From Flavobacterium defluvii (GTDB lineage Bacteria; Bacteroidota; Bacteroidia; Flavobacteriales; Flavobacteriaceae), in the NCBI RefSeq assembly GCF_900129555.1, contig NZ_FQWC01000001.1, forward strand, positions 434,001 to 498,000: DNA of 64,000 nucleotides, given 5' to 3'. The position numbers and the translations under genes are program-made. Shown one piece after another: positions 1 to 64,000 of this stretch. The notes under the pieces were generated by a model. That model was not told the DNA's origin, made no database searches, and saw only the letters and a list, made by a program, of their open reading frames with translations. Each line of letters opens with the position of its first letter. Position 1 is the stretch's first letter.

Positions 1-2
1 CC

Positions 3-1475
3 GTGAAAAATGTTACGCTCGAAGATGTTCAAAAAAATTATGCAACTTATTTCGTTCCGGAAAATGCTTATTTAGTGGTTATTGGCGATGTGAAATTTAA
101 AGAAACAAAAGCTGCGGTTGAGAAACTTTTTAACGGATGGAAAAAACAAGCTGCTCCAAAAAACACATATCCAAATCCGGAAAATCCTTCTAAACTTCAA
201 ATTGATTTTGTAGATGTTCCAAATGCTGTTCAGTCTGAAATTTCTTTGGTAAACACTGTAAATTTAAAAATGAGTGACCCTGATTTTTTCCCAGCCGTTA
301 TCGCAAATCAAATTTTAGGAGGTGACTTCAACAGTTATTTAAACATGAATTTGAGAGAACAGCACGCATGGACGTATGGTGCAAATTCGAGTATTGGAGC
401 TGGAAAATATGTAACTAAATTTAAAGCTTCATCTGCTGTTCGAAATACAGTTACAGACAGCGCAGTTGTTCAGTTTATAAAAGAGATTAAAAGAGTTCGC
501 ACAGAAAGAGTTGATCCAGAAGTTTTAAGAAATGTAAAAGCAGGCTATATCGGCCGATTTGTAATGCAGGTCGAAAAACCTCAGGCCGTTGCCCGTTATG
601 CTTTAAACATTGAAACTGAAAAACTTCCGGCTGATTTTTACGAAAAATATATTCAGACAATTAATAATGTAACAGCCGACGATATTTATCGTGTTGCAAA
701 CAAATATTTCTTGCTTGACAATATGCGAATTGTTATTGTTGGAAAAGGTTCTGATGTGATTCCTGGTCTGGAAAAACTTCAAATTCCTATTTATTATTTT
801 GACAAATACGGAAATCCAATTGAAAAACCAGCCGTTAAAAAAAATGCACCAACTGATGTTACAGCAAAATCTGTTTTCGAAAATTATATCAAAGCTATTG
901 GCGGAGAAAAAGCCGTAACTGCCGTAAAAACCCTTTACATGAACGGATCTACAACAGTTCCGCAAGCTCCTACTCCATTGACTTTTACTTCAAAATTAGA
1001 TTCCAAAGGTAAAATGATGGTTTCGCTTTCTATGGGAACTATGAATTTAATGAAACAGGTTGTCAATGACAAAGGCGCTTACATTGAACAGCAAGGAAAA
1101 CGTAAAAACCTTGAAGGTGACGATCTTAAAGAAATGAAAGCAAACGCCGCTCCTTTTGAAGAATTACAGCTAGTTAAAAGGACTGATCTTAAAGTAGAAG
1201 GTATTGAACCAATTAACGGAAGCGATGCTTATGCAATAAAAGACGGCAATACAATTCATTATTATGATGTCAAATCAGGATTAAAAGTAGCCAAATCAAA
1301 AATCCGTCAACAAGATGGAAAATCAGTTACACAAATAACTAATTTCAATGATTATAGAGAAGTAAAAGGTGTAAAAGTTCCTTTTAATTTAGTTCAGAAT
1401 GTTGGTTTTGAACTGGATATCAAAATGTCTGAAATTAAGATTAATGAAGGAGTTTCTGAGGCAGATTTTCTTTAA
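3..1475 (+). CDS. Peptidase M16 family zinc protease, C-terminal part (cut by window edge)
   Basis: The frame is open to the left edge, so the true start lies outside the window. About residues 1-285 look like the M16C middle/C-terminal peptidase domain: a FPAVIANQILGG segment, then NLREQHAWTYG, which is the region following the catalytic half in Bacteroidota M16 proteases. The zinc-binding HxxEH motif is not here and should be upstream. Residues about 290-490 form a second domain resembling outer-membrane lipoprotein-sorting or TlpA-associated beta-rich domains (VFENYIKAIGGEKAVTAVKTLYMNG), a common tail of these proteases. Probably periplasmic. Family call is firm; substrate is unknown. Confidence 0.85.
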   Translation: MKNVTLEDVQKNYATYFVPENAYLVVIGDVKFKETKAAVEKLFNGWKKQAAPKNTYPNPENPSKLQIDFVDVPNAVQSEISLVNTVNLKMSDPDFFPAVIANQILGGDFNSYLNMNLREQHAWTYGANSSIGAGKYVTKFKASSAVRNTVTDSAVVQFIKEIKRVRTERVDPEVLRNVKAGYIGRFVMQVEKPQAVARYALNIETEKLPADFYEKYIQTINNVTADDIYRVANKYFLLDNMRIVIVGKGSDVIPGLEKLQIPIYYFDKYGNPIEKPAVKKNAPTDVTAKSVFENYIKAIGGEKAVTAVKTLYMNGSTTVPQAPTPLTFTSKLDSKGKMMVSLSMGTMNLMKQVVNDKGAYIEQQGKRKNLEGDDLKEMKANAAPFEELQLVKRTDLKVEGIEPINGSDAYAIKDGNTIHYYDVKSGLKVAKSKIRQQDGKSVTQITNFNDYREVKGVKVPFNLVQNVGFELDIKMSEIKINEGVSEADFL

Positions 1476-1521
1476 AAGGTTCAAAGCAACAAAGGCTCAA
1501 AGTAACAAAGTTTTTTTACAG

Positions 1522-1560
1522 GCTTTGTCAAAGTTTAAAACTTTGACAAAGCTTTTTTTT
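1522..1560 (+). terminator. Intrinsic terminator made from a perfect palindrome
   Basis: GCTTTGTCAAAG and CTTTGACAAAGC flank a short A/T loop and are followed by eight T residues, 46 nt after the protease stop. Nearly the same palindrome recurs at 33212-33244, so it may be a mobile or repeat-derived terminator. Confidence 0.7.
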
Positions 1561-1576
1561 AATTACGTTCTTTTTT

Positions 1577-1641
1577 GTCATGCTGAGCGTAGTCGAAGCC
1601 CGGTCCTGGTTCACAAGCCTTTCGACTAAGCTCAGAGTGAC
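1577..1641. repeat. Imperfect palindromic intergenic repeat
   Basis: GTCATGCTGAGCGTAGTCGA at the left is matched in inverted orientation by TTCGACTAAGCTCAGAGTGAC at the right (both arms about 21 nt, few mismatches). No ORF. Looks like one of the REP-like elements seen in Bacteroidota intergenic DNA. Confidence 0.65.
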
Positions 1642-1669
1642 AAACTAACTCATAACTCATAACTCCAAA

Positions 1670-2536
1670 TCACTTCTTAGCCGATAAATAAACTCCAATC
1701 AAAATAATAAAAGCACCAAAAAACTGAATTGGCGTCAGCATTTCATTATCTAATAATCCCCAGAAAAAGGCAACAATTGGAATTAAATACGTTACTGATG
1801 TTGCAAAAACCGGAGATGAAATCTGGATTAATTTGAAGAAAAGAATATTGGCAATTCCGGTTCCTAAAATACCTAAAATCATTACAAAGAAAATAGAATG
1901 CTGTGTTGCTTCAAAAGTCAGTTTCTGAGAGATATCTGTTATACTTAAAATAATCAGAGCCGGAACTAATAAAACAGTAAAATTTCCTGTTGTAATACTT
2001 ACCGAATTCAAATCAGGAAGATATCTTTTAATCAAATTAACATTTATGGCATAACAAAGAGTTGCAATTACAACCAATCCAACATAATAATAGTTTTGTC
2101 CGGGATGCGCCGATGCGCCGCTTAAAACCAAAAGTAAACATCCGACCAAACCAATAAAAACACCCAAAACTTGTCGTTTTTGAAACTGAATTCCAAAAAT
2201 AAGAATTCCCAAAACCAATGTGTTTAAAGGTGTTAGTGAATTTAAAATGGCTACAATTGAACTGTCAACTTCAGTTTCGGCAATGGCAAAAAGATAAGCC
2301 GGAATAAATGTTCCAAAAAAAGAAGTCAACGCAACAAATTTCCATTGACGGCGTGAAATCTTTTTTAAACTTTTAAAACCAACAATCAATAAAAAAAGTG
2401 CTGCAAAAATAATTCTGAACGAACCAACCTGAATCGCTGTTAAACCAACTAATCCTCTTTTAATTAAAATAAAAGAACTTCCCCAAATTAGAGACAATAC
2501 CAGTAAGTAAGCCCACTTTAATTGTTTTGCATCCAT
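1670..2536 (-). CDS. EamA family transporter (drug/metabolite transporter superfamily)
   Basis: 288 residues with about ten hydrophobic helices and two tandem EamA repeats: the first begins LVLSLIWGSSFILIKRGL, the second GLVVIATLCYAINVNLIKRYL. This is the RhaT/DMT architecture of inner-membrane efflux or uptake carriers. Length is normal for the family. It is divergent from the metal-binding lipoprotein gene and convergent with the protease gene. The substrate cannot be told from sequence. Confidence 0.88.
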   Translation of the reverse strand: MDAKQLKWAYLLVLSLIWGSSFILIKRGLVGLTAIQVGSFRIIFAALFLLIVGFKSLKKISRRQWKFVALTSFFGTFIPAYLFAIAETEVDSSIVAILNSLTPLNTLVLGILIFGIQFQKRQVLGVFIGLVGCLLLVLSGASAHPGQNYYYVGLVVIATLCYAINVNLIKRYLPDLNSVSITTGNFTVLLVPALIILSITDISQKLTFEATQHSIFFVMILGILGTGIANILFFKLIQISSPVFATSVTYLIPIVAFFWGLLDNEMLTPIQFFGAFIILIGVYLSAKK

Positions 2537-2594
2537 AAAATCTATTTTACTGCAAATTTGTACTATTTTTATGAACTGACCTCTCGTTTTTTAT

Positions 2595-2602
2595 TAATTT
2601 TG
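2595..2602 (+). promoter_or_regulatory. Candidate Bacteroidota -7 box (TAATTTTG)
   Basis: TAATTTTG fits TAnnTTTG and lies 37 nt before the ATG of the HMA lipoprotein. No TTG is found at the usual 17-23 nt spacing, so support is only moderate. Confidence 0.4.
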
Positions 2603-2638
2603 TAACAAAATGTAATTACTCAATTAAAATCATATATA

Positions 2639-3016
2639 ATGAAATTTACTAAAATCATAGCTTCATTGGCAATCGCAGGTTTAGTATTTGTGAGCTGTAA
2701 AAAAGAAGAAGATAAAAACTTAGCCAACATAAAACCATTAGAAACAACTGCGAAAGAAAAGAAAGCAATTGCTGCAGAAAATGTACAAACGGCAAGTTTC
2801 AATATCGAAGGAATGACTTGTGCAGTTGGATGTGCTAAAACTATCGAAAAAGAATTATCAAATTTAGATGGCGTACAAAAAGCTACTGTAGATTTTGATA
2901 AAAAATTAGCGACTGTAACATTCGATAAAACGGTACAAAATTCTGAATCTTTAACAAGAGTTGTTCAGGAAACGGGAGACGGAAAAACATATAAAGTTTC
3001 GAATTTTAAATCTTAG
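2639..3016 (+). CDS. Lipoprotein with heavy-metal-associated (HMA) domain
   Basis: 125 residues. A lipoprotein signal ends at FVSCKK (Cys at about residue 20), followed by a charged Lys/Glu linker and an HMA ferredoxin-like domain at about residues 52-118. The metal motif reads EGMTCAVGCAKTIEKEL, so the two cysteines are separated by three residues (CxxxC) rather than the classical CxxC; this variant occurs in Bacteroidota HMA proteins. Likely membrane-anchored and facing the periplasm, possibly a copper or other soft-metal binder. Single gene, ended by a shared terminator. No transporter or metal sensor is adjacent. Confidence 0.82.
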   Translation: MKFTKIIASLAIAGLVFVSCKKEEDKNLANIKPLETTAKEKKAIAAENVQTASFNIEGMTCAVGCAKTIEKELSNLDGVQKATVDFDKKLATVTFDKTVQNSESLTRVVQETGDGKTYKVSNFKS

Positions 3017-3031
3017 GTTTACAAGGTTTAT

Positions 3032-3071
3032 AAATTAAAAAAGGCGTTCAATTGAACGCCTTTTTTAATTT
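3032..3071. terminator. Bidirectional intrinsic terminator
   Basis: A-run, GGCGTTCAATTGAACGCC perfect hairpin (3043-3060), T-run, symmetrical so that it can end both the HMA gene (+) and gldD (-). It reaches into the gldD stop codon. Confidence 0.85.
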
Positions 3072-3630
3072 ATTTCCATTTCAATGTTTCCATTAAACGC
3101 TGCATATCATTTTTGATATAACTTGCTGCCGGCATTATCGAATCAAAATTTGGTTTTGCATAAAAATAAACCGATCCTGCAATAAAATGTTTTGTGCTGT
3201 CTGTAACGTAAAACTGAGAGTTTGTAGCCGCGTTTCCGTCAACTTGATAAAACATTCCGTAAACTTTCTTTTGAGGGTTTAAATACGGCTGTTCTAAAAT
3301 ATCATCAGCTTTAATTACGTGTTCGTAAGTCAGTTTTTGAGCATCTTTCAACAATTTTTCGATATCTCCGTGAACGGGTTTATACGTCAAATAAATTGTG
3401 GCTTTCATTTTTGGGTACGTAATTGCAAATCCGCATTCTTTCTCACCTTTTATTATTGCATCCTCATTCATCTCAAAAGTAAACGGACATGTATTTTCAA
3501 AATTGACATATTTCGCTTCCGGATAGTCTAATCTAAGGAAACTTGCAGGTTTTGGCAATACTTCGTCTTTACAGCTTACAACTGTCAAGGTTAATAAAAT
3601 TACCGCTGCCGAAATTATTCTTTTAAACAT
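3070..3630 (-). CDS. gldD: Gliding motility lipoprotein GldD
   Basis: 186 residues with a lipoprotein signal peptide (lipobox TVVSC, Cys about residue 20) and a compact domain with the family stretches NTCPFTFEM, GFAITYPKMKATIYLTYKPV and FIAGSVYFYAKPNFDSIMPA. GldD is one of the proteins required for gliding and for type IX secretion in Flavobacterium; its biochemical role is not settled. The start codon abuts the stop codon of gldE exactly, so the two are surely co-transcribed and perhaps translationally coupled. Terminated by the symmetrical hairpin at 3043-3060. Confidence 0.93.
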   Translation of the reverse strand: MFKRIISAAVILLTLTVVSCKDEVLPKPASFLRLDYPEAKYVNFENTCPFTFEMNEDAIIKGEKECGFAITYPKMKATIYLTYKPVHGDIEKLLKDAQKLTYEHVIKADDILEQPYLNPQKKVYGMFYQVDGNAATNSQFYVTDSTKHFIAGSVYFYAKPNFDSIMPAASYIKNDMQRLMETLKWK

Positions 3631-4926
3631 TTATTCTATTGTTACTTTTATTTGTTTTATACGCTTTTTATCAACGGTTTCTATTGTAAAAACACAGTTT
3701 TCAAAAGCTACTTTTTGATCTTTTTTAGGGAAATTACCCAAGATTTCCAAAATAAATCCGGCAAGCGTTTCGGCTTCTCCTTTATGCGATTCAAATATAT
3801 CTTCATCAACATCAACAATTCTGTAGAAATCCTTCAGGTTTATTTTTCCTTCAAAAAGAAAATTCTTTTCGTCAATTTGAGAGAAATTCAAATTTTCATC
3901 GTCAAATTCGTCGCTTATATCTCCGACAATTTCTTCAATAATATCTTCTAAAGAAACCAATCCGGAAGTTCCGCCATATTCATCGACTACAATGGCCAAA
4001 TGACTTTTTAGGCTTTGGAAATCTTTTAATAAATTATCCAGTTTTTTATTCTCAGGAACAAAAAATGCTTCTCTTATTAAAGATGCCCAGTCGAATTCGT
4101 CTTTGTCGATATGCGGAAGCAGATCTTTTACAAATAAAACGCCTTCTATCTGATCAATATTATCTCTGTAAACCGGAATTCTCGAAAATCCTTTTTCGAT
4201 TATTTTAGGATAAATTGCCGAAAATGATTCTGTTATTTCGAGAGCAAATATATCAATCCTCGGACTCATAACCTGCTTGGTATCTGTATTTCCAAAAGAA
4301 ACAATTCCTTCCAGAATTTTTTGTTCCTCAGTTGATGTTCCTTCAGAATCTGTCAATTCTAAAGCCTGAGAAAGCTGATTTATCGAAAAATTATTTTTTT
4401 GTTTCCCTAATTTATTGTGCAAATATAAAGTAACACTGCGCATTGGCAAACTTATTGGCGAGAGTAATTTATCCAAAATAGAAATTGAATAAGCGAAACG
4501 TTTGGCAAATTTTATATTGTTTCGGCTTGCGTAAACTTTTGGCAGCACTTCTCCAAATAATAAAATGAGAAACGTAACGACAATTACTTCTAAAATAAAT
4601 TTCAAAACAGGAGATTCAACACCTGCAAAAATATTTCTTCCTATAAAAGAAAATAAAATTACGACTCCAATATTTAAAAAATTATTGGCGACTAACAGAG
4701 TTGCTAAAAGTTTTTTGGGTTTGTCTAAAAGATCTGAAATAATTTTTCCTTTTGAGAGGTTTTCCTGAAGCGTATCATCAATATCTTTTTGAGACAGAGA
4801 AAAAAGTGCAACTTCGGCACCTGAAACTATTGCCGAAAGAAACAGCAAAATAAATATTCCGACAAAACCAATTATTAAATTGGTGTCTAAAAAATCAGAA
4901 AAGAGTAAACTGGGCTCCGGGTCCAA
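3631..4926 (-). CDS. gldE: Gliding motility-associated protein GldE (CNNM/CorC-type membrane protein)
   Basis: 431 residues. About residues 15-190 form a CNNM (DUF21) transmembrane domain with several hydrophobic helices; about 205-330 hold a CBS pair (MSPRIDIFALE, GLVSLEDIIEEIVGDI); the end is a CorC_HlyC domain (about 345-430). In Flavobacterium GldE partners GldD and can affect gliding. The architecture resembles magnesium/cobalt efflux proteins, but a transport role is not shown. Order ssb-gldE-gldD on the minus strand is conserved in the genus; the gap to ssb is 23 nt. Confidence 0.92.
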   Translation of the reverse strand: MDPEPSLLFSDFLDTNLIIGFVGIFILLFLSAIVSGAEVALFSLSQKDIDDTLQENLSKGKIISDLLDKPKKLLATLLVANNFLNIGVVILFSFIGRNIFAGVESPVLKFILEVIVVTFLILLFGEVLPKVYASRNNIKFAKRFAYSISILDKLLSPISLPMRSVTLYLHNKLGKQKNNFSINQLSQALELTDSEGTSTEEQKILEGIVSFGNTDTKQVMSPRIDIFALEITESFSAIYPKIIEKGFSRIPVYRDNIDQIEGVLFVKDLLPHIDKDEFDWASLIREAFFVPENKKLDNLLKDFQSLKSHLAIVVDEYGGTSGLVSLEDIIEEIVGDISDEFDDENLNFSQIDEKNFLFEGKINLKDFYRIVDVDEDIFESHKGEAETLAGFILEILGNFPKKDQKVAFENCVFTIETVDKKRIKQIKVTIE

Positions 4927-4949
4927 ATTATATAAGATTAGTTAAACAA

Positions 4950-5390
4950 TCAAAAAGGCAAATCATTTATTGGCAGGCCTTCGTTTGGAGCATCAAAGTT
5001 AGTACTTTTTGCTGCTTCCTGCTCATGGCTTTGTCTGTGATTTGCAGTTTCTTTTTTGGTAGTCAGAAAAGTAAATTCTGTTACCTGAATTTCTGTTGTA
5101 TATTTTGTCGTACCATCTTCAGCCTGCCACTGCCTTGATTTAATACGTCCTTCAACATATATTTTATCACCTTTAGAAAGGTATTTTTCGCAAATTTCGG
5201 CGGCTTTGTTACGCACAACCAAATTATGCCACTCTGTAGATGTTATTTTTTCATTGGTCGTTTTATTAATATAAACTTCATTTGTAGCCAGCTGAAAGCG
5301 CCCTATACAGTTCCCTCCATCAAAATAATGCATTTTTACATCATCGCCCAAATGACCAATAAGCATAACCTTATTTAATGTTCCGTTCAT
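4950..5390 (-). CDS. ssb: Single-stranded DNA-binding protein
   Basis: OB-fold protein starting MNGTLNKVMLIGHLGDDVKM, with TEWHNLVVRNKAAEICEKYLSKGD, a linker rich in polar residues, and the acidic C-terminal tip INDLPF that binds partner proteins. I take the ATG at 5390, not the upstream in-frame ATG at 5414, because family members begin with this M-N-G-T-(L/V)-N-K-V motif. That gives 146 residues. It sits between mutY and gldE on the same strand and probably shares their transcript. Confidence 0.9.
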   Translation of the reverse strand: MNGTLNKVMLIGHLGDDVKMHYFDGGNCIGRFQLATNEVYINKTTNEKITSTEWHNLVVRNKAAEICEKYLSKGDKIYVEGRIKSRQWQAEDGTTKYTTEIQVTEFTFLTTKKETANHRQSHEQEAAKSTNFDAPNEGLPINDLPF

Positions 5391-5426
5391 AATTAATAGT
5401 GGTATTTCTATCAAAGATACATTTTT

Positions 5427-6473
5427 TTAGCAATTTATTTCTTGCTTTTCTATAAAATTATAAATTACAATTGGAAAAGGAAAAGTTTTTAAAGTTTTCA
5501 AATCAATTCCATTTTCAAGCACGTTGCTAATTTTTATTTTCCAAAATTGAATATGAAGATGTTGGTGCGAAAGTTTATGAATTACGGTCGCCTCACTGCA
5601 TTCTTCTATACCTATTATATTATAAGTAGAAAATATATTTTTTGTTATTTCTTTTGAAACGTAATCAAAGTCTACAATTTCACTTGTTTCCAAAAGAGGA
5701 AATTCATATAAATTGTGCCAGATTCCTTTTGCCGTTCTTTTTTGTATCAAAGTGTTTTCCAGAGAATCTTCTAAAATAAGATAATTAAAAAAGCGATTGG
5801 TAATTTTTACCTTTTTAGATTTTACAGGCAGAGAATCAACTTTCTTCTTTTGTAATGCCAAACAACTGTCGTTAAAAACACAAATTGAACAATTTGGATT
5901 TTTAGGGACACATTGCAGTGCTCCAAATTCCATAATTGCCTGATTAAAAACTGCAGGATTGTCTTTTGGCATTAATTCAAAAGCTAATTTTGCAAATTCT
6001 TTTTTTGTCGCCGGAAGCATAATATCCGATTCAATATCAAAATACCGTGAAAGTACACGAAATACATTTCCGTCTACAACCGGAACTACTTCATTATAAG
6101 AGAAAGAGGCAATTGCCGCTGCGGTATATTCTCCAACACCTTTTAATTTTAAAAGTTCTTTATACGAAGGAGGAAAACTTCCGTTTAAATTTTCAGCCAC
6201 AAATTTTGCTGTTTTATGAAGATTTCGCGCACGCGAATAATAACCAAGTCCCTGCCAAAGTTTTAAAACTTGTTCTTCTGAGGCATTTGCAAGATCAAAA
6301 ACAGTAGGAAATTCCTCCGTAAAAGCAAAAAAGTAAGGCATTCCCTGCACAACTCTTGTTTGCTGCAACATAATTTCTGAGAGCCAAATTCGGTACGGAT
6401 CGGTAGTTTTTCGCCATGGAAGATCGCGTTTATTTTGTAAATACCATTTTATCAGTGTGTTATGAAAATCCAT
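5427..6473 (-). CDS. mutY: A/G-specific adenine DNA glycosylase MutY
   Basis: Removes adenine mispaired with 8-oxoguanine. The N-terminal HhH-GPD domain shows RDLPWRKTTDPYRIWLSEIM and LQQTRVVQGMPYF, the helix-hairpin-helix LKGVGEYTAAAIASF and the catalytic Asp in VPVVDGNVFRVLSR. The four iron-sulfur cysteines are present as C-x6-C-x2-C-x5-C in the stretch CVPKNPNCSICVFNDSC. A C-terminal NUDIX-like domain (about residues 225-348) recognises 8-oxoG. I start at the ATG at 6473 (MDFHNTLIKWY), typical of the family; an ATG at 6494 adds seven residues. Divergent from HU. Confidence 0.92.
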   Translation of the reverse strand: MDFHNTLIKWYLQNKRDLPWRKTTDPYRIWLSEIMLQQTRVVQGMPYFFAFTEEFPTVFDLANASEEQVLKLWQGLGYYSRARNLHKTAKFVAENLNGSFPPSYKELLKLKGVGEYTAAAIASFSYNEVVPVVDGNVFRVLSRYFDIESDIMLPATKKEFAKLAFELMPKDNPAVFNQAIMEFGALQCVPKNPNCSICVFNDSCLALQKKKVDSLPVKSKKVKITNRFFNYLILEDSLENTLIQKRTAKGIWHNLYEFPLLETSEIVDFDYVSKEITKNIFSTYNIIGIEECSEATVIHKLSHQHLHIQFWKIKISNVLENGIDLKTLKTFPFPIVIYNFIEKQEINC

Positions 6474-6532
6474 TGCCAAATCCTTAAAATGCAAAAGTAA
6501 ATGTTTATGTAATTAAAATTTAACGAATTAGC

Positions 6533-6564
6533 TTGATTAATTATTTTTTTAATTCCTATATTTG
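6533..6564 (+). promoter_or_regulatory. Promoter of the HU gene (TTG-N21-TATATTTG)
   Basis: TTG at 6533-6535 and a perfect -7 box TATATTTG at 6557-6564 with a 21-nt spacer match the Flavobacterium housekeeping sigma consensus. The ATG at 6613 lies about 40 nt after the expected transcription start, which rules out the longer ORF start at 6562. Confidence 0.75.
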
Positions 6565-6612
6565 CAAACTCAAAAAAATAGTACACCATTTATAAATAAA
6601 ATAGGAAAGAAA

Positions 6613-6903
6613 ATGACGAAAGCAGATATCGTAGCGAAAATTTCAGAGAAATTAGGTCTTGAAAAAGGAGATGTTCAAGCAACAGTAGAAACTTTTATGG
6701 AAGAAGTTAAAACTTCTTTAGAAACAGGAGACAATGTTTACCTAAGAGGTTTCGGTAGTTTTATTGTAAAAACCAGAGCTGAAAAAACTGGTAGAAACAT
6801 TTCAAAAAACACTACAATTAAAATCCCAGCACACAACATCCCTGCGTTTAAACCTGCAAAAGTATTTGTAGAAGGAGTTAAAACTAACAACGAAGCAAAA
6901 TAA
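6613..6903 (+). CDS. HU family nucleoid DNA-binding protein
   Basis: 96 residues, MTKADIVAKISEKLG start, the RGFGSFIVKTRAEKTGRN beta-arm region and IPAHNIPAFKPAKVF end typical of HU. It binds and bends DNA non-specifically as a dimer in the nucleoid. Start set at 6613: the in-frame extension upstream overlaps the promoter. Just 29 nt later comes the COX24-type ribosomal gene, so HU and that gene are likely one transcript ending at the hairpin near 7025-7040. Confidence 0.93.
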   Translation: MTKADIVAKISEKLGLEKGDVQATVETFMEEVKTSLETGDNVYLRGFGSFIVKTRAEKTGRNISKNTTIKIPAHNIPAFKPAKVFVEGVKTNNEAK

Positions 6904-6932
6904 TATTAATTAACATAAAAATCTGACACGAT

Positions 6933-7025
6933 ATGCCAAGTGGTAAAAAAAGAAAGAGACATAAGGTAGCTACTCACAAACGTAAGAAAAGAGCGAGAGC
7001 TAACCGCCACAAAAAGAAAAAGTAG
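6933..7025 (+). CDS. AURKAIP1/COX24-domain small basic protein (30 residues, ribosome-associated family)
   Basis: A very short gene: MPSGKKRKRHKVATHKRKKR then ARANRHKKKK and a TAG stop. More than half the residues are Lys, Arg or His. This is the COX24/AURKAIP1 (mS38-like) family found in Bacteroidota, where it has been seen on the ribosome. It lies 29 nt after HU in the same direction. The stop codon is built into the terminator hairpin. Composition, exact motif (SGKKRKRHKVATHKRKKR) and context make the call reliable in spite of its size. Confidence 0.9.
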   Translation: MPSGKKRKRHKVATHKRKKRARANRHKKKK

Positions 7026-7045
7026 TTTTAAACTACTTTTTTCTT
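7018..7045 (+). terminator. Intrinsic terminator after the COX24-type gene
   Basis: AGTAGTTT / AAACTACT hairpin (7021-7038) followed by TTTTTTC. The first arm contains the stop codon of the 30-residue gene. Confidence 0.75.
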
Positions 7046-7288
7046 TTTAAAAGTTCATTGAAATTGAAAAAAGATAAAAAGAGAAAAGAAACAGAAAATA
7101 GACGAAAAAAATCTATTCTCTACTACTCTATTCTCTACTAATCTTCTTTCACCGGGTAAATACCTGTTAAAATATTGTTTAATCCATCCTTGTAGAAGTT
7201 GATGGTTTTTGGTTTTTGGTTTTTGGTTCTTTTACCAACAACTATCAACAAACAACCGACAACCAATTCACGGATAAAAATTTACAGT

Positions 7289-8833
7289 GTGAATAAAGAA
7301 TTAATCATTAGATCTAGTTCTGATGCCGTAGATTTTGCCTTATTAAAAGATGGAAAACTAATTGAATTACACAAAGAAGAAGAGAAAAGTAACTTTCAGG
7401 TGGGTGATATTTTTATTGCCAAAATTAGAAAACCAGTTGCAGGACTTAATGCTGCTTTTGTAAATGTAGGTTTCGAAAAAGATGCCTTTTTACATTATCA
7501 CGATTTGGGTCCAAACTTAGCTTCTCAGCTGAAATTCATAAAACTTGTAAGCGCAGGTAAAATAAAAGATTTCTCCCTAAAAACCTTTCAGTTTGAAAAA
7601 GAGATTGACAAAGATGGCATCATTACTGATATTTTAAGTGCCAATCAATCTGTTTTAGTTCAAGTAGTTAAAGAACCTATATCGACCAAAGGTCCAAGAA
7701 TAAGTGCTGAGCTTTCTCTTGCCGGAAGATTTATTGTTCTAGTTCCTTTTTCTGACCGTGTTTCTATTTCTCAAAAAATAGAAGACAAAAAAGAAAAGGA
7801 TCGTCTAAAAAAACTTGTTCTATCGATCAAACCTAAAGGATTTGGTGTTATTGTTCGTACAGTAGCCGAAGGCAAAAACGTAGCCGAATTAGAAAAAGAT
7901 TTGCAGAACCTGCTTGGCAGATGGTCTGCAATGTGTAAAAAATTACCAACTGCTCATCATCCATCAAAAGTATTAGGAGAGCTTAACAGAGCTTCTTCGA
8001 TATTGAGAGATGTATTTAATGATACCTTCAGCGGTATTCAAATAGATGATGAAGAGTTGTACCACCAAACGAAGGAATATCTGCAGGAAATTGCACCTTC
8101 AAAACAATCAATTGTCAAGTTTTATCAATCAAATGATACTCCAATTTTCGAGAAATACAATATAGAGAGACAAATCAAAACTTCTTTTGGCCGAACTGTT
8201 TCGATGAGTAAAGGTGCTTATCTTATTATAGAACACACTGAAGCTCTTCACGTTATAGACGTAAACAGCGGAAACCGTTCGAATAAAGCAACCAACCAGG
8301 AAGACACTGCCATGGAAGTAAATATGATTGCCGCTGCAGAAATCGCAAGACAGCTTCGTCTGCGTGATATGGGCGGAATTATCGTAGTTGATTTTATCGA
8401 TATGTCTAATCCAGAAAACAGGAAAGTTTTGTTCGACTTCTTGCGAGAAGAAATGAGCGACGATAAAGCAAAACATAAAATATTACCGCCAAGTAAATTT
8501 GGTTTGGTCCAGATTACAAGACAGCGCGTAAGACCAGAAGTTAATATCAAAACCAGAGAGGAAGATCCTAATAAACATAATGGTGAAATTGAAGCACCAA
8601 TATTAATAATTGACAAGATCACCGCTGATTTAGAAAGACTTTTAAAAACCCACAAAAAAGTTGTGCTTAACACACATCCTTTTGTGGCTGCATACCTCAG
8701 CAAAGGTTTTCCATCATTACGTTCAAAATGGTTTTTTGAACATAAGAAATGGGTGAAAATCATACCTCGTGACGCTTACACGTATTTAGAATACCATTTC
8801 TACGACAACAAAGGAAATGTTATTTCAGAATAA
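7289..8833 (+). CDS. rng: Ribonuclease E/G family protein (RNase G)
   Basis: Endoribonuclease of rRNA maturation and mRNA decay. From the GTG at 7289 it has 514 residues beginning NKELIIRSSSDAVDFALLKDGKL. An S1-type segment follows (VGDIFIAKIRKPVAGLNAAFVNVGFEKDAFLHYHDLGP), then the catalytic domain with LHVIDVNSGNRS and GGIIVVDFIDM, whose Asp residues match the magnesium site of RNase E. An ATG at 7199 is in frame, but the 30 extra codons would be translated from low-complexity GGTTTTTG repeats, so I reject it. Confidence 0.9.
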   Translation: MNKELIIRSSSDAVDFALLKDGKLIELHKEEEKSNFQVGDIFIAKIRKPVAGLNAAFVNVGFEKDAFLHYHDLGPNLASQLKFIKLVSAGKIKDFSLKTFQFEKEIDKDGIITDILSANQSVLVQVVKEPISTKGPRISAELSLAGRFIVLVPFSDRVSISQKIEDKKEKDRLKKLVLSIKPKGFGVIVRTVAEGKNVAELEKDLQNLLGRWSAMCKKLPTAHHPSKVLGELNRASSILRDVFNDTFSGIQIDDEELYHQTKEYLQEIAPSKQSIVKFYQSNDTPIFEKYNIERQIKTSFGRTVSMSKGAYLIIEHTEALHVIDVNSGNRSNKATNQEDTAMEVNMIAAAEIARQLRLRDMGGIIVVDFIDMSNPENRKVLFDFLREEMSDDKAKHKILPPSKFGLVQITRQRVRPEVNIKTREEDPNKHNGEIEAPILIIDKITADLERLLKTHKKVVLNTHPFVAAYLSKGFPSLRSKWFFEHKKWVKIIPRDAYTYLEYHFYDNKGNVISE

Positions 8834-8840
8834 AAAACAT

Positions 8841-8873
8841 AAAACCGCCTTTCGAAAGACTGGCGGTTTTTTT
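8841..8873 (+). terminator. Intrinsic terminator of rng
   Basis: AAAACCGCC and GGCGGTTTT separated by 12 nt, followed by a T-run; starts 7 nt after the rng stop. Confidence 0.85.
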
Positions 8874-8891
8874 GTGGCTTTTTTTTCGCTA

Positions 8892-8957
8892 TTTTTTTCC
8901 GCCACGAATTCACGAATTATTATAAAAATTAATTCGTGAATTCGTGGCGGAAAAAAA
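8892..8957. repeat. Perfect 27-bp inverted repeat (GAATTCACGAATT family)
   Basis: The arms 8892-8918 and 8931-8957 are exact reverse complements around a 12-nt spacer; core CCGCCACGAATTCACGAATT. A related pair is at 11531-11570. It may also end pbpC transcription on the minus strand. Confidence 0.8.
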
Positions 8958-8958
8958 T

Positions 8959-11334
8959 TTATTCTCTCACAATTTCAATTTTTCTTCTAATTTCATTTCC
9001 GCTAGCATCTACAACAGTGATATAATGTACTCCTGTTGTCGGAGTTATTGGCAATTCATGAAATGTTTTTGTTGTTGCTTTATAAACATCATCTACATAC
9101 CAAAATAATTCTTTATCCCTTTCAGAATATGCTACTTTTAAAATCACGGGCTGGACATTACTATTGAAATCTTTCGTCAAATAGATTTTACTATTCGCCT
9201 TTGGATAAATAAAATCCATTGTTGTGGTCTGGGTTCCTTCACAGCCTTCTTTAAATGGAGGCAGCGGCAGATATTCTATATGCTGGCTTTTGTAATACCA
9301 CGCCATAACCGGAGGCAGTACAAACCAGTTTTTAGTAACAATATTATCGACACTCTCACAACTGCTGTTTACCTGGAATTGCTCTGTTTTATCTAAATGA
9401 ATTGTTCTGTGATACGGACAAACTTTAGTCGATTTTCCTTTTTTAGTAACCCACTGCTTGATTTTCGGACAATTATCTTTTGCTAAATATCCGCTTAATC
9501 GGCAAACCTCAACTTCGGCCAAATCATTATAGGGTGTATCAAACCATCTTTGTCTTGGCAGTAAATTAAAAACATCAAACAAAATTGGCGCCGCGCTGGT
9601 TACTCCCGTCAAGGTTGGTCTTCCCTCTCCTGTTGCATTTCCTACCCAAATTCCAACCACATATCGCGAATTGGTTCCTATTGCCCAAGCATCACGATTT
9701 CCAAAACTTGTTCCTGTTTTCCATGCAATTTTTAGCGAACTGTCGTAAAACTTCCAAGCTTCGTCTCCTTCGGGTCTGTTGACTTCTTCCATTGCGTTGT
9801 ACGTCAACCAAATTGATCCTGCACCCAGAATATTCTTTTGATCGGTTTCGGATCCAAAATCGGGCTTAAAATCGTTTTTATAGTTGAGTTCTGTAAATTC
9901 GTTTGTTCGATATTTACTGTTATTTTTAGTATAATAATTGACCGTAGACGAAAGATTTGCGTACGTTCGGCATAAATCCCATAAATTACTTTCGGCACCG
10001 CCCAAAATAAGTGACAAACCATAATGATCTGGCGTTTTATTAATATTCTTTAACTTGAATTTTTGAAGTTCTTCATAAAATTTGTTTACACTAAATTCCT
10101 GTAACATCAGCACAGCAGGAATATTCAATGAACGTGACAATGCACGATGTGCGGGTACTGCACCATCAAATGTAAGATTAAAATTCTGAGGTGTATATCC
10201 TGAAATCTGCGTTGGAATATCGGCCACTAAAGTATTCGGCAATAATTCCCCGTCATCCAACATTGCGCCATACAAAAGCGGTTTCAGGATACTTCCTGTA
10301 CTCCTTGGCGCATCAATAATATCAACATCTTTTTGGTGATCTTCATCAGCTGGAGAATTTCCAACATAACTCATTACATTTCTGCTCTGAACATCAATTA
10401 CCAAAATCGCCAGATTATGAACTTCGTTCTGCTTATACTGATTGTAATAATATCTAGCAATTTGATTAACACGATTTTGCAAAGCATAATCAATTGTTGT
10501 TTTTACTCTGGTTCCTTCTTCATCTTTTGCCACTCTCTGCAATAAATGAGGCGCAATCTGCGGAAGATCATACGGTTTTTGAGGCAAAGGTTCTTCTATC
10601 GAAAGTTCATACGTCTGCTTGTCGATTATGCCTTCCTGATGTAGTTTTAGCAAAAGTCGGTTTCTTTTATTAAGTAGTTTTATTTGATTTTTCCCCGGAT
10701 AAATCAAGCTAGGCGCATTCGGCAAAACAGCTAAAACTGCATTTTCCGCCCAAGATAATTGATTGGATTGTACGCCAAAGTAACGCCATGAAGCCATTTC
10801 TAATCCAACAACATTCCCTCCAAATGGCGCATGTGCTGCATACATTTCAAGAATTTCATTTTTAGAATATCCTAATTCTAATCTTGTAGCGAGAATAATT
10901 TCTATTAATTTTTCGAAATAGGTTCTATTTTTTCCTTTTCGGGAAAGTCTGATTACTTGTTGCGTCAGCGTACTTCCTCCTCTGACTACTTTTCCTGCTT
11001 TTCTATTTTGTTTAAAAGCATTTATCATCGCACCAGGATTGAAACCGGGATGTTTATAGAAATACTCATCTTCAAAATACACAATGCATTTCTTAAATTT
11101 ATCTGGAACGCTGTCTTGTGCAGGAAAACGCCATTGTCCATCACGCGCAATTTTAGCTCCAAGAAGTTCTCCTTCTTTGCTTTCTATTACCGTAGAGTAT
11201 GGTTCTTTGAATAAAGTTCGGGGTATCGAAAAATAGTAAATCAGCAAGAGCAGAAATGCAATTGCTGATTTTATTTTGTTTTTTTTAATCCAATTTATAA
11301 TGCGTTGGAAAAACGCTTTCATTTTATTTTTCAA
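8959..11334 (-). CDS. pbpC: Penicillin-binding protein 1C
   Basis: 791 residues, bifunctional peptidoglycan glycosyltransferase/transpeptidase. One transmembrane helix at about 18-40, then a GT51 domain (FEDEYFYKHPGFNPGAMINAF, GGSTLTQQVIRL), then a transpeptidase domain with the SxxK serine in STGSILKP, SLN, and the KTG motif in AWKTGTSFGNRDAW. A BiPBP_C domain closes the protein (about 700-791). PBP1C genes typically neighbour a bacterial alpha-2-macroglobulin gene, and the same is true here: the next gene upstream (11585-17269) is one, on the same strand with a 250-nt gap. Confidence 0.93.
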   Translation of the reverse strand: MKNKMKAFFQRIINWIKKNKIKSAIAFLLLLIYYFSIPRTLFKEPYSTVIESKEGELLGAKIARDGQWRFPAQDSVPDKFKKCIVYFEDEYFYKHPGFNPGAMINAFKQNRKAGKVVRGGSTLTQQVIRLSRKGKNRTYFEKLIEIILATRLELGYSKNEILEMYAAHAPFGGNVVGLEMASWRYFGVQSNQLSWAENAVLAVLPNAPSLIYPGKNQIKLLNKRNRLLLKLHQEGIIDKQTYELSIEEPLPQKPYDLPQIAPHLLQRVAKDEEGTRVKTTIDYALQNRVNQIARYYYNQYKQNEVHNLAILVIDVQSRNVMSYVGNSPADEDHQKDVDIIDAPRSTGSILKPLLYGAMLDDGELLPNTLVADIPTQISGYTPQNFNLTFDGAVPAHRALSRSLNIPAVLMLQEFSVNKFYEELQKFKLKNINKTPDHYGLSLILGGAESNLWDLCRTYANLSSTVNYYTKNNSKYRTNEFTELNYKNDFKPDFGSETDQKNILGAGSIWLTYNAMEEVNRPEGDEAWKFYDSSLKIAWKTGTSFGNRDAWAIGTNSRYVVGIWVGNATGEGRPTLTGVTSAAPILFDVFNLLPRQRWFDTPYNDLAEVEVCRLSGYLAKDNCPKIKQWVTKKGKSTKVCPYHRTIHLDKTEQFQVNSSCESVDNIVTKNWFVLPPVMAWYYKSQHIEYLPLPPFKEGCEGTQTTTMDFIYPKANSKIYLTKDFNSNVQPVILKVAYSERDKELFWYVDDVYKATTKTFHELPITPTTGVHYITVVDASGNEIRRKIEIVRE

Positions 11335-11344
11335 TACTTATTTT

Positions 11345-11578
11345 TTTTCACCGCAAAGACGCAAAGATTTACGCAAAGTTCGCAAAGTTTTTCTATCGCA
11401 AATTCGGCAGATTGAGCAGATTTATTTTATCCGCTTGATCTGCAAAATCTGCGGGAGACTTTTTCTCAAAGCTCACAAAGTTTTTATGACACAGATTACG
11501 CGGATTAAAAGGATTTTTTCATTCGTCATGAATTCACGAATTTAAATTATTACAAATTAATTCGTGAATTCGTGGCTA
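11345..11578. repeat. Cluster of short dispersed repeats between pbpC and the macroglobulin gene
   Basis: This 250-nt gap holds three repeat types: direct CGCAAAG-type repeats (11350-11395), an inverted set built on GCAGATTGAGCAGATT / GATCTGCAAAATCTGC (11408-11455), and the AATTCACGAATT / AATTCGTGAATT inverted pair (11531-11542 and 11559-11570) related to the repeat at 8892-8957. I see no gene. Confidence 0.65.
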
Positions 11579-11584
11579 ACAACT

Positions 11585-14500
11585 TTACTTCACAACCTCA
11601 ACCCAGAATCCTTTTGTTCTGGCTAAGAACGTATTATCATACATAGCCTCACATTGTAATCCAGGTAAATAATAATTTCCTAAATACGATGCGTTTAGCA
11701 GAATTCGGAAAACTTTGGTTTCTCTCGCTTTCATTCCGAAATAGAAATTTGTTCTGTCGTCACGAATATCGATATAATCTGCAATATTATTTACAGCATC
11801 TCCGTAATCTGTGAAACGGGTATTTACAATTTCGAATCCTGAAGGCAGAATTTGCGATAAAGCCACATTTTGAACACTCTCTCCTCTTTGGTTTTTAATC
11901 GTAACCTCAGCAATAAATTCAGTTCCCTGATTGATTCTCGAAACATTAATTATGCTTCCTTTTCTATTTTTGAAAACAATAGAAGCCGTAACATCAATTT
12001 GCACCGCATTTTCTTGTCCGATTGGCAATATTCCCGTATTCAGTACACGAACATAAACCGTATTCGCTTTATTGTTTTTCAGTGTAATGCTGTTTGTTCC
12101 AGAAGCAACAGACAGACTGCGATCAGCAACCGATTTACCCGTATTTATAGTTTCTCCTTTCCCGTTTTTACTAAACTGGACATTGATTCCTTTTGGACCA
12201 TTGCTTACCGCAAATTTTGACATTGCGTATAGACAGTAAGCTGTTGTCTGCGTGCTCATCCATTGATTTGCAGACATCTCTTTCGCCAATTTTGTCGCTG
12301 TTACAAAAGCTTTTTGTTTCTGGTCCAAAAGAAGCATAGTTTCCAGAGCCATCGCTCTATTTCTTTCGCTTGAACCGTAATAGTAATAGCTATATTCATC
12401 TGAACTTCCGTCAATACTTGTTCTTAAAAACAAACTCTGTCCAGCCGATTTTTGTCCTGCCAAAACATAAGCAGCTGCCAAACGAAGCATACTTTCATTT
12501 GAAATACCTTTTGTTTCTCTCAATCTGTTCATTGACGATAAATCTGCATTTCCTGCTAATGCTAAAGTGTATAAACGATATGCTTGCGCTAAATCATTTC
12601 CGTATTTTGGTTCAAAACGCCATTGTTTTGCTTCTTTTTGCTGATAACTTAACCATTTTGATTTGAAATTAATTGGCAGTACATATCCTTTTTTCTCTGC
12701 TTCGATCAAGAAATGTCCTGCATACGAAGTTCCCCAATCGTCTGCAATTGCATTTCCTTGCCAGTACGGCATTCCTCCATTTGATAACTGGAAATTACCC
12801 AATCTCTGAATTCCAGCCGCAATATTTTTTTGAATTAAGTCTTTACGTTTAGCATCAATATCAGCCACATCTCCCAAATACAATTGTGGGAAAACAGATG
12901 AAGTAGTCTGCTCTACACAACCGTGAGGGTACTGAATCAAAAATTGTAATCTTCCATTTAGATTCATTGATGGCATTGAAGAAACTTCCAATCTTGCTTT
13001 GTTGCTTCCTGCAATTCCAAATGTTTTCCAAGAAATTGTTTTAGTGCTATTTGGTGCTAAAACAACATCGGTAAATGTACTTGTAACCGGATTCGGGTTC
13101 GTCATGTCGATTTCAACATCATAAACCGATTTCTCGCTTCCAGATGTTGCAATTACCTGAACTTTTGCAATTCCAGTCGCAGAACCAACAACTAAATTGA
13201 AATACGCCATTTTTTCATCGGGCTGTGCAAAATTTAATTTTTGAACCGCACTTCCTGCAACTTTCAATCCGTTACTTGTTTTTACCTGAATTGTTACGTT
13301 TTTAATCTTATTTTCAGTTGCAAAAACCGTCACAGGCAATGTCACTTTTTCTGATGGTGAAATTTTTCTTGGCAATGAAGCTAAAACCATCAACGGACTC
13401 TTAACCTGAGTTGCTTTCTCAACGCTTCCGTAAGCGCTTGTATTGGCATCTCCAGCCACCACCATTGTTCGAACTGATCCAATATATTTTGGCAGTTTTA
13501 ACTGATGTGATTTTGTTTCGCCTTTTCCTAATTTAAATGGCCCGTAATACAGCACTACAGGTTTAAAACGGTTGGCTTTTTTAGCTTTTCCGCCTCCTAA
13601 ATCCTGATCACCACCAATACTGAAAATCTGGTTTATTTTTCCGCCGTAAGCACCAATTACATCATCGTAAACGTCCCAGGTTTTTACTCCTAAAGCTTCG
13701 CGAACATAGAAACTATCCCAAGCATTTGGCGTTTTAAAACGAGTTAAATCCAAAAGACCTTCATCTACAACAGCGATTGTATAAGTCATTTCTTTACCAG
13801 ATTTCTCCCCCACTTTTACTGTAAATGGCTGTTCTGGTCTTAATACATCTGGCATATTTAGAGTTGGTGCCAAAATGGTATTTTTATCAACCACTTCGAT
13901 TGGCACAATTCCGTACATACGAATTGGCGAATCGTTTTTAGTAGAAGCGTGAGGCTGTAATAATGTAATATTGAAATATACATTTGGCGCCATTGCTCCT
14001 GTAATTGGAACCTCAACTTTAGTTTCTCCTTTTTTAGTCTCAGCCCAAATAGTCTGCACTACTCTTGAACCGTTTTCTACAGAAATTAAAGCACGTCCGC
14101 CTTCACTTGAAGGGAAAGAAATCTGTGCTTTTTCTCCAACGGCATAATTCTTTTTATCGGTAGAAAAAACTAACATATTTGCGGTTGAAGCATCTCTGTT
14201 ACGCGTTTTTCCGGACCAAATTGGCCAGTCGATATTTACGGTTAAAGAAGTTGCATGCCCGCTTTCTCCATCTTCAACACGAATTAAGTAACGCCCCCAC
14301 TCTTCGTCTGTCAAAGCAAATTGAAAACTTCCTTTTCCGTTGGAATCCGTATTGATGACAAATGTTTTATATGAAGTTGTCGCATTCGACGAGTTGTAAT
14401 TTGATAAATTATCACTTGAAGAATCCCACCACCATCTCCAGTCAACTTTATAAATTCTGACTTCCAGATTTCTAACAGATTTTGGCCTTCCGTTTTCATC

Positions 14501-17269
14501 TACCGTAACGATTTCAAAACGATTGTTTGTTCTCGTTTCAAGCATATTGTATTTGTTCAATTCCGGCGATTTTAATCCCACATACGTTTTGTACGGAGAA
14601 TAAGTTGTTGACATAACATCGGTACTAAAATCTCCGCCTTCTTCATATACTTTTGTAATGAATGAAGCGCGAAGCATTCCCGGTGCCTGACCTTGCAATC
14701 TTGGCTGAATGTTCACAGATGCTTTTCCGTTTTCGTTTAATTTTCCAGAGAAAACATTGATTTCTTCTGTACTGAATTGACGTGCCAAATCATCAAAAGT
14801 ATATTTTTCATAACCTTTAAAAGTCGTGCTTTGCTGAGAGAATTTAGCCTGCATTTCTACATTCAAATTCTTGGCAATTGCACCATGAAGCCATGTTACC
14901 TCAAGATTATCCGTGTTTGGATAAGAAGCTGAAAGTGTTTTTCTGCTAAAGGTATTTTTGATTTTTAAACGATTTGGTTTGATCGTTTCAATCTTAATAC
15001 TCTTATAGAATTTAGCTCCACCAACGCTCACCATCGCTTCCCAGTTTCCTGTTGGCGCATCCTGATTTGTTGGCACTATAAAAGCATAATGATTTAAATC
15101 GTTTGTTTTTTGAACCGTTTGATAAACTGTTTTACCATTTGGATCATTTAATCTAAATTTAATTGGATGCGATTTCGGAAGTTTATTCGCTGCATCATTT
15201 AAAATGAAAGACAAATACAAATTATCTCCCGGACGCCAAACTCCTCTTTCTCCATAAATAAATCCTTTCAGTCCTTTTTGTAGAGTTTCTCCAGCAACAT
15301 CGAAATTACTCACCGATAATGAAAGTCCGTCATCTAATTTCACATAAGTCGATTGATCGCCTAAAGTTACAATGGCGAAATACGCGAATTTGTCCAATTG
15401 GAAAGATGCAATACCTTCACTGCTTGTTGCTTCTGTTGCTATTTTTTGCTGTTGAAAATTATATAAATCCACTCTAGCATTTGAAACTGGTTCTGTCGTA
15501 ACGATATTATTTACAGCAAATAAATACGATTTATTTTCACCTCTTTTAGCAATAACTCCTAAATCTGAAGCTAAAATATTGGTTGCAATTCTTGCATTGT
15601 AATAGTAAGAACCCGTACAAGGATCTTGGCTTTCTCTCCAGTCGTAATCATCATAATAATAATCGTCGTAAGAGTTTCCGCTGTAGTTTACGTCGTTTTC
15701 ATCAACTTCTTCTTCCTCGGTTTCATCATCATTACCTTCTGAAGTTTCACATTTATAAAGCGAATATTTCTTTTTATATTCAAATTCAACTCTGTAAATC
15801 GCTCCAGGTTCCGGCTTAATTATTTTAGATAAATCTAAAGCATACGTATTCCATTTAGAAAGATTTACGAGAGTGCTTTCCCTTAAATTCAACGTAGTTT
15901 TGGCAATGGGCTGCGCTACTTTTTTGAGGTTTTGTCCGCCGTTTAATTCATTGTATTGAAGAAATTGCAGAATATTATTCTTGTAAATCTTATACACTTT
16001 TACATCAACGGCACTCAGATTTACTGCTTCGAAATTTAATTTTAAATTGTTTGAACTTGGTAGAATCGTTCCGTTTTTCACAAAACGGATGTTTGGTTTG
16101 ATCTGATCAAAAGAGATTTTCTCACTATAATTGTTCTCCAGCTTTTTACCGTACTGACTTTCTATTCCCTGAAAAACTTCCAGCAATAATTCGCCCGTTA
16201 CTACTTGTTCCGGTTCTTCGTCTGGCACATATTCAACGGCTTGTTCTGCAACTGCTGCAGCTGAATCTACGGCAACGGCGGCTGAATCAACCACAACAGC
16301 AGCCGAATCTACAGCAATAGCCGCAGGTTCCTCTGTAGCAACTGTTACGGGTTCTTCTTTTTTAGGCGCATTTTGATTGGTAAAATATACTTTAAGTAAA
16401 TTTCCTTGTGTAGAAAATTTCAAGTTCTTAGTATTTTGAATCGAAACCAATCCGGCAAAATCCTGACCTTTTTCTAAAGGTTCAGAGAAATTGATTAAAA
16501 CCTGCTGGTTGTTTCCGTCTGGAATTTCAACTTTAATAACTTTAAATTCATTTATACTGGTAATCGGGAAATCGATTTGTCCTTTTTGATCAATATCAAA
16601 ATCACTTCCGTCATAAATAATCTCCAAGTTTGATGCTTCTGACTGACGCTGGATACTGTCGATTATAAAACGGAATTCTTTTGCGGGACCAGATACTTTC
16701 TCAAATTTAATTTTAAGATTATTTCCATAGTGTTTGGCTTCAACCAGTTTTTGAGCCGTTTCCAAATCAATATTATCTGCTGTTTTTAATACGCAGTTTA
16801 AATATTGATATTCTTTGCTGTACGACTGAATATCGCCTGTATTGATAGTAAAATCCTGTTTTACCGTTTTTACTGTAAAATTGAATTTAGAAAGCTCTTT
16901 TTCTTTGTCTTTTGGGATGGCAGTTAGTTTATCTAAGTTTAAAGTAACCTGATATTCTGTTCCCGGCACTAATTTTTTCTCCGGAATAAAAGCTATTGTA
17001 TTCGTAGAAAGTGCTACAACTTTTCCGTGAACACCTGGCGAAATATCAAACAAATCATCGTCTAATTCCTGATTGGGTTTCCAATCATTTTTATCGAAAG
17101 CTAATACAACTCGAATATCAGAATCTGAAGAAACGATTCCGCCCGTAAAACTGGTTATGTACTCTTTGAATAATGAAAAATCAGAATTAAAATCCGCAGC
17201 TGATTTTCTGCCGCAGGATTGAAAAATAAAAAACACAAAAAATACGAGAACTAAACCTTTTGTTTTCAC
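11585..17269 (-). CDS. Alpha-2-macroglobulin family lipoprotein with thioester motif
   Basis: 1894 residues. Lipoprotein signal with lipobox FQSC (Cys about 19). MG/bait-like beta domains fill the first ~1300 residues, then the A2M domain and an alpha-helical thioester domain with PHGCVEQTTS: the CxEQ thioester motif places Cys at 1451 and Gln at 1454. Family members trap proteases entering the periplasm. Two low-complexity insertions stand out: an Ala/Val/Asp repeat of the unit VDSAAV (about 318-345, coded near 16230-16330) and an acidic Tyr-rich stretch (about 520-555, EEEEVDEND, SYDDYYYDDYDW). Upstream of and codirectional with pbpC, the classic pairing. Confidence 0.92.
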   Translation of the reverse strand: MKTKGLVLVFFVFFIFQSCGRKSAADFNSDFSLFKEYITSFTGGIVSSDSDIRVVLAFDKNDWKPNQELDDDLFDISPGVHGKVVALSTNTIAFIPEKKLVPGTEYQVTLNLDKLTAIPKDKEKELSKFNFTVKTVKQDFTINTGDIQSYSKEYQYLNCVLKTADNIDLETAQKLVEAKHYGNNLKIKFEKVSGPAKEFRFIIDSIQRQSEASNLEIIYDGSDFDIDQKGQIDFPITSINEFKVIKVEIPDGNNQQVLINFSEPLEKGQDFAGLVSIQNTKNLKFSTQGNLLKVYFTNQNAPKKEEPVTVATEEPAAIAVDSAAVVVDSAAVAVDSAAAVAEQAVEYVPDEEPEQVVTGELLLEVFQGIESQYGKKLENNYSEKISFDQIKPNIRFVKNGTILPSSNNLKLNFEAVNLSAVDVKVYKIYKNNILQFLQYNELNGGQNLKKVAQPIAKTTLNLRESTLVNLSKWNTYALDLSKIIKPEPGAIYRVEFEYKKKYSLYKCETSEGNDDETEEEEVDENDVNYSGNSYDDYYYDDYDWRESQDPCTGSYYYNARIATNILASDLGVIAKRGENKSYLFAVNNIVTTEPVSNARVDLYNFQQQKIATEATSSEGIASFQLDKFAYFAIVTLGDQSTYVKLDDGLSLSVSNFDVAGETLQKGLKGFIYGERGVWRPGDNLYLSFILNDAANKLPKSHPIKFRLNDPNGKTVYQTVQKTNDLNHYAFIVPTNQDAPTGNWEAMVSVGGAKFYKSIKIETIKPNRLKIKNTFSRKTLSASYPNTDNLEVTWLHGAIAKNLNVEMQAKFSQQSTTFKGYEKYTFDDLARQFSTEEINVFSGKLNENGKASVNIQPRLQGQAPGMLRASFITKVYEEGGDFSTDVMSTTYSPYKTYVGLKSPELNKYNMLETRTNNRFEIVTVDENGRPKSVRNLEVRIYKVDWRWWWDSSSDNLSNYNSSNATTSYKTFVINTDSNGKGSFQFALTDEEWGRYLIRVEDGESGHATSLTVNIDWPIWSGKTRNRDASTANMLVFSTDKKNYAVGEKAQISFPSSEGGRALISVENGSRVVQTIWAETKKGETKVEVPITGAMAPNVYFNITLLQPHASTKNDSPIRMYGIVPIEVVDKNTILAPTLNMPDVLRPEQPFTVKVGEKSGKEMTYTIAVVDEGLLDLTRFKTPNAWDSFYVREALGVKTWDVYDDVIGAYGGKINQIFSIGGDQDLGGGKAKKANRFKPVVLYYGPFKLGKGETKSHQLKLPKYIGSVRTMVVAGDANTSAYGSVEKATQVKSPLMVLASLPRKISPSEKVTLPVTVFATENKIKNVTIQVKTSNGLKVAGSAVQKLNFAQPDEKMAYFNLVVGSATGIAKVQVIATSGSEKSVYDVEIDMTNPNPVTSTFTDVVLAPNSTKTISWKTFGIAGSNKARLEVSSMPSMNLNGRLQFLIQYPHGCVEQTTSSVFPQLYLGDVADIDAKRKDLIQKNIAAGIQRLGNFQLSNGGMPYWQGNAIADDWGTSYAGHFLIEAEKKGYVLPINFKSKWLSYQQKEAKQWRFEPKYGNDLAQAYRLYTLALAGNADLSSMNRLRETKGISNESMLRLAAAYVLAGQKSAGQSLFLRTSIDGSSDEYSYYYYGSSERNRAMALETMLLLDQKQKAFVTATKLAKEMSANQWMSTQTTAYCLYAMSKFAVSNGPKGINVQFSKNGKGETINTGKSVADRSLSVASGTNSITLKNNKANTVYVRVLNTGILPIGQENAVQIDVTASIVFKNRKGSIINVSRINQGTEFIAEVTIKNQRGESVQNVALSQILPSGFEIVNTRFTDYGDAVNNIADYIDIRDDRTNFYFGMKARETKVFRILLNASYLGNYYLPGLQCEAMYDNTFLARTKGFWVEVVK

Positions 17270-17443
17270 TTTTATTTAGAGTTAATGGTTAACAAACTAA
17301 GCAATTTAAATGCCCTGCCGTTAAAAGCGATAGCAGCAAATGAGATTTAAATTATGTTAAAAGTAAAATATTTTCCGGTTTCTTTAAGAAGAAAATTCTC
17401 TAGTATTCATTATTTAACTTTTGTTGAAGTTTTATTATTACTC

Positions 17444-18076
17444 TCAAAGCTCAGAACCTAATTTTGACAACACTTTATCCATCTCAAGAAAGTGTTCTTC
17501 GGTATTTGAGGAATAATGCATTTGATTGCCGTTTATGACAACAATTACATCATCTGAATAATTTCCATAGAATTTTATTCCTTCAACCCATTGCCTGAAA
17601 GAGACTCCTTTATTTGAAAAATTCTGAGTAATGAAATCTAATTCATTTGGTTCGATTTCGTAAAATGTATCACAAGTAAAATCTAATGCGAAACTTGCTT
17701 GTAAATACGCCATTGCAGTGAAAAAATCTGTCAAAGTTTCTGTTTCCAGATTCCATTCTTTTTCATCATAACTCATGTAAACTGGAGGATTAGATTTTGA
17801 TAAATCCTCTTTGTGAATTCCCCAAACACATGCCTTTTGATTTTCAGAATAAAATATCAAATAATCATCGTTTTTATAATGTTGAAAACGTTCTGGAACA
17901 ATCAACAAATCCTGTGTATGATTTAAGTTTTGAATTTTACCTAATTCAGCATAATAATCAACAAAAACGTTAGGAAGCTGTCCGAAGATATCTTTTACAA
18001 TTTGAATTTCATCGTTTGTAAAACCATTTGGCTCTGCAATATGAAATAGCTTTTTTATTACTGAAAAATCTGTCAT
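17444..18076 (-). CDS. Hypothetical protein, possible SMI1/KNR4 (SUKH) fold
   Basis: 210 residues, no signal peptide or membrane segment, acidic and rich in aromatic residues. The pattern QLPNVFVDYYAELGKIQNLN ... DYLIFYSENQKACVWGIHKEDL resembles SUKH/SMI1-KNR4 proteins, which often act as immunity proteins, but there is no toxin gene next to it. The gene lies 11 nt downstream of tadA on the same strand and may be co-transcribed with it. Function is unknown; the fold assignment is a pattern-based guess. Confidence 0.5.
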   Translation of the reverse strand: MTDFSVIKKLFHIAEPNGFTNDEIQIVKDIFGQLPNVFVDYYAELGKIQNLNHTQDLLIVPERFQHYKNDDYLIFYSENQKACVWGIHKEDLSKSNPPVYMSYDEKEWNLETETLTDFFTAMAYLQASFALDFTCDTFYEIEPNELDFITQNFSNKGVSFRQWVEGIKFYGNYSDDVIVVINGNQMHYSSNTEEHFLEMDKVLSKLGSEL

Positions 18077-18087
18077 GTTATTTAGTA

Positions 18088-18531
18088 TTATTTACGTCTT
18101 TCGAGAAAGAAACGTTTCATTAAATCGGCAGCTTCGTTTGCCATTACACCAGAAACAACAGTAGTTTTAGGATGCAGTTTTGTTCCCATATTAATAAAAC
18201 CGCGTTGTTCATCTCGCGCACCAAAAACAATTTTAGAAATCTGACTCCAATACAAAGCGCCTGCACACATTTGGCAAGGTTCGAGTGTTACATAAAGCGT
18301 ACAGTCTTTTAAATATTTTCCACCAAGAAAGTTTGCCGCTGCGGTAATAGACTGCATTTCGGCATGAGCCGTAACATCATTTAGCAATTCGGTCAAATTG
18401 TGGCTTCTAGCAATAACTTTATCTGCTACAACGATTACAGCTCCAACAGGAATTTCGCCTTTTTCAAAAGCCGCTTCTGCTTCCTGCAAAGCTTTTTTCA
18501 TGAAATATTCGTCAGTAAAAGGATTTTCCAT
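18088..18531 (-). CDS. tadA: tRNA-specific adenosine deaminase (nucleoside deaminase)
   Basis: 147 residues of the cytidine/deoxycytidylate deaminase fold. The zinc site is complete: HAEM (catalytic Glu) in DVTAHAEMQSITAA and PCQMC in VTLEPCQMCAGALYWSQI. TadA converts A34 to inosine in tRNA-Arg(ACG). Length and N-terminus (TDEYFMKKALQEAEAAFEKGEIPVGAV) are normal. It is divergent from the TonB-like genes at 18592 and upstream of the SUKH-like gene. Confidence 0.9.
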   Translation of the reverse strand: MENPFTDEYFMKKALQEAEAAFEKGEIPVGAVIVVADKVIARSHNLTELLNDVTAHAEMQSITAAANFLGGKYLKDCTLYVTLEPCQMCAGALYWSQISKIVFGARDEQRGFINMGTKLHPKTTVVSGVMANEAADLMKRFFLERRK

Positions 18532-18591
18532 AGATGCAAAAATAAAACTTTACTCATTATTTTTACTACATTTAAATTTTGAAATTTGAAT

Positions 18592-19026
18592 ATGGAAAGA
18601 AATTACAAAATCAGCATTCCTGAACCATGCTTTGAAGACTGGAACAAAATGACGCCAAATGAAAATGGTCGTTTCTGCTTGAGCTGTTCTAAAACGGTTG
18701 TTGATTTTACTTCTATGCTTCCGGAAGAAATTCAGCACTATTTTACTCAAAATAAAAATGAAGGGGTTTGTGGGAGATTTAAAAACTCGCAACTAGAGAC
18801 CATCACGATTCAAATTCCAAGTCGGGTTTTACATACGCAAACACAATACCATAAAATGTTTCTGCTCGCTTTATTTATTGCTATGGGAACAACTTTATTT
18901 AGCTGTTCGGACAAAGATGGAAACAAAAACAGAATCGATAAGGTCGAAATTGTGAACACAGAGAAAAATCAAGATGAAAATAAAACTGTTCCAGCATGTT
19001 ATGGACATCAATTTGAACCTAAATAA
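18592..19026 (+). CDS. TonB-like membrane protein, N-terminal part (ends at an in-frame stop)
   Basis: 144 residues from the ATG at 18592 (the in-frame TTG six nt earlier is unnecessary). The N-terminus ISIPEPCFEDWNKMTPNENGRFCLSCSKTVVDFT is a cytoplasmic Cys-rich motif seen in Bacteroidota TonB-like proteins, followed by one transmembrane segment (MFLLALFIAMGTTLFSC) and a polar stretch. The TAA at 19024-19026 is followed, in the same frame and with no other stop, by codons leading directly into the TonB_C-type protein at 19078. The two ORFs therefore look like one ancestral gene (18592-19398) broken by a single nonsense codon. Confidence 0.65.
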   Translation: MERNYKISIPEPCFEDWNKMTPNENGRFCLSCSKTVVDFTSMLPEEIQHYFTQNKNEGVCGRFKNSQLETITIQIPSRVLHTQTQYHKMFLLALFIAMGTTLFSCSDKDGNKNRIDKVEIVNTEKNQDENKTVPACYGHQFEPK

Positions 19027-19077
19027 GCAAAATATGTCGGAGAACTTTCTAAAGGATTTACAACTGGAGTACTTGTA

Positions 19078-19398
19078 ATGACTGAAAAACCTTTGAAATA
19101 TGATGTCGTTTTTAATTCAAATGATTTAGATATAGTACCCTCTCCAAAAGATGGAATGAAAAAATTCTATTCTTATTTTTCAAAAAATTATACTGATTCA
19201 AAACAGTTAAAAATGTCAATCTTGTTTGTTGTAGAGAAAGATGGCACTTTAAGCAATTTCAAGGTAATGAAAAATACATCATCAGCAAATGAAGCAGAAG
19301 TCATTAAAGTTTTAGAATCTGGTCCAAAATGGATTCCTGGAAAAATAAACAATCGAATTGTACGGTCAACTTTCATTTTACCAATTACATTTAAATAA
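19078..19398 (+). CDS. TonB C-terminal-like domain protein (probable 3' part of an interrupted gene)
   Basis: 106 residues corresponding to a TonB_C-type domain: FYSYFSKNYTDSKQLKMSIL, VVEKDGTLSNFKVMKNT and the signature GPKWIPGKINNRIVRSTFIL. It has no signal peptide or membrane anchor of its own, which a working TonB-like protein would need. Reading back from its ATG in the same frame gives 17 sense codons to the TAA at 19024, consistent with a nonsense mutation in a longer gene. Its stop codon overlaps the ATG of the next gene (TAATG at 19396-19400). Confidence 0.6.
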   Translation: MTEKPLKYDVVFNSNDLDIVPSPKDGMKKFYSYFSKNYTDSKQLKMSILFVVEKDGTLSNFKVMKNTSSANEAEVIKVLESGPKWIPGKINNRIVRSTFILPITFK

Positions 19399-20024
19399 TG
19401 AAAATAAAACATAATATAACTCTTCAGATAAACTGCAAATTGATTTTGCCAATGCTGTCTGCGGTTATAACTCTATTTTTTTTCGGCTGTCAAAACAAAG
19501 AAGATAAAAAACAAGAAATTAAGAGTCTTAAAATTGTCGCAGATACTTCAACAACAAAATCAGATTCTTTAGATAAAAATATTAATAGAAAAAAATTAGA
19601 ACAAACACAGTCGCCTTCTTTAAAAGTTGAATTAAAAAAAACTATACCAACATCATCTAAAGAATCTACACTGAAAAAAACCTCAGAACCTAATAAAATA
19701 AAAAAAGATGATGTTTCAACAGCACCAAAAGCTCCTTTGAATTCTAACGCTGAATTTCCTGGCGGAATAGAACAATTCCATAATTTTTTCATGAAAGAAT
19801 ATAAAAAACCGGAAGATGTAAGCTATTGGAAACTCAATTTCACACTTGCATTTGCAGTAGAAAAAAACGGCAGCATATCTTTTCTTGAATGTTCGCCAGC
19901 TGTTGAAGAACCACTACAAAAAGAAATCATCAGAGTTTTAAGTTTATGCCCGAAATGGCAGCCGGGTGAATCGAACGGAAAAAAAGTCAGAATGCAATAT
20001 TCTGTTCCTATTTTATTGAAGTAG
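19398..20024 (+). CDS. TonB-like protein with N-terminal hydrophobic anchor
   Basis: 208 residues. One hydrophobic segment near the N-terminus (LILPMLSAVITLFFFGC) could be a lipoprotein signal or an uncleaved anchor. A Lys/Ser/Thr-rich linker of about 90 residues follows, then a TonB_C-like domain (GGIEQFHNFFMKEYKKPED, FAVEKNGSISFLECSP, CPKWQPGESNGKKVRMQYSVP). It is a paralogue of the domain encoded just upstream and overlaps that gene by one nucleotide. No ExbB/ExbD genes are near, so a role in energy transduction is inferred only from the domain. Confidence 0.65.
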   Translation: MKIKHNITLQINCKLILPMLSAVITLFFFGCQNKEDKKQEIKSLKIVADTSTTKSDSLDKNINRKKLEQTQSPSLKVELKKTIPTSSKESTLKKTSEPNKIKKDDVSTAPKAPLNSNAEFPGGIEQFHNFFMKEYKKPEDVSYWKLNFTLAFAVEKNGSISFLECSPAVEEPLQKEIIRVLSLCPKWQPGESNGKKVRMQYSVPILLK

Positions 20025-20053
20025 ACTCGGCAAGAAAATTAAATTTAAAACCG

Positions 20054-20061
20054 TAAATTTG
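20054..20061 (+). promoter_or_regulatory. Candidate -7 box of dxs (TAAATTTG)
   Basis: A perfect TAnnTTTG 16 nt before the ATG at 20077. It overlaps the first codon of the longer ORF (20059), which favours the internal start. No clear TTG at standard spacing. Confidence 0.55.
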
Positions 20062-20076
20062 CTTTTTACCATACAA

Positions 20077-21864
20077 ATGAAAAGCGATTTACTTTCTAAC
20101 ATATACAATCCAGCCGATTTACGTCTTTTAAAACAAGAACAGCTTACCGAAGTTGCGCAGGAATTGCGTCAGTTTATTATTGATATTGTTTCTGTAAAAG
20201 AAGGACATTTAGGCGCAAGTTTAGGCGTTGTAGAACTTACAATTGCTTTGCATTATGTTTTTAATACACCAGAAGATTTATTGGTTTGGGATGTTGGACA
20301 TCAGGCGTATGGACATAAAATCCTGACCGAAAGAAGAGAAAATTTTGATACCAACAGACAGATTGGAGGTATCTCTGGTTTCCCGAAAAGAAGCGAAAGT
20401 ATTTACGACACTTTTGGCGTTGGACATTCATCCACTTCGATTTCTGCTGCACTCGGAATGGCGATTGCTTCTAAACTAAAAGGCGATTTTGACAAACAGC
20501 ATATTGCAGTTATCGGCGATGCTTCTATTGCCAGCGGAATGGCTTTTGAAGGTTTAAATCACGCCGGAGTTACTGATGCTAATATACTGGTAATTTTAAA
20601 CGACAACGCTATTGGGATTGACCCAAGTGTTGGTGCTTTAAAAAAATATCTCACGGCTGTTAAAAATGGTAAAAACCCGAAGCAGAATAATATTATAAAG
20701 TCTCTGAATTTTGATTATTCAGGGCCAATTGACGGATATGATTTTCCGACTTTAATCAAAGAATTAAACCGATTAAAAAAGATAAAAGGCCCAAAGTTTC
20801 TTCATATTGTAACTACAAAAGGAAAAGGTTTACAGCAAGCTGAAGAAAATCAGGTAAAATATCATGCACCTGGAAAATTTGATGCTTCGACTGGAGAAAT
20901 TCATTTAAAATCCGAAGAAAATCTTCCTCCTAAATATCAGGATGTTTTTGGCTTGACCATTTTAGATTTAGCCAAAAAGAATGAAAAAATAATCGGTATT
21001 ACGCCTGCAATGCCCTCGGGAAGTTCATTAAAATTTATGATGGATGAATTTCCGGAACGCGCTTTTGATGTTGGAATTGCAGAACAGCATGCCGTAACGC
21101 TAGCCGCCGGAATGGCAACTCAAGGCATGATTGTGTTCTGCAATATCTATTCGACATTTTTACAGCGCGCTTACGATCAGGTTATTCATGACGTGGCACT
21201 ACAAAATTTACGTGTTATTTTTTGTTTAGATCGTGCAGGATTGGTCGGCGAAGACGGCGCAACACATCATGGCGTTTTTGACATTGCATATTTACGTTCG
21301 ATACCAAATATGATTATTTATGCACCTTTAAACGAAATTGAACTTCAAAATATTTTATATACGTCACAATTAGGTTTAGACCACCCAATTGCTATTCGAT
21401 ATCCGAGAGGACGAGGTGTAACTTCAAATTGGGAAGTAGAAAATTTCGGACATTATGAAAAAATTAAAATTGGAGAAGGAAAGTGTTTAAAAAAAGGCAC
21501 AAAAACAGCTGTTTTATCTACAGGAACAATTGGAAACAATGTTATTGAAGCTTTAAACGAATGTACCAATTCAGAATCAATTGCACATTACCACTTTCCA
21601 ACTATTAAACCACTAGACTTCAATTTATTAAAAGATACATTTTCCTCTTTTGAAAACATAATTACGATTGAAGACGGGACTAAAAAAGGAGGTTTCGGAA
21701 GTGCTGTTTTGGAGTTTGCTGCTGAAAATAATTTCAAGAATAAAATTGAAATTTTAGGTGTGCCTGATGAATTTATTGAGCATGGAAGCGTGCTGCAGTT
21801 ACAACAATTGTGTGAAATTGACGTTAAATCTTTAATAAAACTTTTTTCAAACGGTGTAAAATAA
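20077..21864 (+). CDS. dxs: 1-deoxy-D-xylulose-5-phosphate synthase
   Basis: First enzyme of the MEP isoprenoid pathway: condenses pyruvate and glyceraldehyde 3-phosphate using thiamine diphosphate. 595 residues from the ATG at 20077. Seen: DVGHQAYGHKILTER, the TPP site IGDASIASGMAFEGLNHAG ending in NDN (Ala in place of the second Gly of the usual GDG), AEQHAVTLAAGMA, and the transketolase C-terminal domain. About 25-30 residues shorter than the E. coli enzyme, in line with Flavobacteriia. The ORF start at 20059 is rejected because it overlaps the -7 box. Confidence 0.92.
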   Translation: MKSDLLSNIYNPADLRLLKQEQLTEVAQELRQFIIDIVSVKEGHLGASLGVVELTIALHYVFNTPEDLLVWDVGHQAYGHKILTERRENFDTNRQIGGISGFPKRSESIYDTFGVGHSSTSISAALGMAIASKLKGDFDKQHIAVIGDASIASGMAFEGLNHAGVTDANILVILNDNAIGIDPSVGALKKYLTAVKNGKNPKQNNIIKSLNFDYSGPIDGYDFPTLIKELNRLKKIKGPKFLHIVTTKGKGLQQAEENQVKYHAPGKFDASTGEIHLKSEENLPPKYQDVFGLTILDLAKKNEKIIGITPAMPSGSSLKFMMDEFPERAFDVGIAEQHAVTLAAGMATQGMIVFCNIYSTFLQRAYDQVIHDVALQNLRVIFCLDRAGLVGEDGATHHGVFDIAYLRSIPNMIIYAPLNEIELQNILYTSQLGLDHPIAIRYPRGRGVTSNWEVENFGHYEKIKIGEGKCLKKGTKTAVLSTGTIGNNVIEALNECTNSESIAHYHFPTIKPLDFNLLKDTFSSFENIITIEDGTKKGGFGSAVLEFAAENNFKNKIEILGVPDEFIEHGSVLQLQQLCEIDVKSLIKLFSNGVK

Positions 21865-21900
21865 TTATTTTGCAACACCAAAAATACAAAAATAAGCCTA

Positions 21901-22902
21901 ATGAAATTATTACGTTCTACTCTTTTACTACTGTTGTTACTGTGTACTTCAAAAAACTTTGCACAGATTATACAAACAACTTTAGACCCGAATCAAATAC
22001 CAAAACCGCCATCAAACTGGACTAAAAAAAATCAGCTGGGTTTTGACATTTCAGAAATCGCTTTTGTGAATTGGAGTGCCGGGGGAACAAGTTCTATCTC
22101 AGGGTTATTTAAAGGCGAATTCGGACGAACTTTTATAAAAGGAAATCATAAATGGGTTAATGAACTTATTGTAAAATATGGTTTAAATAAACAAGACGGA
22201 ACCGAACTTCGAAAAACAGACGATGCTCTTTTAATAAACTCTACATACGGTTTTAGAAAAGATACAATTTCAAACTGGTATTATTCTGCTAAGTTTAATT
22301 TCAATACACAATTTACAAACGGTTACAATTATCCAAACCGTGATATTGCCATCTCCAAACCTTTTGCGCCAGCTTACGTGTTTCTTGGAGCCGGAGCAGA
22401 GAATTCAAACAAAAAGAAAAACAGAACGTTTTACTTTTCTCCAATTACATTAAAAACTACTTTGGTATTAGACCAATATTTGGCAAATCAAGGTTCTTTT
22501 GGTGTTAAAAAAGCGGTTTATGCACCTGATCCTTTAGATCCAAACAATCAAATTTTAATTGAAGAAGGTCAAAAAGTAAAAGCGGAATTTGGTATTCTTT
22601 TTACTGCCTATATGAAAAGCGAAATCTATAAAAACGTTTTTTACGAAAACAGATTAAGTTTATATACTGATTATTTAAACCGTTTCGGAAATGTCGATGT
22701 TGATTACGACACGCGTCTGGATCTTGTTGTAAATGCTTATGTTAAGGCCAATATAGGAGTACATTTAGTTTATGATGACGATATTAAAACTAAAAAAGAT
22801 GTTGTTGATCCTGTAACCGGAAGTACTTCTCAGGTAAACGACGGACCAAGAGCACAATTGCGCCAGGTTCTTGGAGTTGGTTTAGTTTATGCTTTTCAAT
22901 AA
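21901..22902 (+). CDS. DUF3078 domain-containing outer-membrane-like protein
   Basis: 333 residues with a Sec signal peptide (about 1-22, ending NFAQ), then a beta-rich domain starting WTKKNQLGFDISEIAFVNW and SAGGTSSISGLFKGEF, the hallmark of DUF3078 proteins of Bacteroidota. Alternating polar/aromatic strands and an aromatic C-terminus (GVGLVYAFQ) suggest an outer-membrane beta barrel. Function unknown. It lies 36 nt downstream of dxs in the same direction. Confidence 0.85.
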   Translation: MKLLRSTLLLLLLLCTSKNFAQIIQTTLDPNQIPKPPSNWTKKNQLGFDISEIAFVNWSAGGTSSISGLFKGEFGRTFIKGNHKWVNELIVKYGLNKQDGTELRKTDDALLINSTYGFRKDTISNWYYSAKFNFNTQFTNGYNYPNRDIAISKPFAPAYVFLGAGAENSNKKKNRTFYFSPITLKTTLVLDQYLANQGSFGVKKAVYAPDPLDPNNQILIEEGQKVKAEFGILFTAYMKSEIYKNVFYENRLSLYTDYLNRFGNVDVDYDTRLDLVVNAYVKANIGVHLVYDDDIKTKKDVVDPVTGSTSQVNDGPRAQLRQVLGVGLVYAFQ

Positions 22903-22908
22903 AATCTT

Positions 22909-23058
22909 AAGCCGAAAGTCTTAAAGTCAAAAGTTGAAAGTCATAAATTTAAGAACTTGAGTGAGTTAAATCGATTCATTGATTTTTTTTGGAATCACAT
23001 AAAACTTGCACTGCATAATAATATTCTTTTCAACTTTTGACTTTAAGACTTTCGGCTT
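22909..23058. repeat. Perfect 30-bp inverted repeat bracketing the DUF3078/dgt gap
   Basis: The arms 22909-22938 and 23029-23058 are exact reverse complements (core AAGCCGAAAGTCTTAAAGTC) around a 90-nt spacer. The shorter pair at 34218-34229 / 34264-34275 belongs to the same family. Lies between two convergent genes. Confidence 0.8.
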
Positions 23059-23071
23059 TATGACTTTTAAC

Positions 23072-24418
23072 TTACTTATTTTTTCTTCCCTGAATCATTT
23101 CATATAATTCCAACGCATTTCCATCAGTTAAAAGAGAAACATAGTGGCAGATATGAAGCAGACGCTCATAAAGATTCCCTTTTTCTAAATGATGTTTTTC
23201 CGGCAGCATTTTCAGGATTAATTTATCATAGTTTGATGCAGTTCCTTCGTATTTATTATTAAATGCTGTAATAAATTTATCCAATAAGGTTTGGATGATT
23301 TGATAACCCACAATTTCTTTTTCGATAACTTCTCGGCTCTGATAGATTTTTTCAACGCTTAAGTTGATAATATCATTCATCTGCGCTTTGTATTTACTTT
23401 TATCGGTTAGAGCGTAAGGGAAATTTCCGGCCAGAATTGCTTCTTCATTTTCAATAAAAACATCAACTGCATCGTTGATTAAGGCTCCAATTGCCAGAGC
23501 ACGCAAATAACTAATTCTGTCTTCTTTTGTTTCCAGCAATTTGTATTTAGCAACGCCAATATTATCTTTTACCAGTTTTATTAAATATTCCAGAGCATAA
23601 TCTTCAGAAACCAAACCAAGATTTATTCCGTCTTCAAAATCGATAATTGTGTAACAAATATCATCAGCTGCTTCAACCAAATAAGCCAAAGGATGTCTTT
23701 CAAAACCAATATCGCCATCTTCTTTATTTGAGATCATTCCCATATCTTCGGCAACTTCCTGAAAAAAGGTTTTGTCTGACTGGAAGAAACCGTATTTTTT
23801 ATCGGCAATATTATTCGTTGGTTTTTTCGGAAGACTTTCTTTTGGATATTTCATAAAAGCACCTAAAGTTGCGTACGAAATTCTAAGTCCGCCTTCAATT
23901 CCCGGACGACTTCCGGTTAAAACTGAAAAACCATTAGCATTACCTTCAAAATCAATTAGATCCTGCCATTGTTTTGCCGTTAATTTATCTTTGTATTTTA
24001 ACCCTTTTCCGCTTGAAAAATATTCTCCTATGGCTTTTTCTCCCGAATGTCCAAAAGGCGGATTTCCGATATCATGTGCCAATGAAGCTGCAGCAACAAT
24101 AGCTCCAAAATCATTCATGTGATAACCGTGAACTTCTTTTAAATAAGGATATTTTTCGATGATTTTTTTTCCAACCAAACGTCCTAAAGATCTTCCTACA
24201 ACCGAAACTTCTAAACTGTGTGTTAAACGTGTATGTACGAAATCTGTTTTTGAAAGCGGAATTACCTGGGTTTTATCCTGTAAAGACCGAAATGCCGCAG
24301 AGAATATAATTCGGTCATAATCGACCTCAAAACCTAATCGTGTATCGTCTTGTTCTACACGTAATCTTTTGCTTGTATCGCCCTGACGTTTTAATGATAA
24401 AAGTTGTTCCCAGTTCAT
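23072..24418 (-). CDS. dgt: Deoxyguanosinetriphosphate triphosphohydrolase
   Basis: 448 residues of the HD superfamily. Hydrolyses dGTP (and related dNTPs) to nucleoside and triphosphate. Seen: DDTRLGFEVDYDRIIFSAAFR, RLQDKTQV-like start, VHTRLTHSLEVSVVGRS and the HD metal motif in SLAHDIGNPPFGHSGE. The C-terminal half is a long helical region of the dGTPase family. Length normal. Next to an Lrp-type gene on the same strand, 87 nt away. Confidence 0.9.
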   Translation of the reverse strand: MNWEQLLSLKRQGDTSKRLRVEQDDTRLGFEVDYDRIIFSAAFRSLQDKTQVIPLSKTDFVHTRLTHSLEVSVVGRSLGRLVGKKIIEKYPYLKEVHGYHMNDFGAIVAAASLAHDIGNPPFGHSGEKAIGEYFSSGKGLKYKDKLTAKQWQDLIDFEGNANGFSVLTGSRPGIEGGLRISYATLGAFMKYPKESLPKKPTNNIADKKYGFFQSDKTFFQEVAEDMGMISNKEDGDIGFERHPLAYLVEAADDICYTIIDFEDGINLGLVSEDYALEYLIKLVKDNIGVAKYKLLETKEDRISYLRALAIGALINDAVDVFIENEEAILAGNFPYALTDKSKYKAQMNDIINLSVEKIYQSREVIEKEIVGYQIIQTLLDKFITAFNNKYEGTASNYDKLILKMLPEKHHLEKGNLYERLLHICHYVSLLTDGNALELYEMIQGRKNK

Positions 24419-24470
24419 TTTACTATTTTAGATTGTAGATTATTGATTTTAGATTTGAGGATTCTAAGAT

Positions 24471-24478
24471 CAAAAATA
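24471..24478 (-). promoter_or_regulatory. Candidate -7 box of dgt (TATTTTTG)
   Basis: On the minus strand TATTTTTG fits TAnnTTTG and lies 53 nt before the dgt ATG. No TTG at the usual distance. Confidence 0.4.
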
Positions 24479-24505
24479 CATTTTATTTTAAGATTTTTCT
24501 ATTGA

Positions 24506-24967
24506 TTAAAATTCTAATGCCGTACTGTATTTTATTTCTCCCATTACAAAAATGCTGTTTGTATTTCCTATATTTTCTATTGTCGATAATTTATTCATTA
24601 CAAAATCCTGATAACTAGCCATATCCTGTACCAGAATTTTTAGCATAAAATCATAATCGCCCGCAATATTATAGCATTCTATAATTTCAGGAAGCGCTAC
24701 AATATCTTTTACAAAATTGCTTCCTACATTTTTGGCGTGTTCTTTTAAACGAACATTGCAAAAAACCGTCATTCCGCGATTCATTTTTTTTCTGTCGAGC
24801 AATGCAACATACTTTGTTATAAATCCGTCTCTTTCCAGCCTTTTTATACGCTCATAAACAGGCGTTACAGTAAGAAATAATTTACTCGCCAGGTCTTTTG
24901 TGTTGATATTTGAGTTCTCCTGAAGGTGTTTTAAGATCTGTAAATCGGTTTTATCGAGGTTTTCCAT
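24506..24967 (-). CDS. Lrp/AsnC family transcriptional regulator
   Basis: 153 residues: N-terminal winged helix (LDKTDLQILKHLQENSNINTKDLA, then LFLTVTPVYERIKRLERDGFI) and a C-terminal RAM/ACT-like ligand domain (EIIECYNIAGDYDFMLKILVQDM). Such regulators sense amino acids and bind DNA as octamers. It is divergent from metE, and the 157-nt space between them carries three TACTGAA-type half-site elements placed at the presumed start sites of both genes. I infer that it controls metE and itself, with methionine or another amino acid as possible ligand. Confidence 0.88.
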   Translation of the reverse strand: MENLDKTDLQILKHLQENSNINTKDLASKLFLTVTPVYERIKRLERDGFITKYVALLDRKKMNRGMTVFCNVRLKEHAKNVGSNFVKDIVALPEIIECYNIAGDYDFMLKILVQDMASYQDFVMNKLSTIENIGNTNSIFVMGEIKYSTALEF

Positions 24968-25003
24968 AGTTTTTTTTACGGCTAAAGGTTCATTTTAATA
25001 CAT

Positions 25004-25118
25004 TTCTCAGTAATTAAATCTTTAAAATCATATTTTTAAAACACATTTTACTGAAATAATCACCAAATATAAGTTATAAAATCTAAGACAGTACATTTGT
25101 TCAGTAAAAAATACTGAA
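25004..25118. promoter_or_regulatory. Operator-like sites between the lrp-type gene and metE
   Basis: A perfect palindrome TTCAGTA-N5-TACTGAA lies at 25100-25118. Half-site-like copies TTTACTGAAA (25047-25056) and TTCTCAGTAA (25004-25013) lie toward the regulator. The palindrome sits just after the metE -7 box; the 25047 copy sits just after a TATATTTG -7 box of the regulator (25064-25071, minus strand). Arrangement fits autoregulation and control of metE. Confidence 0.65.
25092..25099 (+). promoter_or_regulatory. metE -7 box (TACATTTG)
   Basis: Perfect TAnnTTTG, 25 nt before the metE ATG and immediately followed by the TTCAGTA-N5-TACTGAA palindrome. No SAM riboswitch is present here, unlike metX and the metH half. 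Confidence 0.6.
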
Positions 25119-25124
25119 ATCAAA

Positions 25125-27446
25125 ATGAAAACAAATAATTTAGGTTATCCGAGAATTGGGAGCAACAGAGAATTAAAAAAAGCCAGCGAATTGTATTGGG
25201 CTGGAAAAATTTCGGCAGCAGAACTTATCGAAACCGGAAAAGAAATTCGCCAGAGAAATTGGCATTTACAATGGCAGGCCGGAGTCGATTTAATTCCGTC
25301 AAATGACTTTTCTTTTTATGATCAGGTTTTAGATTTAACGCTGACTGTTGGCGCAATTCCGCAGCGTTATCACGAACTGGCAAGAACAAATTCTACTCTT
25401 GATTTGTATTTTGCTATGGCAAGAGGAGCGCAAAAAGAAGGTCAGGATGTTGTGGCAATGGAAATGACAAAATGGTTCGACACAAACTATCATTACATCG
25501 TTCCTGAATTCACAAAAAACCAAAAGTTTGAATTGTTTTCAGAAAAAGTAATCAACGAATTTAAAGAAGCAAATGCTTTAGGAATTGCTACAAAACCTGT
25601 TTTAATAGGCCCAATTTCGTATTTACTTTTAGGTAAAGAAAAAGAAGAAGGTTTTAACCGAATTGATCTTATTGATGTGTTATTGCCGGTTTATTTCGAA
25701 ATCTTAGAAAAATTACAAGCGGAAGGTGCAGAATATATTCAGCTTGACGAACCTTTCTTAGCTTTAAATTTAACTGATAAAGAAAGAAACGTTTTCACGA
25801 AAGTGTACAACGAAATCAACACACGTTTCCCAAAACTAAAAATCATTTTAGCAAACTATTTCGATTGTTTTGGAGAAAATCTGGATACAGCATTGGCATT
25901 GCCGGTTGATACTTTCCATTTAGATTTAGTTCGCTGTCCGCTTCAGTTAAATGATATTTTAGAATCTGGAAAACTGGCATCAAACGTAAATCTTTCTTTG
26001 GGAGTTGTTGACGGAAGAAATATCTGGAAAAATGATTTCAAAAAATCTTTAGAATTAATCAAAAAAGCGACTGATGCTTTAGGCAAAGACCGAATTTTAA
26101 TTGGTCCGTCTTGTTCTCTAATTCACAGTCCGTGCGATTTAGATTTAGAAACAAACGATCAGACGCTTACTCCGGAAATTAAACAATGGCTGGCTTTTGC
26201 AAAACAAAAAATCAACGAAATTGTTCTTTTAAAACAAATCGCTTCCGGTGAAGTTGACATTAAAAACTCTGTTGATTACGAAAGAAATGTTATTGCAAAT
26301 GAAAACCGTAAAACTTCAAAATTAATTCATAATAATGAAGTTAAAGCTCGTGTAGCCGGAATTACTGCTGCTGACGATAAACGTAAAAGTGTTTTTGCTG
26401 CAAGAAGAAAAAGCCAGATTGAAGCCTTAAATCTACCGCTTTTCCCAACCACAACTATTGGATCTTTTCCTCAAACTGCTGAAGTGAGAAGCTGGAGAGC
26501 AAAGTTCAAAAAAGGGGAATTAACTGCGGAGCAATACAATGATTTAATCGAAAAAGAAACTGAAGCTACGATTCGTTTTCAGGAAGAAACCGGAATTGAT
26601 GTTTTGGTTCACGGAGAATTCGAAAGAAACGATATGGTGGAATATTTTGGTGAGCAACTAGACGGATTTACTTTTACAAAAAATGGCTGGGTTCAAAGTT
26701 ACGGAAGCCGCTGTGTAAAACCTCCTGTAATTTATGGTGATGTTTCGAGACCAACTCCTATGACGGTAAAATGGTCGAAATATGCGCAGTCTTTAACTCC
26801 AAAATGGGTAAAAGGAATGCTTACGGGACCAGTAACTATTTTGCAATGGTCATTTGTTCGTAACGATCAGCCTCGTTCTGAAACTTGTACACAGATTGCT
26901 CTTGCCATTCGTGATGAAGTTGTCGATTTAGAAAAAGCCGGAATCAAAATTATTCAAATTGATGAACCTGCCATTCGCGAAGGTTTACCATTAAGAAAAG
27001 AAGAATGGGCGAAATATTTAGACTGGGCTGTAAAAGCGTTCCGTATTTCTGCAAGTGGTGTTAATGATGACACACAAATCCACACGCATATGTGTTACAG
27101 TGAATTTAACGACATTATTCAAAACATTGCTGATATGGATGCCGATGTTATTACAATTGAATGCTCGCGTTCGCAAATGGAACTTCTGGATGCTTTTGCC
27201 AACTTTAAATATCCAAACGAAATTGGACCTGGAGTTTATGACATTCACTCTCCGCGTGTTCCTTCAAGCTCAGAAATGGTTCGTTTGTTAGAAAAGGCTT
27301 CGGCTGTAATTCCTGTAGATCAGTTATGGGTAAATCCAGATTGCGGGTTGAAAACACGCCATTGGGATGAAACTAAAAAAGCATTAATCGAAATGGTTGC
27401 AGCGGCTCAGGAAATGCGCGCAGCGGTTGAAAATCCTGTTAATTAA
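25125..27446 (+). CDS. metE: Cobalamin-independent methionine synthase
   Basis: 773 residues, 5-methyltetrahydropteroyltriglutamate-homocysteine methyltransferase. Starts TNNLGYPRIGSNRELKKA; N-terminal (Meth_synt_1) and C-terminal (Meth_synt_2) barrels are complete. The zinc ligands of the catalytic barrel are visible in THMCYSEFND (His/Cys), the Glu in ITIECSRSQME and the Cys in NPDCGLKTR. Full length. The window also encodes the B12-dependent route (split metH), so the cell carries both methionine synthases. Likely controlled by the divergent Lrp-type regulator. Confidence 0.95.
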   Translation: MKTNNLGYPRIGSNRELKKASELYWAGKISAAELIETGKEIRQRNWHLQWQAGVDLIPSNDFSFYDQVLDLTLTVGAIPQRYHELARTNSTLDLYFAMARGAQKEGQDVVAMEMTKWFDTNYHYIVPEFTKNQKFELFSEKVINEFKEANALGIATKPVLIGPISYLLLGKEKEEGFNRIDLIDVLLPVYFEILEKLQAEGAEYIQLDEPFLALNLTDKERNVFTKVYNEINTRFPKLKIILANYFDCFGENLDTALALPVDTFHLDLVRCPLQLNDILESGKLASNVNLSLGVVDGRNIWKNDFKKSLELIKKATDALGKDRILIGPSCSLIHSPCDLDLETNDQTLTPEIKQWLAFAKQKINEIVLLKQIASGEVDIKNSVDYERNVIANENRKTSKLIHNNEVKARVAGITAADDKRKSVFAARRKSQIEALNLPLFPTTTIGSFPQTAEVRSWRAKFKKGELTAEQYNDLIEKETEATIRFQEETGIDVLVHGEFERNDMVEYFGEQLDGFTFTKNGWVQSYGSRCVKPPVIYGDVSRPTPMTVKWSKYAQSLTPKWVKGMLTGPVTILQWSFVRNDQPRSETCTQIALAIRDEVVDLEKAGIKIIQIDEPAIREGLPLRKEEWAKYLDWAVKAFRISASGVNDDTQIHTHMCYSEFNDIIQNIADMDADVITIECSRSQMELLDAFANFKYPNEIGPGVYDIHSPRVPSSSEMVRLLEKASAVIPVDQLWVNPDCGLKTRHWDETKKALIEMVAAAQEMRAAVENPVN

Positions 27447-27551
27447 TAGTTTCTTTTAGATATATTTTTGTTTTTTAATGTCAGCTTGGTGGAGTCAAAA
27501 ATTAGTTATGATTTAGTTTCGACTTTACTTTAGCTGGCATTATTTTTATAC

Positions 27552-27582
27552 AAAAAAAAGCATCCGCCATGGCGGATGCTTT
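27552..27582 (-). terminator. Intrinsic terminator of the outer-membrane barrel gene
   Basis: AAAGCATCCGCC / GGCGGATGCTTT is a perfect stem; on the minus strand it is followed by eight T residues. It lies 26 nt after the stop of the 27608-28186 gene. Confidence 0.8.
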
Positions 27583-27607
27583 CTGAAATTGAATATATAA
27601 TTTAAGA

Positions 27608-28186
27608 TTAGAAGTTTTTAGAAATTCCAATGTTAAATGTTTGTCCAAAGTTGAAGTAGAAGTTACTAACATCCGGACCATTGTTGTCATAGCTGTAAGT
27701 ATCGTAACCTAAACCACCAATGCTGAAGTTAAGACCAAAACCTTTTTTCATGTTGATGAAAAGAGCTGGAGTAATACCTACATACATACCGTCTGCTTTG
27801 TATTTTGTGTAGTTTGGTCCAACATAATCTTTTTCTGTTCTGTTTTGGATACCAGCTCCTAAATCAGCAAATACAGAGAAAGTTTGGTTTAATGGCACAG
27901 AATAACGTACAAATGCTCCTAGTTTAAAATCATTAGTTTTGTACTCATTTACTCCTTGATCATTTTTTGAAGAAGCTGCAGTAAATTCGCCCCCTACAGT
28001 CCAGTTATCATTAAATTGGTAACCTACTTTTGGAGAAAAGTAAAATTCGTTACTTTTAGTTTCAGAATTTGTATAATCACGTGTTTCAGAAGAATAACCG
28101 ATGCTTCCTGCTACTAAGATTGTACCTTTTTGTGCGTTTGCAAAACTGCAGATAGCTAAAGCAGCCATCACTAGAATTTTTTTCAT
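27608..28186 (-). CDS. Outer-membrane beta-barrel protein (OmpX/OmpW-like)
   Basis: 192 residues with a clear signal peptide (MKKILVMAALAICSFANAQ) and eight or so amphipathic strands: ILVAGSIGYSSET, FYFSPKVGYQFNDNWTVGGEF, LGAFVRYSVPLNQTFSVFADLGAG, ending with a strand and terminal Phe (FNIGISKNF). This is the small porin-like barrel family common in Bacteroidota. No substrate or partner can be assigned. Monocistronic with a strong terminator. Confidence 0.85.
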   Translation of the reverse strand: MKKILVMAALAICSFANAQKGTILVAGSIGYSSETRDYTNSETKSNEFYFSPKVGYQFNDNWTVGGEFTAASSKNDQGVNEYKTNDFKLGAFVRYSVPLNQTFSVFADLGAGIQNRTEKDYVGPNYTKYKADGMYVGITPALFINMKKGFGLNFSIGGLGYDTYSYDNNGPDVSNFYFNFGQTFNIGISKNF

Positions 28187-28308
28187 AATTTGGGATTTAT
28201 TTTAATTTAGCATTCCTTTAACAATAACAATGCCGTGAATACTGGGCTCTATAATTTTTTTATAATTACTTTAAAAGATAATTTTTAGCAATCGAGAGTA
28301 TTTCTGTT

Positions 28309-28316
28309 TACTTTTG
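28309..28316 (+). promoter_or_regulatory. gldA -7 box (TACTTTTG)
   Basis: Perfect TAnnTTTG 16 nt before the gldA ATG; no clear TTG upstream at 17-23 nt. Confidence 0.5.
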
Positions 28317-28332
28317 TAGCAAATAAAAAATC

Positions 28333-29229
28333 ATGTCGATAGAAGTAAACAGTATATCAAAAAGTTACGGAGAGCAAAAAGCTTTAAATGAAATTTCTTT
28401 TAAAATTGAAAAAGGAGAAATAGTTGGATTTCTTGGTCCAAACGGAGCTGGAAAATCTACTTTAATGAAAATTTTGACCACTTATTTACTTGCCGACAGC
28501 GGTTCTGCCCTTGTAAATGGCCACGATGTCATGACAAATGCAAAAGCAGTACAGCAGTCGATAGGATATTTACCAGAGCATAACCCGTTGTATTTAGATT
28601 TGTATGTTCGTGAGTATTTGGCTTTTAATGCCGATGTTTATAATGTTCAAAAGTCAAGAATTGAAGAAGTAATTCAACTGACAGGACTGACACCGGAAAG
28701 CCATAAAAAAATCAGTCAGCTATCAAAAGGATACCGTCAGCGTGTTGGGCTTGCCAATGCTTTATTGCACAATCCTGATGTTTTGATTTTGGATGAACCA
28801 ACTACAGGTCTGGATCCGAATCAGTTAATGGAAATTAGAAATGTAATCAAAAATATCGGTAAAGATAAAACCATTTTTTTATCAACACATATTATGCAGG
28901 AAGTTGAAGCAATCTGCGATCGTGTCATAATTATTGACAAAGGGCAAATTGTTGCCGACAACAAATTAGATCATTTAGTTTCTGCAGACAAAGAGCAAGT
29001 TATTGAGGTTGAGTTTGATTATAAGGTAGAAGAACAGCTTTTGGCCAAATTAGAAAACATTTCTTCATATATAAATACACATGACATGACCTGGGAATTG
29101 ACTTTTATTACTGACAAAGACATGCGCCCAGCCATTTTTGACTTTGCAAACGAAAATGGTTTAAAAACTTTACAATTAAATCAGAAAAATAAAAACCTAG
29201 AAGCTGTTTTTAGAGAAATTACGAAGTAG
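28333..29229 (+). CDS. gldA: Gliding motility-associated ABC transporter ATP-binding subunit GldA
   Basis: 298 residues. Walker A GPNGAGKST, signature LSKGYRQRVGLANALL, Walker B DVLILDEPTTGLDP and switch His in FLSTHIMQEVEA are all intact. A C-terminal domain of about 80 residues follows, as in GldA of Flavobacterium. GldA works with permease-type proteins GldF and GldG, which are not in this window. Classified in the family by the overall match; other DrrA-like ATPases look similar, so the gliding role is supported chiefly by the close GldA-like sequence. Confidence 0.88.
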   Translation: MSIEVNSISKSYGEQKALNEISFKIEKGEIVGFLGPNGAGKSTLMKILTTYLLADSGSALVNGHDVMTNAKAVQQSIGYLPEHNPLYLDLYVREYLAFNADVYNVQKSRIEEVIQLTGLTPESHKKISQLSKGYRQRVGLANALLHNPDVLILDEPTTGLDPNQLMEIRNVIKNIGKDKTIFLSTHIMQEVEAICDRVIIIDKGQIVADNKLDHLVSADKEQVIEVEFDYKVEEQLLAKLENISSYINTHDMTWELTFITDKDMRPAIFDFANENGLKTLQLNQKNKNLEAVFREITK

Positions 29230-29258
29230 TTTTTTAGTTTACAATCTCAGATTTATAA

Positions 29259-29303
29259 AGAAAGCCAATTTATTATTCGAAATAAATTGGCTTTCCTTTT
29301 TTA
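29259..29303 (+). terminator. Intrinsic terminator of gldA
   Basis: GAAAGCCAATTTATT (29260-29274) pairs perfectly with AATAAATTGGCTTTC (29281-29295), followed by a T-run. 30 nt after the gldA stop. Confidence 0.88.
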
Positions 29304-29406
29304 AATTTTTCTTCTCTTATTCATAATATTATCTCCTCACGGCTAAAAAGTGATATTTTATATACAACTTTTATTTATTTTTATTTAGACTTGTTTTAAA
29401 TAATAC

Positions 29407-29560
29407 TATATTTGCCAACACAAACTAAAAATTCAATTGCTAGTTACATTATTGTGTTAGCCTTATAACATATAGAATTTAATTTCATTCCTTGAAACTT
29501 GTTTTTTTGTTTTTTATTTTTTTTGAAAAGAGAGCCTGCCAGTCTTAGCAGGCTCTTTTA
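29407..29560 (+). ncRNA. Candidate small RNA: promoter-like box plus strong terminator without an ORF
   Basis: In the 332-nt gap after gldA there is a perfect -7 box TATATTTG at 29407-29414 and, 120 nt later, a strong hairpin AGAGCCTGC / GCAGGCTCT (29531-29556) with a T-rich end. Between them is no ORF of note, but the 5' part can fold (GCCAACACAA near 29414 against TTGTGTTAGC near 29452). The terminator would also serve the convergent decarboxylase gene. The TTG upstream is too close (13 nt), so the promoter is incomplete. Confidence 0.35.
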
Positions 29561-29561
29561 T

Positions 29562-30971
29562 TTATAGATCTAAATCGTCAAGAATTGTTTTCATTTCTTC
29601 GATTACAATGCTAATATCATCTTCTGTAGTTCGCCAGTTTACAAATGAAGCTCTGATTCCTTTTTTATTTTCATAAAATGTTGGTGTCATAAAAACTTTT
29701 CCGGTATCATTTAGTTTAGTTAAAAATACATTTACTTTATCCTGATTTTCATTTCCCTTTAAGGTAAAACAAACATTATTTAAGCGGATTGGAGCCAGAA
29801 GTTCAAAATATCTGTTTTCAATAAGTTTATTTCCAAAATGTAGCGCCAGTGATGTACTTTTTTCAATAATATCACAAAAGCCTTCTTTTCCGTAAGCTAC
29901 CAAAGAAAACCAAACCGGTAAAGCTCTTAAACGGCGTGAATTTTCCGGAACAACATTTAAATAATTAAAATTCTCCAGCGGATTTCCTAAATACGGAGCA
30001 TTCGAATTCTGGAACGTTTCAATCTGCAAATTGATATGTTCTTTTTTAATTAAATAAAAAGCACTTTCGTAAGGAACATTCAGCCATTTATGACAATCAA
30101 TTGTAATACTGTCCGCTCCTTCCCAGCCTTTTACGAAATGTTTGTATTTTTCTGAAACTGCTGCAAAACCACCAAAAGCACCGTCAATATGCCACCAGAA
30201 ATTGTATTTTTCTTTTAGTTTTAAAATGGCTTCAAAATCATCAAAATCGGCAGTATTTACCGTTCCGGCACTCGAGATCAGTATAAAAGGTTTTCCGTTT
30301 AAGCCTTTTATTTTTTCTTCTAAATCGGCCAAATCCAAAGCTTCGCGATTTCCTTCAATAGTTTTTACAACCGTATAATTCTGACTCCCGATTCCTAACA
30401 TCGACAATGATTTTACAGAAGAAGAATGAGGAGTTGCGGTTAAAACATTGATGGTTTCTGAAATTCCGTTTTTAGCAAAATCTTTCCCAAACTGTTTTCC
30501 AAACCATTGTCTGGCAACACCTAAAGTTGTAAAATTCGACATTGTTGCACCCGTAACAAATCCGCCCAAAAATGAATCCGGAAGTTCTAATAATTGCAAT
30601 AGTAAATTGATGGTTTCAAATTCTATTAAGGCTGAATTTCCGCCCTGCGAAGTTACAGACTGTGTATTTTGATCGTAAACCGATGCCAGCCAGTCGCCTA
30701 CAATAGAAGCAGGTGTTGATCCTCCCGTAACAAATCCCCAATAACGCGGTCCTGGTGATGAAACTAATAAAGGCGACAATCTTTCATTAAATTCTTTTAA
30801 AGCTTGTACAGAACCCAATCCAAGTTCATTTAAACTACGTTTTGGATCGATTGTATTTTTATTTGAAGTTGGAATATTTTCTAAATTTTTTAAAAAGTCA
30901 ATTCCCTGCTGTTTGGCTTTTTCTAAGATATTTTCGAAATTGTTTAGATCGTGTTGTAATATTGAATTCAT
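29562..30971 (-). CDS. PLP-dependent decarboxylase (group II, aromatic-L-amino-acid/glutamate decarboxylase-like)
   Basis: 469 residues of fold-type I PLP enzymes. Seen: PRYWGFVTGGSTPASIVGDWLASVYDQN, GFVTGATMSNFTTLGVARQW, the Asp in WWHIDGAFGGFAAVSEKY that binds the PLP nitrogen, and the Schiff-base Lys in SITIDCHKWLNVPYES. Group II decarboxylases act on amino acids such as aspartate, glutamate, tyrosine or tryptophan; the substrate cannot be fixed here. Next upstream on the same strand is a dicarboxylate/amino-acid symporter (79 nt away), which may supply the substrate. Confidence 0.85.
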   Translation of the reverse strand: MNSILQHDLNNFENILEKAKQQGIDFLKNLENIPTSNKNTIDPKRSLNELGLGSVQALKEFNERLSPLLVSSPGPRYWGFVTGGSTPASIVGDWLASVYDQNTQSVTSQGGNSALIEFETINLLLQLLELPDSFLGGFVTGATMSNFTTLGVARQWFGKQFGKDFAKNGISETINVLTATPHSSSVKSLSMLGIGSQNYTVVKTIEGNREALDLADLEEKIKGLNGKPFILISSAGTVNTADFDDFEAILKLKEKYNFWWHIDGAFGGFAAVSEKYKHFVKGWEGADSITIDCHKWLNVPYESAFYLIKKEHINLQIETFQNSNAPYLGNPLENFNYLNVVPENSRRLRALPVWFSLVAYGKEGFCDIIEKSTSLALHFGNKLIENRYFELLAPIRLNNVCFTLKGNENQDKVNVFLTKLNDTGKVFMTPTFYENKKGIRASFVNWRTTEDDISIVIEEMKTILDDLDL

Positions 30972-31050
30972 AAGTTTATTGTATTAGTTATGTCGCGCAG
31001 ATTGCGCGGATGAGAAAGATTAATAAAAATTTGAGTGTTTTAAGGAACTG

Positions 31051-32274
31051 CTACCACTTTGTCTTTTCGGAGAATCTAGAAACCATCATCGAACAGATTA
31101 CATCTCCATTTGCATTTAATAAAGTAGCAATCGGATCTACCAAAGTTCCCAGAATCATAGCGACCGGAAGTGCCTGTTCCATTGGAAAACCATAAACTGT
31201 TATGGCCAGAATTTCTCCAATATAACCTCCGTTTGGGATTCCTCCTTCTACAATCGAAACGATAACTGTAATTCCGAGTGCCAAAAGAATTGTCATCGGA
31301 TCTGAAAAATCTTTACCAAACATGGCAAACAAAAAAGTTATTTTTAAGATAGATGACATGCTCGAACCGTCTTTATGCAAAGGCGCTCCAAGTGGAATAA
31401 CTAGGTTTCTAACATGTGCTGGAATTCCCATTTTTTCTGCTGCCGCTAAATTGGCAGGAATCGTTGCGATACTGCTGCAAGTTCCTACTGCTGTTAAAGA
31501 AGGCATTATATTGTTGCTCCAAAAAACTTTAAAAGCTCTTTTTCCGCCAGCAACAAGTGCATACAAACTGAAAAAGACAAAGAAATAAAACACACAGGCT
31601 GCATAATAAACGGCCATTGGTTTTGCATAAACTCCCAACAATTGCGGGCCAAAAACACCAACCTGATAGGCAAAGTAAGCTCCTAAACCAATTGGTGCAA
31701 ATTTCATGATGATGTTCAAAAGCTGCTTCATGACCTCGTTTCCTGAGTCTAGAAAACTCTTGAAAGCCTTTCCTTTTTCTCCTGATTGTAATGTGGCAAA
31801 ACCAACTAAAAAAGAGAAAATAATTAAGGCCAGCATACTTTTTCGAGACAATAATTCGAAGAAATCATTGGCTGTAAGCAATTTTGCAATTTGATCTCCT
31901 GCCGATCCTGAAGCTACTTCTTCAAACGGTACTTTGGCAATCGCTATATCTTCATGAATTGGAAAAAAATAAACAGCACAAATCATCACAATGGCCGAAA
32001 TCAAAATGGTAGCGAGAAAAACCAACACCATTATGACAAATAGTTTTCCTAGCTTTTCTGTTCTTTCCAGATTCGCAACCGAAGATCCAATCGTGAAAAA
32101 AATAAGCGGAATAATGGCAGTAAAAAGCAAATTTAGAAAAATGTCACCCAACGGTTTTATGATCAAAACATCTTCTCCGAATACCAATCCGAAAATACTT
32201 CCGATTATAATACCGCCCAAAAGCCATAAAATACTGCTGTAACTCTGCAAAAAATTGATTTTTTTAACTTCCAT
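31051..32274 (-). CDS. Dicarboxylate/amino acid:cation symporter
   Basis: 407 residues of the DAACS (GltP/DctA) family with about eight membrane helices and two re-entrant loops. Seen: GSIFGLVFGEDVLIIKPLGDIFLNLL, a serine-rich loop GTCSSIATIPANL, PLGAPLHKDGSSM and the ending region GTLVDPIATLLNANGDV (the NxxxD substrate/sodium site). Imports glutamate, aspartate or C4-dicarboxylates with Na+ or H+. Upstream of the decarboxylase gene in the same direction. Confidence 0.9.
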   Translation of the reverse strand: MEVKKINFLQSYSSILWLLGGIIIGSIFGLVFGEDVLIIKPLGDIFLNLLFTAIIPLIFFTIGSSVANLERTEKLGKLFVIMVLVFLATILISAIVMICAVYFFPIHEDIAIAKVPFEEVASGSAGDQIAKLLTANDFFELLSRKSMLALIIFSFLVGFATLQSGEKGKAFKSFLDSGNEVMKQLLNIIMKFAPIGLGAYFAYQVGVFGPQLLGVYAKPMAVYYAACVFYFFVFFSLYALVAGGKRAFKVFWSNNIMPSLTAVGTCSSIATIPANLAAAEKMGIPAHVRNLVIPLGAPLHKDGSSMSSILKITFLFAMFGKDFSDPMTILLALGITVIVSIVEGGIPNGGYIGEILAITVYGFPMEQALPVAMILGTLVDPIATLLNANGDVICSMMVSRFSEKTKW

Positions 32275-32315
32275 AATGATAAAAGGATTTAGAATTCAGC
32301 AAGCTTTATATTTTC

Positions 32316-32452
32316 AAACACATAGAAACATAGTTCTCTTTGTCCATAAAGGCATTTCATTTCTTTAAATAAACATAGACTATGTCTGAAAAATTTGTTT
32401 TTCTTTTAATTCTTCTCAGTTAAAATTAAAAAATCTATGTTTCTATGTGTTT
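32316..32452. repeat. 18-bp inverted repeat (AAACACATAGAAACATAG)
   Basis: Arms at 32316-32333 and 32435-32452 are exact reverse complements around about 100 nt. Another copy of the ATAGACTATG theme lies between them. Fills the gap between the symporter and methyltransferase genes. Confidence 0.7.
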
Positions 32453-32463
32453 AAAAATTTCAT

Positions 32464-33117
32464 TTATTTCTCCAAAACAATAGTAGTAAAAGCCCTGTCA
32501 ACCAATTCGCCGGTTTTACTTTTTACTTGTTCTGTCTGTGTTTCTGTATAAACGATTTTAAAATCTGATTTTTTAACCAATTCCTGCGCTTTTTGAGTGC
32601 TGTACAATTCAAATTCGAATTGAGTAAAAGGCAGTGTTTTCATGAAATCTTCTTCCGCAAATGTCAAACAGAAATTACCGCCTGACTTTAAAACCCTGTA
32701 GATTTCTGAAACTAATTCTTCAGGCTTTTGCCAGAAATAAATCGTATTGACAGTAAATATCTTATCGAATGATTCATCTTCAAACGGAACTGCGTTTCCG
32801 TCATAAAGCGAAAAGAAAGCTTGCTTTTGAGAAACAAAATTTCGATTGATCTGGCGCGCTTCCTGAAACATTAGTTCCGACATTTCGAGTCCGTAATATT
32901 TTAGTTTTTCGGCTTGTTCAAACAGAAATTCTAGGTGGCCTGCGTTTCCGTGACCTAATTCCAAAATTCTATTTCCGTTTGAAATATTTAAATTCTGAAT
33001 CGAATGTTTGGTCATATTGATGTTCGTTTCGTTCATCATATTAGCCATTTCGATTCCTTTTTCTCCTTTTGGATGTTTTAATTGTGAAGCTATGGCTTGT
33101 AATTCTTCTTGTTTCAT
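32464..33117 (-). CDS. Class I SAM-dependent methyltransferase
   Basis: 217 residues from the ATG at 33117 (MKQEELQAIASQLKHP); an in-frame extension to 33195 looks spurious. Motif I is NRILELGHGNAGHLEFL; an acidic residue follows the second strand (KYYGLEMSELMFQEA); motif IV region FDKIFTVNTIYFWQKPEE; post-motif LKSGGNFCLTF. This is the Methyltransf_11/UbiE-like group. Substrate unknown. Located next to metF but with its own repeat-filled spacing, so a link to C1 metabolism is only positional. Confidence 0.85.
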   Translation of the reverse strand: MKQEELQAIASQLKHPKGEKGIEMANMMNETNINMTKHSIQNLNISNGNRILELGHGNAGHLEFLFEQAEKLKYYGLEMSELMFQEARQINRNFVSQKQAFFSLYDGNAVPFEDESFDKIFTVNTIYFWQKPEELVSEIYRVLKSGGNFCLTFAEEDFMKTLPFTQFEFELYSTQKAQELVKKSDFKIVYTETQTEQVKSKTGELVDRAFTTIVLEK

Positions 33118-33211
33118 GACTGTAAAAGTTAAATTCCAAAATTTAAAAATTGCTTCGCCAATTCGCTTACGCTCGGGTCCAAATTCCAAGACCACCTTCT
33201 TAGTTCTCTAC

Positions 33212-33244
33212 AACTTTGTCAAAGTTTAAAACTTTGACAAAGTT
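33212..33244. repeat. Perfect palindrome, second copy of the 1522 element
   Basis: AACTTTGTCAAAG / CTTTGACAAAGTT around a TTTAAAA centre. Same core as the hairpin at 1522-1552, 32 kb away. Confidence 0.75.
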
Positions 33245-33257
33245 CCTCACAAAGACC

Positions 33258-34214
33258 TTAAAAAACCTGACTTGCAATCTGGCGAATATTCTCAGATTTA
33301 CCCATTGAATAATAGTGTAAAAATGGAACTCCAGCGGCCTTTAATTCTAATGATTGCTGAATCGCCCATTCGATTCCGACTTGTTTGATTTCAGCGTTAT
33401 TTTTGCATTTATCTACAGCATCGATTAAATCTTCTGGTAAATCGATTCTGAAAATCTGCGGTAAAACTTGTAAATGTCTTTGAACAGCAATTGGTTTAAT
33501 TCCAGGAATAATCGGAATTGTGATGCCCATTTCTCTTGCTTTTTCTACGAAAGCAAAATATTTCGAATTATCAAAAAACATTTGTGTTACTACGTAATCA
33601 GCTCCCGCGTCAACTTTTTCTTTTAATCTTTTTAAATCTGATTGTAAAGAAGGAGATTCTAAATGTTTTTCAGGATAACCCGCAACTCCAATACAAAAAT
33701 CGGCTTTGTTGTCAGCATCCATTACTTCATGGAGATATTTTCCGCAATTCAAATCGTTGATTTGTTTCACCAAATCAATTGCATAATGATTACCGCCAGC
33801 TTTTGGTGTAAAAGACTGCTCGTCTTTCATAGCGTCTCCGCGAAGTGCCATTACATTGTTGATTCCTAAATAATGACAATCAACAAGCATGTATTCCGTT
33901 TCTTCTTTGGTAAAACCACCACAAAGCAAATGCGGAACCGTATCAACATTATATTTATGTTTTATAGAAGCACAGATTCCAAGCGTTCCCGGACGCATAC
34001 GAGTCAGTTTTTTGTCCAAAAGTCCGTTACCGCGATCGATATAAATGTACTCTTCACGCGAAGTCGTTACATCAATAAATGGTGGTTTAAACTCCATTAA
34101 CGGATCAATATTATCGTATAATTCCTGAATGCTTTTCCCCTTTTGAGGCGGAATAATTTCAAATGAGAATAATGTTTTTCCTTTGGCGTTTTCTATATGT
34201 TCTGTTACTTTCAT
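33258..34214 (-). CDS. metF: Methylenetetrahydrofolate reductase
   Basis: 318 residues. FAD-dependent reduction of 5,10-methylene-THF to 5-methyl-THF, the methyl donor for both methionine synthases in this window. Seen: LFSFEIIPPQKG with the catalytic Glu, PFIDVTTSREE, ALRGD, DFCIGVAGYPEKH, VTQMFFDNSKYFAFV, PIIPGIKPI. Length typical of the bacterial enzyme. Directly downstream of the large metH half on the same strand (77-nt gap containing a repeat), so a metH-metF unit is likely. Confidence 0.94.
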   Translation of the reverse strand: MKVTEHIENAKGKTLFSFEIIPPQKGKSIQELYDNIDPLMEFKPPFIDVTTSREEYIYIDRGNGLLDKKLTRMRPGTLGICASIKHKYNVDTVPHLLCGGFTKEETEYMLVDCHYLGINNVMALRGDAMKDEQSFTPKAGGNHYAIDLVKQINDLNCGKYLHEVMDADNKADFCIGVAGYPEKHLESPSLQSDLKRLKEKVDAGADYVVTQMFFDNSKYFAFVEKAREMGITIPIIPGIKPIAVQRHLQVLPQIFRIDLPEDLIDAVDKCKNNAEIKQVGIEWAIQQSLELKAAGVPFLHYYSMGKSENIRQIASQVF

Positions 34215-34217
34215 TTT

Positions 34218-34290
34218 AAGTCTTAAAGTTTGAAAGTCGAAAGTCGAAAGTCTTTCCTTTCGGACTTTAAGACTTTTGACTTTTGACTAA
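34218..34290. repeat. Inverted repeat between metH and metF (AAGTCTTAAAGT family)
   Basis: AAGTCTTAAAGT (34218-34229) and ACTTTAAGACTT (34264-34275) plus AAAGTCGAAAGTC direct repeats; related to the perfect 30-bp pair at 22909/23029. Confidence 0.6.
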
Positions 34291-34291
34291 T

Positions 34292-36967
34292 TTAATCTGC
34301 TATATTAGGGTTTAACCATTTCATTGCGTAATCAAGCGGTACATTTCGGCGTTTGGCGTAATCTGTAACCTGATCTTCTTTTATTTTTCCGAGTCCGAAA
34401 TAGCGGCTTTTCGGATTTCCAAAATAATATCCTGAAACCGATGAAGCCGGCCACATTGCCATACTTTCTGTTAGTTTCACTCCAATTTGTTTTTCAACAT
34501 CCAAAAGTTTCCAAATCGTTGGTTTCTCCAAGTGATCTGGACAAGCCGGATAACCTGGAGCAGGACGAATTCCTTTATAATTTTCTTTAATCAATTCTTC
34601 GTTGGTTAAAGATTCTTCGCTGTCATAACCCCAGAAATCTTTACGTACTCTCTCGTGAAGATATTCGGCGAAAGCCTCAGCAAAACGATCGGCAAGCGCT
34701 TTCACCATAATCGAATTATAATCGTCTAAATTCTTTTCATATTCCGCTGCCCATTCGTCAACACCAAAACCAGTTGTTACACAGAAAGCCCCCATATAAT
34801 CGGTTACGCCGCTGTCTTTTGGCAGAATAAAATCGGCCAAAGCGATATTTGGAGCACCTTTTGTTTTTTGCGACTGCTGACGAAGCGTTAAGAATTTCTC
34901 TAATACTTTTCCGTTTTCATCGCGCAATTCGATATCATCGTCATTTACCTGATTCGCAGGGAAAATTCCGTAAATACCTTTTGCTTTTAGTTTTTTCTCA
35001 GCCAAAATAACTTTCAGCATCGCCTGAGCATCGTTAAAAACAGAAGTTGCTTCTTTACCCACAACCTCATCGGTTAAAATTGCTGGATATTTTCCGTACA
35101 ATTCCCAAGTCTGGAAAAATGGCGTCCAGTCAATATACGGAACCAAAACATCTAATTCTACTTCGATAGTTTGTGCACCAATTACTTTTGGTTTAACTGG
35201 AGTATATTCACTCCAATCCAACGGTAATTTGTTTTTACGGGCATCTTCAATCGTCAGGAAGTTTTTGTCTCTCGAACGATTTAAGAACGTTTCTCTAAAC
35301 GAATCGTATTCTGCACGAATATCTGCAGCGTATATTTTTCTATTATGATCTAACAAGTTTCCTGCAACCGTCACAGCTCTCGAAGCATCGTTTACGTGAA
35401 TTACAGTTTCTCTGTACTGAGGTGCAATTTTCACGGCCGTATGCGCACGCGAAGTAGTTGCCCCACCAATCATAATCGGGATTTTAATATCTTGTTTGTC
35501 TAATTCTTTGGCCAGATAAACCATTTCGTCAAGCGAAGGCGTAATCAGTCCGCTTAATCCGATGATATCAACATTGTGCTCAATTGCAGCCGAAATAATT
35601 TTTTCCGGAGGAACCATTACTCCTAAGTCTACAATCTCGTAGTTATTACAAGCCAAAACTACCGAAACGATGTTTTTACCAATATCGTGAACGTCACCTT
35701 TTACAGTCGCCATCAGGATTTTTCCGTTTCCTTGTTTATCACCAGCTTGTTTGCTAGCTTCGATAAAAGGCAATAAATAAGCCACGGCTTTTTTCATTAC
35801 ACGAGCCGATTTTACTACCTGAGGCAAGAACATTTTTCCGCTTCCGAATAAATCTCCAACTACATTCATTCCGGCCATTAAGTTAATCTCGATAACTTCA
35901 ATTGGTTTTGTTGCTGCCAAACGTGCTTCTTCGACATCTTCTTCAATAAAAGCATCAATTCCTTTTACCAATGAATGTGTAATACGCTCCTGAACAGTTC
36001 CAAAACGCCATTCCTGAATCGTTTTTTCATCGCTTTTTGCTTCGCCTTTTACACTGTCTGCAAAATCCAAAAGTCGTTCAGTAGCATCATCTCGTCTATC
36101 TAAAATTACGTCTTCAACGTATTCTAATAAATCTTTCGGAATATCATCATAAATCGTCAACATTTCTGGGTTTACGATTCCCATCGTCATTCCGTTTTTA
36201 ATCGCGTGGTATAAAAATACTGAGTGCATCGCTTCACGAACAGTATCGTTTCCTCTAAAAGAGAACGAAACGTTACTTACTCCACCGCTAATATGTGCAT
36301 GAGGAAGATTCTCACGAACCCATTTTGTTCCTCTAAAGAAATCCAATGCGTTCAATCTATGCTCTTCCATTCCCGTTGCAACTGGGAAAATATTCAAATC
36401 GAAAATAATATCCTGCGGGGGGAAATTTACTTTGTTCACCAAAATATCGTACGAACGCGCACAAATCTCCACTCTACGATCATAATTATCGGCCTGACCG
36501 ACTTCGTCGAAAGCCATTACAATAGCCGCCGCTCCGTAACGTTTGATTAATTTGGCGTGGTGAATAAAGGCTTCTTCTCCTTCTTTTAACGAAATCGAGT
36601 TTACAACGCTTTTTCCTTGTACTACTTTAAGACCTGCTTCAATGATTTCCCATTTCGAACTGTCGATCATAATTGGCACTCTCGAAATGTCTGGTTCTGC
36701 AGCAATTAAATTCAAAAATTTAGTCATTGCCGTAACCCCATCAAGCATTCCTTCATCCATATTAATATCGATGATTTGTGCTCCACCTTCTACCTGCTGT
36801 CTTGCAATATCAAGCGCCTCGTCATATTTCTCTTCCTTGATTAATCTTAGGAATTTTCTTGAACCTGTTACGTTTGTACGCTCACCAACATTTACGAAAA
36901 CACTTTCAGGCGTAATAATCAACGGTTCTAATCCTGATAATACAAGGTCTCTTCTTTTTTCTGTCAT
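34292..36967 (-). CDS. metH: Methionine synthase, folate-, cobalamin- and activation-domain half of split MetH
   Basis: 891 residues. Begins directly with the pterin (methyl-THF) domain ([20 protein letters not shown]), then the cobalamin cap and Rossmann domains with the His motif [15 protein letters not shown], then the AdoMet reactivation domain ([23 protein letters not shown]). The homocysteine-binding zinc domain is absent; it is supplied by the separate gene at 37681-38685 upstream. This split is common in Bacteroidota. Here a small lipoprotein gene and a repeat lie between the halves, which is not expected for two parts of one enzyme. Confidence 0.94.
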
Positions 36968-37073
36968 TTCTTTTTAAAGTTACTGAGATCCTAAGATGCT
37001 AAGGTTCTAAGTTTTTTATTCTATATTTTTTTAGGTCTTTAAACCTATAATCTTTTTAATCTTTTTGGCGTGT

Positions 37074-37156
37074 CCCTCCGGGTCGGGCTATCCGTTACAA
37101 GTCCTCGCTCTTCCTTCGTCAGGCTGTGGGCTTTTCACTTCTATCCCTCACGCAAA
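37074..37156 (+). repeat. Dispersed intergenic repeat (GGGCTATCCGTTACAA family)
   Basis: Contains CGGGCTATCCGTTACAA and CTTTTCACTTCTATCCCT, related to the element at 38843-38917 on the other strand. No ORF. GC content visibly above the surroundings. Confidence 0.55.
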
Positions 37157-37163
37157 CTCGGTT

Positions 37164-37652
37164 TCATAAGAAATTCATTCTCTTTGATTCTCTCAAATAT
37201 CCCCCTTTATATTCAATTTGCCAGTTAAGGCTATCCAATTTTTCAAGAGTGATAAAATATTTTTTACTGTAAATATTTTTAGCAAATATTGTTTTCCAAC
37301 CATATTTATCCACACTATCCTTTTCTACAATAAATAACCTTGCTTTTTTATCTTCTAATTTTTGAAAATAATTATCCCAATATCTTGGTCTATCACTATT
37401 AGCAATCATTTTTCCTCTCATGATTTCCTCGAAAACAAACGGAGCATCATAATCTCCTCTTTTACTTTCATTAAAATTATCTTGATATTCATAATAAAAG
37501 CCTGAATCATTCATACTATCATTTTCGGATAGAATGCTATATATTATTTTATCAGAGCTGTTTTTAACAATCAGTTCTCTTGTATCTAATTTATCACAAG
37601 AACAAAAATTAAGTAAAATAAAAATCAAAAGAATTTTACTTGCTTTTAGCAT
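37164..37652 (-). CDS. Hypothetical lipoprotein between the two metH halves
   Basis: 162 residues from the ATG at 37652 (an ATG at 37667 adds five). Signal peptide LKASKILLIFILLNFCSC with a lipobox Cys, then a charged, Lys/Asp/Asn-rich domain of about 140 residues that I do not recognise. The gene is strongly AT-rich compared with metH on both sides. The gap to the upstream metH half is 28 nt, so it would be on the same transcript. Looks like an insertion into the metH1-metH2 unit; function unknown. Confidence 0.6.
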   Translation of the reverse strand: MLKASKILLIFILLNFCSCDKLDTRELIVKNSSDKIIYSILSENDSMNDSGFYYEYQDNFNESKRGDYDAPFVFEEIMRGKMIANSDRPRYWDNYFQKLEDKKARLFIVEKDSVDKYGWKTIFAKNIYSKKYFITLEKLDSLNWQIEYKGGYLRESKRMNFL

Positions 37653-37680
37653 AATTTTTATCTGCACAAAATTTTATAAA

Positions 37681-38685
37681 TTATTCAAAAACCGGAGCAA
37701 CTCTCGGTTTATAATCTTTCGCAACTTCAGCCATTAATCGAATATGATCTGGAGTTGTTCCGCAACAGCCACCGATGATATTGATTAAATTGTCTTCTAA
37801 ATATTCTTTAATGAATGCTTGTGTCTGTTCTGGCGTTTCATCATATTGTCCGAAAGCGTTTGGCAATCCTGCGTTTGGATGTGCCGAAACATTAAAGCTC
37901 GTATTATGTGCTAATGTTTTCAAATACGGTTTCAACAAATCGGCTCCAAGAGCGCAATTGAATCCTACACTTAACAACGGAATATGCGAAACTGAAATCA
38001 AAAACGCTTCAACAGTTTGTCCAGAAAGTGTTCTTCCTGAAGCATCTGTAATCGTTCCTGAAACCATGATTGGAATATCAAGATTACGTTCTTCTTTTAC
38101 TTCTTCGATTGCAAAAAGCGCCGCTTTTGCGTTTAAAGTATCGAAAATCGTTTCTACTAAAAGCAAATCACAGCCACCGTCCATTAAAGCTTCTGCTTGT
38201 TGTTTGTATGCAATTCGTAAATCGTCAAACGTTACGGCTCGGTAACCTGGATCGTTTACGTCTGGTGACATACTTGCTGTACGGTTTGTCGGTCCGATTG
38301 AACCGGCAACGAAACGTGGTTTCTCCGGATTCTTTGCGGTAAACTCATCGGCAACCTCGCGTGCAAGTTTTGCCGATTCGTAGTTTAACTCGTAAACCAA
38401 ATCTTCCATGTGATAATCGGCCATACCGATTGTCGTTCCTGAGAAGGTGTTGGTTTCTACGATGTCAGCACCAGCTTCAAAATAAGCGGCATGTACATCG
38501 CGGATTGCTTGTGGTTGTGTTAGGGATAGTAAATCGTTGTTTCCTTTTAACGGATGCGGAAAATCTTTGAAACGCTCTCCTCTGAAATCTTCTTCGGAGA
38601 AATTATAGCGTTGCAACATTGTTCCCATTGCTCCGTCAAGGATTAGGATATTTTTTTTTATTGCTTCTTGTATTGTTATTGCCAT
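37681..38685 (-). CDS. metH: Homocysteine S-methyltransferase half of split MetH
   Basis: 334 residues. [17 protein letters not shown] start, and the zinc-binding cysteines in VGFNCALG and [11 protein letters not shown] typical of the homocysteine-binding barrel. Together with the 891-residue protein downstream it rebuilds a full MetH. The gene is preceded on its strand by a SAM-I riboswitch with its own promoter about 340 nt away; repeats fill the space between. Confidence 0.93.
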
Positions 38686-38758
38686 GTTTTTTTGTTTTAG
38701 CTGCTAAGACGCTAAGGTTCTAAGATGCTAAGTTTTTTTTATTATGATTTAGAAGTTT

Positions 38759-38791
38759 AAACCTAACAGGTTTTAAAAACCTGTTAGGTTT
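38759..38791. repeat. 33-nt perfect palindrome (AAACCTAACAGGTTTT)
   Basis: AAACCTAACAGGTTTT and its reverse complement around a single A. In the metH leader downstream of the riboswitch; could form a very stable hairpin in that transcript. Confidence 0.7.
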
Positions 38792-38842
38792 ACTTCGAAT
38801 ATTTTTTTCATTTTAATTCCAAAAACTCACTATTGCTGGCTC

Positions 38843-38917
38843 ATTAGCCCCGATTGAAGTGGAAATCCTTTTGTTTTTTTCTTTAAAAAACAAAAGATTG
38901 CAACGAAAAGCGGGAAC
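38843..38917 (-). repeat. Dispersed intergenic repeat inside the metH leader
   Basis: Reverse complement of the family at 37074-37156: CCCGCTTTTCGTTGCAAT and GGATTTCCACTTCAATCGGG. An internal CAAAAG/CTTTTG-type stem joins the two parts. Sits between the SAM riboswitch and the metH start. Confidence 0.6.
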
Positions 38918-39025
38918 TATTGAATGCAAAAATGCGCCAATGATTCGCTCCTTCTACTGAATCTGTTTCAGTAAATATTATATGTTATCGAGAAAAGTTT
39001 TGAGAAATACTTGTAATGTATTTGT

Positions 39026-39138
39026 GTTATCTATCTTTAATACTGGAAAATGTCGTATAAAGTAGAATTTAGCACCTTCTTTATGATAAAGGGTTGCTAA
39101 GGTTTCATTGGGTCTATCCCTCCGCCTTTCGTGATAAC
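39026..39138 (-). ncRNA. SAM-I riboswitch (S-box) upstream of the homocysteine half of metH
   Basis: Read on the minus strand: P1 strand GTTATCACG, then GGAGGGATAGACCCAATGAA, ACCTTAGCAACC, GAAGGTGCTAAATTCTAC, and closing AGATAGATAAC. These match the conserved S-box elements (GGAGGGA, GAAACCxxxGCAACC, GGTGCTAAxTCC). SAM binding represses downstream methionine genes. The promoter lies just upstream. The gap to the ATG is about 340 nt and filled with repeats. Confidence 0.9.
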
Positions 39139-39161
39139 TGACAATAATTTTAAGAACAGTG

Positions 39162-39192
39162 CAAAGGTATGAAATGGCAATTCGATTTGCAA
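39162..39192 (-). promoter_or_regulatory. Promoter of the metH SAM riboswitch transcript (TTG-N20-TACCTTTG)
   Basis: On the minus strand, TTG (39190-39192), 20-nt spacer, TACCTTTG (39162-39169): a perfect Flavobacterium promoter 24 nt before the riboswitch P1 stem. Confidence 0.75.
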
Positions 39193-39253
39193 ATGTTTTT
39201 TTTGTAAGGTGCTGAGGGACTTAGGTGCTAAGGTTTTTTAGTTTCTGTTTTTC

Positions 39254-39374
39254 AAACATAGCCCGCGGTTTCAACCGCGGGAAACGTATTGTGATTATGC
39301 GTTATGTTTATATGTTGCGGTAATCCGATAGGTCTATTCGTTGCGTTCCAGTGGTTGAAACCACTAGCTATGTT
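39254..39374. repeat. REP-like inverted pair (AAACATAGC ends)
   Basis: Two hairpins, CCGCGGTTTCAACCGCGG (39262-39279) and AGTGGTTGAAACCACT (39350-39365), flanked by AAACATAGC and GCTATGTTT in inverted orientation. Typical of REP doublets mobilised by RAYT-type transposases; no transposase is present. Confidence 0.7.
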
Positions 39375-39387
39375 TTTATGTGTTTTC

Positions 39388-39422
39388 TAAAAAAAATAAA
39401 GCTCAAACTTTTAGTTTGAGCC
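39388..39422 (-). terminator. Intrinsic terminator of the sulfur-assimilation run
   Basis: GCTCAAACT / AGTTTGAGC stem (39401-39421) followed on the minus strand by TTTATTTTTTT; 55 nt after the stop of the flavoprotein gene. Confidence 0.78.
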
Positions 39423-39476
39423 TTGTATATAAAAAACCTTAGCGCCTTAGTCCCTTAGAACCTCAGCACCTAATAA

Positions 39477-40529
39477 TTAAACAATCGCTTTAACAACCGC
39501 TTTTGGAGCTTCTTTACGAGTTCCATCAAAACCGTCTACACCAGAAACTGTTGTGTATTTCAATACGTATTTTTTACCTGGATTGATGATTGAATATGCA
39601 GCCTGGCACATTAAAGTTGCTTCGTGGAATCCGCAAAGGATTAACTTTAATTTTCCTGGATATGTGTTTACGTCTCCAATAGCAAAGATTCCCGGAATGT
39701 TAGTTTGGTAATCTAATGCATTGTTTACTTTGATTGCATTTTTCTCGATTTCTAATCCCCAGTCGCCGATTGGACCTAATTTTGGTGTTAATCCGAAAAG
39801 TGGAATAAAATAATCGCATTCGATTTTACGGTGTGCTCCGTTTTCTTCGATATCTAATGATTCTACATGCTCAGCACCATTGATTCCGATAACTTCTGCT
39901 GGCGTGATTAATTTGATTTTTCCCGCTGATTTTAGTTCCTGTACTTTTTCTACAGAATCTAAAGCTCCTCTGAATTCGTTTCTTCTGTGGATTAAAGTTA
40001 CTTCTGAAGCTACATTTGCCAAGAAGATACTCCAGTCTAATGCTGAATCTCCTCCTCCTGCAATAACAACTCTTTTGTCTCTGAATTTTTCAGGATTTTT
40101 AATGAAGTATTTTACTCCTTTATCTTCATAAAACTCGATATCTTCGATAAGTGGTTTACGAGGCTCAAAACTTCCTAAACCTCCAGCGATTGCGATAACT
40201 GGCGCGTGGAATTTAGTTCCTTTGTTTGATGTTACAATGAATGTTCCGTCTTCTTGCTTTTCAACTGTTTCAGCACGTTCTCCTAAAGTAAATCCTGGCT
40301 CAAATTGTTTGATTTGCTCCATTAATCCGTCAACTAAATCTCCGGCTAATACTTCCGGGAATCCAGGAATATCATAAATTGGCTTTTTTGGATATAACTC
40401 TGATAGTTGTCCTCCTGGCTGTGGAAGCGCATCTAAAATGTGGCATTTTAATTTTAACAATCCTGCCTCAAAAACGGCAAATAAACCTGTTGGGCCTGCT
40501 CCAATTATAAGTATATCTGTTTTAATCAT
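39477..40529 (-). CDS. Thioredoxin reductase-like ferredoxin--NADP reductase
   Basis: 350 residues, two Rossmann domains: FAD site DILIIGAGPTGLFAVFEAG, NADP site RVVIAGGGDSALDWSIFLA, and a C-terminal IFAIGDVNTYPGKLKLI. It lacks the CxxC redox pair of thioredoxin reductase, as in TrxR-like FNRs. In this place, last in the sulfate-assimilation run, it probably passes electrons from NADPH to ferredoxin for the sulfite reductase encoded upstream. 153 nt, including a REP-like element, separates it from the siroheme gene. Confidence 0.9.
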   Translation of the reverse strand: MIKTDILIIGAGPTGLFAVFEAGLLKLKCHILDALPQPGGQLSELYPKKPIYDIPGFPEVLAGDLVDGLMEQIKQFEPGFTLGERAETVEKQEDGTFIVTSNKGTKFHAPVIAIAGGLGSFEPRKPLIEDIEFYEDKGVKYFIKNPEKFRDKRVVIAGGGDSALDWSIFLANVASEVTLIHRRNEFRGALDSVEKVQELKSAGKIKLITPAEVIGINGAEHVESLDIEENGAHRKIECDYFIPLFGLTPKLGPIGDWGLEIEKNAIKVNNALDYQTNIPGIFAIGDVNTYPGKLKLILCGFHEATLMCQAAYSIINPGKKYVLKYTTVSGVDGFDGTRKEAPKAVVKAIV

Positions 40530-40633
40530 TATGGTTGTTGTTTATAATCATTCTTAATAATACAAAGAAACGAATAATTTATTCTTTTGACAATGATTTT
40601 TATCAATATTCATTTCTTTTGAAATTTCATCAA

Positions 40634-40680
40634 TCGGGTTGAAACCCGACGCTACAATATAAATTCGTTCCTTCGGAATT
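40634..40680 (+). repeat. REP-like element, copy 1 (TCGGGTTGAAACCCGA)
   Basis: Hairpin TCGGGTTGAAACCCGA, spacer CGCTACAATATAAATT, second hairpin TTCCTTCGGAA. Four relatives occur at 41346, 41431, 46805 and 46847, all in the gaps of the sulfur genes and in the same orientation. Confidence 0.75.
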
Positions 40681-40682
40681 TT

Positions 40683-41264
40683 TTACTCTTTATTTTTCAA
40701 AGAAGCTGTTATTTCGTTCATCTTCTTTACTTTATCTTCAAAATTGCCTTTTAAGGTTTTTCGATATTCGTTTAGATTCTCAACCATTTGATTGATATCT
40801 TCCGGAATTACTTCTTCAAAAAACTCACGCAATCTCTTTGCCGTTGTTGGCGATTTTCCGTTGGTTGAAATGGCGATTTTGACATTCCCTTTTGTTACGA
40901 TTCCGCCCAGATAATAATCGCATAAATCTGGTGTATCGGCGATATTGCAAATCAAATAGCGTTTTCTTGCTAAATCGTAAACCTTTTTATTTACTTTCAA
41001 ATCGTCTGTACAGGCAATTACCATGTGACGCTTTTTGAGCATTTTCTTTTTAAACTTCGATCTTGTTAATGTTATCGAAGGATGTTTTTCGGCCAAAACT
41101 TTTATTTCTAAATGAAATTCTTTTGCCACTACCTCAACATTTGCATTCGGACTTGACTTAAGCAAGAAAGAAAGCTTTTCCAGACCTACATTTCCTCCGC
41201 CTACAATCAATACATTTAAATTGTGAAGCTTTAGAAATATTGGATATAATTCGTTTTGTTCCAT
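40683..41264 (-). CDS. Precorrin-2 dehydrogenase / sirohydrochlorin ferrochelatase (CysG N-terminal type)
   Basis: 193 residues. NAD-binding LNVLIVGGGNVGLEKLSFLL, then LICNIADTPDLCDYYLGGIV and GNVKIAISTNGKSPTTAKRLREF, the signature of the Met8/CysG-A family. Makes siroheme from precorrin-2, the cofactor of the sulfite reductase in the same run. The partner enzyme CobA is encoded upstream as a separate protein, whereas Enterobacteria fuse both as CysG. A REP-like element separates it from both neighbours. Confidence 0.92.
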   Translation of the reverse strand: MEQNELYPIFLKLHNLNVLIVGGGNVGLEKLSFLLKSSPNANVEVVAKEFHLEIKVLAEKHPSITLTRSKFKKKMLKKRHMVIACTDDLKVNKKVYDLARKRYLICNIADTPDLCDYYLGGIVTKGNVKIAISTNGKSPTTAKRLREFFEEVIPEDINQMVENLNEYRKTLKGNFEDKVKKMNEITASLKNKE

Positions 41265-41345
41265 TTTAATTTAATTTCATCTAAACAAAATTAGATGATT
41301 TTATTGAACATTAGGAAAATCTAATATTGCAATGTTTATCGTTTT

Positions 41346-41392
41346 CGCCGGATTAAAATCCGGCGCTACAATATGGATTGTTCCTTCGGAAC
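41346..41392 (+). repeat. REP-like element, copy 2 (CGCCGGATTAAAATCCGGCG)
   Basis: Same layout as copy 1: first hairpin, GCTACAATATG spacer, second hairpin GTTCCTTCGGAAC. Confidence 0.75.
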
Positions 41393-41430
41393 TGAAAATC
41401 TATATTCTATATTCTTTTTTCTATTATCTC

Positions 41431-41476
41431 ATCGGGTTGAAACCCGACACTACAATATGAACCGTTTCTTCGGAAC
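41431..41476 (+). repeat. REP-like element, copy 3 (ATCGGGTTGAAACCCGA)
   Basis: Forms a tandem doublet with copy 2 in the 213-nt gap; ends immediately before the cobA stop codon. Confidence 0.75.
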
Positions 41477-41477
41477 T

Positions 41478-42251
41478 TTATCTTGCGATTTCTTTTGATA
41501 GAAATTCTTCGTAAAATCCTTTTAATTTGTTGCTTTCGCGGACAACTTCACCAAGAACAATAATCGCTGGTGAACCTAATTCTTTTTGTTTTACAACTTC
41601 TAAAACTGAATCTACTGTTCCAACACCTACTTTTTCTTCAGGTGTTGTTCCGTTTTGGATGATCGCAACGGGTAAATTCCCTTTATCTTCTTTTTGAAAC
41701 AAATCGATTATTTGAGGCAATTTGTGCATTCCCATCAAGATTACCACTGTCGCAGATGATTGTGCTGCCAAAGCTACATCTGAAGATAATTTTCTATCCG
41801 ATGCTGTTCCCGTAATCGCCCAAAAGCTTTCTGAAACTCCTCTTTTTGTAATTGAAATTCCCTGACTTGCGGGAACTGCAACTACTGATGAAATTCCCGG
41901 AACTACAATCGTTTCAATTCCGAAACTTTCTGCAAAATCAACTTCTTCACCGCCTCTTCCGAAAATGAATGGATCTCCACCTTTTAATCGAACTACATTT
42001 CCGTAAGTCAAAGCATTATCTACAATCAGTTGATTGATTTGATCCTGCGTGTAAGCATGATTTCCGATTCTTTTTCCAACAAAAATTCGGATGGCACTTT
42101 TAGGTGCATAATCCAGAATTTCTTCGTTGGCCAAAGCATCGTATAAAACCACATTTGCTTCAGCCAATGCTTTTACAGCTTTGAGCGTCAGTAAATCGGG
42201 ATCGCCCGGACCTGCACCGACTAAAGTTATTTTGGGTTTTATATTATGCAT
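41478..42251 (-). CDS. cobA: Uroporphyrinogen-III C-methyltransferase
   Basis: 257 residues of the tetrapyrrole methylase family: KITLVGAGPGDPDLLTLKAVKAL, VVRLKGGDPFIFGRGGEE, VVPGISSVVAVPAS, then GISITKRGVSESFWAITG. Uses two SAM to make precorrin-2 for siroheme. Its ATG lies inside the 3' end of the sulfite reductase gene (8-nt overlap), so the two are translationally coupled. Confidence 0.94.
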   Translation of the reverse strand: MHNIKPKITLVGAGPGDPDLLTLKAVKALAEANVVLYDALANEEILDYAPKSAIRIFVGKRIGNHAYTQDQINQLIVDNALTYGNVVRLKGGDPFIFGRGGEEVDFAESFGIETIVVPGISSVVAVPASQGISITKRGVSESFWAITGTASDRKLSSDVALAAQSSATVVILMGMHKLPQIIDLFQKEDKGNLPVAIIQNGTTPEEKVGVGTVDSVLEVVKQKELGSPAIIVLGEVVRESNKLKGFYEEFLSKEIAR

Positions 42252-44334
42252 TTGCTAATTCCTGTGCTCTGAAAGTTTCGATTTTGTCAAAGAAAACAGT
42301 TGCTTGTGCAATGTAATCTTTAGCGAAAGCTTCTGATGGTTCATTTTTATTGATTTGGTAAACCAAGTCTTTAAAAGTTGAATTCAATTCAATTTTACTA
42401 GTTTCGATGAAAACAGTGTCAAACAAATCAACGATTCCTGCGTGATGATTTGTTTTTTGGTTTTCTGCCAACAACAATGCTTTTGCACCGTTTACAAATC
42501 CTGCGTAAGCATGATAAATTGCATCTGACCATTTTTTCTCGTCGAAAGATTCCTGAGCCAGGATCAATTTTTCTTTAGCTTCAAACAATAATGTCGCTAC
42601 TAAATCGATCACCACTCCGGCACATTCCCCAACTCCAACTGCTTTTACGTAATTGTCTGCATTACCCCAATCCACAAAATCAGCTTCTGTTAAATTGGTT
42701 ACATCTGCATACGGTTTTAAGATTTCGTAGAAATATTTTTCTCCTTTTGTATCATAATAATCTAGGAATTTTTGTCCGCTTCCGTTGGCATCAAAATCAT
42801 TTAAGATGGTACGCAACGCATCCGGACCTCTACGGCTAGGTACTTTGATTACTTTATCAGCAAAACGTCCTGCTCCGTTTCCTAATCTTCCTCCACCTAA
42901 TAAAACTTGTAAAGCCGGAGCTACCAGTTTTCCTGAGTTGATAGACATTCCCTGAAATCCAATGGCAGACATATTATGTTGTCCGCAGGCATTCATACAG
43001 CCTGAAATTTTAATTTCGATTTCACGGTTGTTTAAATACTGTGGATATTCTGTACTTAAAACTCTTTCTAATTCTTCTGCAATACCGGTACTACTTGCAA
43101 TCCCCAAATTACAAGTATCAGTACCCGGACATGCCGTAATATCTCCAACTGAATTATATCCTAATTGAACAAAGTCAAGTTTGGCTAATTCTTGATAAAA
43201 GAAAGGAAGATTCTCCTCTTTTATGTGACGTATTACAATATTTTGACGCAATGAAAAACGTAATTCATTTGCTCCGTAATTTTTAATTAAATCGGCTAAT
43301 AATCTCGCTTTATCAGTATAAAAATCTCCTAATAAAACTTTGATTCCAATTGCATAATAACCGTCTTGTTTCTGTTTGATTACATTCGAATTTTTCCACG
43401 CTTCATACGCTTCTGTATCTTCGATTGTAACTTGTGGAACTTCTAATAACGGCTCTGGAATTGGTCCGTCAAAAGCGGTTGTATCAATTTCGTATGTTTC
43501 AAAAGCGATGGCTTTTTTCTCTTTTTCAACTAAATCAAGGAAAGCATCTTTCCCCATTTCTTTGATTAAGAATTTCATACGCGCTTTCATTCTTTTAGCA
43601 CGTTCTCCGTATCTGTCGAAAATACGGATGATTCCTTCTGCTGTTGGAATGATTTCGTTTACAGGAACAAACTCTGAAAGTAATTCTGCATGTGCCGGCT
43701 GAGAGCCTAAACCTCCTCCAAACATGATTTTAAAACCTTTTTGTCCGTCTTTAATTTTCGGAATAAATCCTAAATCGTGTAAATAACTCAACGCAGTATC
43801 TTCATCTGAAGAGGAGAACGAAATTTTGAACTTACGTCCCATTTCCTGACAGATTGGGTTTCTTAACAAATATTGAAAAAGTCCGTGTGCATAAGGCGAA
43901 ACATCAAATGGTTCGTTTACATCAACTCCAGCCAATTCGCTTCCTGTGATATTTCTAACGGTGTTTCCACAAGCTTCACGAAGCGTGATATCGTCTTTAG
44001 CCAAATCTGCCCAAAGCTCAGGAGTTCTGTCTAAACTTACATAGTGAATCTGGATATCCTGACGTGTTGTAATATGCAAACGTCCTGTAGAATATTCATC
44101 AGACACTTCTGTAATTCTTCTTAACTGCTCGCTGGTTACTTTTCCGTAAGGCAATTTGATACGAATCATCTGAACGCCTTCCTGACGCTGACCGTAGATT
44201 CCGCGTGCTAAACGAAGACTACGAAAACGCTCATCATCAATTTTTCCTCCGCGGAATAAATGAATCTTTTTTTCTAATTCGATAATCTCCTTCTGAACTA
44301 CCGGATTTTCTATTTCTGTTCTAAAACTTTCCAT
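42244..44334 (-). CDS. Ferredoxin-type nitrite/sulfite reductase fused to a C-terminal HEPN domain
   Basis: 696 residues. Two ferredoxin-like half domains and two NIR_SIR domains (about 40-540). The [4Fe-4S]-siroheme cysteines are in TACPGTDTCNLGIAS (C-x5-C) and ISGCMNACGQHNMS (C-x3-C). About residues 560-690 are an added HEPN-like helical domain (LLFEAKEKLILAQESF, WSDAIYHAYAGFVNGAKALLL), absent from standard reductases. Reduces sulfite to sulfide with ferredoxin electrons. The fusion occurs in Flavobacteriia; the role of HEPN is unknown. Overlaps cobA. Confidence 0.9.
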   Translation of the reverse strand: MESFRTEIENPVVQKEIIELEKKIHLFRGGKIDDERFRSLRLARGIYGQRQEGVQMIRIKLPYGKVTSEQLRRITEVSDEYSTGRLHITTRQDIQIHYVSLDRTPELWADLAKDDITLREACGNTVRNITGSELAGVDVNEPFDVSPYAHGLFQYLLRNPICQEMGRKFKISFSSSDEDTALSYLHDLGFIPKIKDGQKGFKIMFGGGLGSQPAHAELLSEFVPVNEIIPTAEGIIRIFDRYGERAKRMKARMKFLIKEMGKDAFLDLVEKEKKAIAFETYEIDTTAFDGPIPEPLLEVPQVTIEDTEAYEAWKNSNVIKQKQDGYYAIGIKVLLGDFYTDKARLLADLIKNYGANELRFSLRQNIVIRHIKEENLPFFYQELAKLDFVQLGYNSVGDITACPGTDTCNLGIASSTGIAEELERVLSTEYPQYLNNREIEIKISGCMNACGQHNMSAIGFQGMSINSGKLVAPALQVLLGGGRLGNGAGRFADKVIKVPSRRGPDALRTILNDFDANGSGQKFLDYYDTKGEKYFYEILKPYADVTNLTEADFVDWGNADNYVKAVGVGECAGVVIDLVATLLFEAKEKLILAQESFDEKKWSDAIYHAYAGFVNGAKALLLAENQKTNHHAGIVDLFDTVFIETSKIELNSTFKDLVYQINKNEPSEAFAKDYIAQATVFFDKIETFRAQELANA

Positions 44335-44419
44335 TTCTTTTTAGTTTGTAGTTTATTGTTGGTTGTTTATAGTTGGTTGTTGACAGCAGAACTATCAACT
44401 AAAAACCACAAACCATCAA

Positions 44420-45664
44420 CTATCTAATGAAACCTACTCCTGCTGTTGTGTTTGTTGCTGTATCAATTAAGATGAAAGCTCCGTTTGATTTGTTTTCGTT
44501 GTACGGATCAAAATATAACGGTTTGCTTAATTTGATGCTCACTTCTCCGATTTCGTTAATTGCTAATTGTGTTGCCGGAGTTGTTCCTGAATAGTCTGTT
44601 GCAATAGTATTTTTGATGCTTTCTACTTTTGCTAAAACTCTGTTTGTATTATGTTGTACCAAGTATTTTGTTCCTGGAACGAGTTTTTTGCTGTCCATCC
44701 AGCAAACTGTTGTCGTAATATCTTTTTCAATTTTTGGAAGCTCATCTGATTTTACAATCATATCACCTCTCGTTACATTGATATCATTTTCTAATTCGAT
44801 TGTAATTGAAGAACCTGCTGTAGCTTCATCAAATTGCTTATCAAAAAAGTGAATTTTAGATACTTTTGATTCTGTTAACGATGGAAGAACTGTTACAGCA
44901 TCTCCAACTTTAATGGAGTTTCCGTATAATTTTCCTGCGTAACCTCTGAAATCGTGGTATTCTTCTGTTTTTGGACGAATCACAGTCTGAACTGGGAAAC
45001 GTGCTTTTCCTGCTTCGTAAACATCATGAGAATGCAATCCTTCCAAATGCTCTAAAACAGTTTGTCCTTCATACCAAGGCATATTCTCCGATTTGTCGAC
45101 TACGTTTCCGCCGTTGATTGCACTTAACGGAATGTAACTTACGTTTTGTTCTTTGAAAGTACTTTTTGCGTTTAATGCCTCAAAATCGGCTTTGATTTTA
45201 TTGAAAACTTCTTCTGAGTAATCTACTAAGTCCATTTTATTAATGGCTACGATTACCTCTTTTACTCTCAATAAATTATTGATAAAAAAGTGACGGTATG
45301 TTTGCTCAATTACACCTTTTCTCGCATCAATCAAAATGATAGAAACCTGAGAAGTGGAAGCTCCCGTAACCATGTTTCTAGTATATTCAACGTGCCCCGG
45401 AGTATCGGCGATAATGTAACTTTTCTTTGCAGTCGAAAAATAAATGTGTGCAACATCAATCGTAATTCCTTGTTCTCTTTCTGCTACTAATCCATCAGTT
45501 GCCAAAGAAAAATCAAGATAATCATATCCTTTTTGTTTACTGCTTTTTTCGATTGCTTCTATTTTGTCAGTCGTCAATGATTTTGTATCGTACAATAATC
45601 TCCCGATCAAAGTACTTTTTCCGTCATCTACACTTCCTGCTGTTGCTATTTTTAAAACGTCCAT
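44420..45664 (-). CDS. cysN: Sulfate adenylyltransferase subunit 1 (GTPase)
   Basis: 414 residues. GTPase motifs: GSVDDGKSTLIGRLLYD (P-loop), DTPGHVEYTRNMVTGAS, NKMDL; then EF-Tu-like beta domains. With CysD it activates sulfate to APS using ATP, driven by GTP hydrolysis. Length fits CysN without a fused CysC kinase, and no cysC is present in the cluster. 85 nt upstream of the sulfite reductase gene on the same strand; the gap carries GTTGGTTGTT-type repeats. Confidence 0.95.
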   Translation of the reverse strand: MDVLKIATAGSVDDGKSTLIGRLLYDTKSLTTDKIEAIEKSSKQKGYDYLDFSLATDGLVAEREQGITIDVAHIYFSTAKKSYIIADTPGHVEYTRNMVTGASTSQVSIILIDARKGVIEQTYRHFFINNLLRVKEVIVAINKMDLVDYSEEVFNKIKADFEALNAKSTFKEQNVSYIPLSAINGGNVVDKSENMPWYEGQTVLEHLEGLHSHDVYEAGKARFPVQTVIRPKTEEYHDFRGYAGKLYGNSIKVGDAVTVLPSLTESKVSKIHFFDKQFDEATAGSSITIELENDINVTRGDMIVKSDELPKIEKDITTTVCWMDSKKLVPGTKYLVQHNTNRVLAKVESIKNTIATDYSGTTPATQLAINEIGEVSIKLSKPLYFDPYNENKSNGAFILIDTATNTTAGVGFIR

Positions 45665-45809
45665 TCTAATATTTTTGTTTCAGGTTTAAAGTTTCAGGTT
45701 TCATGTTCTCTCGAAACTTATAAATCTGTATGTTTTTGTTTTCTTGATTTTTACTTTTAAATTTCGTTCTGAATTGCATTTACAATTAACAATTCATAAT
45801 TAACAATTA

Positions 45810-46709
45810 TTAAAAGTATCCTTGTTGTTTTCTTTTCTCCATCGCCGCTTCAGAACGTTTATCATCGATTCTGGCTCCTCTTTCAGAAATGGTTGATGAT
45901 CTGATTTCTCCAACTACTTCTTCGATTGTTGCTGCGTAAGATTCAACTGCTGCTGTACAGCTCATATCTCCAACGGTTCTGAAGCGAACAATTCTTTCTT
46001 CGATTTGTTCGTCTTCTTCTTGGTACACAAAAGGAGAATGCGACCAGATTAAACCGTCTCTCAAAAAAACTTTTCTTTTATGTGAGAAATAGATTGACGG
46101 GATCTCGATTTTTTCTTTCTCGATATAACTCCAAACATCTAATTCTGTCCAGTTTGAAATTGGGAAAACACGAACGTTTTGACCATTTTCAATTTTTCCA
46201 TTTAAGATATCAAACAACTCAGGTCTCTGATTTTTTTCGTCCCATTGTCCGAAATCATCACGAACAGAAAAAATACGTTCTTTTGCTCTTGCTTTTTCCT
46301 CATCACGACGAGCGCCACCAATACAAGCATCAAACTTAAATTCTTCAATTGCATCTAAAAGTGTTGTTGTTTGCAAACTGTTTCTACTAGAATATTTTCC
46401 AGTTTCTTCAACTACTTTTCCTTCATCAATAGCATCCTGAACATTACGAACGATCAACTCTAAACCTAATTCTTCTACCAATTTATCTCTGAAAGCAATT
46501 GTCTCAGGGAAATTATGTCCCGTATCAACGTGCAATAGAGGAAACGGAATCTTAGCAGGGAAAAATGCTTTTTGCGCCAAACGCACCAATGTGATAGAAT
46601 CTTTTCCTCCTGAGAAAAGTAAAACCGGTTTGTCAAACTGTGAAATTACTTCTCTGAAAATGTATATCGCTTCACTCTCTAAAGCGTTTGTTTTTAATAC
46701 TGAACTCAT
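45810..46709 (-). CDS. cysD: Sulfate adenylyltransferase subunit 2
   Basis: 299 residues, PP-loop ATP pyrophosphatase: VLLFSGGKDSITLVRLAQKAF, LLHVDTGHNFPETIAFRD, ACIGGARRDEEKARAKERIFS, and the ending ERGARIDDKRSEAAMEKRKQQGYF typical of CysD. Catalyses ATP sulfurylase chemistry with CysN. Gap of 145 nt to cysN, with GTTTCAGGTTT repeats. Confidence 0.96.
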   Translation of the reverse strand: MSSVLKTNALESEAIYIFREVISQFDKPVLLFSGGKDSITLVRLAQKAFFPAKIPFPLLHVDTGHNFPETIAFRDKLVEELGLELIVRNVQDAIDEGKVVEETGKYSSRNSLQTTTLLDAIEEFKFDACIGGARRDEEKARAKERIFSVRDDFGQWDEKNQRPELFDILNGKIENGQNVRVFPISNWTELDVWSYIEKEKIEIPSIYFSHKRKVFLRDGLIWSHSPFVYQEEDEQIEERIVRFRTVGDMSCTAAVESYAATIEEVVGEIRSSTISERGARIDDKRSEAAMEKRKQQGYF

Positions 46710-46804
46710 TGTTTTTTTGTTTGATATTTTTTAGTTTCAAGTTTCAGGTTTTAAGTTGTGAGTTACTCTAAAACTTTCCGCTATTTATTCTATTCTTTAT
46801 TCTT

Positions 46805-46893
46805 CATCGGGTTAAACCCATAAAATATAAATTCCTTTTCTATTTCCACCGGATTAAAATCCGGCGCTACAATATGAATCGTTCCTCCGGAAC
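46805..46893 (+). repeat. REP-like elements, copies 4 (degenerate) and 5
   Basis: Copy 4 ATCGGGTTAAACCCAT (46804-46821) is degenerate; copy 5 ACCGGATTAAAATCCGG (46848-46864) continues with CGCTACAATATGAATC and GTTCCTCCGGAAC. Located in the 249-nt cysD/cysH gap. Confidence 0.7.
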
Positions 46894-46958
46894 TTTAAAT
46901 CTATATTCTTTATTCTATAATCTATTTTCTAAAAGAAAGTCTTGCTTCTTGCCTCTAA

Positions 46959-47669
46959 CTACTCTTTCTTAGCGCTATGCAAACCACACTCTTTATGGCT
47001 TGATTCCCACCACCATCTTCCGGCTCTGATGTCTTCTCCAGGAAAAATCGCTCTTGTACAAGGCGCACATCCGATGCTTACGAAACCTTGTTTATGCAAT
47101 GCATTTTGAGGAACATTGTTTTCTGAAAGATATGTCTCAACTTCTTCTAAAGTCCATTTTAATAACGGATTGAATTTAATGATTTCGAAGTTTCCATCGT
47201 ATTCAAACAAACTTAGATCATGTCTGTTTTCTGATTGTTCTGCTCTTAAACCTGTAATCCAAACTGAGTTTCCTGCCAAGGCTTTTCGTAACGGAACCAC
47301 TTTTCGAATAAAACAGCATTCTTTTCTGTTTTCAACTGAATCATAAAAACTGTTTGGTCCTTTCGTCTGAAGCAGATTTTCTACTGAAGCTGCTTCTGGG
47401 AAATAAACTTCGATTGGTCTTTTGTATTTTTTTAATGTTTTATGAAAAACATCATACGTTTCCTGAAATAATCTCCCTGTGTCTAAAGTAAACACCTTAA
47501 TATCAGTATTACTTTTTGCAATAAAATCGGTAATTACCTGATCTTCCTGGCCAAAAGAAGTCGAAAAAATTACTTTTCCAGGAAATTCTTTTGCTAAAAA
47601 AACTAAGGTTTCGTCAAGCGAAAAAGCTGCAGTTTTCTCTAATAATTCTTGTACAATACTCGCACTCAT
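46959..47669 (-). CDS. cysH: Assimilatory adenylyl-sulfate (APS) reductase
   Basis: 236 residues of the PAPS/APS reductase family: VIFSTSFGQEDQVITDFI (PP-loop-like) and the C-terminal catalytic ECGLH. It also has four cysteines for a [4Fe-4S] cluster: KECCFIRKV (CC) and GCAPCTRAI (CxxC). This places it with plant/bacterial APS reductases rather than E. coli PAPS reductase, in agreement with the lack of cysC. Supplies sulfite for the downstream reductase. 26 nt from the permease gene upstream. Confidence 0.93.
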   Translation of the reverse strand: MSASIVQELLEKTAAFSLDETLVFLAKEFPGKVIFSTSFGQEDQVITDFIAKSNTDIKVFTLDTGRLFQETYDVFHKTLKKYKRPIEVYFPEAASVENLLQTKGPNSFYDSVENRKECCFIRKVVPLRKALAGNSVWITGLRAEQSENRHDLSLFEYDGNFEIIKFNPLLKWTLEEVETYLSENNVPQNALHKQGFVSIGCAPCTRAIFPGEDIRAGRWWWESSHKECGLHSAKKE

Positions 47670-47695
47670 AAATCTCTCCTTTCTAAAATTATCTT

Positions 47696-48583
47696 TTACA
47701 ATAATTTAGATAATGTTTTTAAACTCAATAATATAATTAGAATCCCAACGGCAACCATCATTGGTTTTCTTTTGATTTTATTCACTAAATAAGCTGCTAA
47801 TGGCGCTGAAACTACTCCTCCTAAAATCAATCCGATGATCACCTGCCAGCCATGGATTCCTCCAAAAAGCATGAATGTGATTCCGCTTGCAAATGAAATC
47901 GCAAACTCAGCTGCGTTTACCGAACCAATAGTATATCTCGGATTTCTTCCTCTTCCTAATAAAGTCGAAGTTACGATTGGACCCCAGCCTCCGCCTCCAA
48001 CAGAATCCATAAATCCTCCAAAAACAGCTAAAGCGCCTAATCTTTTGGTTTTCTTTTTTAAAATATTCTTTTTTAATGCCTTTCTGATAATAACTATTGC
48101 CAAAATCATCATATAAACCGCAATAAAAGGCTTAATAACATCCCCGTCGATTACATCAGATAATAAGTAAGCTCCAGTAATTGAACCTAAAACTCCCGGA
48201 ATCAATAAATGCTTTACCAGTTTTTTATTGATGTTTCCGAATCTATGATGAGAAAGGGCCGATGCTCCCGTTGTAAACATTTCCGAAACGTGAACCGCTG
48301 TACTGCTCACAACCGGCGGAACTCCATAAGCCAATAAAAACGAAGTCGAAGTCGCTCCGTAACCCATTCCTAAAGTTCCGTCAACCAATTGGGCAAAAAC
48401 TCCAATGGCTAAAAACACTAAAAACTCTGCATTAAAACCATTCACAAATCCATCCCACGTAAATTCTGCGTGATGATTGTATATTAATACAGATAATAAA
48501 CCTACTAATAAAACAACAGGAATTCCAATCCAAAGCTTTTCTTTAAAAGAATCAACCGTATTTATTTTCAGTTCTTTTTCCAT
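47696..48583 (-). CDS. TauE/SafE family permease (sulfite exporter or sulfate-related transporter)
   Basis: 295 residues, about eight membrane helices, with GVFAQLVDGTLGMGYGATSTSFLLAYG and VGGGGWGPIVTSTLLGRG, the repeated motif of the family. First gene of the sulfate-assimilation run, so it may import sulfate or export sulfite; family members do either. A strong promoter (TTG-N18-TATTTTTG) and an operator-like palindrome precede it. Confidence 0.88.
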   Translation of the reverse strand: MEKELKINTVDSFKEKLWIGIPVVLLVGLLSVLIYNHHAEFTWDGFVNGFNAEFLVFLAIGVFAQLVDGTLGMGYGATSTSFLLAYGVPPVVSSTAVHVSEMFTTGASALSHHRFGNINKKLVKHLLIPGVLGSITGAYLLSDVIDGDVIKPFIAVYMMILAIVIIRKALKKNILKKKTKRLGALAVFGGFMDSVGGGGWGPIVTSTLLGRGRNPRYTIGSVNAAEFAISFASGITFMLFGGIHGWQVIIGLILGGVVSAPLAAYLVNKIKRKPMMVAVGILIILLSLKTLSKLL

Positions 48584-48612
48584 ATTAAAATAATTAAATT
48601 TGATTTAAAAAT

Positions 48613-48673
48613 CTATTACCCTATCGGGTTAGTAGATTACTTTGCAAAAATACTACTTATTTCTAAATTACAA
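48613..48673 (-). promoter_or_regulatory. Promoter and operator-like site of the sulfur-assimilation run
   Basis: On the minus strand: TTG (48671-48673), 18-nt spacer, perfect -7 TATTTTTG (48645-48652), then a near-palindrome at 48613-48635 at the expected transcription start. Read on the plus strand, it contains ATTACCCTATCGGGTTAGT. Related sites: 63932-63954 and 60495-60517. Position suggests a repressor site; the nearby Rrf2 protein is the obvious candidate. Confidence 0.7.
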
Positions 48674-48894
48674 AGCAATATTATCGTTTTTTTAAACCTC
48701 AGTTATTTATTTAGTAGTTTCTAAAAGAGATATTTAAAACTTCAACTTCATAATTTCACAAATAAGGGCTGATTACGTTGTTTTGAAACAATAAATTCCA
48801 TTCAAAGATTTGGTTTTTAAATACCTTTTTTAACCTCTACAATATCTATAGAATAATTATAAAAATGTTGTATTTTAGCGCCAAATTTTTATTT

Positions 48895-49677
48895 ATGGAT
48901 TTTCAAATTGGTCTTGTAATTGCTGGATTAGTTGTAGGTTTTATTGTTGGATTAACAGGAGTTGGAGGCGGTTCCTTAATGACTCCAATTTTATTATATT
49001 TTCGTATTTCTCCAACAACAGCGGTAGGTACAGATTTACTTTATGCAGCTTTTACCAAAATGGGCGGTGTTTTTGTTCATCATAAAAAAGGCAATATTAA
49101 CTGGAAAATTACAGGCTGGTTAACACTTGGCAGTGTTCCCGCTTCTTTATTGACATTATGGATTTTAAACAGCATTAAAACTGATATTGAAACAATAAAC
49201 AGTGTAATTAAATACAGTTTGGGGTGGGCATTATTATTTACATCTGTTGCCATTATATTCAAAAAGAAACTTTTGGTTTTTTCTCAAAAACATGCGGGAG
49301 ACAAATTTCATAGCGAAAGTCATACTCAAAATATGCTGACTATAGGAATTGGTGTTTTATTGGGAGCAACTGTAACTCTGACTTCTATTGGAGCCGGTGC
49401 TTTAGGAACGGTAACTTTATTTTTTCTTTACCCTCTTTTGCCAACACCTCGTTTAGTTGGTACTGAAATTGCCCATGCTGTTCCATTAACATTGGTTGCC
49501 GGAATTGGCCACGCTTCTATGGGGAATTTAGATTTAGTTCTGTTAGGACAATTATTATTAGGATCGCTTCCGGGAATTTATATAGGAAGTAGTTTAAGCG
49601 GAAAAGTTCCCGATTTATTTCTTAGAAATGCAATCGCTGTAATGCTCTTTCTAGCCGGATATAAATTGATTTTTTAA
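48895..49677 (+). CDS. TauE/SafE family permease, second copy
   Basis: 260 residues from the ATG at 48895 (MDFQIGLVIAGLVVGF); an ATG at 48865 adds ten residues that would lie over the presumed promoter. Family motif GLTGVGGGSLMTPILLYF and the second repeat TSIGAGALGTVTLFFLYPLL are clear; about eight membrane helices. Divergent from the first permease, convergent with the Rrf2 gene. Probably handles sulfite/sulfate or a sulfonate; specificity is unknown. Confidence 0.87.
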   Translation: MDFQIGLVIAGLVVGFIVGLTGVGGGSLMTPILLYFRISPTTAVGTDLLYAAFTKMGGVFVHHKKGNINWKITGWLTLGSVPASLLTLWILNSIKTDIETINSVIKYSLGWALLFTSVAIIFKKKLLVFSQKHAGDKFHSESHTQNMLTIGIGVLLGATVTLTSIGAGALGTVTLFFLYPLLPTPRLVGTEIAHAVPLTLVAGIGHASMGNLDLVLLGQLLLGSLPGIYIGSSLSGKVPDLFLRNAIAVMLFLAGYKLIF

Positions 49678-49690
49678 TTATCACTCATAT

Positions 49691-49730
49691 AAAAAAAGAC
49701 CATTTCAAATTCTAGAAATGGTCTTTTTTA
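49691..49730. terminator. Bidirectional terminator between permease and rrf2-type gene
   Basis: AAAGACCATTTC and GAAATGGTCTTT stem with A-run and T-run on either side. Confidence 0.88.
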
Positions 49731-49746
49731 TAGTTATAGTTATTCT

Positions 49747-50157
49747 TTAAAACGCAATATCTGCCAAAGAATTACTTTCTAATATTTTAAGTGTATTATC
49801 ACGAACCTCTGTCATTAAACGTCTTGCCGCACAGGTAGATTCATCATCACAGTCATCGCATTTTTCATAAAAATTATGACTCGCACACGGAAGCAGTGCA
49901 ATAGGACCTTCCAGAATGCGATAAACTTTTGCCATACTGATATCCTTTGGATCTTTTATCAGATAATAACCTCCGCCTTTACCTTTTTTTGCACCAAGAA
50001 ATCCTGAATTTCTTAATAACAATAAAATACTTTCTAAAAATTTTATCGAAATATGCTCGTTTTTGGCAATTTCAGCGATTTGAACAGGTTCATTATTTTC
50101 GCGTCTGGCTAAGTAAGTTAAAGCTTTGATTCCGTATTTTGTTTTCTTTGAAAGCAC
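49747..50157 (-). CDS. Rrf2 family transcriptional regulator
   Basis: 136 residues: winged helix (LSKKTKYGIKALTYLARRE, IAKNEHISIKFLESILLLL, GGYYLIKDP) and a C-terminal cysteine cluster LPCASHNFYEKCDDCDDESTC that could bind an Fe-S cluster or sense redox state. Relatives include IscR and CymR, the cysteine regulator of Firmicutes. Lying beside the sulfate run and two sulfur permeases, it is the best candidate for the regulator that reads the operator-like sites at 48613, 60495 and 63932. Inference. Confidence 0.88.
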   Translation of the reverse strand: MLSKKTKYGIKALTYLARRENNEPVQIAEIAKNEHISIKFLESILLLLRNSGFLGAKKGKGGGYYLIKDPKDISMAKVYRILEGPIALLPCASHNFYEKCDDCDDESTCAARRLMTEVRDNTLKILESNSLADIAF

Positions 50158-50185
50158 TATAATATGTTTTAGATTTAAACTGCAT

Positions 50186-50239
50186 ATTTTAGATTTTTTC
50201 TAAAATAAACGAGTTTTATATTTTTCTGCAACAAAAATA
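50186..50239 (-). promoter_or_regulatory. -7 box and palindrome upstream of the rrf2-type gene
   Basis: Minus-strand TATTTTTG (50232-50239) and, 25 nt downstream, a perfect palindrome ATTTTAGA-N5-TCTAAAAT (50186-50206) ahead of the ATG. Possible autoregulatory site; differs from the operator at the cys promoter. Confidence 0.5.
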
Positions 50240-50292
50240 GGCTTTTTAAATGAGAAAAATAACAGTCAGTTAGTTAAATTCTACTAAATCTA

Positions 50293-50793
50293 TCAGATTA
50301 CTTCGTTACTTCCTATTAAATTGAATTCGTGAAATAGTTTTACTTCTTTTTCTAAATCTTTTTTATTAGCCACATACGTATCCGAAATAGAATCGTGCCA
50401 GCCTCTGTTTCCTAAAAAAGAAAGTGCATCAAAAGGAATTAGTCGACATAAAGTTCTTTTAAAAATAGTACCAATAGAAGGTCTTTCTCCATTCTCATCT
50501 ACCACAATAGTCCCCGTGATAAATTTACCTAAAGTTCTTCCAAAAAAAGTTTCTGTAAAGGTGTAGTAAAAAATTAAAATAGCAAAAAACAGAATTTGCC
50601 CTTCAAAATCGCTCATATTTCCAAGCCAGTACATCAATCCGTTTAAGCCAAAAAGATTTGCCAGAAGAGCCATGACAATTCCAAAAACAAAAATTAGAAC
50701 AAAAACTGTAACTACATCTATAATATAGTTTATAAATCGGCTTCCGTTTGATGCCAGTAATTTTTCATCAAGAATATAAGTAGTGTTACTCAT
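50293..50793 (-). CDS. RDD family membrane protein
   Basis: 166 residues with three hydrophobic helices. The family motif is visible as ASNGSRFINYIIDVVTVFVL (Arg and Asp of RDD) and FFGRTLGKFITGTIVVDENG. Function not known for this family in general. Stands alone between the rrf2-type gene and the trans-sulfuration gene. Confidence 0.85.
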   Translation of the reverse strand: MSNTTYILDEKLLASNGSRFINYIIDVVTVFVLIFVFGIVMALLANLFGLNGLMYWLGNMSDFEGQILFFAILIFYYTFTETFFGRTLGKFITGTIVVDENGERPSIGTIFKRTLCRLIPFDALSFLGNRGWHDSISDTYVANKKDLEKEVKLFHEFNLIGSNEVI

Positions 50794-50876
50794 GGTTTGG
50801 TTAGTTTACTAAATTGATTTAAAATTTATAATGAAAACAAAAATATATTTTTTAATGAAATAACCATTAAAAAAGA

Positions 50877-50922
50877 ATGACGATTTTTAACAGTAATAAA
50901 ATTACAGTCAAAAATCGTCATT
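50877..50922 (-). terminator. Terminator-like hairpin after the trans-sulfuration gene
   Basis: AATGACGATTTTT and AAAAATCGTCATT pair across a 20-nt loop; minus strand ends in CTTTTTT. Confidence 0.75.
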
Positions 50923-50947
50923 ATATGATTTAGAAAATCTAAAATTG

Positions 50948-52120
50948 CTATCCTAAAGCTTGTTTTAAATCAGCAATTACATCTTCTACGGTTTCTAAAC
51001 CTACAGAAACACGAACTAAACCTTGCGTGATTCCAACAGCCAATTGATCTTCTTCAGATAATTTGCTGTGCGTTGTAGAAGCCGGATGCGTAACAATTGA
51101 TCTCGTGTCTCCAATATTTGCTGATAACGAACAAAGTTTAATTGAATTCAGGAATTTTCTTCCCGCTTCAATTCCGCCTTTAATTTCAAACGCAATAATG
51201 TTCCCACCATGTTTCATTTGTTTTTTAGCGATTTCGTATTGTGGATGCGATTTCAGGAACGGATATTTTACGCTGTTTACGTTTGGATGACTTTCTAAAA
51301 ACTCAGCTACTTTCAAAGCATTTTCGCAATGTCTTTCTACACGAATGGCTAAAGTTTCTAAACTTTTTGATAAAACCCAGGCATTAAACGGCGACAAAGC
51401 CGGACCTGTATTTCTTGAAAATAAATAAATCTGTCTGATTAAATCTTCACTTCCAACAGTAACACCGCCTAAAACACGTCCTTGTCCGTCGATTAATTTG
51501 GTTGCTGAATGCACTACCAAATGCGCTCCAAATTTAATTGGCTGCTGTAAATATGGCGTTGCAAAACAGTTGTCGATTATTAAAATCAAATTGTGTTTTT
51601 TGGCAATATCTCCCAACAATTGCAAATCAATTACATCTACACCAGGATTTGTTGGTGATTCTGCATATAATATTTTGGTATTTGGTTTGATAAGACCTTC
51701 AATTGTTTCCGGCTTATTGATTTCAAAATACGATGTTTCAATATTCCATTTTGGAAAATAAGTCATAAACAAAGCATGCGTAGAACCAAAAACGCTGCTT
51801 GCCGAAACGATGTGATCTCCTGCATTTAATAAAGCTGCAAAAGTCGAATAAACTGCCGCCATTCCGGTTGCAAATGCATAACCAGCCTCAGCACCTTCCA
51901 TTTTGCAGATTTTCTCCACAAATTCTGTCGTGTTCGGGTTGCTGAAACGGCTGTAAATATTTCTTTCTTTTTCTTCTGTAAAAGAAGCTCTCATATCTTC
52001 GGCATCTTCAAAAACAAAACTTGACGATAGGTACAAAGGCACCGAATGTTCCAGATACTGAGATCTTTCTAATTGTGTTCTAATGGCTTGTGTTTCAAAA
52101 CCAAATTCTTCTGTATTCAT
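50948..52120 (-). CDS. Trans-sulfuration enzyme, Cys/Met metabolism PLP-dependent family
   Basis: 390 residues. Cys/Met-Met-PP family: SVPLYLSSSFVFEDAEDMRA, YSRFSNPNTTEFVEKICKMEGAE, PLP phosphate and ring contacts, and the Schiff-base Lys in HSATKLIDGQGRVLGG. Could be O-succinylhomoserine sulfhydrylase (MetZ), cystathionine gamma-synthase or a lyase; family members cannot be told apart by eye. Since metX (acyltransferase) is upstream on the same strand, an acyl-homoserine substrate is plausible. Distinct from metY at 58718. Confidence 0.85.
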   Translation of the reverse strand: MNTEEFGFETQAIRTQLERSQYLEHSVPLYLSSSFVFEDAEDMRASFTEEKERNIYSRFSNPNTTEFVEKICKMEGAEAGYAFATGMAAVYSTFAALLNAGDHIVSASSVFGSTHALFMTYFPKWNIETSYFEINKPETIEGLIKPNTKILYAESPTNPGVDVIDLQLLGDIAKKHNLILIIDNCFATPYLQQPIKFGAHLVVHSATKLIDGQGRVLGGVTVGSEDLIRQIYLFSRNTGPALSPFNAWVLSKSLETLAIRVERHCENALKVAEFLESHPNVNSVKYPFLKSHPQYEIAKKQMKHGGNIIAFEIKGGIEAGRKFLNSIKLCSLSANIGDTRSIVTHPASTTHSKLSEEDQLAVGITQGLVRVSVGLETVEDVIADLKQALG

Positions 52121-52253
52121 TGTGTTGTTTTTTTGTTTTTTTGTTTCAAGTTTCAGGTTTCAAGTTTTAAAACTGAAATCTAAACTTAAACAAGTCAATT
52201 ATTTATGCACAATCTGAGCATTTTCAAATTATCTAATTGACTAATTATCTAAT

Positions 52254-52679
52254 TTATAAAGCTTCGTTGTTTAGTACAACTTTGTAGCTAATTGTTGCCG
52301 TTGGTTCAACTGTTTTGGCAACTGAGCAGTATTTCTCAAAAGAAAGCTGAGCTGCTTTTTTTGCTTTATCCGGATTGATTTCTCCTTCTAAATAAAAAAC
52401 CACATCGATTTCTTTAAAAGGTTTTGCTTCTTCAATCTGGACACGCGTTCCTTCAACCTCAGCGTTAAAAGAAGTGATTTCCTGACGCTGTTTTTTCAAA
52501 ATCGAAATCATATCAATTGCGCTGCATCCTGCAACGCCCATTAATACCAATTCCATTGGACTTGCGCCTAAATCGCTTCCGCCAAATTCGGCTCTGCTGT
52601 CAACGTCAACTACATGTCCGCGCTCATTTTTTACTTTAAAATGAAATGCGTCATTTACTCTGTTTAAAGTTACTTTCAT
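52254..52679 (-). CDS. OsmC family protein
   Basis: 141 residues from the ATG at 52679 (MKVTLNRVNDAFHFKVKN); the in-frame extension to 52724 is Lys/Asn repeats and is rejected. Family features: GASPMELVLMGVAGCSAIDMISIL with one redox Cys, and EKYCSVAKTVEPTATISYKV with the second. OsmC/YhfA proteins reduce organic hydroperoxides or have unknown sulfur-related roles. Lies between thrA and the trans-sulfuration gene, same strand. Confidence 0.88.
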   Translation of the reverse strand: MKVTLNRVNDAFHFKVKNERGHVVDVDSRAEFGGSDLGASPMELVLMGVAGCSAIDMISILKKQRQEITSFNAEVEGTRVQIEEAKPFKEIDVVFYLEGEINPDKAKKAAQLSFEKYCSVAKTVEPTATISYKVVLNNEAL

Positions 52680-52728
52680 TGTGTTGTTATTTTTTTTGTT
52701 TTTGTTTTTCTGTATAATTTCCACAATC

Positions 52729-52830
52729 TTGTCATTTCGACGAAGGAGAAATCTTCGTTGCTAAATCGACAAAGATTGACATTACTTTGTCGAGCTACTT
52801 GCGGAGATTTCTCCTTCGTCGAAATGACAA
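52729..52830. repeat. 102-nt nested palindromic repeat (TTGTCATTTCGACGAAGGAG)
   Basis: The outer arms 52729-52754 and 52805-52830 are exact 26-nt reverse complements. An inner stem ATCGACAAAG / CTTTGTCGA is nested inside. Whole element folds on itself; no ORF. MITE- or REP-like. Confidence 0.8.
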
Positions 52831-52891
52831 ACAGTAGCAAAACTCTGTGAAATCAACAATCTAAAATCTGAATTCTAAAATCTAAAATCAA

Positions 52892-55306
52892 TTACCCTTT
52901 ATCAGATAATCTCAAAATATCTCCGAAAACTCCTCTCGCCGTAACAGCAGAACCTGCACCGGCTCCCTGAATAACGATTGGACGATCTCCGTAAGATTCT
53001 GTATAAATTTCGAAGAAAGAATCTGAACCTTTTAATCCGCCTAAAGCAGTATCTTTTGGTACTGATACTAGTTTTACTTCAAGATTTCCTTTATCATTTT
53101 GCAAATCTCCAGACAATTCACCAATGTATCTTAATACGTGATTTGGTTGTTGATCGGCTTTTATTTTCTCGTAAATTGGATCGAATTCTTTTAATTTTGT
53201 CAAGAAATCAGAAACATTTCCTTCTCTTAAATGTTCCGGAATTAGGTTTTGAATTGAGATTTCTTCAAACTCATTTTGCAAATCTAATTCTCTTGCCAAA
53301 ATCAATAATTTTCTTCCCACATCATTTCCGCATAGATCTTCACGCGGATCCGGTTCTGTATATCCGTTATCAATGGCTTCTTTCAGAATTTCGCTAAACG
53401 GAACATCTTTTGCCGAAAAATTATTGAATAAATAACTTAATGTTCCAGAGAAAACCCCTTTAATTTTTGTGATATTTTCTCCTGAAAGATGCAGTAATTT
53501 AATTGTATCAATTAACGGTAAACCTGCACCAACATTGGTTTCGTATAAATAATTCTTTTGGTTTTCTGCCAAAGCTTTTCTCAATTCTTTATAAAAACCA
53601 TACGTCAATGTATTCGCCACTTTATTTGAAGAAATCAAATCGAAACTGCTTTCTACAAGCGGAACATAATTTTCTACAAATGATGCACTTGCCGTATTAT
53701 CAATCGCAATTAAGTTTTCTAAATGATACTCATTTGCATAAGCGATAATATCTTTAATTGTATACGGTTCTCCTTTTGTTTCAATATCGTTTTTCCAGCT
53801 TGAAGTTACGCCATTTTTATTTAAAAGAAGCTTTTTAGAATTCGCAATTGCGAAAACATTCAGCTTAATATCTTTACGTTTTTCAATTGAAGAAGCCGAT
53901 TCTAAAATTTGATTGATCAAAGTTCCGCCCACTAATCCGTGACCGAAAATTGCAATGTTGATTTTTTTAGAAACTCCAAAAATCTCTCCGTGAATTACGT
54001 TTAAAGCTTTTGTTAGTTCTTCTTTTTTCACAACCAAACTCACGTTTTTGCCTGTAACCGTGTTGTTGAATAAAATTGGAACTATTTTATTTTTGATTAA
54101 AGCCGTATAAGGTTTGTGGAAAGTACTCAAATCCTGCCCGATAATCGAAATTACCGAAACATTATCTGTTACTGTAATCTGATTTACATCTTTAGAATAA
54201 AAGTCGTTTTCGAACTCTTTTTCTAACTCAACCATCGCCAGAGTAGCTTTGTCTTTTGCCACAACCAATCCAATTCCTCTTTCTGAAGAACCTTGTGAAA
54301 TGATACTTACACTGATGTTGTGATCGCCCATAACTTTAAAAATTCGGGCATCAACTCCGGCTTTTCCAAGTAATCCGCGTCCTTCAAGATTTACAAGTGA
54401 AACATTTTCTAAAACAGAAAGCGTTTTAATTCCTTCTTTTTGAGAATTTGAAGTGATTAATGTACCGTGATTTTCGTGATTGAAAGTATTTAAAATACGA
54501 AGCGGAATATTTTTTTCTAATAATGGAATTATCGTTTTGGCGTGTAGAATTGTCGCGCCAAAATTCGCTAATTCATTCGCTTCATTAAATGATAAATATT
54601 CGATTTTTTTAGCATCGGCAACTAGATCAGGATTTGCTGTGTAGATTCCGTCAACGTGTGTGAAGTTTTGAAGTTCTTCGGCATCAAGATAATTAGCAAT
54701 TAAAGAAGCGGTATAATTGCTTCCGTTTCTTCCTAAAGTTGTGGTGTCGTTGTTGTTGTTTGAACCAATGAAACCTGTAACGATATTGACTGTTTCTCCG
54801 TTATGTAATTTGAAATAGTTTATTACGTTTTTCTTTGAAAGTTGTTCCAAAGGCTGAGCGTCACCAAATTTAGAATCTGTTTTTAATAATTCTCTTGTAT
54901 CCACAAAATTGGCCGGAATTCCTTTTTCAACTAAAATTGAAGTCAATAATTTTGCTGAAAGCAATTCGCCTTTAGATAAAATCTGATCTTTGATTTTGTT
55001 GCTGTAATCGCCAATTAAGCTTACTCCTTCGAATAATTTATCCAAAATATTAAATTCTTCAGATAAATCTACCTGCGGATAATCTGAAGTTTGGTAAGCT
55101 TTAAAACTTTCTAAAAGTGGTTTGTAATTTCCGTTTTTAGCAGCAATTCTTAAGATATCTTCTAATTCATCTGTCGCATTTCCGCGTGCAGAAACGACTA
55201 CGGCAATTTTTTCGCCTTGATTTACTTTATCAGAAATGATTGAAACTACTTTGTTAAGTCCTTCTCCGTTTGATAATGATTTACCTCCAAATTTTAATAT
55301 TTTCAT
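52892..55306 (-). CDS. thrA: Bifunctional aspartate kinase / homoserine dehydrogenase I
   Basis: 804 residues. Aspartokinase domain (1-about 290): MKILKFGGKSLSNGEGL, TTTLGRNGSNYTASLIA; ACT domains (about 305-450); homoserine dehydrogenase (about 455-804) with NAD site IAIFGHGLVGGTLINQI, catalytic Lys in SSNKVANT, and the Glu/Asp/Lys set in YTEPDPREDLCGNDVGRKLL. Feeds homoserine to methionine and threonine. The stop of metX and the ATG of thrA are 1 nt apart, so the two form an operon behind the SAM riboswitch of metX. Confidence 0.95.
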   Translation of the reverse strand: MKILKFGGKSLSNGEGLNKVVSIISDKVNQGEKIAVVVSARGNATDELEDILRIAAKNGNYKPLLESFKAYQTSDYPQVDLSEEFNILDKLFEGVSLIGDYSNKIKDQILSKGELLSAKLLTSILVEKGIPANFVDTRELLKTDSKFGDAQPLEQLSKKNVINYFKLHNGETVNIVTGFIGSNNNNDTTTLGRNGSNYTASLIANYLDAEELQNFTHVDGIYTANPDLVADAKKIEYLSFNEANELANFGATILHAKTIIPLLEKNIPLRILNTFNHENHGTLITSNSQKEGIKTLSVLENVSLVNLEGRGLLGKAGVDARIFKVMGDHNISVSIISQGSSERGIGLVVAKDKATLAMVELEKEFENDFYSKDVNQITVTDNVSVISIIGQDLSTFHKPYTALIKNKIVPILFNNTVTGKNVSLVVKKEELTKALNVIHGEIFGVSKKINIAIFGHGLVGGTLINQILESASSIEKRKDIKLNVFAIANSKKLLLNKNGVTSSWKNDIETKGEPYTIKDIIAYANEYHLENLIAIDNTASASFVENYVPLVESSFDLISSNKVANTLTYGFYKELRKALAENQKNYLYETNVGAGLPLIDTIKLLHLSGENITKIKGVFSGTLSYLFNNFSAKDVPFSEILKEAIDNGYTEPDPREDLCGNDVGRKLLILARELDLQNEFEEISIQNLIPEHLREGNVSDFLTKLKEFDPIYEKIKADQQPNHVLRYIGELSGDLQNDKGNLEVKLVSVPKDTALGGLKGSDSFFEIYTESYGDRPIVIQGAGAGSAVTARGVFGDILRLSDKG

Positions 55307-55307
55307 T

Positions 55308-56297
55308 TTATTTTGCTATTGTTTCTGCCTTAAAAATTCCGGCAAGTAAATGATCTAATTGTTTGTACTCGATTAAAAAAGCGTCATGTCCGTGAACCGA
55401 ATCAATTTCGCTGTAAAAAACATTGTTTTTAAATTTCTTTAATTCATTGTAAGTTTCCAGATTTTCTTTTGGTGTAAAAAACAAATCTGAATTGATTGCA
55501 ACGATATGAATCGCAGCGTTTGATTTGGATATTAACGTTTCGAAATCCTCACTATTTCTGGTAATATCTATGGTTTTAAGCAGCTGGTTCATCAATTTAT
55601 AAGATGCTAATTGATAGCGCTGCTGTAATTTTTTTCCGTGATGTGCCAGCCAGCTTTCGATATTAAAAATCAAAAGATCCTGATTGATAGTTCTCTGGAA
55701 TTTTTCTTTGAATGATTCCGGTGAGCGGTAACACAACATAGCATGGATTCTCGCATCTTCGATTGGTTTTGAAGAATTATTCAGAATCTGCTCCTGCAAA
55801 AAACAATTGGCAATCATCCAGTCGGTCGATTTCCAGTCTGTTGCAATAGGAATTAAATGTTCTGTAATGTTGGGTTCTAAAGCCAGAATTTCCCAGGCAA
55901 CGCCGCCGCCGACAGAACCGCCGATTATGGCAAATACCTTTTCGATACTTAAAGCTTTTAAGCCTTTGATGAAGATTTTGGCAATATCTCTGGTTGTAAA
56001 ATCCTGATAATTTTCGATTAGGAAAGAATCGTTTCCGTTTCCTGGAACATTAAACGCCAAAACGGTATATTGATTGGTATCGATGGTTTTTGCTTCGCCT
56101 ATTAAATCATTCCACCAGCCATTTTCGCCAGTCACATTTGCGTTTCCGGTTAAGGCGTGATTTACCAATACAATTGGAGCAGTATACAGCGGTTTACCAG
56201 CAAGTGTAAAACTTAACGGTAACGACGAATACAATGCACCACTTTCGGTGATGAAATCTTGAATTATAATGGGACTTGGTATATTTTCCAATTTCAA
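55308..56297 (-). CDS. metX: Homoserine O-acetyltransferase
   Basis: 329 residues, alpha/beta-hydrolase fold: VLVNHALTGNANVTGENGWW, the nucleophile elbow IIGGSVGGGVAWE (Ser), and the catalytic His in SVHGHDAFLIEY. Slightly shorter than many MetX proteins. Activates homoserine for sulfhydrylation by MetY. Leads a metX-thrA unit, preceded by a SAM-I riboswitch 80 nt upstream. Confidence 0.92.
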   Translation of the reverse strand: MKLENIPSPIIIQDFITESGALYSSLPLSFTLAGKPLYTAPIVLVNHALTGNANVTGENGWWNDLIGEAKTIDTNQYTVLAFNVPGNGNDSFLIENYQDFTTRDIAKIFIKGLKALSIEKVFAIIGGSVGGGVAWEILALEPNITEHLIPIATDWKSTDWMIANCFLQEQILNNSSKPIEDARIHAMLCYRSPESFKEKFQRTINQDLLIFNIESWLAHHGKKLQQRYQLASYKLMNQLLKTIDITRNSEDFETLISKSNAAIHIVAINSDLFFTPKENLETYNELKKFKNNVFYSEIDSVHGHDAFLIEYKQLDHLLAGIFKAETIAK

Positions 56298-56377
56298 ATC
56301 TTTTTTTACTTTTTTGATTTGTATGTGGAAATATTAGAAAGAAAGTCTAGAGTTTGAAACTAGAAAAAATTCTTGTT

Positions 56378-56482
56378 GTTATCTTTCCACGTTTGGGCGT
56401 GGTAGAATGCAGCACCTTCTTCGAATTAACGAAGGGTTGCTAAGGATTCATCGGGTCTAATCCCTCCTCCTTTCTTTATAAC
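56378..56482 (-). ncRNA. SAM-I riboswitch (S-box) upstream of metX
   Basis: Minus strand: GTTATAAAGAAAGGAGGAGG, ATTAGACCCGATGAATCC, TTAGCAACCC, a P3-like hairpin TTCGTTAATTCGAA, GAAGGTGCTGCATTCTACC, P4 hairpin CCACGCCCAAACGTGG, AAAGATAAC closing P1. All hallmark S-box segments are present. A -7-like TTAATTTG (56512-56519) lies 30 nt upstream. A CTAG-N9-CTAG-type hairpin follows before the ATG. Confidence 0.92.
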
Positions 56483-56673
56483 ATTTCAATACGTTTTTGA
56501 ACTTAACGGTGCAAATTAACTACTAATTTCTTAAACTAACAAATTTTATCGAAACTGATTCTTCAATTTCTTAAACATTATTCAATCAGAAACTTTTGTA
56601 CGCACAAAATTACCGAACGTTATGCCCAGTAAAGTCATGCAGGTTTTAACCTATTTTATGGCTGCTTTTCAAG

Positions 56674-56874
56674 TTAGATGAAAAGGGTTTCATTTTCTTT
56701 TGAATACATCAAAAACAATAATGAATTTGGTGCTTTTTTTACCGCTTTTTTATCTGTTTCAGTTACACCGAAACTTGGGTGGATTAATTCGTTTGCAGGC
56801 GGCGGGTTGTTTCTTTCAGCTTTTATGTTTCTGTACGTTGAAAGTTTTTTTCTTAAGTAAGTAATTGCGCTCAT
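56674..56874 (-). CDS. Small protein of unknown function behind a Cys-leader attenuator
   Basis: 66 residues, no signal peptide or membrane helix, rich in Lys, Asn and Pro. Its end, NSLLFLMYSKENETLFI, resembles the end of the 62-residue protein at 60104-60292 (KSLLFQMYDPELEREFSFA), which is also placed behind a leader peptide and terminator. The ATG lies 70 nt after the terminator at 56945-56982. Not a family I recognise. The shared tail and context are the reason I accept it as a gene. Confidence 0.5.
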   Translation of the reverse strand: MSAITYLRKKLSTYRNIKAERNNPPPANELIHPSFGVTETDKKAVKKAPNSLLFLMYSKENETLFI

Positions 56875-56944
56875 ATTATTAAGTTTAAGTTAGTTATTGT
56901 AATCTTTATTTTTTCTTTAATTCTTTGTTATCCTGCCAAAAGGA

Positions 56945-56982
56945 ATAAAAAAACCCTTTTGGATTTTTAATACCAAAAGGGT
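56945..56982 (-). terminator. Attenuator terminator L1
   Basis: ACCCTTTTGG (minus strand, from 56982) pairs perfectly with CCAAAAGGGT across a 10-nt loop, followed by TTTTTTATT. It stands between the leader peptide and the 66-residue gene. A further CCTTTTGG is just downstream (minus strand, 56936-56943). Confidence 0.82.
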
Positions 56983-57017
56983 CTAAGTTTTTATACAACT
57001 TATATATACTTTTAGTA

Positions 57018-57083
57018 TCAACAGACGCGTACACAAATACGTGCGACATTAAACATCTTGTTCATCTGTAGGGACTTATTCAT
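57018..57083 (-). CDS. Leader peptide L1 (21 residues, ends ARICVRVC)
   Basis: Minus-strand ATG at 57083 (MNKSLQMNK) running in frame to MFNVARICVRVC and TGA at 57018; an internal ATG at 57056 gives the 12-residue core alone. The stop is 35 nt before terminator L1. The sequence before the ATG, TTAAAATAACAG, is identical to that before leader L3 at 63.86 kb, which supports real translation starts at both. Two of the last five codons are Cys. Looks like an attenuation leader responding to Cys-tRNA. Confidence 0.55.
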   Translation of the reverse strand: MNKSLQMNKMFNVARICVRVC

Positions 57084-57416
57084 TTGCGATTTGACTGTTA
57101 TTTTAAAAAAATCTTGCATGTATTTTTCTTTAAAGCTTTTTTCAGATTTGATTAGGACCTCAAAAGCGAATATTTATTTTAACAAATAAACCTGTATTTT
57201 TAACAGATCTTACTTGTCTTACAAATGTGCGAATAATTTTCGAATATTCCAAGTTATAAAAGCCTTATTTTTCTTAAAAAACGTTAAAAAACAGCTTTTT
57301 ATCGTTAAAAAACGTCTTACAAAATTCCAATTTGAACGAAAGAAAGTTTTGTCTTACAAAAAATTAACTAACTTTAGTTTCAATCTATCAAAGAACTACT
57401 AATATTAAAGCCACTT
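57084..57416. other. Upstream region of leader L1, no gene seen
   Basis: AT-rich, with two direct copies of CGTTAAAAAAC (57282 and 57304 areas). No perfect -7 box on the minus strand; TAAAGAAAAATACATG around 57118-57134 (minus) resembles the spacer region of the L2 and L3 promoters. Confidence 0.4.
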
Positions 57417-58505
57417 TTACAGCCAGACAGCTTCTTTATTTTTTATTTTTTCGGCAACTTTTAAAATGTCTGTTATCAAGCCTCTTGAAATAGCTTGTTT
57501 GCATGGCGGTGCACTCTGAATTACAATAGGTGTATTGGCATACGACTGGGTATAGATTTCAAAAATAGAATCGGAACCTTTTAGCTGACCAATTGCCGAT
57601 GTCACGGGTTCTGATACTAATTTTACTTCGAGTGTATTTTTTTCGACATCAAATTCACCAATATATCGTAAAACATGATTGTCTTTTTGGGTTATTTTAG
57701 CAATTTTAAATGATCTGTCGACTGCATCTTTATTGAGAATTCCGTTTTTCTCTAAATGTTCTTCCTGAATAAGAGAATTAATTTTAATATCCGAAAAGTC
57801 AAATTCTTTTCCAATTTCACGGGTTAAAATCAATAATTTTCTTGCTGTATCGTTTCCTGATAAGTCTTCTTTAAATGTAGAACGCATTAATCCGAGAAGA
57901 CTGGCATCTTTCAAAATAGACGAAAAGGTATTTTCTTCGGCAGAAAAACGATTAAATACATAACTTAGATTATCTGAAAATACACCGCGGATTTTTGTGA
58001 TTTTTTCTCCGGAATAGTACAAATCTCTTAATGTCTGTAAAACCGGAACTCCTGTATCCACGGAGGTTTCATACAAAAACTCTTTATCGTACTTTTTAAG
58101 ATTTTCTCTTAATTGCTTATAAAGATCAATTGGGAGCGTGTTTGCTTTTTTATTTACGGCAACAATATTAAAACCGTTTTGGATTAACGTATTATAATGA
58201 CCTATAAGTTCATCACTCGCAGTTGCATCGACTGCAATTAGATTTTCAAATTCGTTTTCTTTTGCAAATTCGATAATATCTTCGACCCTAAACGGCACTG
58301 CCAATTGTCTAAAATTGGTTTCCCATGCATACCCTACGCCTTCTTTCTCAAAAAAGGCAACTGTAGAATTGGTAATTATAGGAAAATGAAAATCGACATT
58401 TTTACTTTGCAGAAAAAACTCCTGACTTTCTATAATCTGATTGATTAATGTACTTCCTATATTTCCTATTCCGAATAGAATAATATTTATTTTAAGCTTT
58501 GACAT
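57417..58505 (-). CDS. Degenerate homoserine dehydrogenase paralogue
   Basis: 362 residues aligned over their full length with the dehydrogenase half of ThrA in this window. The dinucleotide loop GIGNIGSTL and the Lys in AVNKKANT are kept, as are Asp and Lys in SGNDTARKLL. But the segment holding the substrate-binding Glu (YTEPDPREDL in ThrA) reads LMRSTFKEDL, the FSGTLSY loop reads FSDNLSY, and the C-terminal GAGAG reads SAPPC. I infer reduced or changed activity, perhaps a regulatory role. Located between metY and the L1 leader on the minus strand. Confidence 0.82.
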   Translation of the reverse strand: MSKLKINIILFGIGNIGSTLINQIIESQEFFLQSKNVDFHFPIITNSTVAFFEKEGVGYAWETNFRQLAVPFRVEDIIEFAKENEFENLIAVDATASDELIGHYNTLIQNGFNIVAVNKKANTLPIDLYKQLRENLKKYDKEFLYETSVDTGVPVLQTLRDLYYSGEKITKIRGVFSDNLSYVFNRFSAEENTFSSILKDASLLGLMRSTFKEDLSGNDTARKLLILTREIGKEFDFSDIKINSLIQEEHLEKNGILNKDAVDRSFKIAKITQKDNHVLRYIGEFDVEKNTLEVKLVSEPVTSAIGQLKGSDSIFEIYTQSYANTPIVIQSAPPCKQAISRGLITDILKVAEKIKNKEAVWL

Positions 58506-58604
58506 AATTTTAATTTTTAAAATATATCTGTGTTATTGAAACCATATAAAGTAATGTAAGTTCATTTAATGCAAAACATTTTAATGATAGATGGGGCTAA
58601 ATAC

Positions 58605-58630
58605 GTAGACGCACTGCGGTGCGCCTCTAC
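58605..58630. repeat. Short palindromic repeat (GTAGACGCACTGCGGTGCGC)
   Basis: GTAGACGCAC / GTGCGCCTCTAC inverted, GC-rich island in AT-rich DNA downstream of metY. Confidence 0.55.
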
Positions 58631-58652
58631 ATATGGTAAAAATTCTTTTCAT

Positions 58653-58689
58653 AAAAAATCACCTCTAGCAGAACTCACGCTGCTAAAGG
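58653..58689 (-). terminator. Intrinsic terminator of metY
   Basis: Minus strand: CCTTTAGCAG, 8-nt loop, CTGCTAGAGG (one G-T pair), then TGATTTTTTAT. 29 nt after the metY stop. Confidence 0.75.
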
Positions 58690-58717
58690 CAATTTTTCAA
58701 ACAAAAAACAAAAAAAC

Positions 58718-60022
58718 CTAATTTTTATTGATACTATACTGCGACTGAGTTACGCTTTCAAAAACCGATTGTAAATCGGCAATTAAATCTTCAACATCTT
58801 CAATTCCAACAGAAAGTCGGACTAAATCTTTTGTAACTCCGGTAGCTAATTGTTCTTCTTCTGACAATTGCTGATGCGTCGTGCTCGCCGGGTGGATAAT
58901 CAGCGATTTGGTATCACCAATATTAGCCAGAAGTGAGAACAATCTTGTTTCGTCTACCACTTTTTTAGCGGCATCAAAACCTCCTTTTAATCCAAAAGTG
59001 ATAATTCCGCTTTGGCCTTCAGGAAGATATTCTTTTGCTAAATCATAATATTTATTTGATTTCAAACCTGGATAATTTACCCAGACTACCTCATCTTGTT
59101 TCTCTAACCATTCAGCCAGAGCCAAAGCATTTTCGCTGTGTTTTTTAATTCGGATAGGAAGTGTTTCTAATCCCTGAATAATCTGGAATGCATTAAATGG
59201 GCTTAAAGCTGCTCCAAAATCACGCAATCCTTCGATTCTTGCTTTTGCGATAAAAGCTGCATTTCCTAAAGCTTCGTGATATACTAATCCGTGATATCCG
59301 GCAGAAGGTTCTGTAAATTCAGGGAATTTTCCGTTGGCCCAGTCAAAATTTCCGGCATCGATAATCGCGCCTCCTAATGACGTTCCGTTTCCGGCTATAT
59401 ATTTTGTTAAAGAGTGAATTACAATATCGGCACCGTATTTAATCGGGTTTAATAAATAAGGTGTCGCAACTGTATTGTCTACTATAAAAGGCACTTTGAA
59501 TGCTTTAGCTTGTGCCGAAATTCCTTTTAAATCTAATACGTCTAATTTTGGGTTTCCTAAAGATTCTACAAAGAATGCTCTGGTATTTTCTTTTGCTGCT
59601 TTTGTGAAGTTTTCAGGATTTGAAGGATCGACAAAAGTGGTTGTAATTCCTAATCGCGGTAAGGTTACACTTAATAAGTTATAAGTTCCGCCGTATAAAC
59701 TGTTTGATGCTACGATATGATCGCCCGCTCTCAATAAAGTCAATAAAGCAGTTGAAATTGCTGATGCACCCGATGCTGTCACTACAGCTCCAATTCCGCC
59801 TTCGAGTGCTGCAAGGCGCTGTTCTAAAACATCATTTGTCGGGTTATTTAATCTGGTATAAATAAATCCGGCTTCGGCAAGACCAAATAAATTGGCCGCA
59901 TGATCAGCATTATTAAATACATATGATGATGTCTGATAAATGGGTACTGCTCGTGTTCCTGAATTTTTAGTAACATCGTGCCCTGCGTGTAATGCGTTGG
60001 TTGCAAATTTTTGTGTGCTCAT
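58718..60022 (-). CDS. metY: O-acetylhomoserine sulfhydrylase / aminocarboxypropyltransferase
   Basis: 434 residues. Cys/Met-Met-PP family of the MetY length class: FATNALHAGHDVTKNSGTRA, VPIYQTSSYVFNNADHAA, YTRLNNPTNDVLEQRLAALEGG, PLP Lys in HSLTKYIAGNGTSLGG. Joins O-acetylhomoserine (from MetX) with sulfide (from the cys run) to homocysteine. 81 nt downstream of the 62-residue gene at 60104 on the same strand, so it lies behind the Met/Cys-leader attenuator L2. Confidence 0.93.
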   Translation of the reverse strand: MSTQKFATNALHAGHDVTKNSGTRAVPIYQTSSYVFNNADHAANLFGLAEAGFIYTRLNNPTNDVLEQRLAALEGGIGAVVTASGASAISTALLTLLRAGDHIVASNSLYGGTYNLLSVTLPRLGITTTFVDPSNPENFTKAAKENTRAFFVESLGNPKLDVLDLKGISAQAKAFKVPFIVDNTVATPYLLNPIKYGADIVIHSLTKYIAGNGTSLGGAIIDAGNFDWANGKFPEFTEPSAGYHGLVYHEALGNAAFIAKARIEGLRDFGAALSPFNAFQIIQGLETLPIRIKKHSENALALAEWLEKQDEVVWVNYPGLKSNKYYDLAKEYLPEGQSGIITFGLKGGFDAAKKVVDETRLFSLLANIGDTKSLIIHPASTTHQQLSEEEQLATGVTKDLVRLSVGIEDVEDLIADLQSVFESVTQSQYSINKN

Positions 60023-60103
60023 GATTTCTTAGTTTTTTAAATATTGTTAATACTTATATATTGTAATTGATATTGGTTTTTGAAATTGAAATTATGAATG
60101 GAT

Positions 60104-60292
60104 TTATGCAAAAGAAAATTCTCGTTCGAGTTCAGGATCATACATTTGAAACAATAATGATTTTTGAACTTTTCTATCCTGCTCTGCATTTATTCTTCTA
60201 ATTTCTCTTGATATTTCTTCAGATTTAATATTGTCTTTTTGAGAATCGTTTCTCAATAAATATTCGACTGCTATGGAATTTAATGTTTTCAT
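60104..60292 (-). CDS. Small protein of unknown function between attenuator L2 and metY
   Basis: 62 residues from the ATG at 60292 (MKTLNSIAVEYLLRNDSQKD); the longer frame to 60346 would run through the terminator and is rejected. Charged helix-forming sequence (SEEISREIRRINAEQDRKVQ) ending KSLLFQMYDPELEREFSFA. The SLLFxMYxxExExxF tail is shared with the small protein at 56674-56874. Its ATG is 26 nt past the terminator. Function unknown; likely co-transcribed with metY. Confidence 0.65.
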   Translation of the reverse strand: MKTLNSIAVEYLLRNDSQKDNIKSEEISREIRRINAEQDRKVQKSLLFQMYDPELEREFSFA

Positions 60293-60317
60293 GATTTTTA
60301 ATTTTAAAGTATTGAAA

Positions 60318-60353
60318 TGAAAAAAGCCCTTTCGGATGGCGACCAAAAGGGCT
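60318..60353 (-). terminator. Attenuator terminator L2
   Basis: Minus strand: AGCCCTTTTGG, 7-nt loop, CCGAAAGGGCT (one G-T pair), then TTTTTTC. Lies 31 nt after the L2 leader stop and 26 nt before the 62-residue gene. The 5' arm CTTTTGG is complementary to CCAAAAG at the end of the leader coding sequence. Confidence 0.85.
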
Positions 60354-60384
60354 TATAGCTTAACTATAACAAAGATTGTATCTT

Positions 60385-60465
60385 TCACTTTTGGCAACAG
60401 CAAGGTTGGATGCACATTTGCATCACGCTACAACACATCATATTTTTTCCTGCTATTGTTTTCAT
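60385..60465 (-). CDS. Leader peptide L2 (26 residues, Met/Cys-rich)
   Basis: Minus-strand ORF, ATG at 60465, TGA at 60385. Begins MKTIAGKNMM, then CCSVMQMCIQ, then PCCCQK: five Met (not counting none other than the start) and six Cys among 26 residues, with adjacent pairs Met-Met and Cys-Cys and a Cys triplet. It is followed by a terminator whose 5' arm can pair with CCAAAAG in the last three codons. This is the textbook layout of ribosome-mediated attenuation sensing charged tRNA-Met/tRNA-Cys. Confidence 0.7.
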   Translation of the reverse strand: MKTIAGKNMMCCSVMQMCIQPCCCQK

Positions 60466-60494
60466 TGTAATTAAAAATTAATTCATTTTTTAAA

Positions 60495-60544
60495 CTCGAC
60501 CAATTCGATAGAGTAAATGTAACAAGTATTTTTCTAACTGCCAA
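60495..60544 (-). promoter_or_regulatory. Promoter and operator-like site of leader L2
   Basis: Minus strand: TTG (60542-60544), 20-nt spacer, TACATTTA (60514-60521, one mismatch to TAnnTTTG). The operator-like site 60495-60517 (TTTACTCTATCGAATTGGT) overlaps the -7 box. The sequence TTTGGCAGTTAGAAAAATA is nearly the same as at the L3 promoter. Confidence 0.6.
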
Positions 60545-60617
60545 ATAAAATTTTGATATTTAACAATAAATTTTTGTAAGTCACGTAAATAAAGGCTTCT
60601 TCTATAAAAAATTGACC

Positions 60618-60741
60618 CACAGATGTTACGGATTAAACGAATTAGCACCTTTATCTGGGTTGAAAAAGGTTAGCCACAGATTAAAAAGATTACATTGATT
60701 TTAAAAATCAGTGCTAATTCGTTTAATCCTTAAAATCTGTG
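60618..60741. repeat. 31-nt imperfect inverted repeat (GGATTAAACGAATTAGCAC)
   Basis: CACAGAT...GGATTAAACGAATTAGCAC (60618-60648) is matched by GTGCTAATTCGTTTAATCC...ATCTGTG (60711-60741). More CACAGATTAA units lie between. Downstream of the TonB receptor gene. Confidence 0.7.
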
Positions 60742-60824
60742 ACTTATTTCTTTTCAGAATTTTATTGATTCAAAAAAACCGGTGTTAATCCGTTTAATCT
60801 GTATAATCTGAGGGCCATCTTTTT

Positions 60825-63671
60825 TTAGAATTTAAAGCTCAAACGTGCAAAACCAAATCTTCCGTTTAATCCAAACTGCGATACAGCTCTTGAATATGCA
60901 AACTGATTGGCATTTGACAAATCTGTACTTGGTGCCGGAGATAAAGTTGGAGTTGTGTTTGTGAAAGCCGGAGTTGATGGATTATTTCTGTCCGGATAAA
61001 CATCTCCTATATTATTAAAGCCAACTGTTGCTCTAAAATGTTCATTGATTTGATATCCGAAAGATAAATCGGTTACCAGTTTTGCACTGTATTCCGGATG
61101 TTCGTATACCGAAGCAAATCCATCTAAATTAACATCTGTTGCTCCCGGATCTGTAACTTTTCCGAAATAACTGTTTCTTAAATAAATGTCCAGTTTTTTA
61201 ATGCTGAAAGTTGTTGTTAAGTTTGCTTTTAATTTCGGAATTGCTTCTTCTAAATACACTCGGCTTGACTCAGGAAAAAATGAATATATATAAGGATCTC
61301 CTCCTGCATTAACAATAGACTGCGGAATATGCAAATCTCCTACTCTTTTAGTTTCATTATAACTCAAAGCAAAATCATTTCTGATTACAAAATCCTGAAT
61401 TACATCGTATTTTTGAGAAATTACAACATCAATTCCTTTTGTTTCAGAGTCGATTCCGTTTGTCCAGAACGAAGCTCTTTCTACACCTTTTGTATCAAAA
61501 GCCTGTTGAAACAAAGTCAAAGCTTCTGCCTGCTGCGGAGAAGTTGCTGCAGCAATCTGAGCATCTGTTGGTCTTGAATATTGACCAGTTAAAACAATTC
61601 TGTCGTTGATTCTGGTGAAATAAGCATCGGTTGCGATTGTAATATTGGCTTCTGGGATTTTAAATGTAAATCCTGTACTGATGCTTTTTGATTTCTCTGG
61701 TTTTAAATTTTCTACGCCAATACTTTTTGCTGCCTGAGAATCATTTGTAAAATAGCCAACCTGATATGGCGAACCATTAATAAACTGTGTTGAACTGCTT
61801 TCGAAATATTTTTGTTGTAAAGACGGCGCTCTAAAGCCTGTTTGTCCAGAAATTCTCCAGTTGATATTTTCGTTTAGTTTTAAAAGAGAAGCTAATTTAA
61901 AATTAATTGTGCTTCTAAAATCTGAATAATTTTCATAACGTGCCGCACCATTTACAAGCCAGTTTTCTGTAGCATTTAACTCTAAATCAAGATAAGCTGC
62001 ACCGCTTCGTCTGTCTCTTTCTTTAGCATCTGAAGGCTGAAATCCTGAAAATCCCTGCGCTCCTGCTCCGCGTTTGTTTCCAAAGAAATCAGTCACAATT
62101 AAAGGTGAATTGCTTGGCAGAATTCCAGAAACCAAAGTTCCGTTTACATCATATAATCCGTATGAAGCTTCTTCTCCTTGTTTGATTTGATAATTTTCAT
62201 ATCTGAATTCACCTCCAAAAGCAACGTTTAAACCAGAAAGAAAATCAAATTTTCTGCTGAAATCTAAATTGGTCGTACTTTGCAAAAAAGAAACTTTTCC
62301 GGCATCAAAACTTGTTGGAGAATTTACGCCCAAAGTTGCATTGATAGTATTGTTTACATCATATTTAAAAGAGTTTGTTCCAAGGTTCGAACTCAAATCA
62401 GTATCAAAACCAAATAATTGTGTATTTACTCCAAGTGCTGCAGAAGCATCTAAAATTCCTGATTCAATTTCCGGTAAAAATCCGTTTTCATACACTTGCG
62501 TGAAAGTTCCTGAACCATTTGGTAATCTGTTAAAAGCATACGATTTTCCATCTCTATATGATACTCCACCAAATGAATACAATGAAGTTGTTTCGGTTAA
62601 AGGATATTTTGCATTATAATAGGCTTGTCCCGAAGCAAGTTCTGACTGACCAACACTCATATTATAGTCGGCTCTTTCCTGATTTCTATAAGCTAATTCA
62701 TTATTAGTTACATCAAAATTTAGCGCTGTCTGCAATTGTGCAATTGTTGTTGCAGATGAAATTGCATTTTGCTGTGCCGGTGTAAAATAACTTACCTGCG
62801 GCGCATATTGCTGAATCGTACTTATAATTTGTACCGAATTTGGAGTCGTATTGATATTGCTAAAAAGAGAGTTGATCTGAACTCCGTTTTGCGCGGCTCT
62901 GTTTTCTACAGCATTGTAAGCATTAAAAATGGCATTGCTTCTAATTCCTGCGCGGCTTGTCACTTGTCTTGTTACAGCAGTTCCGGTAACATTTAAAAAA
63001 CTTCCCGGTTTTCCTAATGAAGTTCCGTAGTTTAAATCAACCTGAACAGTTTGTCCATCGGCTCCGCCTTTAAAGTTGTTAGATCCCGAAGATAAATTAG
63101 TTCCGTACTGAATTCCTCCTGAAAGATAATTGGCATTCTTTTTTAGAACGATATTGATTACTCCGGCAATCGCATCAGAACCGTATTGTGCTGCTGCTCC
63201 GTCTCTTAAAACTTCGATTCTTTCAATGGCGAAAGATGGAATCGCATTTAAATCTGTTCCTACAGATCCTCTTCCCGGTGATCCGTTTATGTTTACTAAG
63301 GCACTTGTATGTCTTCGTTTTCCATTTACTAAAATTAAAACCTGATCCGGGCCTAAACCTCTTAATTGTGCCGGATCAACGTGGTCTGTTGCATCGGCAG
63401 TTGATGTTGCGTTACTGGTAAAAGATGGTGCAACATAATTTAAAATCTGCGTTACGCTGGTTTGCGGCGCTCCTTTTGTTATTTCAGAAATATTAAAAAC
63501 ATCAACAGGAACCGGAACATCAGTTTTTACTCTGTTTTTATTTCTGGTTCCAATTACGGTAACTTCTAATAATTCATTATTCTTTAAAGTATCCTGCTCC
63601 GTTTTATTATCCTGAGCATAAAGGCCTGAAAATGTCACAAGACCTAAAACGATTAGTACATTCTTCTTCAT
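60825..63671 (-). CDS. TonB-dependent outer-membrane receptor
   Basis: 948 residues. Signal peptide (MKKNVLIVLGLVTFSGLYAQ), short N-terminal lead, plug domain (about 50-165: VDVFNISEITKGAP, QLRGLGPDQVLILVNGKRRH, IERIEVLRDGAAAQYGSDAI, AGVINIVLKK), then a 22-strand barrel ending in GRFGFARLSFKF. No CarboxypepD_reg domain and no SusD partner, so not a polysaccharide SusC. Behind a Met/Cys-rich leader and terminator (L3) and next to metY; a sulfur-containing or methionine-related ligand is a reasonable inference, though a siderophore or vitamin is possible. Confidence 0.88.
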   Translation of the reverse strand: MKKNVLIVLGLVTFSGLYAQDNKTEQDTLKNNELLEVTVIGTRNKNRVKTDVPVPVDVFNISEITKGAPQTSVTQILNYVAPSFTSNATSTADATDHVDPAQLRGLGPDQVLILVNGKRRHTSALVNINGSPGRGSVGTDLNAIPSFAIERIEVLRDGAAAQYGSDAIAGVINIVLKKNANYLSGGIQYGTNLSSGSNNFKGGADGQTVQVDLNYGTSLGKPGSFLNVTGTAVTRQVTSRAGIRSNAIFNAYNAVENRAAQNGVQINSLFSNINTTPNSVQIISTIQQYAPQVSYFTPAQQNAISSATTIAQLQTALNFDVTNNELAYRNQERADYNMSVGQSELASGQAYYNAKYPLTETTSLYSFGGVSYRDGKSYAFNRLPNGSGTFTQVYENGFLPEIESGILDASAALGVNTQLFGFDTDLSSNLGTNSFKYDVNNTINATLGVNSPTSFDAGKVSFLQSTTNLDFSRKFDFLSGLNVAFGGEFRYENYQIKQGEEASYGLYDVNGTLVSGILPSNSPLIVTDFFGNKRGAGAQGFSGFQPSDAKERDRRSGAAYLDLELNATENWLVNGAARYENYSDFRSTINFKLASLLKLNENINWRISGQTGFRAPSLQQKYFESSSTQFINGSPYQVGYFTNDSQAAKSIGVENLKPEKSKSISTGFTFKIPEANITIATDAYFTRINDRIVLTGQYSRPTDAQIAAATSPQQAEALTLFQQAFDTKGVERASFWTNGIDSETKGIDVVISQKYDVIQDFVIRNDFALSYNETKRVGDLHIPQSIVNAGGDPYIYSFFPESSRVYLEEAIPKLKANLTTTFSIKKLDIYLRNSYFGKVTDPGATDVNLDGFASVYEHPEYSAKLVTDLSFGYQINEHFRATVGFNNIGDVYPDRNNPSTPAFTNTTPTLSPAPSTDLSNANQFAYSRAVSQFGLNGRFGFARLSFKF

Positions 63672-63737
63672 TTCTTTTTTACTGATTAATTAGTGTTTTT
63701 GGCTTAAAAAAAATCTTACAGTTTTTTCAGTTTCAAA

Positions 63738-63767
63738 CAAAAAAAACCTCTGCGGCCTGCAGAGGTT
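63738..63767 (-). terminator. Attenuator terminator L3
   Basis: Minus strand: AACCTCTGC, 5-nt loop, GCAGAGGTT, then TTTTTTG. Between leader L3 (stop at 63791) and the receptor ATG (63671). Its 5' arm CTCTGC is complementary to GCAGAG in leader codons 18-19. Confidence 0.86.
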
Positions 63768-63790
63768 CTATTTATGTGGTTGAAAATAAA

Positions 63791-63859
63791 CTACAATAGA
63801 GTCTCTGCGGAAAGTTCCGGCATCTTACAAGACATCATATTGCAAACTGTAAATTTCAT
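63791..63859 (-). CDS. Leader peptide L3 (22 residues, Met/Cys-rich)
   Basis: Minus-strand ORF, ATG at 63859, TAG at 63791: MKFTVCNMMSCKM, then PELSAETLL. Residues 6-13 hold two Cys and three Met; the NMM-x-C pattern repeats that of leader L2 (NMMCC). Preceded by TTAAAATAACAG as in L1. Codons 18-19 (GCA GAG) can pair with CTCTGC of the following terminator, giving an antiterminator if the ribosome stalls on the Met/Cys codons. Confidence 0.65.
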   Translation of the reverse strand: MKFTVCNMMSCKMPELSAETLL

Positions 63860-63881
63860 TTGTTCTGTTATTTTAACGAGG

Positions 63882-63954
63882 CAAATTTGCGAACTATTTT
63901 TTAACTGACCAAACAAAAACCAAAATATTTTCTATTACCCTATCAAATTAGTAT
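63882..63954 (-). promoter_or_regulatory. Promoter and operator-like site of leader L3
   Basis: Minus strand: TTG (63910-63912), 20-nt spacer, CAAATTTG (63882-63889, one mismatch). An operator-like copy ATTACCCTATCAAATTAGT within 63932-63954 lies about 20 nt upstream of the TTG, a different position from the cys promoter. TTTGGTCAGTTAAAAAATA is nearly identical to the L2 promoter. Confidence 0.55.
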
Positions 63955-64000
63955 ATTACTGTTAAATTTCTGCTATAAAAAATAAAAAAAGTTGAACTTT

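Follow-up and report, generated by a model that had tools for sequence, protein, structure and literature searches.

We found that metY of Flavobacterium defluvii is very likely preceded by a ribosome-mediated transcription attenuator of the trp/his type, with both Met and Cys codons as control codons. The argument is comparative and draws on conservation of a leader ORF, the placement of its Met and Cys codons, covarying helices and an alternation with the SAM riboswitch. The window analysed is a stretch of 64,000 nucleotides (NCBI RefSeq GCF_900129555.1, contig NZ_FQWC01000001.1, positions 434,001 to 498,000) within a genome of 4.87 Mb. It holds three attenuators, A, B and C, all on the minus strand, of which B is the one before metY (Table 1). 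An initial annotation of this DNA had described a 26-residue Met/Cys-rich ORF, an intrinsic terminator after it and a match between the last codons and the terminator 5′ arm, directly upstream of a 62-residue gene and metY, and all of these elements were present as described. The candidate promoter of attenuator B is similar to TAnnTTTG, the -7 consensus of Flavobacterium given in PMC9723704. Rfam amino-acid leader families gave no match at the gathering threshold in the window, where only SAM (twice) and Flavo-1 were matched; the Flavo-1 RNA (38842-38921, plus strand) lies on the strand opposite to an S-methyltransferase gene and its SAM-I riboswitch (39024-39140, minus strand).

Table 1. Positions of attenuators A, B and C and of neighbouring genes in the window.
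Feature	Position	Strand	Details
Leader ORF A, type II	63791..63859	-	MKFTVCNMMSCKMPELSAETLL
Terminator A	63739..63767	-	AACCTCTGC/GCAGAGGTT and U-run; 63745..63767 in the narrower delimitation; 5′ arm partner is GCAGAG of leader A
TonB-dependent receptor gene	60825..63671	-	downstream of attenuator A
Candidate promoter, attenuator B	60514..60545	-	TTTG, 20 nt, TACATTTA; putative, read from sequence
Leader ORF B, 26 aa	60385..60465	-	MKTIAGKNMMCCSVMQMCIQPCCCQK; peptide search, metY-upstream shuffles, window ORF ranking
Segment 1, codons 3-5	60451..60458	-	CAATAGCA; partner is segment 2a; covariation and leader fold
Probable control codons 9-18	60412..60441	-	MMCCSVMQMC; Met/Cys profile and stall model
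Segment 2a, codons 22-24	60395..60402	-	TGCTGTTG; partner is segment 1; covariation
Segment 2b, antiterminator 5′ strand	60388..60394	-	CCAAAAG; covariation, helix tests, partial-transcript fold
Hairpin P1, within antiterminator junction	60371..60385	-	A-U to G-C in 3/28 leaders
Hairpin P2, within antiterminator junction	60353..60369	-	A-U to U-A in 2/28 leaders
Segment 3	60343..60349	-	CTTTTGG; common to antiterminator and terminator
Intrinsic terminator B, segments 3:4	60320..60354	-	12 bp, with U-run; 60324..60354 in the narrower delimitation
62-aa small protein gene	60104..60292	-	C-terminal SLLF.MY motif
metY, O-acetylhomoserine sulfhydrylase	58718..60022	-	TIGR01326 above cut-off
Homoserine dehydrogenase-like gene	57417..58505	-	downstream of metY
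Leader ORF C	57018..57119	-	MQDFFKITVKSQMNKSLQMNKMFNVARICVRVC, ending ...MNKMFNVARICVRVC
Terminator C	56947..56982	-	with U-run; 56953..56982 in the narrower delimitation; 5′ arm partner is ATACTAAAAG at leader C stop codon
66-aa small gene	56674..56874	-	between attenuator C and SAM-I riboswitch
SAM-I riboswitch	56376..56484	-	between attenuator C and metX
metX-like homoserine acyltransferase	55308..56297	-	below NCBIfam equivalog cut-offs

Among the 582 ATG ORFs of 10-45 amino acids in the window, leader ORF B ranked first for Met plus Cys, with 10 of these residues besides the start codon. A search with the peptide gave matches at E≤1 in 36 of 150 genomes of the genus, and similar leaders were found at 17 named loci, which belong to Flavobacterium (F. 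aquidurense, F. saccharophilum, F. pectinovorum, F. piscis and others) and one Flavobacteriaceae. The C-terminal pattern was present in 25 of 30 fetched loci (L002-L031), and L024 is a real leader although it is among the five that failed the pattern. The metY gene itself was a fairer anchor for conservation than the peptide search and was found at E≤1e-120 in 84 of the 150 genomes, at 87 places. When the 500 nt upstream of metY (less at contig ends) were scanned against 100 dinucleotide shuffles each, the best short ORF went beyond all shuffles in Met/Cys content at 72 of the 87 places and was equalled by at most one shuffle at 76. The mean Met plus Cys of these ORFs was 8.7, compared to 1.75 in shuffled sequence and 1.46 on the reverse strand; the shuffle-based tests ignore kinship among the sequences. 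No leader was found by these tests at G113, G142, G147 and the distant second metY-like gene of G006. The initial annotation had named conservation of the hairpin only as evidence against its reading, and what was found is conservation of the leader ORF as well. The leaders varied widely in sequence across the genus (MKTIAGKNMMCCSVMQMCIQPCCCQK, MNVIAKNMMSCMMMHMMMCCIGICYYQKRKT, MNNLKQKQMNTCNVKSMICAKAMMCVCVC and the Met-dominated MIFNTNTMMMAMMMMNMMMFTTPYCLKSTS), and the existence of Met-dominated forms such as MMMAMMMMNMMM was counted in favour of attenuation. In addition, Cys was encoded by a mixture of TGT and TGC, with 132 and 55 codons respectively in 76 leaders of the genus, counted without their last six residues, and 52 and 35 in 14 leaders from the wider class.

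A terminator was located 5-130 nt past a leader in 76 of the 87 genus metY regions. Among the 11 regions where such a pair was not found, G070, G047, G005, G025 and G074 bear a leader or terminator of type II, described below, and G144 is truncated by a contig end. The 149-nt leader of the window folded at z = -5.0 relative to dinucleotide shuffles. Pairing of segment 2b with the terminator 5′ arm was examined across the genus using anchors set independently of pairing (codons C-Q-K or variants in the leader, TTGG or TCGG in the terminator arm). We found that 365 of 468 cells were paired, whereas shuffling of the partners gave a mean of 348.3 (sd 3.5), and none of 2000 shuffles equalled the observed value. 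Compensatory changes, for which the initial annotation had proposed to test the stems, are present. The 62 rows of this set contain 39 unique pairs; 26 rows of other leader types were dropped at the anchor, and one retained row, L035, is misanchored. One antiterminator position occurred as G-U, A-U, G-C and U-A, and another as U-A and G-C. Furthermore, an ungapped helix test on 60 representative leaders, a set that extends to other genera and orders, gave p<0.05 in 33 and p<0.01 in 14, with kinship not removed. The representatives were thinned from 92 items, and L155 was dropped because the finder missed its terminator, which can be recognised by eye; the helices AGATATTGCCAAA/TTTGGTAATATCT and GCTGAAGGGT/GCCCTTCAGC are examples. 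For the window leader alone, the helix between leader end and terminator arm was unremarkable against shuffles (p = 0.084), and its best RNAduplex fell in another register, with 44 of 200 shuffles as good. RNAduplex energies against shuffled leaders were also weak across the set (24 of 76 at ≤10/200), which was counted against the attenuator reading, and the anchored and ungapped tests were devised after this result was known. The support for the pairing is comparative.

For a partial transcript ending before the terminator 3′ arm, the minimum-energy fold was a CCAAAAG/CTTTTGG stem enclosing hairpins P1 and P2 (-14.3 kcal/mol, z = -2.3), which gives the predicted antiterminator the shape of a three-way junction rather than a plain hairpin. 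Both hairpins carried double changes among the window-type leaders (Table 1). The closing stem was near-invariant in the same leaders and was counted against the attenuator reading. A GATGCA/TGCATC hairpin within the leader had one-sided or pair-breaking changes only and is not claimed.

The position of Met and Cys within the leaders was sharply bounded. In 56 unique peptides from the anchored covariation rows (L035 excluded), codons were numbered relative to the arm anchor; the Met/Cys share was 0.38-0.95 over codons -16 to -6 and 0.02-0.05 over codons -5 to -3, with Cys returning at -2 to 0, where the RNA requires Cys codons. This profile bears on a reading in which the ORF is incidental and the RNA works like a riboswitch or as a structure bound by a protein, as the strong and covarying RNA structure might suggest. 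The Met/Cys content, however, survives divergence in sequence, length and hairpins, Cys is encoded by both TGT and TGC, and Met and Cys break off five codons ahead of the arm, all of which makes an incidental ORF very unlikely.

We then return to attenuation and to where a ribosome would have to stall. In our stall model the ribosome was assumed to cover 12 nt past the first A-site base, and only RNA downstream of it was folded. With the A site at codons 9-12 and 14-20, the antiterminator probability before segment 4 was at least 0.96; at codons 21-27 it was at most 0.03, placing the switch between codons 20 and 21, with codons 9-18 on the permissive side and the CCC on the blocking side. Together with the Met/Cys profile, the model indicates that codons 9-18 are likely the control codons. 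The terminal PCCC probably has no sensing role, because its bases are held in covarying RNA helices and because a ribosome stalled there would, in the model, cover the antiterminator arm. The full-length equilibrium fold favoured the terminator (0.91), and antitermination must therefore be kinetic. In a ribosome-free model the 1:2 helix (0.98; segments 1 and 2a) and the 2:3 helix (0.99) coexist before segment 4, and the untranslated state is therefore not clearly off. Leaders of the CVCVC types and that of attenuator C, which have Cys codons directly at the stop, matched the stall geometry only in part.

In the mechanism we propose, transcription of the leader by RNA polymerase would be accompanied by translation of the 26-codon ORF. 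A scarcity of charged Met-tRNA or Cys-tRNA would stall the ribosome within codons 9-18, which would free the leader 3′ end GCCAAAAG to pair with CTTTTGGT and close the three-way junction around P1 and P2. The junction would sequester the terminator 5′ arm, and transcription would proceed into the small gene and metY. With an ample supply the ribosome would reach the stop codon and mask CCAAAAG, the terminator would form and transcription would end. What we infer here is translation of the leader, stalling and read-through, and that Met or Cys governs them. The trp/his-type attenuation of the initial annotation is supported by comparison, through the conserved leader and the compensatory changes, with two corrections: the terminal PCCC probably does not belong to the sensor, and a three-way junction is predicted in place of a plain-hairpin antiterminator. 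Any stall would give the same RNA logic, including an arrest caused by the growing leader peptide when it senses a small molecule such as SAM, Met or Cys, and not by tRNA shortage, as TnaC arrests the ribosome in response to tryptophan. By eye, however, no peptide motif was common to the leader families except the Met/Cys content, and we consider such an arrest peptide highly improbable.

In addition to the helices required for attenuation, leaders of the window type have a long-range 1:2 helix between their first and last codons (CAATAGCA with TGCTGTTG). In 28 window-type leaders, 99.1% of 224 cells were paired, a value that applies to a narrower set: the window and 27 of 33 sequences, with four near-duplicates excluded as well as G014 and G149, which lack the helix. 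It was changed on both sides in three of eight pairs (8 cells). None of 500 shuffles equalled its covariation score, its paired cells or its both-side-changed cells, while the count of both-side-changed pairs was equalled by 21 of 500; shifting the partner along the sequence lowered the pairing to 16-63%. Codon 5 was GCA opposite mostly TGC, GCG opposite CGC or CGT (Cys to Arg) and GCT opposite AGC (Cys to Ser), such that C22 was replaced by Arg or Ser with a matching change in codon 5, and C23 by Tyr, with the RNA pairing kept. In 58 representative leaders the helix gave p<0.05 in 26 and p<0.01 in 18, mainly of the window type and the MNVIAKN type. It was missing from most CVCVC, Met-dominated and type II leaders, a restriction entered on the negative side. 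The helix is a conserved extra of the window leader type, and may act as a pause hairpin or anti-antiterminator. That the peptide itself is active, binding metal (copper) or thiols as a small Met/Cys-rich product made with metY, was considered and ranked low, like the arrest peptide, and is barely credible: its MMCC..MxMC..CCC composition resembles soft-metal ligands, whereas C22 and C23 are replaced while RNA pairing persists, Met-dominated and Cys-run leader forms occur, and a terminator comes next in 76 of the 87 genus regions.

Attenuation would extend to other genes and leader types in the window. Attenuator A, upstream of the TonB-dependent receptor gene, has a leader of type II. Using a fixed pattern list to detect type II terminators, we found one together with a leader of at least four Met/Cys in 44 of the 87 Flavobacterium metY regions; in 35 regions it was in series with a different leader nearer metY, and in nine it was the sole leader found. 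The type II pairing also covaried, with a mean longest helix of 5.89 compared to 5.41 in 2000 partner shuffles (sd 0.10, maximum 5.76; 38 unique pairs). In L089 and L092, read in the orientation of metY, an extra Cys-rich short ORF, MKIAIYNPRRCCRMCS, is located between the type II terminator and metY. Of 13 relatives examined, 11 have leader C, while L141 has a leader of another type and L140 gave no match. The 62-aa and 66-aa proteins encoded behind the attenuators have a common C-terminal SLLF.MY motif, and of 29 listed ORFs that lie between metY and its attenuator, the window included, 26 keep SLL. The 62-aa protein had no Pfam or NCBIfam match and the 66-aa protein no NCBIfam match. A covariance model, R1, which was used for candidate finding only, gave 69 hits at E≤0.1 in 397 family genomes, many of them plain terminators. 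Its matches C8 and C3 elsewhere in the genome of the window had no Met/Cys leader in the stretches inspected and were rejected.

We compared the distribution of the leader with that of the SAM riboswitch. The Flavobacteriaceae set comprised 40 genomes of 39 genera, hand-picked down a ranked list of the 162 of 239 genomes with metY, and SAM-I lay upstream of metY on the same strand in 34 of the 40 regions. A Met/Cys leader (equalled by at most one of 100 shuffles) was present in none of the 34 regions with the riboswitch and in four of the six without it (Fisher p = 1.6e-4); G245 and G196 were known beforehand to bear leaders, and with these excluded the values were 0/34 and 2/4 (p = 0.0085). 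No SAM-I (RF00162) was found before metY in the window or in the 20 Flavobacterium regions scanned, out of 67 fetched. These data suggest that at metY of Flavobacteriaceae the attenuator replaces the SAM riboswitch usual in most relatives, in a comparison made without phylogenetic correction. SAM-II was rejected as a regulator of metY, its matches in 7 of 20 genus regions all being on the strand opposite metY. These matches, above the gathering score, were in L071, L074, L075, L089, L099, L113 and L116, and a divergent gene may be SAM-II controlled.

The comparison was extended to the class, in which metY was found at E≤1e-100 in 56 of 247 genomes. Forty of the metY upstream places were used, two being Flavobacteriaceae; a Met/Cys ORF (at most one of 100 shuffles) was present in 24, SAM-I in 22 and both in 15, and Cys-rich leaders often accompany the SAM riboswitch in other Bacteroidia. 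The median Met count was 2 in leaders beside the riboswitch compared to 5 in those without it (Mann-Whitney p = 0.002, kinship not corrected and the doubtful leader L181 included). Within the last 20 residues the difference gave p = 0.023 with L181 and 0.014 without it, and Cys counts were alike in leaders with and without the riboswitch (p = 0.27). In 11 of the 15 regions with both elements, the leader ATG, as called, lay 0-11 nt past the SAM-I aptamer. In L144, L145, L151, L156, L161, L163, L168, L171 and L172 a Cys-rich leader ORF begins 3-11 nt after the aptamer, before metY. This arrangement suggests that aptamer and adjoining Cys-rich leader form a two-input device. By eye, several class leaders had no obvious intrinsic terminator, and their mode of action may therefore differ. 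Collectively, we think it reasonably likely that sulfur-amino-acid attenuators are Bacteroidia-wide and that their leader codons and SAM riboswitches substitute for one another, the leader being Cys-dominated (as a SAM plus Cys device) or absent beside a SAM riboswitch, with Met codons added where there is no riboswitch, and that Flavobacterium often has two in series, the same genome having a third before metX.

Guerin 2021 (PMC9723704) reported strong indications that amino-acid operons of F. psychrophilum are preceded by leader-peptide attenuators, in the same genus and by the same general mechanism; the conserved 5′ elements named in the available text are those of pheA, hisG and others, and its main text never uses the word methionine. 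For B. thetaiotaomicron, short ORFs that recall such leaders have been mentioned (PMC7366714). A regulon survey (PMC3766115) included the Rfam His, Leu, Thr and Trp leaders, Ile/Val and Phe attenuators also being known, and neither Bacteroid nor Flavobact occurs in the main text of PMC2965389. For Bacteroidota, then, leader-peptide attenuation as such is no novelty. The mechanism class is known; a Met/Cys leader attenuator before metY, or any methionine-sensing leader-peptide attenuator, was not found in the literature searched, outside which most subscription journals lie.

Cys-rich regulatory short ORFs in mycobacteria, reportedly the subject of work by Canestrari in 2020, likewise have runs of Cys codons ahead of sulfur genes. 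For Actinobacteria, Seliverstov 2005 (PMC1262725) predicted Cys-rich leaders with no conserved terminator and, in the available text, no RNA structures ahead of methionine operons. The metY leaders differ from these mycobacterial and actinobacterial leaders in their intrinsic terminators, covarying antiterminators and additional Met codons. The met operon of Xanthomonas campestris is likewise under 5′UTR feedback and differs in that this is mainly translational (PMC6230763); according to that source Xanthomonas has no metY, and its main text is without the words leader and peptide. A SAM-I riboswitch before metY serves the same gene and pathway as the attenuator and senses SAM directly. A Met-codon sensor would read charged elongator Met-tRNA, a signal distinct from SAM, because Met starts every protein. 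The alternation at one gene provides natural variants with which to ask what ribosome-based amino acid sensing gains over aptamer-based sensing of SAM. Because the leaders are short, occur in large numbers and can be aligned, work in culturable Flavobacterium could directly test the control codons, the switch point and compensatory mutants.

The leaders of trp, his, thr and leu operons combine a short ORF rich in codons of the pathway, a choice between antiterminator and terminator, and a terminator upstream of the structural genes. The metY attenuator is like those of Proteobacteria (Rfam Trp, His, Thr and Leu leaders; PMC1183508) in these features, and is unlike them in its Met and Cys control codons, in its Bacteroidota host and in an antiterminator that is predicted to be a three-way junction with its 5′ strand in the last codons of the ORF.
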